Below are positions 1-44,302 of a DNA stretch of 44,302 bases, one piece after another (within the stretch, counting starts at the first letter, position 1; the number at the start of each line of letters is the position of its first letter). A model generated the notes under the pieces. That model did no database searches and was not told the origin of the DNA. It was given only the letters and a program-made list of their open reading frames with translations. Source of the DNA: Flavobacteriales bacterium (lineage in GTDB: Bacteria > Bacteroidota > Bacteroidia > Flavobacteriales_D > CAJJDF01); assembly GCA_020630395.1 (NCBI GenBank), contig JAHDBM010000008.1, forward strand, positions 34,999 through 79,300, in the 5' to 3' direction. The position numbers were made by a program, and so were the translations under genes.

Positions 1-357
1 GCACATGATTTTGTATACGAAATGGATTTGGCTTATGCTACTTCCGATTTAGTAGTGTCAAGAGCCGGAGCATTGTCTATATCAGAATTATGTTTGGTGA
101 GTAAACCATCAATCTTGGTTCCTTCGCCAAATGTTAGTGAAGATCATCAAACGAAGAATGCAATGGCATTAGTTAATCAAAATGCAGCTGTATTAGTAAA
201 GGATATAGAAGCAGTTGAAGTTTTAGGTAAAGAAGTGGTGACATTGTTTAATGAACCAGATAAATTAATAAAGTTAGGAGCGAACATTGCAAGTTTTGGG
301 AGACCAAATGCAGCAGATGCAATAGCAAATGAGGTGTTTAAAATAATACAGAAATGA
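1..357 (+). CDS. murG: MurG, C-terminal part (UDP-GlcNAc transferase), 5' end outside window
   Basis: This is the last 118 codons of MurG, which transfers N-acetylglucosamine from UDP-GlcNAc to lipid I on the inner face of the cytoplasmic membrane, giving lipid II. The reading frame is open from base 1, so the gene starts upstream; full MurG is about 360 residues. The visible part carries the C-terminal nucleotide-sugar binding signature of the family: ATSDLVVSRAGALSISEL followed by PSPNVSEDHQTKNA. It is followed directly by a small gene whose ATG overlaps the TGA stop by 4 bases, and then by murC, so the genes look translationally coupled. The assignment is firm from motif and from the mur-fts context. 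Confidence 0.95.
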   Translation, partial: AHDFVYEMDLAYATSDLVVSRAGALSISELCLVSKPSILVPSPNVSEDHQTKNAMALVNQNAAVLVKDIEAVEVLGKEVVTLFNEPDKLIKLGANIASFGRPNAADAIANEVFKIIQK

Positions 358-659
358 GAAGTTTAGGTTTAATATTATTAGGTGTTTTGTTTTTTAATTC
401 ATGTGAATTTAAAGATGAAAGCGGAATATTAGAGCGTCTTAAAATGGTAAGTGAAGATGGACACGAGAGGATTTTAATATTAAATAAGGATAATAGTTTT
501 GTAGAGACTTCAGGGTATGGTGGAAAATTTGCTGCTTATGGTAAATGGTCGGGTACATATGCACATAAATATGATTTGTTTTTGCAATATGAAGGAAATG
601 ATAATGAAATAACATATACGATTTTAGAGGATAGTGTGTTTTTAAACAATATAGAATAA
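354..659 (+). CDS. small putative lipoprotein between murG and murC
   Basis: This encodes a 101-residue protein that I do not recognise. The N-terminus is a short hydrophobic signal (LGLILLGVLFF) ending in NSC, a plausible relaxed Bacteroidota lipobox with the lipidated cysteine near residue 17. The remainder is short, polar and strand-rich (GKWSGTYAHKYDLFLQYEG, then ITYTILEDSVFL), reminiscent of small lipocalin or META-like folds, though that is only an impression. The start ATG overlaps the murG stop as ATGA, and its TAA stop overlaps the murC start as TAATG, so it is embedded in the operon and very likely translated with it. In most related clusters murG and murC are adjacent, so this is an inserted gene. 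A link to peptidoglycan synthesis or division is suggested only by position. Confidence 0.7.
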   Translation: MRSLGLILLGVLFFNSCEFKDESGILERLKMVSEDGHERILILNKDNSFVETSGYGGKFAAYGKWSGTYAHKYDLFLQYEGNDNEITYTILEDSVFLNNIE

Positions 660-2041
660 TGAACATTAATTTGAATAAAATATATCATGTTTACCTTGTC
701 GGAATTGGCGGGATAGGGATGAGTGCGCTTGCGCGATATTTTCATTCTCAAAGAATAACTGTAGCAGGTTATGATGCAACCTCTTCTCCATTAACAAAGG
801 AATTAGAAGAGCTTGGCATACACATTCATTATAAAGAAGCACTAGAACATATACCTCCAAAAATCACACAAGAGAAAAAAATGTCTTTAGTGATTTATAC
901 CCCTGCTATACCGTCAACTAATCGAGAGCTTAATTGGCTAAGAAGTGAGGGATGTACCGTATTAAAAAGATCAGAGGTGTTAGGGTTAATATCTAAACAA
1001 TATAAAACGATTGCAGTATCTGGAACTCATGGTAAAACAACTACCTCATCTATGATTGCTCATGTTATGAATCAATCATCTGTTAAGTGTCATGCATTTT
1101 TAGGAGGTATAGCAACTAACTTTAATAGCAACCTATTATTAAATGAAGGAGCTGAATATGCTGTTGTAGAAGCAGATGAATTTGATCGTTCATTTTTAAC
1201 ATTAGAGCCAACAATTGCTGTTACTACATCTGTAGAAGCCGATCATCTTGATATTTATGGGGAAGAAGAATATTTGGTAGCTTCTTTTCAAGAGTTTATA
1301 GATAAAACAGTAGATGGAGGAATACTTTTTCATCAAGAGAAAGTTGATTTGAAGAGCAACAATAAAAGGTCTTACGGATTAGAATCAGGAGATTATTATG
1401 GTGATAACCGAAAGGTAGTGAACGGAGATTTTATTTTTGATGCGCATACACCTAATGGAATAATAACAGAAATTAAACTTGGAATAAATGGCTTGCATAA
1501 CATAGAAAATGCGATTGCAACTATTGCTGTTTGTCAAGAAGTGGGGATTTCTAATGAAGTAATAAAAGAAGGTTTAGGCTCGTATTTGGGTGTTAAGAGA
1601 AGATTCGAATACCAATTAAAAACGAATGATGTAGTATTTATTGATGACTATGCACATCATCCTAGCGAGATAAAAGCATTGGTGTCGAGTGTTAGGGAGC
1701 TTTATCCTAATAAACGAATAGTTGGAGTATTTCAACCGCACTTGTATAGTAGAACGAAAGATTTTGCTGATGAGTTTGCACATGAGTTAGATCAATTAGA
1801 TCAAACCATACTGTTAGAGATTTATCCAGCAAGAGAATTACCAATAGAAGGAGTTGATTCAGCAATGTTATTAAGTAAAATGAAAAATCCTGGCATAATA
1901 GTACCAAAGGATGATATAGTAGAGCAAGTTATTAGAAATAAACCGCAGGTGTTGTTAACCATAGGAGCGGGAGATATAGATAGATTAGTTGAGCCTATTA
2001 GGTTAGGATTAGTGGAGAATCAAATAGCAATTGCTAACTAA
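659..2041 (+). CDS. murC: UDP-N-acetylmuramate--L-alanine ligase
   Basis: MurC adds L-alanine to UDP-N-acetylmuramic acid using ATP, the first amino-acid addition in peptidoglycan precursor synthesis, in the cytoplasm. The 460-residue length is normal. The N-terminal Rossmann-type domain has VGIGGIGMSALAR (residues 14-26), the ATP-binding loop is GTHGKTTTS (122-130), EADEFDRSF follows in the central domain, and the C-terminal domain has the family motif DDYAHHPSEI. The start ATG overlaps the upstream stop by one base, and ftsQ begins at the next base after the TAA stop, so this is one tight transcription and translation unit. Confidence 0.98.
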   Translation: MNINLNKIYHVYLVGIGGIGMSALARYFHSQRITVAGYDATSSPLTKELEELGIHIHYKEALEHIPPKITQEKKMSLVIYTPAIPSTNRELNWLRSEGCTVLKRSEVLGLISKQYKTIAVSGTHGKTTTSSMIAHVMNQSSVKCHAFLGGIATNFNSNLLLNEGAEYAVVEADEFDRSFLTLEPTIAVTTSVEADHLDIYGEEEYLVASFQEFIDKTVDGGILFHQEKVDLKSNNKRSYGLESGDYYGDNRKVVNGDFIFDAHTPNGIITEIKLGINGLHNIENAIATIAVCQEVGISNEVIKEGLGSYLGVKRRFEYQLKTNDVVFIDDYAHHPSEIKALVSSVRELYPNKRIVGVFQPHLYSRTKDFADEFAHELDQLDQTILLEIYPARELPIEGVDSAMLLSKMKNPGIIVPKDDIVEQVIRNKPQVLLTIGAGDIDRLVEPIRLGLVENQIAIAN

Positions 2042-2824
2042 ATGAAAAAGGTTATAAACATAGCAAGTTGGAGCGCCTTTATAATAGGGGTGTTTGTCAT
2101 TTTTAGTTTTACTGAAGGAGGCAAAAACAAGATGCTATGCCATGAATTTAAAGTTGATGTAGATTGGGAAACAGGAAATCATTTTGTGACAGAAAAAGGA
2201 GTTAAAGAATTAATAGGAAGATTAGGATATAGTTTAGGAGAAGTAAAAATGGAAACTATTAATGCTGAACAAGTAGAGCAAAAGTTGATGGATTTATCAA
2301 GTGTAGAAGAAGTATCTGTTTTTAAAAATATAAATGGCGTATTAAATGTTAAGGTAAAACAGAGATTACCAATCGCTAGAATATTAAATAAAAATGGTAC
2401 GTCAACCTATATAGATGATAACGGTAAATTAATGCCTTTATCTAGTAAATTTACGGCTAGAGTATTGGTTGTAAATGGAAATATTAATGAGAATAGAACT
2501 TTTTCAGTAGAAGAGATAAAGGCAAGTGATTCATTGGCAACAATATCTCAGTTAGATGAGTTGTACGATCTAGTAACTGAGTTTAGAAAAGATGAATTCT
2601 TTATTGCTCAATTTGAACAAATATATGTTGAGCGTAATGGGGATTATACAATAATACCTAAAGTTGGAAATCAAAAAATACGTTTTGGTAAACCAATTGA
2701 CGTAAAAGAAAAATTAAAGAAATTAAAACAGTTTTATACAGAAGGAATAGCTCCTCAAAGCTTAAATCTGTATAGTGAAATAAATGTAGAATATAACGGA
2801 CAAATAGTTTGCACTAAAAAATAA
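2042..2824 (+). CDS. ftsQ: cell division protein FtsQ/DivIB
   Basis: FtsQ is a bitopic inner-membrane protein that recruits later divisome proteins. This 260-residue version has a short cytoplasmic N-terminus, one transmembrane segment at about residues 7-25 (SWSAFIIGVFVIFSF), and then a periplasmic POTRA-like region (about 35-110) followed by the beta domain. Sequence conservation in this family is weak, so the call rests mainly on topology, size and position exactly between murC and ftsA. The start ATG abuts the murC stop, and the stop lies 4 bases before ftsA. Confidence 0.92.
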   Translation: MKKVINIASWSAFIIGVFVIFSFTEGGKNKMLCHEFKVDVDWETGNHFVTEKGVKELIGRLGYSLGEVKMETINAEQVEQKLMDLSSVEEVSVFKNINGVLNVKVKQRLPIARILNKNGTSTYIDDNGKLMPLSSKFTARVLVVNGNINENRTFSVEEIKASDSLATISQLDELYDLVTEFRKDEFFIAQFEQIYVERNGDYTIIPKVGNQKIRFGKPIDVKEKLKKLKQFYTEGIAPQSLNLYSEINVEYNGQIVCTKK

Positions 2825-2828
2825 ACAA

Positions 2829-4091
2829 ATGGACACATCAGAAATCGTAGTTGGCTTAGACATTGGTACCACTAAAATTGCTTGTTTAGTAGGTAAAAAG
2901 AATGAAAACGGAAAAATAGAAATTATTGGTATGGGTAAATCCGAATCAGTTGGAGTTACGCGTGGGGTAGTTTCTAACATAGAAAAAACCGTTCAATCTA
3001 TTCGAGCTGCTGTTGAACAAGCTGAGCAAAAATCAGGTGTAGATATTAAGGTTGTAAATGTTGGTATTGCTGGGCAGCATATTAAAAGTTTACAACACAG
3101 AGGTATGATTACCAGAAGAAGTCATGATGATGAAATTTCTCAAGAAGATATCGATACACTGGTACAAGATATGTACAAGTTGGTGATGATGCCAGGAGAG
3201 GAAATTATTCATGTTCTTCCACAAGAATATATTGTAGATAGAGAGCAAGGAATAAAAGATCCTATTGGTATGGCTGGTGTTCAGTTAGAGGCAAACTTTC
3301 ATATTATAACTGGTCAAATATCTGCTGCAAAAAATATTTACAGATGTGTAGAAAAAGCTGGTTTAGAAGTAGCGGATATTATTTTAGAGCCGTTAGCATC
3401 ATCTGATTCTGTTTTAAGTTTCGAAGAAAAAGAAGCAGGTGTAGCGCTAGTTGATATAGGTGGTGGTACTACCGATATTGCCATTTTTCAAGACGGTATT
3501 ATTCGTCATACTGCTGTTATTCCGTTTGGTGGTAATGTGATCACAGAAGATATTAAAGAAGGATCTACGATTATTAAAAGACAAGCAGAACTATTAAAAG
3601 TAAAATTTGGTTCAGCACTAGCAAGCGAAAGTCAAGAAAACGAAATTGTTTGTATTCCTGGTTTAAGAGGCCGTGAGCCAAAAGAAATATCGGTTAAAAA
3701 TTTATCTCACATTATTCAAGCAAGAATGGAAGAGATAATAGAACACGTACACTATGAAATTAGAAACTCTGGTTACGAGAAAAAACTAATAGCAGGTGTT
3801 GTAATAACAGGAGGAGGATCGTTATTAAAACATATACCACAGTTATTTGAATATGTAACAGGAATGAGTTCTAGAATTGGATATCCAAATGAACATTTAT
3901 CAATGGGTACTCAAGAAAACTTAACAAGCCCTCAGTTTGCAACTGGTATTGGTCTTGTTATGAAAGGATTTGAGAAGCAAGATAAAGTAGTAAGAGAAGA
4001 ACAAGAAACAATTAGAACAACAAGAAATATGAATCTTAAAGGAAACTTTTTCGATAAAATAAGAAGCTTTTTTGAAGAGGATGTGCAGTAA
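2829..4091 (+). CDS. ftsA: cell division protein FtsA
   Basis: FtsA is an actin-like ATPase that tethers FtsZ to the membrane. It has 420 residues. The phosphate-1 motif GLDIGTTKIACLVG lies at residues 9-22 and the phosphate-2 motif VDIGGGTTDIAIF at 208-220; GVVITGGGSLL further on is the adenosine motif. The C-terminus (NFFDKIRSFFEE) is an amphipathic helix of the type used as a membrane anchor. It lies in the dcw operon 4 bases after ftsQ. A 132-base spacer with a striking inverted repeat separates it from ftsZ. Confidence 0.98.
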   Translation: MDTSEIVVGLDIGTTKIACLVGKKNENGKIEIIGMGKSESVGVTRGVVSNIEKTVQSIRAAVEQAEQKSGVDIKVVNVGIAGQHIKSLQHRGMITRRSHDDEISQEDIDTLVQDMYKLVMMPGEEIIHVLPQEYIVDREQGIKDPIGMAGVQLEANFHIITGQISAAKNIYRCVEKAGLEVADIILEPLASSDSVLSFEEKEAGVALVDIGGGTTDIAIFQDGIIRHTAVIPFGGNVITEDIKEGSTIIKRQAELLKVKFGSALASESQENEIVCIPGLRGREPKEISVKNLSHIIQARMEEIIEHVHYEIRNSGYEKKLIAGVVITGGGSLLKHIPQLFEYVTGMSSRIGYPNEHLSMGTQENLTSPQFATGIGLVMKGFEKQDKVVREEQETIRTTRNMNLKGNFFDKIRSFFEEDVQ

Positions 4092-4094
4092 AAG

Positions 4095-4191
4095 AGTTAT
4101 GAGTATAGAGTTAATAGTTACGAGTTCGGATCATTGAATTAGACTCAAAGTTTGACTAAAACTTTTAACTATAAACTTAGAACTAAAAACT
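4095..4191 (+). repeat. heptad-periodic imperfect inverted repeat between ftsA and ftsZ
   Basis: The left arm (4095-4126) is built of AGTTNNN units spaced exactly 7 bases, with five AGTT positions of which the second reads AGTA. The right arm (4160-4191) is built of AACTNNN units, also five at exact 7-base spacing. Aligned as an inverted repeat over 32 bases, 23 positions are complementary, and three of the mismatches would be G-U pairs in the ftsA-ftsZ mRNA. A 33-base spacer lies between. The structure could act as an mRNA hairpin that adjusts ftsA and ftsZ expression, or be a dispersed repeat family. No long T tract follows, so it does not look like a normal terminator. Confidence 0.75.
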
Positions 4192-4223
4192 AAATAATAA
4201 CAACAAAAACAACAACATAAATT

Positions 4224-5834
4224 ATGGAATTTAACATGCCAAACAAAGACCGCACAAATATCATTAAGGTGATAGGTGTAGGAGGAGGCGGAAGCAATGC
4301 CGTTAACTTCATGTACGAAATGGGAATCGAAGATGTAGATTTTATTATCTGTAATACAGATAAACAAGCATTAGATACGAGCCCAATCCCAAGAAAACTT
4401 CAGTTAGGAGGAACACTAACAGGAGGAAGAGGAGCTGGATCAATACCTGATGTAGGTAGAAATGCAGCTATTGAAAATATTGATGAAATAAGAGAATTCT
4501 TAGAGGATAATACCAATATGGTATTTATCACAGCAGGAATGGGTGGTGGTACAGGAACAGGTGCTGCTCCGGTAATTGCTAAAACTGCTAAGGATATGGG
4601 AATCTTAACAGTAGGTATTGTAACTGTACCATTTTCTTTTGAGGGTAAAAGAAGAAAGGAACAAGCAGATCTTGGGATTAAAGAAATGCGTGATGCAGTA
4701 GATACGCTTTTAGTGATTAATAACGATAAGCTAAGAGAAATTCACGGTAATCTTACGTTAAGAAATGCATTTGCTCAAGCAGATCAAGTATTAGCATCTG
4801 CAGCTAAAGGTATTGCAGAAGTAATATCTAAAATAGGATTTATTAACGTAGATTTTAATGATGTTAGCACAGTAATGAAAGATAGTGGTGTAGCTATTAT
4901 GGGTACAGCAGTTGCTGAAGGAGATAATAGAGCAATTACTGCTACTGAGAAAGCATTAGCTTCTCCATTATTAAATGACAATGATATTTTTGGTGCTAAG
5001 CAAATCTTGTTAAATATTACATTTGGTGAGGCAGAACTTACTATGGATGAAATGAGTGAAATAACTGATTTTATTCAAGATGCGGCTGGAGGAGCTGCTG
5101 ATGTAATTATGGGACAAGGTTATGAAGAAACCCTTGGAAACAATATCTGTGTTACCGTAATTGCAACTGGTTTTAAAGGTAGTCCTGATACAGGAGTAAC
5201 GCCTGAAGAGGCACCAAAGACGATTCATAAATTAGAAGATGAAGCACCTGCTGAAATTACTGCTCCTATCAATAGTCCTACAGCAATCAATAAGACTGAA
5301 GTAGTAGATGAGGAACCAGCAGATTTTGAGCCTTATTTAAAGGAAGAAGAGAAAGAAAATTTTGATTTGTCTTTTGAATCTAATACTCCACAACCACAAA
5401 AATCGTTAGATTTTGAAATTACTAACGATAATGGAGCACAGCCAACTGAATCTAATGTAACGGAAAAAGAGGTTTCTAACAATGATACAGAAGTTATTCG
5501 ATACAATTTAGAAGACGAAGTAGAAGATGTTTCTAATTATAATGATAGTGAAGAAACTACTACTGAGTTATCTAAAGAAGAGCAACAAAAGCTTGCTGAA
5601 GATCGATACGAAAGAATAAAGGAAATGACGGTTAAATTGAGAACTCCTTTTGGATTATCTGATCTTGAAAACGAGCCAGCTTATAAAAGAAGAAAAATTA
5701 ATTTAGAGGATGTTCCACATTCATCTGACAGTAAAGTTTCAAAATATACGTTATCGGATGAAGACAATGCAGATGGAACAAAATCAACAGGATTAAAGAG
5801 CAACAACTCTTTCTTACATGACAATGTAGATTAG
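4224..5834 (+). CDS. ftsZ: cell division protein FtsZ with long acidic tail
   Basis: FtsZ is the tubulin-like GTPase that forms the cytokinetic ring. The N-terminal GTPase has IGVGGGGSNAV (residues 17-27) and the tubulin signature GGGTGTGAAPV (about 107-117). The globular part ends near residue 325. The remaining roughly 210 residues are acidic and low in complexity, and end in the conserved Bacteroidota tail, with NEPAYKRRKI and a final NNSFLHDNVD. Total length is 536 residues. The leader before the ATG is rich in CAA units, with no strong Shine-Dalgarno sequence, which is normal for this phylum. The TAG stop overlaps the stop of the convergent VWA gene by 4 bases. Confidence 0.98.
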   Translation: MEFNMPNKDRTNIIKVIGVGGGGSNAVNFMYEMGIEDVDFIICNTDKQALDTSPIPRKLQLGGTLTGGRGAGSIPDVGRNAAIENIDEIREFLEDNTNMVFITAGMGGGTGTGAAPVIAKTAKDMGILTVGIVTVPFSFEGKRRKEQADLGIKEMRDAVDTLLVINNDKLREIHGNLTLRNAFAQADQVLASAAKGIAEVISKIGFINVDFNDVSTVMKDSGVAIMGTAVAEGDNRAITATEKALASPLLNDNDIFGAKQILLNITFGEAELTMDEMSEITDFIQDAAGGAADVIMGQGYEETLGNNICVTVIATGFKGSPDTGVTPEEAPKTIHKLEDEAPAEITAPINSPTAINKTEVVDEEPADFEPYLKEEEKENFDLSFESNTPQPQKSLDFEITNDNGAQPTESNVTEKEVSNNDTEVIRYNLEDEVEDVSNYNDSEETTTELSKEEQQKLAEDRYERIKEMTVKLRTPFGLSDLENEPAYKRRKINLEDVPHSSDSKVSKYTLSDEDNADGTKSTGLKSNNSFLHDNVD

Positions 5835-7921
5835 TCTATGCTGTCAAATTGTTTTGCAGGTTTAGATGAAGACGAATATGTTTTTGATAAAAGGGTTCTC
5901 CAGAATATTTTATCAGAATAAATATTTCGTTCAGCATCATTTTGCTCAAACTCTTTGATGTTAAACTTTGTTGATTTGTTGTTGTTATTGTTGTCAATTT
6001 TAACATAGTTTAAACTGCTGTTCTTTGCAAGTTTTTCAAGTTCCTCATTGGTTTTTGTGCCAAATTGAAAAACTTGCAAATGAATTAGCTTATCAGATTT
6101 TATGTGGCGCTTAACATGCCTAGATATCGTAAATTGTCCATCTGTTAATAGTACCAGGTTAATATTTTGATCTGTTTCATGTTCATTATAATAGTTATAG
6201 ACGTAGGTAAGTCCTTTATCAATATTGGTACTTCCAGATAAAGAAAGCTTATTAAGTTCACGTCTTAATTTTTTCTTTTCATCCGATTTAATTCTATCAA
6301 GTAATAAATTTGTTCTTGATGAAAAAGAAATTAAAGAAATTCGATCTTGTGGCTCAAGTTTATCATTAAAACTTAATAATTCTTTTTTTAATAAATCGTA
6401 TTTGCCTTTTTGCCTCATAGAACTAGATGCATCTACCAAGAATACATAGTTTGTAGAGTGAGTAGTATAATCTATAGATTTATTTTTCTTATCACTAAAT
6501 ATGCAATCTTTGATAAAGAATAGTTTTGATTTTTCCTCATTAATGTTGGGGTCATCCATCATTTCTCTTATTTCCCTGCTTAATTTCGATTCAAATAATC
6601 TTAAACCAGGAATTTTATTAGGTAGATGTTTTAAAGCAACTTCATTGTATACATTACCGAATGTTATAGAGTCAGTTTTTTCATTAAATTGAGGATAGGT
6701 ATAGAACGAAGTCATAGACTCATTCTTTACAAATTTTAACCGTAAAAATACATACTGACTCATGTAGGAGTATGATGTTTTGTAACCAATGTCAGTATTT
6801 AAATAAAATTTGGTTTTTTCATCAGCACGTATCGATTTATTTACTAATTCCAGTCCAGTTTGTAACGAAGTACCACCATCTGCACTTAGGTTATTTACTA
6901 TTTGGGATATTTTACTGGAATTTGGTTCTCGTTTAAATAAATATTGAGAATTTGAAGTAAATATTATTCCAGTTACAAGATCGTTTTTAGGAAGATTTTG
7001 AGTAGCACGATTATACATTTGTTTGGCTTGAGAGAGATTGTTTAGCATAGAGCTTGAGATATCAAATAAAAATATATGATGTGTATAATCTTTAAATTCT
7101 TTAAACTCTTCGGGAGAATTTTCATTGATATGTCCTTTCTCTTTTAGTTCAGCAAGTTTATCTCTAGCGCTTTTTTCTCTGTTGTTTCGGGGTAAAAATT
7201 CTGTATTTTGACAATAACTAGAAGAATCGTCAATAGGAATTAGTTCAACATTGTCAAAAAAGTAATAGGCTGCATGATTCATTTCTTTGTTTAATATATC
7301 TGGTGCATCCTTATATAATATTCTAGAGATGTGTTGTTTCTTAGTAAACCTAAATCGCGTATTTGTAAGGGTTAAAAATTCTTCACCTCCTTTTGCTTCG
7401 TATATACCACTTACTTTAACCCATTTATTTTGATAATTAACATGCGTGTCTAATTGTATGACTTGTAGTTCAAGTTGTTCATTATTTCTTATGTCAAACT
7501 CCGAAATTTTATGCTTTGATAAAACAAAAGGAAATTGCTTAACTACAAAATCTGAGTATTGGCAATGCGCAACAGAAAAACTTATTTTATATGTTTTATT
7601 TGCTTCTAGTGGAGTAGATAATCTTGTATAGATACCTTCAACTTTATTTTCTTTGTTATACATTTCAATACCTACTTTTCCTCCTCTATCAATAGAGTTA
7701 ATAATAGGAAAGCCTAGATAAGTGGATTTGTAGCTGTTAAAATAATCTGGTTTACCATTTAATACTTTCCAATTTTTAACAAATTTACGCTTAGTATTTT
7801 TATAAGGTTTATGGATTGGTCTTTTGAAAGAATTATCTTCAAATAATCCATTTGAAACAAGGTTTTGAGCATTCACAGCAGTAGAGCTGAGTAATAAGAA
7901 GAGAGCAATTTTATGTATCAT
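5831..7921 (-). CDS. secreted protein with two von Willebrand factor A domains
   Basis: This is a 696-residue protein with a signal peptide (residues 1-19, cut after VNAQ). The N-terminal part begins NLVSNGLFED and runs to about residue 230; it resembles the beta-sandwich module found at the start of many Bacteroidota envelope proteins (NLVxNGxFE). Two VWA domains follow. VWA1 starts near 282 with the MIDAS motif DISSS (287-291) and GGTSLQ (349-354). VWA2 starts near 491 with DASSS (497-501), GSTN (563-566) and LLTDG (591-595). VWA1 lacks a clear LTDG strand, so it may be degenerate. A short asparagine run (643-648) precedes the C-terminus. VWA domains bind metal and partner proteins; the partner is unknown. 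The gene lies between ftsZ and yqeY in the opposite orientation. Confidence 0.85.
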   Translation of the reverse strand: MIHKIALFLLLSSTAVNAQNLVSNGLFEDNSFKRPIHKPYKNTKRKFVKNWKVLNGKPDYFNSYKSTYLGFPIINSIDRGGKVGIEMYNKENKVEGIYTRLSTPLEANKTYKISFSVAHCQYSDFVVKQFPFVLSKHKISEFDIRNNEQLELQVIQLDTHVNYQNKWVKVSGIYEAKGGEEFLTLTNTRFRFTKKQHISRILYKDAPDILNKEMNHAAYYFFDNVELIPIDDSSSYCQNTEFLPRNNREKSARDKLAELKEKGHINENSPEEFKEFKDYTHHIFLFDISSSMLNNLSQAKQMYNRATQNLPKNDLVTGIIFTSNSQYLFKREPNSSKISQIVNNLSADGGTSLQTGLELVNKSIRADEKTKFYLNTDIGYKTSYSYMSQYVFLRLKFVKNESMTSFYTYPQFNEKTDSITFGNVYNEVALKHLPNKIPGLRLFESKLSREIREMMDDPNINEEKSKLFFIKDCIFSDKKNKSIDYTTHSTNYVFLVDASSSMRQKGKYDLLKKELLSFNDKLEPQDRISLISFSSRTNLLLDRIKSDEKKKLRRELNKLSLSGSTNIDKGLTYVYNYYNEHETDQNINLVLLTDGQFTISRHVKRHIKSDKLIHLQVFQFGTKTNEELEKLAKNSSLNYVKIDNNNNNKSTKFNIKEFEQNDAERNIYSDKIFWRTLLSKTYSSSSKPAKQFDSID

Positions 7922-8018
7922 GGATATCTTTTAAAGATTATGATGTAAATTTCCAAAAACCATACCAATTTTAATTAATTTTAGTCAAATAAAATTTAAT
8001 ATTAAAGACCTTATCAAG

Positions 8019-8468
8019 ATGAGTTTAATAGATCAAATGAATAAAGACATTAAAGCTGCAATGATAGCTAAAGAAAAAGAGAAGTTAGCTTCTTTACGTG
8101 CTATTAAATCTGCTTTGATGCTAGAGGCTACAAAAGATGGTAGTGGAGATGTTTCAGAAGAGACTGAGCTTAAAATAGTTCAAAAGTTATTAAAACAAAG
8201 AAAAGAAGCAGCTGAGTTATATATTTCTCAAGGAAGACAAGATCTTGCTGATGATGAATTAAGTCAAGCTAAAGTAATAGAGGCTTATTTACCAGAGCAA
8301 ATGAGCGAAGAAGATGTAAAAAAAATAGTATTAGATACCATTGCTCAATTGGGAGCTTCATCTCCTTCAGAAATGGGAAAAGTTATGGGGCCAATTATGG
8401 GGAAGCTATCTGGTAAAGCAGATGGTAAATTAATTTCTAAATTGGTTAAAGAAGCTTTAGTGGGATAA
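8019..8468 (+). CDS. yqeY: GatB/YqeY domain protein
   Basis: This 149-residue cytoplasmic protein has the length and sequence of the YqeY family, which shares an alpha-helical domain with the GatB tail of tRNA-dependent amidotransferases. Its molecular role is not settled. Recognisable stretches are KAAMIAKEKEKLASLRAIKSA near the N-terminus, then SQAKVIEAYLPEQMSEEDV, and the C-terminal GKVMGPIMGKLSGKADGKL. In related genomes yqeY commonly follows ftsZ; here a divergent VWA gene separates them. A strong hairpin terminator begins 19 bases after the stop. Confidence 0.93.
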   Translation: MSLIDQMNKDIKAAMIAKEKEKLASLRAIKSALMLEATKDGSGDVSEETELKIVQKLLKQRKEAAELYISQGRQDLADDELSQAKVIEAYLPEQMSEEDVKKIVLDTIAQLGASSPSEMGKVMGPIMGKLSGKADGKLISKLVKEALVG

Positions 8469-8487
8469 TAATATATTTCAACACATT

Positions 8488-8520
8488 AAAGCCATAATAG
8501 AATGCTGTTATGGCTTTTTT
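8488..8520 (+). terminator. Rho-independent terminator after yqeY
   Basis: A perfect 10-base-pair stem (AAAGCCATAA with TTATGGCTTT) encloses a 10-base loop, and the stem runs into a T tract. It sits just after yqeY and separates it from the G8-domain gene downstream. Confidence 0.88.
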
Positions 8521-8562
8521 AGTAAATATGGTTTATATTTAATTTTTATTAAAGTCATTATA

Positions 8563-11500
8563 ATGATTCGATATTTAACGGTTGTAATCTTCCTTTTTTC
8601 CATAACATTAATACGGGGTCAACATATTGGGACGTTAATTCCAAACGGTTCATATACTCACATAGCTGTTCAAGATGGCGATTGGTTTGATACGCTTACT
8701 TGGGCTTCCAATAAGGTTCCATCAAATGCTGCTATAGTTCATATTCCTATGGGTAAAAGGGTTACTTATGAAGGAAATAATAGTGATCATATTTTTGCGA
8801 TAAAGGTAGATGGTGATTTAACAGTTAAACAATCAAATTCGGGGCAAAAAACAACTTTAATATTCGATACATTTATTGGTACAATGATGTCCCATGTTAA
8901 GTTTCTTGCTGATTCATTACAACATGGTGCAATTGATGTTATTATAAAACCATTTGATATTGAAAAACATAAAGCAGGATTAAGTGGGTATTCCCAAATA
9001 TGGAATTCTACAGCTTTAAGCCACTTTTCTGATGGTTTACCAGTTGATTCGGTTGTAAAAATTGTGGGGCCAGATAAGCGATTTAATACCCTTGCAGATG
9101 CCTTAGCTGGAAATACTGTTGTTACAGAAGTTCATAGATCACCAAAAGATGATGGGGCAGGAGTGCTAGGTAGATATGGATGGGATTCAACCCAATTATC
9201 TTTAGGTATTGTTACCATGGGGCAGCTGGAAATTATAGGTAAAGAAAAGGTAAACATGCTTAAATTAGCACAAGATGCTGCCAAGGGACAAAAGAAAATT
9301 GTACTGGATAGTGTGCCTTCTTCATGGGAAATAGGAGATAAAGTTTTAGTAACTAGAGGAGGAGATTGGAGAACTACAAATAAAGGAAATGATACTGCAA
9401 CCATAAACAATATAATTGGAGACACCATTTTTTGTAAGAAAAACTTAAAAAAGAATCACCTAGGTAGACCTCAAGATAGCTTGCATTGCTACATAGGAAA
9501 CTTAACAAGAAACATTGTTTTTAAATCTACTGTAAAGGATACCATTCATCAAAGAGGTCACTTGATGGCTATGCATAATGATAGTAATGTTCAGATAAGG
9601 AATGCTGCATTTATTGACATGGGAAGAACAGATAAGTCAGTAATTTTAGATGATTTAATTTGGGATGGTTGGGTGCAACCCCCTACTTTTTACTCAAAAA
9701 TTTCTGCTTTAGGACAAGAATGTACAGAACATGTTAGGAATCCTGCAAAAGATATTACTAATAGTAGAGGTAGGTATTCAATACACTTACATAAACTCAA
9801 AGCAAAAGTAACTTCTAATTTAGCTCAAGTAACAGGAAATGTAGTTTGGGGAAATCCAGGTTGGGGAATAACCCATCACGATTCCTATGCAAATGTTTCG
9901 AATAACATAGTTTACCAAGTAACTGGGTCAGGAATTGTATCAGAGTCAGGAAGTGAGTTAGGATTTTGGGATAATAATTTAGTGGTTGATATTGATAAAG
10001 GTCATAAGGAAGATGTTTATACTTCTGCTTTATTTCATGACGATTATTTGTTTTCGGGACAAGGAATGGGAATGAAGGGTAGGGGAGTTGTTTGCAGAGG
10101 GAATGTTATTGCAGATGTTATTCAGGGATTTGGAGTAATGAATATGAACCCAACAAAAACACATGATCGAGTTGATCCAACTGCCTTAGCTACATTACGG
10201 CCAGGTTTTTTAGTCGATCAATTTCCGTTAAGTAAAAATGGTTATAGTATAGAAGGAGATGGTGTAATGCCTGTAGAAGTAGCCTTAATCTTAGAGAACA
10301 ATACAGTGATTTGGTCAAATATAGCGTTAAAATCTATTGAAAGAGATATGGGAGTTAATCATGAATCTCGATCTATTTTTGATGGTTTTTCCGCTTGGGG
10401 CACAAATGAGGGTTTAGTTATTACGTATCAAGCAGATTATTCATTTAAGGATGTTTTTATTTCAGGAAAAGACACGGCATCTTCTAAAGGAATTTACCTA
10501 TGGAAACACTCTCATAACCATATTTTTGACGGTATAAAATTAGTAGATCTTGCGTATGGAATGACACCTTCAAAATTAGTAGAGAGTAATACCTCTTCAT
10601 TACTCAAAACCCGAAATAATGGATTCACTCCATGGTATTTTATTGATTTGGTTCAAGAAAACGTAGATAAGTTTTATAATATTGAAAAGGAAGATACATC
10701 TACAGCTACTTCTTATACTGAACATACTGATAATCCAATTCATATAAGTTCTAGTGAAGTTGTTGCTAGACCAATTACGTTTACCATAAAAGATTCAAGT
10801 CTGTTAGAAGTAGATTACTCTACGAATGATTTTAGATTTGAAATTGATGGTTTTATTGGTGATGATTTAGGTGCTTATGAACTAGGTATTCAACAAGCAC
10901 TGGCGCAAGGGAATTTAAGAGAGGGTTATCCAACTCGTATATATGAATTTGCATCTGATACTGCTTTCGAAAGCTATTTAATAGCAAATGGAGTTTATAA
11001 AGACACAGCCGATAATGATCAGTTATATTTTATTTTAGAGGAAGTTTTACCAAATAGAGTAAGTTATCAATTTAAAACATTCCCAATAAGGGTGAAAATT
11101 AACAATGCGCCTAATAAGCCATTGTTTAATAATGCCCAAATAGAACCAATTGAGAATTTTGCACCAACCAATCAATTAGTGAGTTACTCAGCATCCGTTA
11201 GTCAAAGCTCTACTGATACAACCATTATAGTTGATGGAATTAAGATTGATGCAGGAGCATGGAAAGCTAATGATGGTAATACGAACGGTAGAATTAACTG
11301 TCAATTATACCAAAGAGGTTTAGTGCCATTAGGTAGTTTTAGTTCTACAGAAAGAGAATATCAACCATGGTATGATTTAGATTTAGGCGAATTAAAAACA
11401 ATTGAATTTATTGATGTTTGGAATACAGTAGAACTAAATGGTGCAGATATTGAAATCAATTCTTCTCATTTTGATGATTTTTATGTTTTAGTTTCAGACA

Positions 11501-12327
11501 CTGCATTTGATACTCTGTCTTTAGCACAAGCAATTAACTTAGCAGACTATCAATATTTGTATAATGGTTCGGCTAAGCGAAAATTATCGCTTAATAATTT
11601 GGGAGTTAAAGGAAGGTATGTTCGTATTCAGGCAATGGATACTACAATTATGAAGTTAGCTGAAGTTGAGATAGTCGGAAGGAAATTTATAGATTCATGT
11701 GTTGAGACACATAGTATAGATATTCTATTAGTTTGCGATTCTATTACATGGCGGAATGGGATTACATACTATGCGGATAATAATTCTGCAACAGATACTA
11801 TATTAAATGCTGGAGGATGTGATAGTATAATTCATCTTGATTTAACAGTAATTACTAATGATACAAATATTACGGTTAATGGTTTACAATTAACTGCTAA
11901 TCAAGGAGGGGTTGGATATCAATGGTTAGATTGTGGTAACAGTTTTGTTCCTATTTTTGGGGAGAATAATCAGTTATTAACAGTCTCAAGTAATGGTATT
12001 TATGCTGTTGAGCTAAACAATAATGGTTGTATTGATACTACTGAATGTATTCAAATAAATTCAATAGGTATTAATAGTTTAAATAATGGATCAATACAAA
12101 TTTACCCTAATCCAAATACTGGAAATTTTAAGTTAATATATTCAAACATTTCTGATCCAGGTACTGTAAAAATTATAACGAAGCAAGGTAAGCTATTAGC
12201 TGAGTATAATAAAGACTATAAAAGTAGTCGTAATATTGATGTTAAACTCGAAAGCGGAATTTATTATGTGATGTTTGAAAGTAATAAAGGGCTTGTGTAT
12301 CAAAGAAAACTAGTGATTCTAAATTAA
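8563..12327 (+). CDS. T9SS-secreted G8-domain / parallel beta-helix protein, CEMIP/TMEM2-like
   Basis: This is a 1254-residue secreted protein with a signal peptide (residues 1-20). A G8 domain spans about 37-165: DGDWFDTLTW, then KVPSNAAIVHIPMGKRVTYE and a GDL strand. The central part (about 220-780) looks like a right-handed parallel beta-helix and includes a block at about 404-475 (YSIHLHKLK, GWGITHHDSYANVSNNIVYQ, SESGSELGFWDNN) that matches the layout of the animal CEMIP/TMEM2 and fibrocystin families. A discoidin-like (F5/8 type C) domain lies at about 862-1040, a CDSITW / GGCDSIIHLDLTV module at 1058-1096, and a type A T9SS sorting domain (IYPNPNTGNFKL) from 1180 to the end. By family it may bind or cleave a large polysaccharide such as a hyaluronan-like polymer; that is inference. 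The stop overlaps the next convergent gene by 4 bases. Confidence 0.85.
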   Translation: MIRYLTVVIFLFSITLIRGQHIGTLIPNGSYTHIAVQDGDWFDTLTWASNKVPSNAAIVHIPMGKRVTYEGNNSDHIFAIKVDGDLTVKQSNSGQKTTLIFDTFIGTMMSHVKFLADSLQHGAIDVIIKPFDIEKHKAGLSGYSQIWNSTALSHFSDGLPVDSVVKIVGPDKRFNTLADALAGNTVVTEVHRSPKDDGAGVLGRYGWDSTQLSLGIVTMGQLEIIGKEKVNMLKLAQDAAKGQKKIVLDSVPSSWEIGDKVLVTRGGDWRTTNKGNDTATINNIIGDTIFCKKNLKKNHLGRPQDSLHCYIGNLTRNIVFKSTVKDTIHQRGHLMAMHNDSNVQIRNAAFIDMGRTDKSVILDDLIWDGWVQPPTFYSKISALGQECTEHVRNPAKDITNSRGRYSIHLHKLKAKVTSNLAQVTGNVVWGNPGWGITHHDSYANVSNNIVYQVTGSGIVSESGSELGFWDNNLVVDIDKGHKEDVYTSALFHDDYLFSGQGMGMKGRGVVCRGNVIADVIQGFGVMNMNPTKTHDRVDPTALATLRPGFLVDQFPLSKNGYSIEGDGVMPVEVALILENNTVIWSNIALKSIERDMGVNHESRSIFDGFSAWGTNEGLVITYQADYSFKDVFISGKDTASSKGIYLWKHSHNHIFDGIKLVDLAYGMTPSKLVESNTSSLLKTRNNGFTPWYFIDLVQENVDKFYNIEKEDTSTATSYTEHTDNPIHISSSEVVARPITFTIKDSSLLEVDYSTNDFRFEIDGFIGDDLGAYELGIQQALAQGNLREGYPTRIYEFASDTAFESYLIANGVYKDTADNDQLYFILEEVLPNRVSYQFKTFPIRVKINNAPNKPLFNNAQIEPIENFAPTNQLVSYSASVSQSSTDTTIIVDGIKIDAGAWKANDGNTNGRINCQLYQRGLVPLGSFSSTEREYQPWYDLDLGELKTIEFIDVWNTVELNGADIEINSSHFDDFYVLVSDTAFDTLSLAQAINLADYQYLYNGSAKRKLSLNNLGVKGRYVRIQAMDTTIMKLAEVEIVGRKFIDSCVETHSIDILLVCDSITWRNGITYYADNNSATDTILNAGGCDSIIHLDLTVITNDTNITVNGLQLTANQGGVGYQWLDCGNSFVPIFGENNQLLTVSSNGIYAVELNNNGCIDTTECIQINSIGINSLNNGSIQIYPNPNTGNFKLIYSNISDPGTVKIITKQGKLLAEYNKDYKSSRNIDVKLESGIYYVMFESNKGLVYQRKLVILN

Positions 12328-12875
12328 TAGATTTTAATATACTCAATTTCATAATTAAAAGGACTTTCTTTCTTTTCATTTGATATAAACCCTATTCTAA
12401 TTGCGTTAGAAAGTTCTTCTTTGGTTATTTTTTTGTAAGTTGGTTTTCCTATTATATATTCTTTAAAATTTTCGAGATTAATCCTTACTGTTTCCCAGGT
12501 ATTAGTTGAAGTAAGTTTTATATCGTGTTTAAAATAAGGTTTGTAAAATTGTTTATGAAGTTCAATCGTAAAGGCCATATTAATTCCGCTACCTTTCATT
12601 TTAATTTCAACTATATTTTTATCACTTAAATCAATCTCTTGAAAAGGACTTTTAAGAGATGAAAAACCTCCATTATTTGCTAATGAAATATTCCCTCGAT
12701 ATAGTATAATGTTTTCTTTTGTTGATATTTCACCAGTAGAAAAACCTCCCATTACTCCATCATTAATAACTCTCCAATTATTAATTATATCTGTTTGTGT
12801 AAACACTTTTTTGTTTTGTTTTTGAATACTACAACTAATAAAGAAAGTAAAAAGTATAAATGAAATTGTTTTCAT
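12324..12875 (-). CDS. CIA30-like lipoprotein
   Basis: This 183-residue protein has a lipoprotein signal (ILFTFFISC, cysteine at about residue 15). The mature part matches the CIA30 (complex I intermediate-associated protein 30, NDUFAF1) family: WRVINDGVMGGFSTGEI, then GNISLANNGGFSSLKSPF, and a C-terminal beta-sandwich strand ending FNYEIEYIKIY. CIA30 domains have a carbohydrate-binding-like sandwich fold. In mitochondria the family assists complex I assembly; bacterial members are uncharacterised. An exported lipoprotein form argues for an envelope role rather than complex I assembly. It lies downstream of the DUF4397 gene on the same strand, behind that gene's terminator. Confidence 0.85.
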   Translation of the reverse strand: MKTISFILFTFFISCSIQKQNKKVFTQTDIINNWRVINDGVMGGFSTGEISTKENIILYRGNISLANNGGFSSLKSPFQEIDLSDKNIVEIKMKGSGINMAFTIELHKQFYKPYFKHDIKLTSTNTWETVRINLENFKEYIIGKPTYKKITKEELSNAIRIGFISNEKKESPFNYEIEYIKIY

Positions 12876-12886
12876 ATTGTTTTTTT

Positions 12887-12919
12887 AAAAAGAAAAAGCC
12901 TTCTTAACATAAGAAGGCT
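12887..12919 (-). terminator. terminator after DUF4397-repeat gene
   Basis: On the minus strand a perfect 9-base-pair stem (AGCCTTCTT with AAGAAGGCT, 5-base loop) is followed by a T-rich run. It lies 26 bases beyond the stop of the DUF4397-repeat gene and just ahead of the CIA30-like gene, which would then need read-through or its own promoter. Confidence 0.85.
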
Positions 12920-12944
12920 CTTTTCTAATAATTATTTGGTTTAA

Positions 12945-15362
12945 TTACATTTTTATAAATGTAGCAACTCCAACCATTTTGCTGTTGTCTAATATTGATA
13001 TTCTGTACGTACCTTTAGCCAACTGAGCAATATTTATTTGACTATTGTTAACCGTATAAAAAGATCCATCTATGATTTTACCATCTGCACTAAAAATAGC
13101 AACAGTTTTATTGTTTAGATCATAACCATCAACTGATATAATATCGTTAGCTGGGTTAGGGAACATAGTAACTTTTTCAATCGTGTTTTCAACTAAAGAA
13201 GTAGTAGGTCCAGTTGTATCTGGTAATTCAATTAGATTACCACCGTTTGGCAATGCAACCCATAATCCAAATGCAGGACCATTACTATTTACAGAAGGAT
13301 CTAAGAATCCAGAGGCAACTACAACTAAAGCAGAATCAGTTAAATTTAAAGCAGCTAAAGGTGCGTAATATGAGGCTACATTAGTAGTTCCTGGAGAATC
13401 TTTAATATCTAAAATATAATTAGCAGTAGCAAGTGATAGATAACCTGCAAAATCGCCATAAGCGGCATCATCTACTAAGTTACCAGCACTTCTTTCATCA
13501 ACATCTACAATAGGCGCATCAGTAGAACCATGGTGTACTAAAACATCAGTGTTACCAGAAGTAGCAGCCATTTCTCTACCAGAACCATAAACGTTTAATG
13601 TAAACGGTTGAGCAGGAGCATATCCAGTAGGGCTAACAATACCATCTGCAACTAAGATATAAGTAGAATCTTGAGCTAAGTTGTAGTTGAAAACTGCACC
13701 AGGGATAGTATCATTAACAGAAGTACTGTTTTTGCCAGCAACACCAATTTGGATGTTTGTTAATGCAGGAGCATCAATAAATGGGGTTGCAGTTCTAAAT
13801 GCGAAGTTATCTAATAATAGGCTTCCGTTAAGGTATACATCAACAGAATCAGCAGCTAAATCAGCTGAATTGTGTATAACTTGAACTCTAGCAGTAGGAC
13901 CTGCAACTGATGGTAATGGAATTAAATTTCCACCTTCAGGTAGAGCAACAAATAAACCAAACGCTTCTCCATTAGAGTTTACAGAAGGATCTAAAAATCC
14001 AGATGCAATAACAGTAATAGCAGAATCAGTAAGGCCTAAAGTTGATAAAGGTGCTCCGTAAGATGCAACAACAACAGATCCTGTTTGATCTTTAACGTCT
14101 AAAGTGTAATCAGCAGTTGGTAATGATAAATATCCAGCAAAATCTCCATAAGAAGCATCATCAACTAAATTACCAGCAGTTCTTTCATCAACATCAACAG
14201 TAGGTGCATCAGTAGAACCATGGTGTACTAAAACATCTGTATTACCAATTGTACTCGAAACTTCTCTACCAGAACCATAAACGTTTAATGTAAAGGGTTG
14301 TGCTGGAGCATATCCAGTTGGGCTAACAATACCATCAGCAACAAGAATGTAAGTAGAATCTTGAGCTAAGTTGTAGTTGAAAACTGCACCAGGGATAGTA
14401 TCATTAACAGAAGTACTGTTTTTGCCAGCAACACCAATTTGGATGTTTGTTAATGCAGGAGCATCAATAAATGGGGTTGCAGTTCTAAATGCGAAGTTAT
14501 CTAATAATAGGCTTCCGTTAAGGTATACATCAACAGAATCAGCAGCTAAATCAGCAGAGTTATGAATAACTTGAATTCTAGCAGTAGGTCCTGTAACAAC
14601 AGGAAGAGGAACTAGCTCACCTCCTTCTGGTAGCGCTACCCATAAACCGAATGAAGGCCCGTTATTATTAGCCGAAGGATCTAAAAATCCTGAAGCAACA
14701 ACTGTTAAAGCTGAATCAGCAAGCCCTAAAGTTGCTAGAGGTGCTCCATATGAAGCAACAACTACAGAACCCGTTTGATCTTTAACATCCAAAGTATAAT
14801 CTGCAGTAGGTAATGATAAATATCCAGCAAAATCTCCATAGGCAGCATCATCAACTAAATTACCAGCTGTTCTTTCATCAACATCAACAATTGGTGCATC
14901 AGTAGATCCATGGTGTACTAATACATCTGTTTCACCTGTGTTATTAGCTACTTCTCTACCCATGTTGTATATATTTAATGCAAACGGTTGTGCAGGAGTA
15001 TAACCTGAACTAACAGTTCCATTTGCAACAATAATGTATGTAGCTCCATTAGTTAGCGTAACTGTTGTTGATAATCCAGCAATAGTATCAGTGATAGCTG
15101 TGCTGTTTTTTGGAGCGAAGCTTAGTGTAATAGGAACTCCAGGCGTTACATTAATAAATGGTGTTGCGTTTCTAAAGGCAAAATCATCAATAAGTAAAGA
15201 TGATGATGCTCCGGATGTTGCCCACACATCTACTGTATCAGTAGCCACATCAGGAGAATTGTGAATAGCTTGTACTCTTGCTTGGCCAAAACCATTAAAA
15301 GAAATACTGCTTGTTACTAAAGCACCTACTAGTAGGCTCTTCTTCGTAAGATTTAGTTTCAT
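12945..15362 (-). CDS. T9SS cargo with three DUF4397-type tandem repeats
   Basis: This is an 805-residue secreted protein with a signal peptide ending around FNGFGQA (residue 28). Three units of about 230 residues follow. Each has a first half of the DUF4397 type (RxQVIHNSADLAADSVDVY, then DNFAFRTATPFID) and a second half beginning TDVLVHHGSTDAP with VDVDERTAGNLVDD and YGDFAGYLSLPTADY. The last 75 or so residues are a type A T9SS sorting domain (VTMFPNPANDIISVDGYDL, ending GVATFIKM). It should be carried across the outer membrane by T9SS and attached to the surface or released. The family function is unknown. Units 2 and 3 share a 206-base stretch that is identical at the DNA level. Its promoter region faces the sigma-factor gene. 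Confidence 0.88.
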   Translation of the reverse strand: MKLNLTKKSLLVGALVTSSISFNGFGQARVQAIHNSPDVATDTVDVWATSGASSSLLIDDFAFRNATPFINVTPGVPITLSFAPKNSTAITDTIAGLSTTVTLTNGATYIIVANGTVSSGYTPAQPFALNIYNMGREVANNTGETDVLVHHGSTDAPIVDVDERTAGNLVDDAAYGDFAGYLSLPTADYTLDVKDQTGSVVVASYGAPLATLGLADSALTVVASGFLDPSANNNGPSFGLWVALPEGGELVPLPVVTGPTARIQVIHNSADLAADSVDVYLNGSLLLDNFAFRTATPFIDAPALTNIQIGVAGKNSTSVNDTIPGAVFNYNLAQDSTYILVADGIVSPTGYAPAQPFTLNVYGSGREVSSTIGNTDVLVHHGSTDAPTVDVDERTAGNLVDDASYGDFAGYLSLPTADYTLDVKDQTGSVVVASYGAPLSTLGLTDSAITVIASGFLDPSVNSNGEAFGLFVALPEGGNLIPLPSVAGPTARVQVIHNSADLAADSVDVYLNGSLLLDNFAFRTATPFIDAPALTNIQIGVAGKNSTSVNDTIPGAVFNYNLAQDSTYILVADGIVSPTGYAPAQPFTLNVYGSGREMAATSGNTDVLVHHGSTDAPIVDVDERSAGNLVDDAAYGDFAGYLSLATANYILDIKDSPGTTNVASYYAPLAALNLTDSALVVVASGFLDPSVNSNGPAFGLWVALPNGGNLIELPDTTGPTTSLVENTIEKVTMFPNPANDIISVDGYDLNNKTVAIFSADGKIIDGSFYTVNNSQINIAQLAKGTYRISILDNSKMVGVATFIKM
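13660..13865 (-). repeat. 206-bp perfect direct repeat, copy 1 (unit 3)
   Basis: These 206 bases are identical to 14350-14555 (offset 690 bases, i.e. 230 codons), while bases on either side differ. They encode the DNFAFRTATPFID block of unit 3 of the DUF4397 protein. Confidence 0.95.
14350..14555 (-). repeat. 206-bp perfect direct repeat, copy 2 (unit 2)
   Basis: This is the second copy of the identical stretch found at 13660-13865. It points to recent gene conversion or unequal recombination between repeat units. Confidence 0.95.
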
Positions 15363-15672
15363 AATTATTATTTTTTTGTTTAAACTTTAATTCAAAATAC
15401 TTAAACAAAGTAATGTAAAAGTATTTTTATTTCCAAAGGATTAATTAGAAAAAAACAATAGTTGTTTACAACAAATTATGTGTTAGTTTTTTTATTTCTT
15501 TTTAAAAACCTTGTAAATCTTGAGGTTTCCATTCAATAAATATTTTGTTAAATTTTATTAAATGATTTAGAAGTCACTATATAAATTAAGTTTCAACTAA
15601 CCTAAAAAAGCATTAGCAAACAATTTATTTATATTAGTGGTTACATAATATAATAGTTATTATTAAGAAGGT
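15363..15672. other. 310-base divergent intergenic region
   Basis: This AT-rich spacer separates the DUF4397-repeat gene (minus) from the sigma-factor gene (plus), so it should hold both promoters. A good candidate is visible only for the minus strand (15406-15437). No convincing TAnnTTTG element was found for the sigma gene, and no RNA gene or ORF is evident. Confidence 0.6.
15406..15437 (-). promoter_or_regulatory. candidate Bacteroidota promoter for DUF4397-repeat gene
   Basis: On the minus strand TTTGG is followed after about 19 bases by TTACTTTG, one mismatch from the TAnnTTTG element. It lies about 43 bases upstream of the start codon. Confidence 0.5.
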
Positions 15673-16278
15673 ATGGGGTTATTAAAATCATTTAATAGAA
15701 TAAGCGATATAGCTATAATTGAAGCGATTGAGCAATCAACTGTAAAGGAAGATGAGTGCCTAAGTCAATTGTATAAAGATAATTTTCGTCCTATTTTATC
15801 ATTAGTATCTAAAAACAATGGAGGTGAAGAAGAGGCAAAAGAAGTATTGCAAACTGCTATTATTGTGTTGTATGAGCGAATTAAAAAAGGTGGATTTGAG
15901 TTGAAAGCTAAACTAAGTACGTTTCTATTTTCTGTAGCTAAAAACCAATGGTACAATCAATTGAAAGAAAATGGAAAAACAGTTTCTTCGAATGAATTTA
16001 GTCAAGCTGCTGAATTATCTTATGAAATTAAAATAGATAATTATGATGCTAATGCTGAACGAAAAAAATGGGTAGTCTCTCTTATGAATCAATTAAAGCC
16101 AGATTGTAAGGAAGTACTTGTTTATTCAGTTTATCAAAAATACTCTATGAAAGAAATTGCAGAGATGATGGGGTTTAAGAATGAGCAAATTGCAAGAAAC
16201 AAGAAGGCAAAATGTTTAAATTATTTTAAAAGAATAGTTGTTAATCATCAAAAAGAAAGTCACATAATGGCTTCATAA
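15673..16278 (+). CDS. sigma-70 family (ECF-like) RNA polymerase sigma factor
   Basis: This 201-residue protein has the two-domain layout of ECF sigma factors. Region 2 is at about residues 25-95: LYKDNFRPILSLV, then EEAKEVLQTAIIVLYERI and FLFSVAKNQWYNQL. Region 4 is at about 135-190, with the helix-turn-helix YSMKEIAEMMGFKNEQIARN. It should redirect RNA polymerase to a small regulon. The next gene, 13 bases downstream, encodes a membrane TPR protein of the kind that partners sigma factors in Bacteroidota, so the two probably form a sigma / anti-sigma pair. The divergent neighbour is a T9SS cargo gene, a possible target. Confidence 0.9.
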   Translation: MGLLKSFNRISDIAIIEAIEQSTVKEDECLSQLYKDNFRPILSLVSKNNGGEEEAKEVLQTAIIVLYERIKKGGFELKAKLSTFLFSVAKNQWYNQLKENGKTVSSNEFSQAAELSYEIKIDNYDANAERKKWVVSLMNQLKPDCKEVLVYSVYQKYSMKEIAEMMGFKNEQIARNKKAKCLNYFKRIVVNHQKESHIMAS

Positions 16279-16291
16279 TGAATTGTAGGCT

Positions 16292-17017
16292 ATGAAATAT
16301 ACTGAACAACATATAGTAGATTTTATCAATAAAAAATTAACAGATGCTGAAATGAATGCATTTCAAAAAGAACTAGCTGTTAATAATGAGTTACTTGAAC
16401 AAGTATCTGAAAAGACTATTGAGGCTTATGGTAGAATAAAGCTTAAAAATAAATTAGATGATATTAGTAGAACTAAAAAAGGAGCAAGCGTAAATTTAAA
16501 ATATTGGCTAGCTGCTGCTGCAATTGCATTAATAATAGGTTTGCCAATTGTATTAAAACAATTTACTGTAGGAGCCCATGAAGAGTTGTTTGCCGAGCAT
16601 TTTAAAACGATTAAACATGTTCCTCAAATGTATCATGATGTCAATCATCCCTTTAAAAAGGGATTGGTGAGCTTCGATTCGGGTAATTTTGATGAAGTTA
16701 TTGAACATTTAAATGATGAAATTCCTAAAGTTAAAAATGATGTAGATGATTATCATTTACATGATGCTCATGTTTATTTAGGCTTAGCATATTTATCTAA
16801 AAGTGTAAAAGAACCACAAAAAGCACTTGCCAATTTTAATAAAGCACAATCTTATGATTCTAGTAATCATGATGTGGTTTGGTATAAGGCGTTAACTTAT
16901 ATGTTAATGAATAAAATAGACCAAACCAAACGAAATTTGAAAAGGTTAACAAAAACAAAGCATCCTAAAAGTAAGGATGCTAAGAATATTTTAAATGAAC
17001 TTAAAAGTTGGGATTAA
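16292..17017 (+). CDS. membrane-anchored TPR protein, probable anti-sigma factor
   Basis: This is a 241-residue bitopic protein. The cytoplasmic N-terminus (1-68) starts [21 protein letters not shown], as in Bacteroidota anti-sigma-like domains in which a short helical segment precedes the membrane span. One transmembrane helix lies at about 69-88 ([18 protein letters not shown]). The outer part (about 110-235) contains TPR-like helices ([30 protein letters not shown]). The adjacent sigma gene suggests it binds and holds that sigma factor until an envelope signal arrives; this is inferred from context. Its TAA stop shares a TTAA tetranucleotide with the convergent prfA stop. Confidence 0.75.
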
Positions 17018-18096
17018 GCAATTGCTCCTTCTTGCATTTTTTCTGCATTCACAACCGTTTGTAAGGCTTCAGTAATTTTTGCTATATCACCATTAATGAT
17101 ATTAGGTAAATCATAAAGTGTTAGGTTAATTCTGTGATCGGTAACTCTTCCTTGTGGGTAATTATAAGTTCTAATTTTAGCTGAACGATCAGAAGAACTT
17201 ACCATGGATTTTCTTTTCTCTGCATCAGCAGCATTCTTTTTTGCTAACTCAGCTTCATAAATTCTTGAACGTAATACTTGAAGAGCTTTATCATGATTTT
17301 TAAGCTTCGATTTTTGATCTTGACATTGTGCAACAATACCAGTTGGGATATGCGTTAATCGAATAGCAGAGTAGGTAGTGTTTACAGATTGTCCACCCGG
17401 TCCAGAAGAACAATATGAATCTACTCTTAAGTCACTGTCTTTTATTTCTACATCAAATTCTTCAGCCTCAGGGAAAACCATTACAGATGCAGCAGAGGTA
17501 TGTACTCTTCCTTGTGTTTCGGTTTGTGGTACTCTTTGTACCCTATGAACACCTGCTTCGTATTTCATGGTTCCATATACATTGTCTCCGTTAATTTCAA
17601 AAACAATTTCTTTAAACCCTCCATTAGTACCTTCATGTTCATCTACAACTGCGATTTTCCAGCCTTTACTAGAGGCATACTTAGAATACATTCTAAATAA
17701 ATCTCCTGCAAAAATACTGGCTTCATCACCACCTGCACCACCTCTAATCTCTACTAAAGCATTTTTTTCATCTTCAGGATCTTTAGGTATAAGTAATATT
17801 TTGATTTCCTCATTTAGTACTTCAAGTTCCTTTTCATTTTCTGCAAGTTCTTCTTTTGCCATTTCAACAAAATCAGGGTCAGTTTCTGTTTTAAGAATTT
17901 CTTTATTGGATTCTATATTTGAAGTTAAATTCTTGTATTTGGCTAAAGCTTGTACAACAGGTTCTAAATCTTTATACTCTTTGTTTAACTTAACATATTC
18001 TTTCATGTTAGAAATAATCTCAGGGTCAACAATTTTTTTGCCAACCTCTTCCCATCTTTCTTTAATTAATTCTAGTTTGCTTACTAAATTTCCCAT
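17014..18096 (-). CDS. prfA: peptide chain release factor 1
   Basis: RF1 recognises UAA and UAG stop codons and triggers peptide release on the ribosome. The protein has 360 residues, the normal length. The codon-recognition tripeptide is PQT at 190-192 ([13 protein letters not shown], where PAT or PVT is common), and the catalytic GGQ is at 234-236 ([12 protein letters not shown]). Its start lies 28 bases after the purM stop on the same strand, so the two are probably co-transcribed. Confidence 0.98.
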
Positions 18097-18124
18097 AGTC
18101 TTGTGTTATTATTACTAAACCTGA

Positions 18125-19306
18125 TTAGTTATACGTAAATGTTCCGTATTCAGATTTAATGGTAAGTTTTTTCGAGCAACCATTCATGTCACTATTAGTA
18201 GATTCAACTCTACCTATAATTTGAGCATCAACATTAAATTTAGTTGATATGTTGATGATATCTTGTGCTATATCTTCAGGTACATACAACTCCATTCTAT
18301 GGCCCATATTAAATACCTTATACATTTCTTCCCAGCTAGTGCCTGATTCTTGTTGTATAAGTTTAAATAATGGAGGTAATGTAAACATGTTATCTTTTAC
18401 TACATGAACATTGTCACAAAAGTGTAGGACTTTTGTTTGTGCTCCACCACTGCAATGAATCATACCCCCAATTAGGTCTCTGTATTGATCTAGTATTTCT
18501 TTTATAATTGGAGCATAAGTTCTTGTAGGGGATAATACTAATTTACCAGCATCTAATGGACTATTTGTAGAGTCAGTTAGTTTTTTACTACCAATATATA
18601 CATATTCATTAGGGACTTGTGGATCAAAACTCTCGGGGTATTTATCAGCAATATACTTAGCAAAAACATCATGTCTTGCAGATGTTAACCCATTACTTCC
18701 CATTCCTCCGTTATATTCAGTTTCATAAGTAGCTTGTCCAGATGATGATAAACCAACAATTACTTGTCCTGATTGTATATTGTTTTCAATAATATCACTT
18801 CTTTTAGCTCTAGCAGTAACCGTAGAATCTACAATAATTGTTCTAACTAAATCACCAACATCAGCTGTTTCTCCTCCGGTAGAATGAATGTTTACACCCC
18901 ACTTTTTTAATGAAGCTAATAATTCTTCTGTTCCATTAATAATGGTAGAAAGTACCTCTCCAGTTATTAGATTTTTATTTCTTCCAATTGTTGATGATAG
19001 CATAATATTATCTGTTATTCCAACACATAATAAGTCATCAATGTTCATGATAAGGGCATCTTGGGCAATACCTTTCCAAACGGATACATCACCTGTTTCT
19101 TTCCAGTATAAATAAGCTAAAGATGATTTTGTGCCTGCACCATCTGCATGCATCACAATACAATAATCTTCATCATTTGTTAAATGATCAGGAACTACTT
19201 TGCAAAAAGCATTTGGGAACAACCCTTTATCAATGTTCTTTATTGCATTATGAACATCTTCTTTAGATGCTGAAACTCCTCTTTTATTATATGTTATATC
19301 TGCCAT
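18125..19306 (-). CDS. purM: phosphoribosylformylglycinamidine cyclo-ligase (AIR synthase)
   Basis: PurM closes the imidazole ring in purine synthesis, converting FGAM to AIR with ATP. The 393-residue length suits the Bacteroidota form. Visible motifs are MADITYNKRGVSAS at the start, HADGAGTKSS (53-62), KGIAQDALIMNIDDLLCVG, HSTGGETADVGD, GLSSSGQATYE and, near the end, VFNMGHRMELYVP. It precedes prfA. Confidence 0.93.
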   Translation of the reverse strand: MADITYNKRGVSASKEDVHNAIKNIDKGLFPNAFCKVVPDHLTNDEDYCIVMHADGAGTKSSLAYLYWKETGDVSVWKGIAQDALIMNIDDLLCVGITDNIMLSSTIGRNKNLITGEVLSTIINGTEELLASLKKWGVNIHSTGGETADVGDLVRTIIVDSTVTARAKRSDIIENNIQSGQVIVGLSSSGQATYETEYNGGMGSNGLTSARHDVFAKYIADKYPESFDPQVPNEYVYIGSKKLTDSTNSPLDAGKLVLSPTRTYAPIIKEILDQYRDLIGGMIHCSGGAQTKVLHFCDNVHVVKDNMFTLPPLFKLIQQESGTSWEEMYKVFNMGHRMELYVPEDIAQDIINISTKFNVDAQIIGRVESTNSDMNGCSKKLTIKSEYGTFTYN

Positions 19307-19333
19307 TGGTATTATTAAAAAGTTATATATAAG

Positions 19334-19365
19334 AAAAGGACATCCTTAATTAAGAATGCCCTTTT
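19334..19365 (-). terminator. terminator after PorE-like gene
   Basis: Arms of 14 bases surround a 4-base loop. Two positions are A-C mismatches on the plus strand but become G-U pairs in a minus-strand transcript, so the hairpin is stable only in RNA made from the minus strand. That fits a terminator for the gene ending at 19382. Confidence 0.75.
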
Positions 19366-19381
19366 GATATAAATAATATAG

Positions 19382-21391
19382 CTACTTGTTTTTTGGCTTA
19401 TAATCTGATCTTAAAACCTTAAAAGTAGTACGTCTGTTTAATGTATGTAATCTTTCGTATTCAGAAGGGTTAGTAGTTTTCATAGGTGTAATGTAATCAC
19501 ACGTTAATACTTGCCCGTTTGGTAATACTCTAGGTGTTGTTTCACCATATCCTTTACCAACTAATCGTTCTCTATCAATACCCTTGCTTACTAAAAATCT
19601 AACACATTCGTTTGCTCTACCTGCTGAAAGTTTCATGTTACTTTCGTCACTACCTCTACAATCGGTATGAGCATCTAGTTCTACTACGATAGTAGGGTTC
19701 TCAACCATAATATTATAAAGGAACATCATAGAGTCATTAGATGAAATTGTAGGATCATTAATAAATGCTGAATCATTTAAGATATAACGAACCTCTGGCA
19801 TTGGTATTTCTCCACAATCAGTTCTTTGTACTTTAAAGTCATGGAAAAAGTTTTTAGCACCTTGAATTCCAAACGTAGATCGCTTATCTTTTCCTATTAA
19901 AGCGTTAACTCCTTCAACTACAATAGTGTAGTTGACATCTTTCTTGATATAACGGCCAGCACCTTTTTTATCAAATGTAAACATACCTTTGTCATCTGTT
20001 TTAACAGTAACTGAAGATCCATCACTACCAGTTAGGGTAACCTTAGCCCCAACAGCTGGTTCACCAGCATCTTTTTTAATGTCACAAGCAGCTAGTACTT
20101 TAACTGTAAGTTTTAATTCATCTTCTGGTAATTCAAAAGAGTATAAGTCATCCTTTCCTTTTCCACCCTCTCTGTTAGATGTAAAGAATCCTTTATCTGT
20201 TTTGCTTTTTTCAAAAACAAATGCGTAGTCATCTTTGTGAGAATTTATTGGAGACCCCATGTTTTTCGGTTTTCCCCATTTGTTTTCCCCAATAGATTTA
20301 GCCTCAAAAATATCTAAGGCTCCCATTCCTACGTGTCCATCAGATGAGAAATATAATTTACCATCAGTAGATAAATATGGAAACATTTCATTTCCTGGGG
20401 TATTGATTTGTAATCCTAAATTTTTAGGTTTACTCCATTCTTTAGCTCTTTTATCATAAGTAGACATCCATAAATCTTTTCCTCCTTCACCTCCTGGCAT
20501 ATCTGATGAAAATATTAAAACCTTTTCATTTCTGCTTAGCGCAGGGTGTCCTACAGAATATATTACACTATCTTTTAATGGTATTAGAGTAGCTGGTTTC
20601 CAATTTTGTCCTTGCTGTTGAGCAACATAAATATCACACCCAAGATTTAGTTTCTTTTCCATTGGGCATCTTGTGAAATAAATAGTGTTGCCTTTGCTAT
20701 TCATTACAGCAGCACCTTCGTGATTTACTGTATTAATTCCCTCTGGTAAAGGAGAAGGTTCTCCCCATTTTCCGTTTTTATCTCTTCTAGACACAAATAA
20801 ATCAGTGAAGTTTTCGCCAATGATAGCATCAGTTCCAGCTCCCATTGCACCTTGTCTAGAAGAACTAAAAATATATTGCTCACCTTTTTTGTCAAATTGA
20901 GCTAAAGCCCAATCATAACTTTCTGTATTAAGAGCGCTTTGATTTTTTACTTTGTATCGAGTTGGTTCAGCAAGCATTGCTTTAACGTCTTTTGTAGATT
21001 GCAATCCCTTTTTTCCAAGTTTGTTAGTAGGATCAATTTTCAATAATTCTTCAAAAGAATCTGCTGCGCCTTTATAATCTCCAAGTTTTAGTTTTGTTTG
21101 TGCAAACCCTAATAATACATCAGGTTCTGTTTTATGATATTTTAAGTTATACGCTCTTTCATAAAACTTTCTAGCTTCTTCATAATTCGCCATGTTATCA
21201 TAACATTTAGCTAATTTATAAGTTACTTCTCCTTTTTTTGCAGCACCTTTGGCTTTGGTATATTCTTTTTTGAAAACATCAATTGCTTCAAAGTATTTCC
21301 CCCCTTTTAATAAATTATCTCCTTTGCTATTTTGCCCTAGAATTAGGGTGCTTGACAATAGAATAGTGATTAGAATAATTATATTTCTCAT
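19382..21391 (-). CDS. OmpA-family protein with TPR, PD40 and regulatory domains, PorE-like
   Basis: This is a 669-residue envelope protein with a signal peptide (1-20). TPR helices lie at about 22-130 (GDNLLKGGKYFEAIDVFKK, LAKCYDNMANYEEARKFYERA), and PD40/WD40-like propeller blades at about 165-415 (repeats such as YIFSSSR, IYFTRC, LIFSSDMPGG, LYFSSDG). A carboxypeptidase-regulatory-like domain spans 425-520. The OmpA peptidoglycan-binding domain is at about 535-660 (VVELDAHTDCRGSDESNM, SAGRANECVRFL). This domain order is that of PorE, a T9SS component that binds peptidoglycan, but paralogues with the same layout are common, so the exact role is open. Unlike lipoprotein versions it shows no lipobox. 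It lies downstream of a TonB-dependent receptor. Confidence 0.8.
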   Translation of the reverse strand: MRNIIILITILLSSTLILGQNSKGDNLLKGGKYFEAIDVFKKEYTKAKGAAKKGEVTYKLAKCYDNMANYEEARKFYERAYNLKYHKTEPDVLLGFAQTKLKLGDYKGAADSFEELLKIDPTNKLGKKGLQSTKDVKAMLAEPTRYKVKNQSALNTESYDWALAQFDKKGEQYIFSSSRQGAMGAGTDAIIGENFTDLFVSRRDKNGKWGEPSPLPEGINTVNHEGAAVMNSKGNTIYFTRCPMEKKLNLGCDIYVAQQQGQNWKPATLIPLKDSVIYSVGHPALSRNEKVLIFSSDMPGGEGGKDLWMSTYDKRAKEWSKPKNLGLQINTPGNEMFPYLSTDGKLYFSSDGHVGMGALDIFEAKSIGENKWGKPKNMGSPINSHKDDYAFVFEKSKTDKGFFTSNREGGKGKDDLYSFELPEDELKLTVKVLAACDIKKDAGEPAVGAKVTLTGSDGSSVTVKTDDKGMFTFDKKGAGRYIKKDVNYTIVVEGVNALIGKDKRSTFGIQGAKNFFHDFKVQRTDCGEIPMPEVRYILNDSAFINDPTISSNDSMMFLYNIMVENPTIVVELDAHTDCRGSDESNMKLSAGRANECVRFLVSKGIDRERLVGKGYGETTPRVLPNGQVLTCDYITPMKTTNPSEYERLHTLNRRTTFKVLRSDYKPKNK

Positions 21392-21490
21392 ATTTCTTTC
21401 TTGTTAAAAACTTTGTATTAACCTATAACACGCCCGAAAATAGTAAAATATTTTGAGAAAGGGTGGCTATTTAATAGGAAATTACGCTAT

Positions 21491-24160
21491 TTAAAATGTA
21501 GCTACTAGCTTAAGGTTTAGTCTTCTTGAGGTAAGTCTATTTGGAATAGCATAATCCCTACCATTTGCTGCCTTGATGAAATTATAGGAAACCGTATTAT
21601 CAATTCCTAATAAATTAAAGATTTCTAAGCTTAATGAAAGCTCTTTAAAATTAGCTAAAAAGGTTCCTTTTTTTGCTGGATATTGTTGAGAAATAAAATC
21701 TTTAACAAAGCCAATGTCAGCTCTAATATACCTAGGTGTTCTTGGTATAATGCTATTGTCTTGGTATGCAGGGTTTGCAAGTTCTGTTTTCTTTAAATAG
21801 CTAAAACCAGTTGCAAAAATGATATTCATATTTACTTTAAACGTGTCCCATTTAGTTTGCTTAGAATTCCATGCACTTGGCATTTTATCTTGAAAAAACA
21901 ATCCAAAAGATACCCTTTGATCGGTAGGTCTAGGGATAAAACCAGGATTGTATGGGATAGAATCGACAGCAACATTATCAAAAGTAAATCCTGGTATGAT
22001 AGTATCTCCAGAAGCATTTAAATAAGTGTAATAAACATCATTTGCTAAGTTGATTTTAGTTTGCATAACAGATAAGGTAGCCCAAGATTCTAGGTCTCCA
22101 ATAAATTTTCCATTTAGTTTTAAATCAATTCCTTGTGCATAGGCTTTTGCATCATTATTGGCTAAATATCGTATTCTAACATTATCTATGTTGTAAGGGA
22201 TAATATTATCCATCATTTTATAATATACCTCAGTAGTAAACTTGAATGGTTTATTCCACATGTCGAAAATGTAGTCTCCTCCAGCTACAAAATGTATGGA
22301 TCTTTGAGCTTTTATATCTCTATTTATTGATCCGTCAAGCCTTCTATATTCTCTGTAAAATGGAGGTTGATGATAAACTCCTGTTGCTAATTTAAAGGAA
22401 ATGTTTCTTCTTTTTAATTCTCCTTTTTTATTAATGAATAGCCAAGCAGGTCGAAAGCTTAAAGATGCTCTTGGACTAATAACTAACTGGTTGTTGAAAT
22501 TCCAGTAATTACTTCTAACACCAGCAGTAACTTTAAAACCTGAATAAATTTTTAGGGTAGTATCTTTTTTTACTAAAGAGTCTTTAATTAGTTTTTCTTC
22601 TTTAAATGAAATAGGTTTTTGTTTATTTAAGTTCCAGGTGTTTTGAAGATATCCAGAAAAGCGAAGCGTGTTTACTTGATTTTTAGCAACAAGAAGTTCT
22701 TCAAAATTAAGAAATTGATAGGGTTGAGCAGCAGAATCAGTATATCCAACTGAGTCATTTTGAGAACCAGCTATAAATCCAGCTGAATCGGTTAAATTCC
22801 ATTCTTTTAGTTTGTCATTTATAATATCGTTTTGAGCCCTTGCACCCCATTCGATATTATGATTTCTTATTCTTTTGTCTCCTTTGTGAATAAGTGAAAC
22901 AACAGTTGCATCTAATTCATTTCGCGCATGTCTTAGAAAGCCGCCAATACCAATATTAAAGGCAACATTGCCAAAGTTGTCAGAGCCTGGATCACGTTCT
23001 AATTCATCTAAAAAGTATTGTCCTTCAATATCAAAATTTTCTTCTTGTTGTGTTCTAAATGCTGATGCAATAAATTTTAAGGTTGTAGAATCATTTGGCT
23101 GGTATTTCCCTGTGTACGCACCAGTAAATGTTTGAAATTCGGTAATTTCTTGTCCGTCAAAAAACACAGTAAATTTTAATGCTTGATTAATAGATCCAAA
23201 GCTAGTTTCCCTGTTTTCTGGAACCACTCTGTACCTGTTTAGTGCATAGTTACCTAAAAAAGAATGTTCCCAGTTTTCGTTTGGAGTGTATGTTATATAG
23301 GTTTGTAAATCGGCAAATGTTGGTTTATAGTCACCTTTTGTGTCTAATGCACCTAGTAAATACCTATTTGTACGATATCTAAATCCTGTAGTATGTGTCC
23401 ATAATTGATTTTCAGAGATTCCTTCTAAATGAAGATTAGTTCCCAGTAAACTAACAGCAGCAGTCCCACCAAAACTACTTGGCTTTTTATACCTAACATC
23501 TAATACAGATGAAAGTTTATCTCCATATCTAGCCGCAAAACCTCCAGCAGAAAACTGTATCGATTCTACCATGCTACTATTTATAAAACTAAGTCCTTCT
23601 TGTTGTCCAGATCGAGCTAAAAAAGGACGGTATATCTCAATATCATTTACGTATATAAGGTTTTCTTCGAAGTTTCCACCTCTAACATTATACCCAGATG
23701 ATAATTCGTTTGAAGATGAAACTCCAAGTCCACCACTTTTTATCACATCTTCAAAATTTCCAGAGGTAGATACGATTTTATTACCGTCAATCACTACAAA
23801 ATCATCTACAAGAATTCCTTTTTTTCTAGCAGATACTGTAAAACCTTTTAAAGACCTAAAATAGAAATATAAATTTACATTTTTGATCTCGTTTGAACTG
23901 AGGTTGTAGGTTTCGTTTTTCGTTTTATACATAACATGAGAAAAACGAACACGAACATTTTCATTTGCAGGAATTTCTATAGAAAACTCTCCCCTTTTAT
24001 TACTAAACACCCCTTTTTTGGTGTCACGAACATAAATAGCAGCATCTTCAATTGGTAATCCTAAATTGTCTTTTAATATACCTGTTATAGTTGCAGTTTC
24101 TTGGGCACCAAGAAAACATACAGCAAACATGAAACAAATTACAAGAAAACCTTTTTGCAT
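21491..24160 (-). CDS. TonB-dependent outer-membrane receptor with CarboxypepD_reg-like domain
   Basis: This is an outer-membrane transporter of about 889 residues. I take the ATG at 24160 as the start; an in-frame TTG at 24169 is less likely because it overlaps a strong promoter element. After the signal peptide (ending FLGAQ) there is a CarboxypepD_reg-like domain (ATITGILKDNLGLPIEDAAIYV), then a plug with VRGGNFEENLIYVNDIEIYRP and GGFAARYGDKLSSVLDVRYK. The rest is a beta-barrel ending in an aromatic-terminated strand (LNLKLVATF). The substrate is unknown; no SusD partner is adjacent, which argues against a classic glycan locus. A PorE-like gene follows on the same strand. Confidence 0.9.
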   Translation of the reverse strand: MQKGFLVICFMFAVCFLGAQETATITGILKDNLGLPIEDAAIYVRDTKKGVFSNKRGEFSIEIPANENVRVRFSHVMYKTKNETYNLSSNEIKNVNLYFYFRSLKGFTVSARKKGILVDDFVVIDGNKIVSTSGNFEDVIKSGGLGVSSSNELSSGYNVRGGNFEENLIYVNDIEIYRPFLARSGQQEGLSFINSSMVESIQFSAGGFAARYGDKLSSVLDVRYKKPSSFGGTAAVSLLGTNLHLEGISENQLWTHTTGFRYRTNRYLLGALDTKGDYKPTFADLQTYITYTPNENWEHSFLGNYALNRYRVVPENRETSFGSINQALKFTVFFDGQEITEFQTFTGAYTGKYQPNDSTTLKFIASAFRTQQEENFDIEGQYFLDELERDPGSDNFGNVAFNIGIGGFLRHARNELDATVVSLIHKGDKRIRNHNIEWGARAQNDIINDKLKEWNLTDSAGFIAGSQNDSVGYTDSAAQPYQFLNFEELLVAKNQVNTLRFSGYLQNTWNLNKQKPISFKEEKLIKDSLVKKDTTLKIYSGFKVTAGVRSNYWNFNNQLVISPRASLSFRPAWLFINKKGELKRRNISFKLATGVYHQPPFYREYRRLDGSINRDIKAQRSIHFVAGGDYIFDMWNKPFKFTTEVYYKMMDNIIPYNIDNVRIRYLANNDAKAYAQGIDLKLNGKFIGDLESWATLSVMQTKINLANDVYYTYLNASGDTIIPGFTFDNVAVDSIPYNPGFIPRPTDQRVSFGLFFQDKMPSAWNSKQTKWDTFKVNMNIIFATGFSYLKKTELANPAYQDNSIIPRTPRYIRADIGFVKDFISQQYPAKKGTFLANFKELSLSLEIFNLLGIDNTVSYNFIKAANGRDYAIPNRLTSRRLNLKLVATF

Positions 24161-24166
24161 AGGAAT

Positions 24167-24198
24167 CAAAAGTACAGATTAGGTATTGTTAAGGCAAA
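24167..24198 (-). promoter_or_regulatory. strong candidate promoter for TonB-dependent receptor
   Basis: On the minus strand TTTG, 20 bases, then TACTTTTG match the Bacteroidota primary sigma consensus exactly. The element ends only 6 bases before the ATG at 24160, which implies a leaderless or nearly leaderless mRNA. Confidence 0.7.
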
Positions 24199-24282
24199 TA
24201 AAAATAGTATAGGTTAGCGATAGGATTTAACGCACTAGTATGTATAAAATTACATAATAAGGCAAAAAGTTACTTAACGGTT

Positions 24283-24927
24283 CTATTTCTTACGTTTAAA
24301 ATCTCCGTTTTTCCATGCCTTAATAAATTTTGCCCATGCTAAAGGATTTAATAAATGATTAGGTGGAGCTTGACCAGCATAATATAATTGAGAGCTCACT
24401 TGTTGCATTTGCCATTTAAAGTTAACGGCTCCACTTGTTTCATAAGCGTTTTCCTTTAAAGCAAGAACTTTTGGATCAAGATTGTTTTGGGCTCTTTTTA
24501 GATCATCATTAAAATCTAGGCTTAAAAAAGCTTCTTTAAACTGTTCTTTAGAAGGCCAAGGATAAACTGTTTTGACTTTTAATAAAATAGTGTCTTCTTC
24601 AATTTTATGAATTAAAGAGTATCGAGCACTAACTAGGCTGTCAGGGATAATATATTGCGATTTTTTAAATCCAATGGAAGTGAAAATAATAGTGTCTCCC
24701 GGTCTTGCTACAAAAGAAAAGAATCCAAAATAATCGGAACTGGTTCCTCTAAATGAGTTTTTTTCTACAATGTTAGCAAAAGGAACGGGTTCTAATTCAC
24801 TTCCCGTAACTACAACCCCTGAGAATTGAACATATTTAACTGTTTCTGTTGAATCTTCTTCTTGACTAAAAGAAAGTAAAGAAACAAACAAGAAACATAG
24901 TGTTAATATGGTTTTTAATTTATTCAT
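24283..24927 (-). CDS. CarboxypepD_reg-like domain protein, conserved hypothetical
   Basis: This 214-residue exported protein has a signal peptide ending near SLLSFSQ (residue 22). A CarboxypepD_reg-like beta-sandwich follows (about 33-115: VQFSGVVVTGSELEPVPFANI, then DYFGFFSFVARPGDTIIFTSIGFKK). The C-terminal third is helical and basic, ending NGDFKRKK. Stand-alone proteins of this type are widespread in Bacteroidota, often near TonB-dependent receptors, but have no defined function. It lies 113 bases upstream of the receptor gene on the same strand. Confidence 0.82.
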   Translation of the reverse strand: MNKLKTILTLCFLFVSLLSFSQEEDSTETVKYVQFSGVVVTGSELEPVPFANIVEKNSFRGTSSDYFGFFSFVARPGDTIIFTSIGFKKSQYIIPDSLVSARYSLIHKIEEDTILLKVKTVYPWPSKEQFKEAFLSLDFNDDLKRAQNNLDPKVLALKENAYETSGAVNFKWQMQQVSSQLYYAGQAPPNHLLNPLAWAKFIKAWKNGDFKRKK

Positions 24928-24932
24928 CTCAT

Positions 24933-24940
24933 CAAATATA
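24933..24940 (-). promoter_or_regulatory. possible -7 element before CarboxypepD_reg-like gene
   Basis: TATATTTG is a perfect TAnnTTTG on the minus strand, only 5 bases before the ATG. No TTG-type -33 element is seen at the usual distance, so support is weak. Confidence 0.3.
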
Positions 24941-25087
24941 ACGGATAATCTTATTAGACCTTGCTAATGAATCGTTAAATAAATTTAAATTTCATTGGAT
25001 ACTAGAGGTGTATATTTATGAATAATTTTTTATGAACAGTAACATCATAATTAACGTAATCAATAACAAACCAAAACCTTTATTATT

Positions 25088-26086
25088 ATGAAAAAAATAT
25101 TACTTATTACATCTGTTACTTTTTTTTATTTCTCATTTTTATCTCAAAACGTATGGATAGACCAAAATGCAAGGTGGTATTATAATTATACTAATATAGC
25201 AGAGAAAGGTTATGTAGAATGGAATTATAATACTAACCAAAATGTTTTAGGGAAGACTTGTCAAAAAATAGATGGTAAGCGTTATGTGTATCGAGAAACA
25301 GGTCCGGGTTCAGGTTATGTTTATTTTCATACAGATGTATTACCTTCTCATTACACCTATGTTAATGGTGATACTGTTTTTCATTACAGTAATGGCAATT
25401 TTTATACATTACTTAATTTTGGAGCAAATGTGGGAGATAGCTGGATTACAGATATAAGTAATGATGGTTTGTCTTGCACATATGATACAACCCGAGTTAT
25501 AGTAGATAGTATTGGCACTGTCTTTTTAAATGGACAAAATTACAGATGGATATCCATAAAGAATATAATTTTAAATATTTATGACTCTGCCAGTTATTTC
25601 TATGAAGGTAAATTTGTAGAACGTTTTGGATTATTTGAAAGTAGATATAATTCTAGACCTAATACATTGTTTCCAACTGAGACAGGAAGAAGAGACTCTG
25701 TTTTAACAACAAGTCAAGCATGTGATCCTTTGTTGATAACAGAGTATTATTTACATGATTTTTATTGTTTTAGAGATTCTACTTTTTTTTATAAAACAGG
25801 AGGAGATTTTCAATGTGAACCACCTAGTGTTGGTATTGAAGAGCGTTTAACTAATAGTCATGTTAAACTTTATCCTAGTTTATCTGTTGGTAATCAAGAA
25901 ATATCTATAGATATTTTTAAGAATTATTTAATTATTAATAATATTAAGTTGTACAGTCTAACAGGAAAAGAAATAATACTTACTAAAACAGATAATGGCT
26001 TTTATGCTCCATCAAAAAGTGGTATCTATTTTGTAGTTATTGAAACTAATAAAGGTGTTTTAACTAAAAAACTTATTGTCGAATAA
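25088..26086 (+). CDS. T9SS type A sorted secreted protein, unknown function
   Basis: This 332-residue protein has a signal peptide (first 19 or so residues, FFYFSFLSQ). The body resembles many small Bacteroidota secreted proteins that begin with a beta-rich domain (WYYNYTNIAEKGYVEWNY, VLGKTCQKIDGKRYVY, FGANVGDSWITD). The last 75 residues are a type A T9SS sorting domain, with YPSLSVGNQEISIDI in place of the usual YPNPS and ending [10 protein letters not shown]. No catalytic motif is recognised. It converges with the murF-alr gene, overlapping its 3' end by 14 bases. Confidence 0.8.
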   Translation: MKKILLITSVTFFYFSFLSQNVWIDQNARWYYNYTNIAEKGYVEWNYNTNQNVLGKTCQKIDGKRYVYRETGPGSGYVYFHTDVLPSHYTYVNGDTVFHYSNGNFYTLLNFGANVGDSWITDISNDGLSCTYDTTRVIVDSIGTVFLNGQNYRWISIKNIILNIYDSASYFYEGKFVERFGLFESRYNSRPNTLFPTETGRRDSVLTTSQACDPLLITEYYLHDFYCFRDSTFFYKTGGDFQCEPPSVGIEERLTNSHVKLYPSLSVGNQEISIDIFKNYLIINNIKLYSLTGKEIILTKTDNGFYAPSKSGIYFVVIETNKGVLTKKLIVE

Positions 26087-28361
26087 AGATTCTTTTAACT
26101 CTTTGAGAAATGGACGTTAATACCTCATAAGGTATAGTGTCCATTTTTTTTGCCATTAATTCTATGGTATTGTTAGAGCCAAATATTTCAATTTCGTCTC
26201 CTACTTTTGCGGTTGTGTTAGATAAATCTATCATGGTTAAATCCATACACACATTACCAAGTATTGTACAGGGAATGTTGTTATGGTAAAAAGCAAAGGT
26301 TCCGTTTCCAAGGCTTCTTTTAATACCATCAGCATAGCCTACTGGTATAATGCCAATCGTCATATTGTTGGACGCTACAAAACTTCTGCTATAACCTACA
26401 GAATTACCTTTTTTAATTTCTTTAATTTGAATAATAGAAGAAGTAAGTTGACCTATTGGTTGTATTTCTTCTTCATTTTTAGCTGCATTAATTCCGTATA
26501 GCCCAATGCCAAGCCTTACCATATCAAATTGAGCATTAGGAAACTTTTCAATGCCAGCAGTATTTAATATATGTTTATCTATTTGGTATCCTAGGTCAGT
26601 TTCTATACGAAAACTAATCTCCTCAAATAGATGGATCTGATTATTGGTAAATTCGTTTTCTAGCTCACTATCTGCAGAGGATAAGTGTGAAAATATTGAG
26701 GTTACATGAACTTCGGGTTGAGTTTTTATAAGGTCTACTAAAGCAGGTATATCATGTTCTTTAAAGCCTAATCTATTCATACCTGTATCGATTTTTAAAT
26801 GAATAGGGTAGTCTTTTTTTTGTAGTAAAATTAAGGAGCCAATAAAGTCGTCTAATAAATCATAAGAATATATCTCGGGTTCTAAGGTGTAATGTATAAT
26901 GTCAGCAAAAGCATTAGGCTCAGGATTCATAACCATTATGGGAGTGGTTATTCCACTTTTTCTTAATTTAATTCCTTCATCAGCATAAGCGACTCCAAGA
27001 TAGTCTACTCCATGTTGTTGAAGTGCTTTGGGTATTTCTACACTACCTGTGCCATAAGAAAAAGCTTTTACCATTACCATTAATTTGGTACTGGGATTTA
27101 ATTTTTTTTTGTAATGTTTTAGGTTTCGCTCAAGTTTAGTTAAGTTAATAGTAAGGATAGTTTGATTTTTCTTTTCCTCTAGTTCTTTTGTGATAGATTC
27201 TAATGTAAATTCTCTAGCTCCTTTTATAAGGATTGCATATTGGTATAGTGGATTGGTATCTAGATAATGTATTGCTTCTAATTTATTAGCAAAGTGAGTA
27301 TAGTTAAATGATGTGTTTTTTAACTCATTAGAACCAATAGAAACAACAACATCAACTTTTTGTTCTTCAAGTAACTTCTCTAATAATCCTGAACTATAAT
27401 TATAATTAGGTATATCAGATAGAATGATACATTTCTTTTTATTTCCTGCTTGCTCATTAAGGTGTTCAAGGCTTATCTCTAAGGAAGCCAAACTAACATT
27501 ATAGCTATCATTAAGAATAATACAGTCGTTTTTTCCTTCTTTCATTTCCATTCTTAAGGCGATTGGAGATAAGTTATGGATGCGTTTTTGGATTTCTTCA
27601 TTAGTATAACCTAAATGTATCATTGTATTAATGCAACAATAACAATTTTCTATTGAAGCTTTATCGGTAAAAGGGATTTCAAAAGAATAATTTGGAGTTT
27701 TATTGGTAATAGTAACCTCAGAGTTATTAAAAAGCTTTTTTTTCTCTGCTTCTTTTTCATCAAGAGAATTAAAGTTAATTTGATGAGCGCTTCCAATTCC
27801 AGTAAATAAGCCGATAGTTGGATTAATAATAGCAGATAAGTTCTCCATTTCATTAGGTTTGGAAATGCCTGCTTCAAAAATCCCTAGTGTATCATGTTCT
27901 TTAAGTTGTAGTATGGATAGTGGAACTCCAAGCTGAGAGTTGTAACTCTTGGGAGTTCTACAAATAGTATAATCATCTTTTAGTAATTGATATAACCATT
28001 CTTTTACAATTGTCTTACCATGACTACCTGTAATACCTATAACGGGAATGTTAAATTTACTTCTGTGTTTTTTTGCTAATAATTGTAAGGCAGATAAGGT
28101 GTTCTCAACTTTAATAATATTAGCTTTATCTGTGTTAAAGTCTTGATCGACTAAAATTGTTTTTACACCAGCAGCAATTACTTGATTAACATAGTCATGA
28201 CCGTTTCTATTATCTCCTTTTAATGCGATAAATAGGGTGTTTTTTCCATTCTTTAACGATCGACTATCGTAAGAATAATTTGTGATAGTAACATCTTCTA
28301 TGAAAGAAGAAAAAGTTCCATTACACAAATTCTTTATATCGGTAGTGCTATACATGTTCAT
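26073..28361 (-). CDS. murF-alr: bifunctional MurF ligase / alanine racemase, shortened MurF central domain
   Basis: This 762-residue fusion is typical of Bacteroidota. The N-terminal MurF half (1-395) adds D-Ala-D-Ala to the UDP-MurNAc tripeptide; it has [15 protein letters not shown] (109-123) and [11 protein letters not shown] (284-294). The C-terminal alanine racemase half (about 400-762) makes D-alanine; its PLP lysine is K432 ([12 protein letters not shown]) and the catalytic tyrosine is probably Y657 (VGYSRSF), with [10 protein letters not shown] also present. The fusion links production of D-Ala to its use. Compared with the usual roughly 820 residues, the MurF central domain appears to lack about 50-60 residues between SEVTITN and [14 protein letters not shown]. 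The start overlaps the tdk stop by 14 bases. Confidence 0.93.
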
Positions 28362-28941
28362 TATCAGCTTTTAAAGCTGTATTATAGCATCTTCTACACA
28401 AAGGCTCGTATTCATCTACTTCGCCTAATAGTACAATATCTTTACTGGCAACTTTACGATAAGAAAACTGAGCCAATGTTCCACATCTCACACATATAGC
28501 GTGAACTTTAGTGACATATTCTGCAATAGCCATCAAGTCGGGCATAATACCAAAAGGTTTTCCAGCAAAGTCCATGTCAAGACCAGCTATAATAACACGT
28601 ATACCTCTACTTGCTAATTGGGTGCATACATAAGGAAGCTCTTTATCAAAAAATTGAGCTTCATCTATTCCAACAACTTCTACATCATTTGTTAATAGTA
28701 ATATATTAGAGGCTGCAGGAACTGGTGTAGAACGAATAGCATTTTCGTTATGACTTACAACATCTTCATCATCATAACGGGTATCAATAGCAGGTTTAAA
28801 AATTTCTACTTTTTGTTTTGCAAACTCAGCTCGTTTCATTCTGCGAATCAGCTCTTCTGTTTTTCCAGAAAACATTGACCCGCAAACGACCTCTATCCAG
28901 CCTCTTCGTTCGTCTCTATTTCCTTTATTCTCTAAAAACAT
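28348..28941 (-). CDS. tdk: thymidine kinase
   Basis: This type II thymidine kinase phosphorylates thymidine with ATP in nucleoside salvage. It has 197 residues. The P-loop GSMFSGKT is at 21-28, the catalytic region reads [11 protein letters not shown], and [12 protein letters not shown] is the family signature. Structural zinc cysteines occur as CVRCG and CRRC. The 14-base overlap with murF-alr downstream indicates co-transcription. Confidence 0.97.
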
Positions 28942-29087
28942 CTTTTGCTATTGATGTATAAAAATACTAATTCTTATGTTTTGTGAAAGTACTTGTGAAT
29001 AACTTATAACTAAACGATCTTTATTTGAGTTGCATTTTACCTTTAACTACTTGTGAGTAATTAATGTTTTACATTAGATATCGTTAG

Positions 29088-30215
29088 TTATTGCCTAATA
29101 ATCTCCAATAAATGGAGAATTAAAGATTCTATTTGAGATTTTTTATTGAAACTATGTAATGAAATTCTAATGCGCTCTTTTCCTTTAGGTACAGTTGGAG
29201 ATTGAATAGCTTTTACTATAAAACCTTTTTTATTAAGATGATTTACAATAGATACTGAAAGTTCATTGTCTTCAGTAATAAGTGATTGTATGGCGCTTGT
29301 TGATTTAATGAATTTGTGAGATAAGTTATGTTGTTTAATTAAATGATTAAAAAAAACAATATTATCATTTAGTTTACTAACTCTAGAAGTAGAACTAAGT
29401 TTTTTGTATGCTACTTTTATATTAGCAATGGAATGTGGTGATAATGCTGTAGTATAAATAAAACTTCTGCTATAATTAATAAGGTATTTAATTAGTTTTT
29501 TATTCCCACATGCTACAGCTCCATGACACCCAAGTGATTTACCATAGGTAAAAACTCTAGCTAATAAAAAATCACTTTCTATATCACTAAAGACTCCTTT
29601 TCCGTTTTTACCTACAACACCTAAACTATGAGCTTCATCAACTATTAAAAAAGCTTTATATTTTTCGCATAGTTTAACAATACTTTTTTTATCAGGTTGG
29701 TCTCCATCCATACTGTAAACACCTTCAATTATCACATATTTGGTGCCGCTATATTTTTTTAATAGTTGCTCAAGTTTAGCTAAGTCATTGTGCTTAAATT
29801 TATAAGCTTTGGCATTGCTAAGTCTTATTCCGTCTCTTATAGATGCATGAGCTAATTCATCATATAGTATTGTTTCGCCTAGTTGAGGTATAGCAGAAAT
29901 TAACCCAAGGTTTGCTTGATAGCCACTCCCAAATAAAAGTGCTTTTTCTGCGCCATGATAATCAGCAATTATTTTCTCAGTTTTTTCGACTAAAGTTGAG
30001 TTTCCAGATATTAAACGAGAGCCAGTTGAACCGTTTTTAATTGATAAAGGTTTAACTAATTCGTATGTTTTTTGGTGTAAGTCATTTGAACGAGCAAAGC
30101 CTAAATAATCATTTGAATAAAAATCAATTAAATCTTCATTTATAGATAATGTCCTTAAGGAATTATCATGAGTTCTTTTAGTTAGTTTTTGTTTGATGTG
30201 ATTAGGTAATGCCAT
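29088..30215 (-). CDS. bioF: 8-amino-7-oxononanoate synthase-like PLP enzyme
   Basis: This 375-residue enzyme belongs to the alpha-oxoamine synthase family. BioF joins pimeloyl-ACP or pimeloyl-CoA with alanine in biotin synthesis. Visible signatures are DFYSNDYLGFA, NGSTGSRLISGN (61-72), the PLP aspartate in DEAHSLGVVG (193-202), and the PLP-binding lysine K226 in FTYGKSLGCHG. No other biotin genes are in the window, so a related family member such as 2-amino-3-ketobutyrate ligase cannot be excluded, although the length and start favour BioF. It sits at the end of the efp operon. Its ATG is only 5 bases after a hairpin and T tract, so it may be expressed by read-through. Confidence 0.82.
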   Translation of the reverse strand: MALPNHIKQKLTKRTHDNSLRTLSINEDLIDFYSNDYLGFARSNDLHQKTYELVKPLSIKNGSTGSRLISGNSTLVEKTEKIIADYHGAEKALLFGSGYQANLGLISAIPQLGETILYDELAHASIRDGIRLSNAKAYKFKHNDLAKLEQLLKKYSGTKYVIIEGVYSMDGDQPDKKSIVKLCEKYKAFLIVDEAHSLGVVGKNGKGVFSDIESDFLLARVFTYGKSLGCHGAVACGNKKLIKYLINYSRSFIYTTALSPHSIANIKVAYKKLSSTSRVSKLNDNIVFFNHLIKQHNLSHKFIKSTSAIQSLITEDNELSVSIVNHLNKKGFIVKAIQSPTVPKGKERIRISLHSFNKKSQIESLILHLLEIIRQ

Positions 30216-30219
30216 GCCA

Positions 30220-30245
30220 TAAAAAAAGCCCGAATAATCGAGCTT
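30220..30245 (-). terminator. terminator or attenuator between efp and bioF
   Basis: On the minus strand AAGCTCGA, a 4-base loop and TCGGGCTT form a stem with one G-U pair, followed by an unbroken T run. The T run ends against the bioF start region, so termination here would silence bioF from the upstream promoter. Confidence 0.75.
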
Positions 30246-30252
30246 AATATTG

Positions 30253-30816
30253 TTATTTGATTCTTTCTTTATATTCGCCAGTTCGAGTGTCTACCCGTAT
30301 TTTATCATCTATATTTATAAATAGAGGCACTCTTATCTCTGCACCAGTTGCTATAGTTGCAGGTTTTAAAGTGTTTGTAGCAGTGTCTCCTTTTATGCCT
30401 GGTTCAGTATACGTAACCACTGTATCAATAGTAGGTTTTAATTCGCAAGTTAATGGGGTTTCATCTTCAGCATTAAATACAATAGTTGCATTATCACCAT
30501 CTGTTAAAAATTGAGGATTATCAATAAACTCAGGTTGTAATGTAACCTGCTCATAAGTTTCGTTATTCATAAAATGAAACCCTTGATCGTCTTTATATAA
30601 AAATTGGTAACTTCTGGTTTCAACTCTAACTGTGTCAATTTTATGTCCTGCAGAAAATGTATTATCGAGTATTTTGCCGGTAGTTAAACTTCTTAATTTT
30701 GTTCTTACAAATGCAGGTCCTTTACCAGGTTTAACATGTTGAAATTCTACTATTTTAAAAAGGTCATGTTTAAACTTAATACATAATCCATTTTTGATAT
30801 CTGAAGTATTTGCCAT
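30253..30816 (-). CDS. efp: translation elongation factor P
   Basis: EF-P relieves ribosome stalling at proline runs. It has 187 residues in the normal three-domain layout. The tip loop reads HVKPGKGPAF, with the potentially modified lysine at K32. The C-terminal domain ends RVDTRTGEYKERIK. It starts 2 bases after the lipoprotein gene on the same strand. Confidence 0.98.
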   Translation of the reverse strand: MANTSDIKNGLCIKFKHDLFKIVEFQHVKPGKGPAFVRTKLRSLTTGKILDNTFSAGHKIDTVRVETRSYQFLYKDDQGFHFMNNETYEQVTLQPEFIDNPQFLTDGDNATIVFNAEDETPLTCELKPTIDTVVTYTEPGIKGDTATNTLKPATIATGAEIRVPLFINIDDKIRVDTRTGEYKERIK

Positions 30817-30818
30817 TT

Positions 30819-31229
30819 TTATTGATATTTTTTAGTATAGCTATTAACGAATATAGTACTATCGGGTTGTAAATACAAAAGATATTCTATTGAGTCGTTA
30901 TGCCAAGAATTAAAGGTAGGTTGTTCATTAGATGTCCCCATGTTCTTATTAAACCATTTTGCTAATTCAGCATATAGAGTGTTTGTGTTTTTCCCTTTGA
31001 GGTATAAAAAGCTTTCTTTTACTTTATTTTGTTCAATAATTTGTGATCCAAAGTAGGTGTATCCACTTTGAGTATGTGTAGGATTAATGTTAGTTGAAGT
31101 ATTTGTGCGATTCAAAATATCTTCAATAGGAGAAAAATCGATAGATGTTTTCTCATTATGAGTTGTCTCTTTCTTATTATTAGAACATGAAGCAAGAAAT
31201 AAAACGAATAATATAATTAGAGTTCTCAC
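30819..31229 (-). CDS. small lipoprotein, unknown function, GTG start
   Basis: This encodes 136 residues with a clear lipoprotein signal (LIILFVLFLASC, cysteine at residue 15). The mature part is polar, with SGYTYFGSQIIEQNKVKE and LAKWFNKNMGTSN and no recognised domain. The start codon is GTG, overlapping the TAG stop of the mazG-like gene as TAGTG; the lipobox position supports this start. Tight packing between mazG-like and efp suggests a core operon with an accessory envelope gene inserted. Confidence 0.75.
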   Translation of the reverse strand: MRTLIILFVLFLASCSNNKKETTHNEKTSIDFSPIEDILNRTNTSTNINPTHTQSGYTYFGSQIIEQNKVKESFLYLKGKNTNTLYAELAKWFNKNMGTSNEQPTFNSWHNDSIEYLLYLQPDSTIFVNSYTKKYQ

Positions 31230-31552
31230 TATGCTAATTTAGAATTGTTATGGTGTCTTTCGCTATCTCGATTTGTTTTTTTATCTAGATTTTTTTGAAG
31301 GGCGTCTGTTAAATCTATATCAGTTTGGTTAGCTAGGCATATAACAACAAATAAAACATCTGCTAATTCATCAGAAAGTTCTTTATTATCACTTTTTTTT
31401 GAAGATTGTTCTCCATATTGGCGAGCAATTATTCGAGCAACTTCTCCAACTTCTTCGGTTAAAATAGCCATGTTGGTTAATTCATTAAAATAGCGAACTC
31501 CATGTTTTTTAATCCAATTATCTACCGTTTTTTGAGCTTCTTTGATTTCCAT
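31229..31552 (-). CDS. MazG-like nucleotide pyrophosphohydrolase
   Basis: This 107-residue all-alpha NTP pyrophosphatase has the metal-binding pattern of the MazG superfamily: EEVGE at 33-37 and ELSDELADVLF with E62 and D65. Such enzymes hydrolyse (d)NTPs to monophosphates and can clear damaged nucleotides; the exact substrate is unknown. Its start shares a TAATG overlap with the upstream methyltransferase stop. Confidence 0.87.
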   Translation of the reverse strand: MEIKEAQKTVDNWIKKHGVRYFNELTNMAILTEEVGEVARIIARQYGEQSSKKSDNKELSDELADVLFVVICLANQTDIDLTDALQKNLDKKTNRDSERHHNNSKLA

Positions 31553-32271
31553 TATTTACACATTTCATTTAAAAAGATTCCAGTTGCAATACCAACATTA
31601 AGAGATTCGGCTTTACCTATTCTCGGAATCATTAATTCATAATTCAATAGTTTAATAAGAGAAGGAGAAATGCCATGAGACTCTGAACCCATTATTAAAC
31701 ATGCATTTTTATTAAACTGAACCTCTTTTATTGGTTTGCCATTTAAAGATGCGGCATATATTTCATTAGGATAATTCAATATCCATTCTTCAATGTTAAG
31801 GTATTGGATATTAATATTAAAAATTGACCCTTTTGTTGATTGTACTACTTTAGGGTTGTAGCAGTCAACTGTATTGTTAGAGCATATTATTGTATGTACA
31901 CCAAACCAATCTGCAGTTCTAATGATGGTACCTAAATTGCCTGGGTCATTTATGTTATCAAGTACTAGAGTTAATCCAGTTTTGTTATTATTAGGTTTAG
32001 GTTCGGGAATTTTTACTAAAGCTAAAACCTTATCAGGTGATTTAAGCTGACTTATTTGTGAAAGTTCTTTTTTTGATATTCTAATTAGCTCATCATAATT
32101 ATCAATCAAAACATCATGTAAAGCAAATAGTTTTTCGATTTTAAAGTGAGATTGTAATAGTTCGTGTACATTTTTTTCTCCTTCAACAATAAATAAACCA
32201 TGTTCTTTTCTGTTCTTCTTTTGAGCAAGAGAACGAATAAGTTTAATTTCATTTTTTGTAATTTCGGACAT
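31552..32271 (-). CDS. TrmH/SpoU family RNA 2'-O-methyltransferase
   Basis: This 239-residue SPOUT enzyme probably methylates a ribose in rRNA or tRNA using S-adenosylmethionine. An N-terminal substrate-binding region (GLFIVEGEKNVHELLQ) precedes the knotted domain, with motif 1 LDNINDPGNLGTIIRTADWFG (104-124), motif 2 IMGSESHGIS (193-202) and motif 3 ESLNVGIATGIFLNE (222-236). The exact target cannot be told from sequence. It opens the five-gene minus-strand operon and is divergent from the TamL gene, with only 35 bases between starts. Confidence 0.93.
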   Translation of the reverse strand: MSEITKNEIKLIRSLAQKKNRKEHGLFIVEGEKNVHELLQSHFKIEKLFALHDVLIDNYDELIRISKKELSQISQLKSPDKVLALVKIPEPKPNNNKTGLTLVLDNINDPGNLGTIIRTADWFGVHTIICSNNTVDCYNPKVVQSTKGSIFNINIQYLNIEEWILNYPNEIYAASLNGKPIKEVQFNKNACLIMGSESHGISPSLIKLLNYELMIPRIGKAESLNVGIATGIFLNEMCK

Positions 32272-32291
32272 CTAGGTAAAAAATATACTAG

Positions 32292-32299
32292 CAAAGCTA
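32292..32299 (-). promoter_or_regulatory. -7 promoter element for the trmH-mazG-lipoprotein-efp operon
   Basis: TAGCTTTG is a perfect TAnnTTTG on the minus strand, 20 bases upstream of the methyltransferase ATG. A TTG lies about 16 bases further upstream, slightly closer than usual. It sits within the 35-base divergent spacer. Confidence 0.55.
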
Positions 32300-32306
32300 T
32301 AAAATT

Positions 32307-34871
32307 GTGAGTCAACAATCATCATCTTACGAGTCTTTTAAATCATTTAGGTGGTTAGGTTTCTTGTTGATTCTTGTTAGCTTTTATTCCTGTTACACCC
32401 GTAAATTAGATACAGGACAATATCTTTTAGATAAAAATCATATTGAAGTTGATTCTAAAGAACTGGATGAAGATGAATTATCTAATGTAATTAAGCAAAG
32501 ACCAAACAAAAAGATTTTAGGTATATTGAAATTTCATTTATTCCTTCATAATATTCCCGATTCAGCTAAAGTAGAAAGAAAGAAAAAGAAAAAACTAGAG
32601 CGAAAAAACAAAAAAATAGCACGAAAGAACAAAAAAAGATTGCGAAGAGGAAAGGATACGTTATCATATAAGAATATTAGTGATGTAACCACTTTTGGTG
32701 AAAAACTATTATATACTATTGGTGAACCACCAGTTATTTTAGACACGGCTGAAGTTCATAGAACTGCAAAACAGTTAAATGTATTTTTAATTAAAAAGGG
32801 ATTTTTTAATAATGCCGTTAGCGATTCTATCCATTATATTAGAAAAGGATTTTTTAAGAAGAAAAGAGCAGAGGTGTATTATAGAGTAAAAGCTAAAGAT
32901 CCCTATCGTATAAAGAGCTTTAAATATGAGTCAAAAGATATTGACCTAATAAAAGAGCTGATCCCTTATTTTGAAGATAAATTAGTACGCGAAGGTGATA
33001 TTTTTGATGTTTCAGTTTTAGATAAAGAAAGAGATCGTATAACTACTGTTTTATTGGATAATGGTTATTATAGGTTTAACAAAAATTATATCAAATATTT
33101 AATTGACAGCACAGTAGGAGGGAGAAATGTTGAAATAGTGTTAAATATTAATTTAGCTAAAGAAAAGTTACCTAAAGGAGATTCAGTAATTACTAAAAAA
33201 CATGAGAAATATTATATAAGCTCAGTTTATTTAAATTATTTACAAGATGAAACAAGTCCTCAAGTATTAAATTATAGTTTTAAAGGAATTAATTATCGAA
33301 TACAAGGTAAAAATGATATTAGACTTCGTCTTTTTCATAAAGCTATGCATTTAAAGCCTGGAGATTTATTTCAGAATAAGAAGAAAACTCAAATGTATAG
33401 AGATTTTACATCATTTAGTTTATTTAGGACGATAGATATAAAAATTGAACCTGATTCTACAGGAGATTATAATTTAAAACTTACTGTAACTTTAAGAGAA
33501 AATAAGAAACAAGAGCTTAGAGTAGATGGAAATTTAACAAATACGGGAGGTAGTAATTTTGGTGTAGAGTCGAGTACTTTTTATAATCATAAAAACATAT
33601 TTAGAGGAGCAGAAGTTTTTAAACTTGGATTTAATGGAGCTTTAGAGTATCAGCCGTTAGTTATTGAAGATGATAATTCACCAGATAATAGTAATGCTCC
33701 AATTAATGTCCAGTCATTTTCTAATATATCTAGTGCGTTCAATACAATTGAGTTTGGTCCTGAAATGTCTTTAACATTTCCAAAGCTACTGTTTTTTAAT
33801 ACTTCCCGTTATACTTTTATATCAAATGCTAGAACCAAAATAGCGGCATCATTAAATTACCAAAGGAGAATAAATGTAAATGTATTAGATTACGAAAGAG
33901 GTATTCAAGAATTAATATATAGTTATACTTGGAATGTTAAGAAAAAAGTGTCTCATCTTTTAGAGCCAATAGCTATTAGTGCGATTGAAGTAAATAAATC
34001 ACAAGAATTTACTGATCGAATTAATAATATTAATGATAAATTATTAGCAGCTAGTTTCCAAAGCAATATTATATCGGCTACTAGATATCGCTTTGTTTAT
34101 AATGAGTTGCTAGATAAGAAAAAGAATAAAAAGACTTCATTTTATTACTCAGGTTCAGCTGAAGCAGCTGGTAATTTGCTTAGAGCAGGATATGATTTGC
34201 TTAAACAGAATAATGATACCGTTATTGAAAGTTATGATTTGTTTGGGGTTCAGTTTGCTCAATATGTTAAAACAGCTCATGATATTAGAATGTATAATGA
34301 ATTAAATGACAAGAACAGTTTTGTGTTTAGATTAAATGGAGGAATCGGAGTGCCTTTAAAAAATTCAAGAGATGCTTTACCTTTTGTTAAAAGTTTTTTC
34401 GCAGGAGGTACTGATAAACTTAGGGCATGGAAAGCTAGATCTTTGGGACCGGGTTCGTTTAGAGATTCTACTTTGGTTTTTGATAAAATAGGGGAGATTT
34501 TATTAGAATCTAATGTTGAGTATCGATTCGATTTACTAGGCTTTTTAGATGGAGCGTTATTTGTTGATGCAGGTAATATATGGTTAATGCAAGAGGATAG
34601 TCTAAGACCAGGAAGTCAATTTAAAGTAAATTCATTTTTATCTGAAATTGCCATTGGGGCAGGAGTAGGAATTCGGATTGATTTAGATTTCTTTTTACTC
34701 CGGTTTGATTTAGGGTTTCCAGTTAAAAATCCCACATTGATAAAAGGGGAAAGGTGGTTTTTTCAACCAAAAGATGAATATGAAAGTTACCTTCAAACCC
34801 TTTCTAATCCAGAACGAGCTCCAAGTTTGTATTCACCACAATTTAATATTGGTATAGGCTTCCCTTTTTAA
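32307..34871 (+). CDS. tamL: TamL-like Omp85 lipoprotein (outer-membrane assembly)
   Basis: This is an 854-residue BamA/TamA-family protein. The start is a GTG; there is an in-frame stop 18 bases upstream and no nearby ATG, and the GTG gives a proper signal (WLGFLLILVSFYSC) with lipobox cysteine C29. POTRA-like repeats occupy roughly 35-320. A very basic tract at 90-116 (RKKKKKLERK and more) is inserted between them. The Omp85 barrel fills the C-terminal half, with SFFAGGTDKLRAWKARSLGPG carrying the conserved RAW/RGF-like L6 motif and a final FNIGIGFPF strand. A lipid-anchored TamA form, TamL, is known in Bacteroidota and is thought to act in outer-membrane protein or lipid assembly with TamB. 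Confidence 0.88.
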   Translation: MSQQSSSYESFKSFRWLGFLLILVSFYSCYTRKLDTGQYLLDKNHIEVDSKELDEDELSNVIKQRPNKKILGILKFHLFLHNIPDSAKVERKKKKKLERKNKKIARKNKKRLRRGKDTLSYKNISDVTTFGEKLLYTIGEPPVILDTAEVHRTAKQLNVFLIKKGFFNNAVSDSIHYIRKGFFKKKRAEVYYRVKAKDPYRIKSFKYESKDIDLIKELIPYFEDKLVREGDIFDVSVLDKERDRITTVLLDNGYYRFNKNYIKYLIDSTVGGRNVEIVLNINLAKEKLPKGDSVITKKHEKYYISSVYLNYLQDETSPQVLNYSFKGINYRIQGKNDIRLRLFHKAMHLKPGDLFQNKKKTQMYRDFTSFSLFRTIDIKIEPDSTGDYNLKLTVTLRENKKQELRVDGNLTNTGGSNFGVESSTFYNHKNIFRGAEVFKLGFNGALEYQPLVIEDDNSPDNSNAPINVQSFSNISSAFNTIEFGPEMSLTFPKLLFFNTSRYTFISNARTKIAASLNYQRRINVNVLDYERGIQELIYSYTWNVKKKVSHLLEPIAISAIEVNKSQEFTDRINNINDKLLAASFQSNIISATRYRFVYNELLDKKKNKKTSFYYSGSAEAAGNLLRAGYDLLKQNNDTVIESYDLFGVQFAQYVKTAHDIRMYNELNDKNSFVFRLNGGIGVPLKNSRDALPFVKSFFAGGTDKLRAWKARSLGPGSFRDSTLVFDKIGEILLESNVEYRFDLLGFLDGALFVDAGNIWLMQEDSLRPGSQFKVNSFLSEIAIGAGVGIRIDLDFFLLRFDLGFPVKNPTLIKGERWFFQPKDEYESYLQTLSNPERAPSLYSPQFNIGIGFPF

Positions 34872-34881
34872 TGTAATTTTG
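34849..34881 (+). promoter_or_regulatory. candidate promoter for HYC protein / HMA-TonB receptor genes
   Basis: TTG, 22 bases, then TAATTTTG, a perfect TAnnTTTG, lies 66 bases upstream of the HYC-type gene and partly inside the end of tamL. Confidence 0.5.
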
Positions 34882-34947
34882 TGTAAAAAACATAGATTAA
34901 ATAGTGTTTATTGGATATTTTATCTATTAATTATTAATTTAACATAG

Positions 34948-35391
34948 ATGAAGATGTTAAAGCCTATATTGTCATGTTTACTTAGTATCTGGATATTTTT
35001 TGTTTCAGCTGGATTCACTGTAGAATTTCATTATTGTGCTGGTGAATTAGAGGGGTGGAGTTTATTAGGCGAAAAAACAGTTTGCGAGCATCATGAAGTA
35101 GAAGAAACATCTTGTTGTTCTAAAGTTTCATCATGCGATATTAATTCTACTAGTCTTCAAGATGATTGTTGTCTTAGTACATCCGAAAGCGTTTACCTGG
35201 AAGATGATTTTCTTCAAAATGGAGAATTAATAGCATTAAAATTTCTTCCTATATACCTTATTAATGATCATTTATTTACATCAAATATTGATTCTTTTGA
35301 AAAAGAAGAGTTAATTGATGAGCCAGATGATTGGATACTTCATTTTGCCAATATGCCTGTATATAAGCAGGTGTCTTCTTATCTAATATGA
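34948..35391 (+). CDS. cysteine-rich HYC-type protein next to metal receptor
   Basis: This 147-residue protein has a signal or membrane segment (LSCLLSIWIFFVSAGFTV) followed at once by the motif HYC (28-30). Then come CEHHE (46-50) and paired cysteines at 56-57 (SCCSK) and 74-75 (DDCCL). It resembles the Bacteroidota HYC_CC_PP family, small exported proteins encoded beside TonB-dependent copper-type receptors, although the proline pair of that family is not clear here. The cysteines and histidines suggest periplasmic or membrane-side metal binding. The receptor gene with a heavy-metal domain lies 111 bases downstream on the same strand. Confidence 0.75.
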   Translation: MKMLKPILSCLLSIWIFFVSAGFTVEFHYCAGELEGWSLLGEKTVCEHHEVEETSCCSKVSSCDINSTSLQDDCCLSTSESVYLEDDFLQNGELIALKFLPIYLINDHLFTSNIDSFEKEELIDEPDDWILHFANMPVYKQVSSYLI

Positions 35392-35502
35392 TTTAAAAGT
35401 TTAAACTAAAACATCATAGTACAGTCTAGTATGCTTATTGTTCTATGCGTGTAAACTAAAATAGTTGAACTCAGGCCTCTTAGGCTAAATCATATAAAAA
35501 TC

Positions 35503-38022
35503 ATGAATAATACATTAACATTAGGTATAATGATGCTTTTTAGCATATCATTTATACATGCACAAACGGTTAGCCATTCTTTTAAGGTATATGGCAAATG
35601 CGAAATGTGCAAAGAGCGAATAGAAGAAGCAGCCATAAATAATGGAGCTATAACTGCTTTTTGGGATGAAGAAACGGATCAAATAGATATAACCTACGAA
35701 GGTGATAAAAAAACAGTCCGAAAAATAGAGAAAAGTATAGTTAAAGTTGGTCATGATACCGAAAAATATACCGCAACACAAAAGGCTTATGATGCGCTCC
35801 ATCATTGCTGTAAATACAGAGAAGAGGAAGAAGAGGTGATGGAAGAAGAGATTGAATTAGAGCTTTCAGGAGTAGTATATGAATTGCAAGATGGTAAGCA
35901 GGTTCCTTTATTTGGGGCAAATGTTTATTGGTTAGAAACAACTGAAGGATTAACAACTAATCTTGAGGGTGAATTTAGTGTTGAAAGACATCCAGGAGAA
36001 AAAACACTTATTATAAGTTATGTTGGTTTTATCTCGGACACAGTATTAATCAAAGATGAAAAAGTTATTTCAGTTGTGTTGAGTGATAATAAAAAATTAA
36101 AAGAATTTATTGTAGTTGAAAGACAAGAAGCAACTACAATATTGAAATTTAACTCAATTAAAATAGAACGACTTGGAGAAAAAGAATTGCAAAAAGCAGC
36201 TTGCTGTAATCTATCCGAAAGTTTCGAAACCAATGCATCTGTAGATGTGGTGTATAATGATGCGGTAACAGGAGCTAAGCAAATTCAAATGTTAGGGTTA
36301 ACTGGCCCAAATATTCAAATTACCAATGGAAATATACCAGATGTAAGAGGGCTTTCTAGTATTCAAGGGTTAACGTTTATTCCAGGGGCATGGATAAAAA
36401 ACATCTTTTTAAACAAAGGCACAGGTTCGGTTATTAACGGTTATGAGAGTATAGCAGGGCAAATTAATGTGCAATTAAAGGATGACTTTGAAGATGGAAT
36501 GTCTGTTAATGCTTATGCTAGTGAAGGAGGGAGACTTGAAGGGAATATGTCGTTTGCTAAAGTAATTAATGATAACTGGGGTACTTATGTCCATGTGCAT
36601 GGAAGTGGAGTTGCCGTTAGAAATGATCGTAATAATGATGGTTTTTTAGATATGCCAATAGGGAATAATGTTGCTTTATCTAATGGATGGATAGGTTATA
36701 ACGATAAAGGTTGGGAAACTCAATTTGGAGTTGATTTAAATATGAAAGAACATACAGGCGGGCAACTCAATTATAAGGATAATAATGAAGATGATACTTC
36801 TTTAATATGGGGTATGGATCATCAAATTAAACGAGTAAAAGGATTTGCAAAAATAGGCAGGGTGTTTAAAGATAGTCCAGGTAAAAGTATGGGGCTGCAA
36901 TTACTAGCAAGTTATTATGATGAAAACTCTAGATATGGGCTAAATAGTTATGTTGGAAAGCAAACCAATTTATATGCAAATTATATTTTTTCTAATGAAA
37001 TAGAGAAAAAAGGGAGCTCATATCAATTTGGAGCTAGTTATAATCAAGATTTAATACTTGAGAGAGTAAATAATACATTATTCGAGCGTAATGAAATTGT
37101 ACCGGGTGTTTTTGGTGAATTAACGGTTTCAAGTATTCAAAACTTAACCATGGTTGTTGGAAGTAGAGTGGATTATAATTCAATTTACGGAGTGTTTTAT
37201 ACTCCAAGATTTCATGCGAAGTATGATCTTAATGAGAAATCGGGATTAAGATTAAGTATTGGTAGGGGGCAAAGAACACCTAGTATATTTGCAGAGAATA
37301 CTCAGTTATTTACTACAAGTAGATTGGTTATTATTGAAGGCGATACCAATCAACCTAATTTCGCTTATGGATTAAAACCAGAAGTGGCATGGAATGCGGG
37401 ATTAAGTTATACGCATTATTTCGATATAACAGATGATAGAGAAGGTACATTTACTGTTGATGTATACCGAACAGAGTTTACCAATCAGGTAGTAGTGGAT
37501 TATGAAAATCCAAGAGAAATTAGATTCTATAATTTAAATGGAGAATCCTTTTCAAATAGTTTTCAAGTTCAATTAGATATGGAAATTATTAATAATCTTG
37601 ATATACGCATGGCATATCGTTTTTTTGATGTAAAAACTACTTTTAAAAATGAAGGACTAATTGATAGGCCATTATTGGCTAAGCATAGAGCTTTTTTTAA
37701 TGTAGGATACGAAGTTAAGGGTTTGAATATAGATGCAACTGGAAGTTGGTTTGGTCAAAAGCGTTTACCATCTACTGCTCAAAATCCTAGTCAATTACAG
37801 GTCGATAATAGTAGCCCATCTTATATGGTGTTTAATTCGCAACTAACAAAAAATTGGGGTAAACTAGATGTTTACATAGGAGTTGAAAACATGTTTAATA
37901 TTAGGCAGAAGAATGCTATTATAGATGCTGAAAACCCGTTTAGTCAATATTTTGATGCTTCTTTAATTTGGGGACCTGTGTTTGGAAGAAATATATATTT
38001 AGGGATGAGGTATGCATTTTAG
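35503..38022 (+). CDS. TonB-dependent receptor with N-terminal heavy-metal-associated domain
   Basis: This 839-residue outer-membrane receptor has a signal peptide (1-20) and then an HMA-type domain (about 22-90) with the metal-binding CxxC at C33-C36 (GKCEMCKERI). HHCC (100-103) and an acidic linker (106-118) follow. A CarboxypepD_reg-like domain spans about 119-195, the plug about 213-330 (KAACCNLSESFETNASVDV, LNKGTGSVINGYESIAGQINV), and the barrel the rest, ending YLGMRYAF. The CxxC, the CC in the plug and the HYC neighbour point to uptake of copper or another soft metal, either free or chelated. The HMA domain would sit in the periplasm, where it could receive the metal from the barrel. 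The metal specificity is inferred. Confidence 0.88.
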   Translation: MNNTLTLGIMMLFSISFIHAQTVSHSFKVYGKCEMCKERIEEAAINNGAITAFWDEETDQIDITYEGDKKTVRKIEKSIVKVGHDTEKYTATQKAYDALHHCCKYREEEEEVMEEEIELELSGVVYELQDGKQVPLFGANVYWLETTEGLTTNLEGEFSVERHPGEKTLIISYVGFISDTVLIKDEKVISVVLSDNKKLKEFIVVERQEATTILKFNSIKIERLGEKELQKAACCNLSESFETNASVDVVYNDAVTGAKQIQMLGLTGPNIQITNGNIPDVRGLSSIQGLTFIPGAWIKNIFLNKGTGSVINGYESIAGQINVQLKDDFEDGMSVNAYASEGGRLEGNMSFAKVINDNWGTYVHVHGSGVAVRNDRNNDGFLDMPIGNNVALSNGWIGYNDKGWETQFGVDLNMKEHTGGQLNYKDNNEDDTSLIWGMDHQIKRVKGFAKIGRVFKDSPGKSMGLQLLASYYDENSRYGLNSYVGKQTNLYANYIFSNEIEKKGSSYQFGASYNQDLILERVNNTLFERNEIVPGVFGELTVSSIQNLTMVVGSRVDYNSIYGVFYTPRFHAKYDLNEKSGLRLSIGRGQRTPSIFAENTQLFTTSRLVIIEGDTNQPNFAYGLKPEVAWNAGLSYTHYFDITDDREGTFTVDVYRTEFTNQVVVDYENPREIRFYNLNGESFSNSFQVQLDMEIINNLDIRMAYRFFDVKTTFKNEGLIDRPLLAKHRAFFNVGYEVKGLNIDATGSWFGQKRLPSTAQNPSQLQVDNSSPSYMVFNSQLTKNWGKLDVYIGVENMFNIRQKNAIIDAENPFSQYFDASLIWGPVFGRNIYLGMRYAF

Positions 38023-38415
38023 ATTTATTACAGTTGATTGAAAAAGAACTGGATGTTATTGATTACTTCTCATTAAAATAAGTGAATTATGTTTATTGTT
38101 TAAACGATTAATACAAACAAGTCAATAAATTTATAAAGCTAAGATATAAAAGTAACTGCTTGAGGAGTCATTTTGTTGGTTAAGTCATATAGTCTGCCAT
38201 ATTTAATTACAGATTAATATTTTTGCTGAGTAAAACTTACATTATTTCAATTAAATTTAGTTGTTGACCAAAATAATAACAACAGCTATATATGTGTAAA
38301 AGTGTAGTCTTAATAATGTTTTTTAAAGGTGTTTAATAGTATTATATGCTGTGATTTTTTTAAGGTTAAGTTAATTATTGTTAATATTGTAGGTTATTAC
38401 ATAAAGTAAATTAAA
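38023..38415. other. 393-base intergenic region before the giant adhesin gene
   Basis: This spacer is AT-rich, with no ORF or RNA gene that I can support and no clear terminator for the receptor gene. It holds a perfect but isolated TAnnTTTG (38218-38225) and a better spaced candidate promoter at 38264-38294. Next to the latter a short inverted repeat pairs GTTGTT with AACAAC. The length suggests regulation of the giant gene. Confidence 0.5.
38264..38294 (+). promoter_or_regulatory. candidate promoter for giant adhesin
   Basis: TTG, 20 bases, then TATATATG (one mismatch from TAnnTTTG) lies about 120 bases upstream of the start codon. A GTTGTT / AACAAC inverted repeat overlaps the -33 part and could be an operator. 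Confidence 0.35.
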
Positions 38416-41400
38416 ATGGTTAAAAAAATATTGTGTTTGTTGTTTGTTAGTTTGTTTGGCATCAAGAATCTATCATCACAGCTAGCATTAGTAAATGATA
38501 GTGTATTTGAATCTAGATGTGCGTCAAGTGGTCGTTCTTACGTAACAGCTACAGGAGGAACAACCCCATATCAATACAGATTAATAGCTGGTCCAGCTGG
38601 TTATCCAGGAGGTTTTCCTACTCTACCAAGTGCAAATTCATTTTTTCTGTCTTTACCAGCAGGAAATTATACTGCCGAAGTAATTGATGATGTTGCTGCA
38701 ACAGCAACAGTCAATTTTACAATTGCAGGAGATTATCAAAGTAGTAGTATTATTGTTGATAGTATAATAGATGTACAATGTCCTGGAACAGGAGCTATTT
38801 ATTTTAGAGATACATTAGGCCGTCCACCATACCAATACAGAATTCAGCATCAAGATTCAGCCTCTTTTACTGCATGGCAATCAACAGGAGATTTCATTAA
38901 TCTTCCAGAAGGAACTTATGTAATTCAAGCACAAGATTCTTGTGGGGAAACAAGATCCTTATTTGGACAAACGATATCCGGCCCTGGAAAGTTTGAGTAT
39001 GGAGTAGGGAGATATAATGGTTATCAAAATACACAAAGCCCATGGATAATACCGTATGATTGTTCATTTGGAAAAGTAGCTGTTTTTTATTCTTATCCAT
39101 CAACAGCACCATATTCAAATCAAATGACATCTTCACAACCATGGCCATCATTAAGAGATACTTCAGTAGATGGAGTTGTTCCTAGAGGAGGAATTCCTCC
39201 TTACAGTTATAGTTTAACTGGAACAAATGGATTTATTGCTTTAAATCAATCGTCACCTACATTTGATAATGTTCCAAGAAATGGAATATATACTTATACA
39301 GTTACAGATCAATGTGGAGACTCAATAGTAATGACATTTAGCGGAGGCCCAATATTACCATTAACAACAAGATTATTAAGAGGAAACGATAATTGTGGTT
39401 TAGGATTAGATAACATTCGAAATGATTGGTATGTAACACCTAGAGAACCTGCAAATTCATTACATGGGGTAGACCCGAACTATACGTTTTATACTACAGT
39501 AACAGGAATAACGATTACTGGTACACCAGCTATGCCTAAAGGAACACCTGAGTACACTTATAAGGTAGTGTCAGGGACACCATTGGTTAATATTACAACT
39601 TCAGGAACAACTCATGGGGTAGGTGCATGGAGAGCAGGAGTTACTAATCTTGGTACTGTTTTTGATCCAACTCAAACATACGTAATTGAACTTTCAGATG
39701 CATGCGGACAAAAAATACAAGACACTATACATCCTTTAGGAATTCAAGATACTGTTGTGGCTTATTCCAGTTTAGTAATGAATAATGAAAATTGCAGAGG
39801 AGGAGTAGAAACAGTATTACTTTATCAGAGTGACGATCCAGGAAATATGGAATCTTATGTTACTACTATTTATAATCTTACTGATAATAATGGTCCGTTT
39901 AATATGACTAACTATGGAAATGGTAGTTATGATGCTTTTAGTTTTGATGTTAATAAGACTTATGAAGTAATAAGAACAGGTTCATGTACGGGTACAGTAG
40001 TGAAAGATACCTTTTTTATCCCAGATTATTATTTGGATTTAAATGTAGATGTACAAACTTATTGTAATGGAGCTGCTCAAGCAACATTTACGACAACAAA
40101 AAATTGGACAGGTACATATGGGACTAATGGTAATGCAACCATATTTAGAGTTCACGAAGGTATTCACCCAGATGGTACAGTACTTCCTTTAAGTGATGCT
40201 GTTGTAAACTCTGGCTGGCCTTCTCCAGGCTATACAGAGGGAACAAACTTAAATGTGACATTTGGAAATTTTATACCAGGAAGAACCTATACAGCATATT
40301 ACACTCCAGGATCAAATTCTCAATCATCCATAACTGTTGGTTGCTATGCAAAAGTTACTTTCACAATTCCGGTATATCAAACTCCAGTAATTTCAAACAT
40401 TGCATACGATCCTGTTTGTCCCCCGGCAACAGATGGTAATATTTATGTAAATGTTAGCCAAGGAAACCCATCTTTTCAATATAGAATAAGAACTTCAGAT
40501 GCAGGTTCAGGTGCTGGACCATGGAGTCCATGGCAAGATAGTAGCACATTTGTTAACATGCCACAAGGCAGTTACGATATAGAAGTACAAGATACTTGCC
40601 TAAACAGTGTTTTACAGTCTGTTACAACAGGAACGCTATTACCACCTATTTTTGCAACAAATTCAGCAGCATGTATAGGTTCACAAGCTCGAATAGATGT
40701 AATTCCAAATTTAAAACCAGCAGGAGCCACTTATGTTTGGTATAAAGATGGAGTGCTTATACCTGGTCAAGATTCGACAACTTATATAATTCCAAGTGTC
40801 TCAATTGCCGACTCAGGTAATTACCAAGTAGACGTAACGTTTGGAGGTTGTCCAAGTGCTACAGGTAATACCTTAGTAGATGTTAACCCAAATACTAATG
40901 TAGCCACAGTAAGTGTAGCGCCAGCTATGACCTGTTTAGGAGATACGGTATACTTAAATGGAGGTAACACAGAAGCTCCAACAATAACAAGTGGACAATG
41001 GCGGGTGTTAAGTGGTCCATCAGGATCAACAGCTACTCCTAATATTGATGACCCTACAATAAATAGTACGTTTGCAACAGGTTTATATCAAACAGATGAT
41101 ATGCCTATTGAACCATGGGTTTTCCAATGGGAAGTTGATAATGGTAATTGTTTTACAAATGCAACTGATACCATAGAGGTATTTGAAGTTCCAACAAATG
41201 TAGATGCAGGTTTAGACCAAGATCTTTGTCAAGCAACTAACACTACATTAGATGCTGATACTGTAGTAAAGGGAAGAGGTGCTTGGACTCAAATTAGTGG
41301 GCCATCAACAGTGGTGTTTGCAGATAGTACAGACCCTAAAACAACAATAAGTGGATTAACATTCGTATCATCAGTTAACTCATATGTACTAAGGTGGACT

Positions 41401-44302
41401 GTATTTAATGATTCAGCAAATGCAACATGTTCTAGTTATGATGAAGTTATTATTAGAAATTATCGTCAACCAGCAGTTCCAACTGCAGGGCCTGATACAA
41501 CTTTGTGTGGTGTTAATACATACACTATGCAAGGGAGTGTACCAACTTCAGGAACAGGTATATGGTCGATATTGAATAGACCATTAAATGTACCTACACC
41601 AACTTTTTCGAATGCAAATAGTCCTACAACAACTGTCAATTTCATAGGAGGAGGTACGTATGCATTTGTTTGGTCAGTTAGTAATGGTGTTTGTCAATCA
41701 TATAGAGATACAATAGATAATATAACAGTTTTATTATCAACAGCAGGCTTTGATAGGCAAGAATGTTTGTCTAGTATACCAGGAGGTATTAAATTACGCG
41801 CAGATAGTATTGCTGGTTTTCCAGGTACATGGACGCAAAGCACAGGTAATGATGTTTTATCATTTAATCCTAATGGAGTAAGTGGAAGTGATACCGCAAC
41901 CGTAACAGGTTTTACTCAAAGTGATACTTCTGTATTAGTTTATACGATAACAGATGGAGGAACATGTTCTGTAAAAGATTCTATCGAAGTTATTATAACT
42001 GCAGATCCTACAGCATCAAATGCAGGAGCAGATCAACCAAACCTATGTGCTACTTTTACAAATTTATCAGCAAATACACCTACAGAAGGTACAGGAGGTT
42101 GGAGTCAAGCAAGTGGTCCTAATAGTGCAATTTTTAGTGATTTTACAAGTCCTATATCTTCAGCTACTAATTTAATAGTAGGTACTTATGAATTTGTATG
42201 GACAATTGAGAATAACCCATGTCCGCCAAGTAGAGATACTGTAGAAATTACGGTTACTGGTATACCACCTACAGTAACAATAGCTAACCAACAAGATGAA
42301 ATATGTATGCAGTTAGGTTATATAGTTCCTCAAGGTTCAGGCGGAAGTGGGGTATATGAGTATGCTACTTCTCAAAATGGCCCATGGTATAATGATACTA
42401 TAAATGATTTAACAGGAGGTTCCTATACAGTTTATGTTAGAGACTCTAATGTGATGAGTTGTGTAAACACAGCATTAGTTCCAGTAACATTAGCATTTCC
42501 AGATTGTGATAATGATGGAATAGCAGATAATATTGATATTGATGATGATAATGATGGTATTATAGATACGGATGAAAGATTATGTGGAGGTTTTGTTCCT
42601 TTAGATTTAAGTGGAATTACTAATGCATCAAAAGGGTTAACACAGAGAATAATTACTGCATCAGATTTAGCCTCAATGGATTTTGATATAGATACGACTG
42701 TGAATTATTCAAGTAACGTTCTTATAAGACCTGAAGGAAGAGCTAATGGTGATTTAAGGTTGGCTAATCAAGCTGATACAGGAGTGTCAGAATATGAAAT
42801 TGTTTTTGATTATCCAACTGATATTATGTTATCACATGCTGAAAAGGCAGGAGCTTTTGAAGATAATGAAAGATGGACAATACAAACATTTGGAGGAGAA
42901 ATGGTAGTTGATAACCCGGTAATAAATGCTACAACAGATGCGCCATTAGTTATCAATAGACCAGAATTAAAAGATGTAACAGGTAGTGGTACTAATATAG
43001 TACAGTTTACACCAAACTTTGCGACTTCATCTGAAGGAAACGTTTCTGTAGCTGACTCTAGATGGAATATTCAAGCTAAAGAGGTAAAAAGAATGATAAT
43101 TCGATTTAATTCTATTGGAAACACTCAAAATGTAGGTAGAGTTAAAATATCTGTAGATTGTATTCCATTAGATCATGATGGAGATGGAGTTCCAGATTAT
43201 TTAGATACAGATAGTGATGGAGATGGCTGTCCTGATGCAACAGAGGCTGGTCATGGTGTAGCTGATAAAGGAGTAGATACAGTAGCTGGTCCATATGGAG
43301 CAAATGGTTATTCAGACACACTAGAAACAGTAATTGATAATGGAGTACCAACATATACGATACAAGATAATGGAGGTGGAACACCAGCATTCCAAGACAG
43401 TATCTACAATGGATGTGCAGAACTAATAGCATTAGATGATAGTGTAACTACAGGAGAAGATACAACTGTAGTGATAAATGTAATCAATAATGATACGAGT
43501 TCTACTTCTATTATTGATTCAACTTCAGTAGATACGATAGTAGGAGGCGGACCAACTAATGGAACAGTAAGTATCGATCCAGTAACAGGGGAGATTACGT
43601 ATGATCCAGATACAAACTTCTTTGGAATTGACAGTATTACGTATGCAGTTTGTGACACAGGAATTCCAGTAGTATGTGACACAGCCGTTATTTATATTAC
43701 AGTAGAACCAGTAAATGATCCAATTATAGCAACTAATGATACAACTGTTACGAATGAAGATATTCCTTTAGTAATTGATCCATTAGTTAATGATATTGAT
43801 GTGGAACAAATAGATTCTACATCTGTTGATACTGTAGCTGGCGGAAGTCCAGCAAATGGAACAGTTACAATCGATCCAGTAACTGGAGAAGTAACTTATA
43901 CTCCAAATACTAATTTCTTTGGGGTAGATAGTATTACCTATGCGGTATGTGATACTGGATTACCTGTGTTGTGTGATACAGCAGTTATTTACATAACGGT
44001 TAATCCAGTAAACGATCCTATTATAGCATCAAATGATACAGTGGTAACAGGAGAAGATACGACAGTAGTAATCGATCCATTAGTAAATGATATTGATGTT
44101 GAGCAAATAGACTCTACATCTGTTGATACAGTTGCAGGAGGTAGTCCAAGTAATGGAACGGTTACAATAGATCCAGTAACTGGAGAAATTACTTACGATC
44201 CCGATAGTAATTTCTTTGGTGTAGACAGCATCACGTATGCAGTATGCGATACAGGTCAACCAGTTTACTGTGATACAGCTGTGATTTATATTACAGTAGA
44301 CC
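38416..44302 (+). CDS. giant modular secreted adhesin-like protein, 3' end outside window
   Basis: The frame is open from the ATG at 38416 to the window edge (1962 codons, no stop). A signal peptide (about 1-22) is followed by SprB-like repeats (PYQYRI, LPEGTYVIQAQDSCG and similar). An Ig-like domain lies near 755-822 (YVWYKDGVLIPGQDS, SGNYQVDV). Several PKD-like modules span about 830-1285, each with an AGxDxxLC start and a WxxxSGPS core. Two calcium-binding thrombospondin type 3-like segments lie near 1363-1392 (DCDNDGIADNIDIDDDNDG) and 1586-1613 (DHDGDGVPDYLDTDSDGDG). From about 1672 tandem cadherin-like repeats of 99-100 residues begin (NDTTVTNEDIPLVIDPLVND, ITYDPDTNFFGVDSITYAVCD). A T9SS sorting domain would be expected at the unseen C-terminus. 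The likely role is adhesion or gliding, as for SprB, by analogy. Confidence 0.9.
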   Translation, partial: MVKKILCLLFVSLFGIKNLSSQLALVNDSVFESRCASSGRSYVTATGGTTPYQYRLIAGPAGYPGGFPTLPSANSFFLSLPAGNYTAEVIDDVAATATVNFTIAGDYQSSSIIVDSIIDVQCPGTGAIYFRDTLGRPPYQYRIQHQDSASFTAWQSTGDFINLPEGTYVIQAQDSCGETRSLFGQTISGPGKFEYGVGRYNGYQNTQSPWIIPYDCSFGKVAVFYSYPSTAPYSNQMTSSQPWPSLRDTSVDGVVPRGGIPPYSYSLTGTNGFIALNQSSPTFDNVPRNGIYTYTVTDQCGDSIVMTFSGGPILPLTTRLLRGNDNCGLGLDNIRNDWYVTPREPANSLHGVDPNYTFYTTVTGITITGTPAMPKGTPEYTYKVVSGTPLVNITTSGTTHGVGAWRAGVTNLGTVFDPTQTYVIELSDACGQKIQDTIHPLGIQDTVVAYSSLVMNNENCRGGVETVLLYQSDDPGNMESYVTTIYNLTDNNGPFNMTNYGNGSYDAFSFDVNKTYEVIRTGSCTGTVVKDTFFIPDYYLDLNVDVQTYCNGAAQATFTTTKNWTGTYGTNGNATIFRVHEGIHPDGTVLPLSDAVVNSGWPSPGYTEGTNLNVTFGNFIPGRTYTAYYTPGSNSQSSITVGCYAKVTFTIPVYQTPVISNIAYDPVCPPATDGNIYVNVSQGNPSFQYRIRTSDAGSGAGPWSPWQDSSTFVNMPQGSYDIEVQDTCLNSVLQSVTTGTLLPPIFATNSAACIGSQARIDVIPNLKPAGATYVWYKDGVLIPGQDSTTYIIPSVSIADSGNYQVDVTFGGCPSATGNTLVDVNPNTNVATVSVAPAMTCLGDTVYLNGGNTEAPTITSGQWRVLSGPSGSTATPNIDDPTINSTFATGLYQTDDMPIEPWVFQWEVDNGNCFTNATDTIEVFEVPTNVDAGLDQDLCQATNTTLDADTVVKGRGAWTQISGPSTVVFADSTDPKTTISGLTFVSSVNSYVLRWTVFNDSANATCSSYDEVIIRNYRQPAVPTAGPDTTLCGVNTYTMQGSVPTSGTGIWSILNRPLNVPTPTFSNANSPTTTVNFIGGGTYAFVWSVSNGVCQSYRDTIDNITVLLSTAGFDRQECLSSIPGGIKLRADSIAGFPGTWTQSTGNDVLSFNPNGVSGSDTATVTGFTQSDTSVLVYTITDGGTCSVKDSIEVIITADPTASNAGADQPNLCATFTNLSANTPTEGTGGWSQASGPNSAIFSDFTSPISSATNLIVGTYEFVWTIENNPCPPSRDTVEITVTGIPPTVTIANQQDEICMQLGYIVPQGSGGSGVYEYATSQNGPWYNDTINDLTGGSYTVYVRDSNVMSCVNTALVPVTLAFPDCDNDGIADNIDIDDDNDGIIDTDERLCGGFVPLDLSGITNASKGLTQRIITASDLASMDFDIDTTVNYSSNVLIRPEGRANGDLRLANQADTGVSEYEIVFDYPTDIMLSHAEKAGAFEDNERWTIQTFGGEMVVDNPVINATTDAPLVINRPELKDVTGSGTNIVQFTPNFATSSEGNVSVADSRWNIQAKEVKRMIIRFNSIGNTQNVGRVKISVDCIPLDHDGDGVPDYLDTDSDGDGCPDATEAGHGVADKGVDTVAGPYGANGYSDTLETVIDNGVPTYTIQDNGGGTPAFQDSIYNGCAELIALDDSVTTGEDTTVVINVINNDTSSTSIIDSTSVDTIVGGGPTNGTVSIDPVTGEITYDPDTNFFGIDSITYAVCDTGIPVVCDTAVIYITVEPVNDPIIATNDTTVTNEDIPLVIDPLVNDIDVEQIDSTSVDTVAGGSPANGTVTIDPVTGEVTYTPNTNFFGVDSITYAVCDTGLPVLCDTAVIYITVNPVNDPIIASNDTVVTGEDTTVVIDPLVNDIDVEQIDSTSVDTVAGGSPSNGTVTIDPVTGEITYDPDSNFFGVDSITYAVCDTGQPVYCDTAVIYITVD
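43429..44302 (+). repeat. tandem 297-300 base coding repeats (cadherin-like modules)
   Basis: Three consecutive units start at 43429, 43729 and 44026, giving periods of 300 and 297 bases. Each encodes NDT..T.EDT..VI.PLVND, then GSPxNGTVTIDPVTGEITY, FFGVDSITYAVCDTG and CDTAVIYITV. The third unit continues to the window edge, so more copies are likely beyond it. Confidence 0.93.

What the first reader, a model, noticed from the sequence alone, without database searches (positions are those of the whole stretch)
8563..12327. Bacterial CEMIP/TMEM2-like G8 protein exported by T9SS
It combines an N-terminal G8 domain, a beta-helix with the HLH and THHDSY...NIVY...ESGSELGFWDNN block seen in the animal CEMIP/TMEM2 hyaluronan-degrading family, a discoidin-like domain and a T9SS sorting signal. 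This looks like a secreted polysaccharide-binding or depolymerising enzyme outside known CAZy-style loci, with no SusC/SusD partners nearby.
Basis: partly seen in the sequence, partly recalled or inferred. Interest (0 to 1): 0.65.

Follow-up and report, generated by a model that had tools for sequence, protein, structure and literature searches.

The report
Secreted bacterial cousin of TMEM2/CEMIP
This bacterial gene encodes a secreted beta-helix protein that is a remote but genuine relative of the animal hyaluronan-handling proteins TMEM2 and CEMIP, and comparing bacterial, phage and human versions exposes eight unchanging residues that are a testable candidate for the active site that the animal proteins have so far lacked.

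Summary
ORF 8563..12327 (1254 aa) has a signal peptide, a G8 region, a CEMIP-type beta-helix, a discoidin-like domain and a T9SS sorting tail. The window's own Pfam G8 and CEMIP hits fall below curated cut-offs, but profiles of its family hit only human TMEM2 in the PDB (E down to 2e-17). A predicted model superposes best on TMEM2 (Z 26.1, 485 residues).

It is a superfamily cousin, not the nearest bacterial relative. A Croceibacterium plasmid protein (859 aa) matches TMEM2 at E 1e-93, while the window core alone does not match it. The GG lectin domain that animal studies call essential is absent.

Eight residues (H333, R404, Y405, H408, H410, H439, E461, E465) are identical in 32 of 32 bacterial and phage homologues and in human TMEM2. 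Relatives sit in exopolysaccharide clusters of Rhodobacterales plasmids and near phage tail or packaging genes. I infer a secreted polysaccharide depolymerase acting on a bacterial or algal matrix polymer; activity is unproven. Hyaluronan is unlikely: no SusD-like, GH88 or sulfatase match was found in this genome. Bacterial G8 proteins are known by annotation; the new part is the shared residue set, which makes the missing TMEM2/CEMIP active site testable.

The parts
8563..12327 (+). 1254-aa G8/CEMIP-type beta-helix protein with discoidin domain and T9SS tail
8563..8622 (+). N-terminal Sec-type signal peptide (MIRYLTVVIFLFSITLIRGQ)
   Evidence: sequence shows a hydrophobic stretch after a basic N-terminus; no dedicated predictor was run
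8698..8859 (+). G8 domain match (aa 46-99), first coils of the beta-helix
   Evidence: Pfam PF10162, 18.8 bits, below cut-off; 17 of 17 family members match
8929..9177 (+). insertion of about 80 aa (aa 123-205) present only in the window's own clade
   Evidence: alignment of window clade with other bacterial G8 proteins; low pLDDT
8668..10878 (+). beta-helix plus following sandwich (aa 36-772) that superposes on the TMEM2 ectodomain
   Evidence: VIA-align Z 26.1, rmsd 2.7 A, 485 residues, 8c6i_A 118..1140; Foldseek E 1.2e-10
9769..10002 (+). CEMIP_beta-hel match (aa 403-480)
   Evidence: Pfam PF24606, 24.3 bits, just below cut-off
9559..9561 (+). H333, invariant (RGHLMAMH motif)
   Evidence: 32 of 32 homologues; identical in TMEM2
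9772..9792 (+). R404, Y405, H408, H410 (RYSIHLH), invariant, candidate active site
   Evidence: 32 of 32 homologues; identical in TMEM2
9877..9879 (+). H439, invariant (GWGITHHDS), one coil further
   Evidence: 32 of 32; identical in TMEM2
9943..9957 (+). E461 and E465 (ESGSE), invariant
   Evidence: 32 of 32; identical in TMEM2
11263..11628 (+). discoidin / F5_F8 type C galactose-binding-like domain (aa 901-1022)
   Evidence: Pfam PF22633, 34 bits, above cut-off; region conserved in L001, L002, L025, L026 (47-58% identity)
12100..12318 (+). T9SS type A sorting domain (aa 1180-1252)
   Evidence: PF18962 and TIGR04183 above cut-off
8488..8521 (+). terminator-like hairpin (AAAGCCATAA...TTATGGCTTTTTT) between yqeY and this gene, suggesting a separate transcription unit
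   Evidence: read directly from sequence; the 10-base loop is beyond the limit of the scan

Best explanation
The gene encodes an exported, probably surface-anchored beta-helix enzyme of the G8/CEMIP superfamily that cuts a matrix polysaccharide. Steps: Sec export, then T9SS translocation and surface attachment through the C-terminal sorting domain (signals shown; transport inferred). The discoidin module holds the protein to a glycan (inferred). The polymer lies in the beta-helix groove, where R404, Y405, H408, H410, H439, E461 and E465 (with H333 nearby) form the catalytic and perhaps metal-binding site for endo-cleavage by hydrolysis or beta-elimination (conservation shown, catalysis inferred). 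The substrate is most likely an acidic exopolysaccharide of bacteria or algae, with a role in matrix remodelling or local depolymerisation rather than growth on hyaluronan (inferred).
For: Fold: TMEM2 is the top structural match, Z 26.1 over 485 residues, above all other beta-helices. Sequence: profiles of mixed bacterial, phage-only and combined homologues each have TMEM2 as their only significant PDB match (E 6.8e-13, 3e-12, 2.3e-17). Conserved site: 8 residues identical in 32 of 32 rows including phage and CEMIP-type bacterial members and in TMEM2. R404/H408/H410 alternate with buried-type hydrophobic positions 405/407/409, so they should point outward. They lie on or at the ends of predicted strands 405-410, 434-439 and 456-460. 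Context: 7 of 8 plasmid records with a relative place it among glycosyltransferases, mostly with GH16, sulfotransferase, Wzz or tyrosine autokinase genes. Phage homologues lie near baseplate, terminase, tape-measure and head-tail adaptor genes. A close relative (L002) sits beside a sulfatase and a sialate-type carbohydrate esterase. T9SS: sorting tail and SprA.
Against: No activity is known for any bacterial member found. TMEM2's own activity is disputed and its active site unassigned (PMC10206443; PMC10276149; PMC10474455). The inactivating animal mutations listed in those papers lie in the GG domain, which this protein lacks. The invariant residues could be structural. The model has mean pLDDT 60.8 and no coordinates were available to measure distances. 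The window's own neighbourhood has no carbohydrate genes, and no SusD-like_3, GH88 or sulfatase match was found in the genome. The exopolysaccharide contexts are all Rhodobacterales plasmids and belong to a different branch.
Confidence: 0.52

Rival explanations
1. Non-catalytic surface adhesin or lectin: the beta-helix is a rigid stalk, the discoidin domain binds glycans, and the invariant residues stabilise the helix or bind a structural metal.
For: TMEM2 ectodomain showed no hyaluronidase activity and no assignable active site (PMC10206443). Beta-helix adhesins are also structural matches (PfbA, Vag8). No carbohydrate-processing partners lie near the window gene.
Against: Strict conservation of polar His/Arg/Tyr/Glu across bacteria, phages and human with otherwise about 20-30% identity is more typical of an active site. 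The phage and exopolysaccharide contexts fit cleavage.
Confidence: 0.25
2. Polysaccharide-modifying enzyme such as a C5-epimerase, acting on a nascent or secreted polymer without cutting it.
For: Alginate epimerases AlgE4, AlgE6 and AlgG rank just under TMEM2 in structural matching (Z 21-22), and Rhodobacterales relatives sit in biosynthetic clusters.
Against: That rank is shared with lyases, hydrolases and non-enzymes of the same fold. Phage tail context and animal kin point to depolymerisation.
Confidence: 0.12
3. True hyaluronan or glycosaminoglycan hydrolase/lyase used for nutrition, equivalent to animal CEMIP.
For: Shared fold and residues with TMEM2.
Against: No GH88, sulfatase or SusD-like_3 match in the genome; GG domain absent; much closer bacterial TMEM2 relatives exist elsewhere.
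Confidence: 0.06

Closest known systems
TMEM2/CEMIP2 ectodomain (PDB 8c6i) and CEMIP/KIAA1199/HYBID
   Same: G8 coils continuous with a right-handed beta-helix; eight invariant residues identical (TMEM2 H519, R546, Y547, H550, H552, H585, E608, E612, numbering derived)
   Different: No GG/lectin-like domain in the bacterial protein; C-terminal discoidin plus T9SS tail instead; single-sequence search of the window core does not find TMEM2
CEMIP-type bacterial G8 proteins (L078 Croceibacterium atlanticum plasmid; L069, L070, L072 in genomes of the window's phylum)
   Same: G8 plus CEMIP beta-helix, same eight residues
   Different: A separate 100/100 clade, far closer to TMEM2 (E 1e-93 for L078, 6e-39 for L072); RYPVHWH/VHGTN/EDGIE-type motifs instead of GRYSIHLH/GWGITHH/ESGSE
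Rhodobacterales exopolysaccharide-cluster G8 proteins (L034-L039, L077)
   Same: Core and motif set 26-29% identical to window
   Different: Encoded on plasmids inside exopolysaccharide biosynthesis clusters; other C-terminal parts, e.g. a type I secretion target domain is annotated in one
Phage beta-helix tailspike depolymerases (e.g. LKA1 gp49 4ru4, Klebsiella depolymerases 7vul, 7w1c)
   Same: Same general fold; [quoted passage not shown]
   Different: No sequence match in the PDB profile searches and no G8 known; fold resemblance alone

Membership tests
G8 domain proteins (PF10162) | match to the G8 profile | tested here: inconclusive
   18.8 bits for the window, below cut-off 22.9; all 17 aligned relatives match, best E 1.6e-17
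CEMIP_beta-hel (PF24606) | match to the CEMIP beta-helix profile | tested here: inconclusive
   24.3 bits for the window, cut-off 27.3; all 17 relatives match, best E 1e-11
G8/CEMIP/TMEM2 superfamily | G8 coils continuous with a TMEM2-like right-handed beta-helix | tested here: met
   TMEM2 is top match, Z 26.1, 485 residues; profile hits TMEM2 at E 2.3e-17
CEMIP/TMEM2 hyaluronan depolymerases proper | GG (lectin-like) domain inserted after the first coils | tested here: not met
   TMEM2 chain ~167-335 has no counterpart in the bacterial profiles; no GG/ILEI match in Pfam
CEMIP/TMEM2 hyaluronan depolymerases proper | hyaluronan degradation | not testable with these tools
   needs an enzyme assay
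CEMIP/TMEM2 hyaluronan depolymerases proper | groups with CEMIP-type sequences | tested here: not met
   window clade (6 rows, 100/100) is separate from the CEMIP-type clade (4 rows, 100/100) in the tree; window core alone has no TMEM2 hit; TMEM2 itself was not placed in the tree
T9SS type A cargo | C-terminal Por_Secre_tail and a T9SS in the genome | tested here: met
   aa 1180-1252 above cut-off; SprA in G000
SusC/SusD polysaccharide utilisation locus | SusC/SusD pair beside the gene | tested here: not met
   none among neighbours scanned; no SusD-like_3 match in the genome

The most novel reading that the evidence does not exclude
The eight residues shared by bacterial, phage and human proteins are the long-missing catalytic site of the whole G8/CEMIP superfamily, a polysaccharide-cleaving enzyme family used by bacteria for matrix remodelling, by phages for capsule or matrix penetration and by animals for hyaluronan; the GG domain is an animal-side substrate-binding addition.
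Probability: 0.4. Interest if true: 0.8.

Novelty: new member of a known kind. Interest (0 to 1): 0.5.

Why it matters
Whether TMEM2 and CEMIP are enzymes, and where their active site lies, is openly disputed: one group reports no activity and no assignable site (PMC10206443), one reports human TMEM2 inactive (PMC10276149), one reports intrinsic activity (PMC10474455). The mutations those papers list as inactivating lie in the GG domain, which this bacterial protein lacks. The residue set H519/R546/Y547/H550/H552/H585/E608/E612 of TMEM2, found here by bacterial and phage comparison, can be mutated directly, and small GG-free bacterial proteins such as L078 offer simpler proteins to assay.

Tried and rejected
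Single-sequence PDB search of the window protein gave only the T9SS tail and chance hits. Full-length homologue search was swamped by the shared T9SS C-terminal region, so the core was used. Phage GenBank records gave no match; phage relatives came only from IMG/VR, and PHROGs has no family for those tested. A close-clade profile scan of viral contigs found none. Distant-DNA search of plasmids found nothing. Conserved gene neighbourhood was rejected: the VWA, CIA30 and DUF4397 neighbours are not shared by any relative's fetched locus. The genus mate G001 and family member G002, inspected after yqeY, lack the gene there, and no family-f1 genome besides the window's own gave a core match. The first invariance table was partly circular because rows were picked by motif; the claim rests (rows chosen by tblastn) and on the four CEMIP-type rows, which do not all satisfy that filter and were chosen by Pfam or tblastn hits. 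In G000 the Pfam G8 model alone gave no hit.

Full report
What is there. Window ORF 8563..12327 (+) encodes 1254 aa. It begins with a typical signal peptide and carries, in order: a G8 region, a long beta-helix with the GRYSIHLH / GWGITHHDS / ESGSE motifs, a discoidin (F5/8 type C) domain and a T9SS sorting domain. The last two are above curated cut-offs. G8 and CEMIP_beta-hel are sub-threshold for this protein alone, but every one of 17 aligned relatives matches both. The gene stands alone: a terminator-like hairpin separates it from yqeY upstream, and the downstream gene, a CIA30-domain protein, runs convergently and overlaps by four bases.

Homology. The core alone finds no TMEM2 in the PDB. 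Profiles do: the 17-row bacterial profile hits only TMEM2 8c6i (E 6.8e-13), a phage-only profile hits it at 3e-12 and a mixed profile at 2.3e-17, with all other hits at chance level. AlphaFold2 on 13 sequences gave mean pLDDT 60.8 with well-predicted helix coils. Foldseek and VIA-align both rank TMEM2 first (E 1.2e-10; Z 26.1, rmsd 2.7 A, 485 residues), above NosD, alginate epimerases, phage tailspikes and polygalacturonases. A phage homologue modelled separately gave TMEM2 first as well (Z 25.4, 493 residues), though that alignment included the window and its kin as rows.

Not the closest CEMIP cousin. Other bacterial G8 proteins are far nearer to TMEM2: an 859-aa Croceibacterium atlanticum plasmid protein matches at E 9.6e-94 over most of its length and L072 at 6.1e-39. 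In the tree the window sits in a separate clade of six Bacteroidota proteins (100/100), apart from the CEMIP-type clade (100/100). Bacterial proteins lack the GG lectin-like insertion of TMEM2 (chain positions about 167-335 have no counterpart). The window clade has its own insertion of about 80 aa (aa 123-205), and the discoidin region is kept in the four relatives whose sequence reaches that far.

Eight invariant residues. Across 32 sequences spanning the window clade, short Bacteroidota G8 proteins, alphaproteobacterial proteins, phage proteins and CEMIP-type proteins, H333, R404, Y405, H408, H410, H439, E461 and E465 never vary. Human TMEM2 has all eight. TMEM2 numbers are chain index + 82: the chain is 1301 residues for construct 106-1383 with an N-terminal tag, and the cysteine at index 472 then becomes Cys554, listed as unpaired in PMC10206443. 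Caveats: part of the set was first chosen by motif, but the tblastn-chosen alignment A4 shows the same residues (two scan patterns used bias W434/H439 and the TRN motif there), and the CEMIP-type rows, chosen by Pfam or tblastn, keep all eight. Positions 405, 407 and 409 are hydrophobic in 93-100% of rows while 404, 408 and 410 are invariant polar, so R404, H408 and H410 should face outward. H410 and H439 end predicted strands 405-410 and 434-439, and E461 follows strand 456-460, at about one-coil spacing. This fits one patch on successive coils, but no coordinates were available to measure it.

Contexts. Eight plasmid records carry a relative. In seven, all Rhodobacterales, the gene lies among glycosyltransferases, and in most also with GH16, sulfotransferase, Wzz/tyrosine autokinase or O-antigen ligase genes; the eighth, Croceibacterium, does not. 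Viral-contig relatives lie near baseplate, terminase large subunit, tape-measure/Neck1 and head-tail adaptor genes and fall in at least two places in the tree. The close relative L002 is followed by a SASA carbohydrate esterase and a sulfatase. Phage use, exopolysaccharide clusters and animal hyaluronan handling together suggest polysaccharide cleavage; this is guilt by association.

The window's genome. It has SprA, but no match to SusD-like_3, GH88 or sulfatase models and no second member of the A1 family. The gene is patchy: the window type occurs in 3 of 299 order genomes searched (the window, L025, L026), and it is absent after yqeY in G001 and G002, consistent with gain or loss. Growth on hyaluronan is therefore unlikely; matrix remodelling or attack on a neighbour's or alga's polymer fits better (inference).

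Known versus new. Bacterial G8 domain-containing proteins are already annotated in public records, and Pfam has a CEMIP beta-helix family, so this is a new member of a known kind. I found no paper in the searched library on bacterial G8 function. The useful advance is the residue set shared with human TMEM2, because the active site of TMEM2/CEMIP is unassigned and disputed (PMC10206443, PMC10276149, PMC10474455).

Noticed in passing
L078:6887-9466 (Croceibacterium atlanticum plasmid NZ_CP011453.2): An 859-aa bacterial G8 protein matches human TMEM2 at E 9.6e-94 without the GG domain; a much closer relative of the animal proteins than the window gene, and possibly a simpler protein to study. 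A second annotated G8 protein gene lies about 5 kb away.
   Followed up: partly
L040, L041, L042, L044, L045, L046, L047, L049: G8/CEMIP-type proteins on IMG/VR viral contigs, several beside tail, packaging or connector genes; PHROGs v4 has no matching family for those tested, and GenBank phages gave no hit.
   Followed up: partly
L069:8735-11770, L070:7940-10969: CEMIP-type proteins of about 1010 aa in genomes of the window's phylum, directly after a sugar isomerase-like (AP_endonuc_2) gene and oxidoreductase-like genes; the L069 protein carries a T9SS tail.
   Followed up: no
L037:3218-9909 (Leisingera sp. NJS201 plasmid): Two tandem G8 loci, each annotated as a short G8 protein overlapping a second ORF, which looks like duplicated and frameshifted copies.
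   Followed up: no
window 12324-12875 (-): CIA30-domain protein (PF08547, 95 bits) with a lipoprotein-like N-terminus, convergent with and overlapping the G8 gene by 4 bases; weak match to a xyloglucan-binding SGBP domain.
   Followed up: partly
window 12945-15362 (-): T9SS-exported protein with repeated DUF4397 domains, internal repeats 66-84% identical.
   Followed up: no
window 19382-21391 (-): TPR + PD40 + OmpA protein, the architecture of the T9SS component PorE (resemblance from memory; domains).
   Followed up: no
G000:C83:3-4631 and C84:65683-72804: Two SprA-family genes in the genome, one truncated at a contig end.
   Followed up: no
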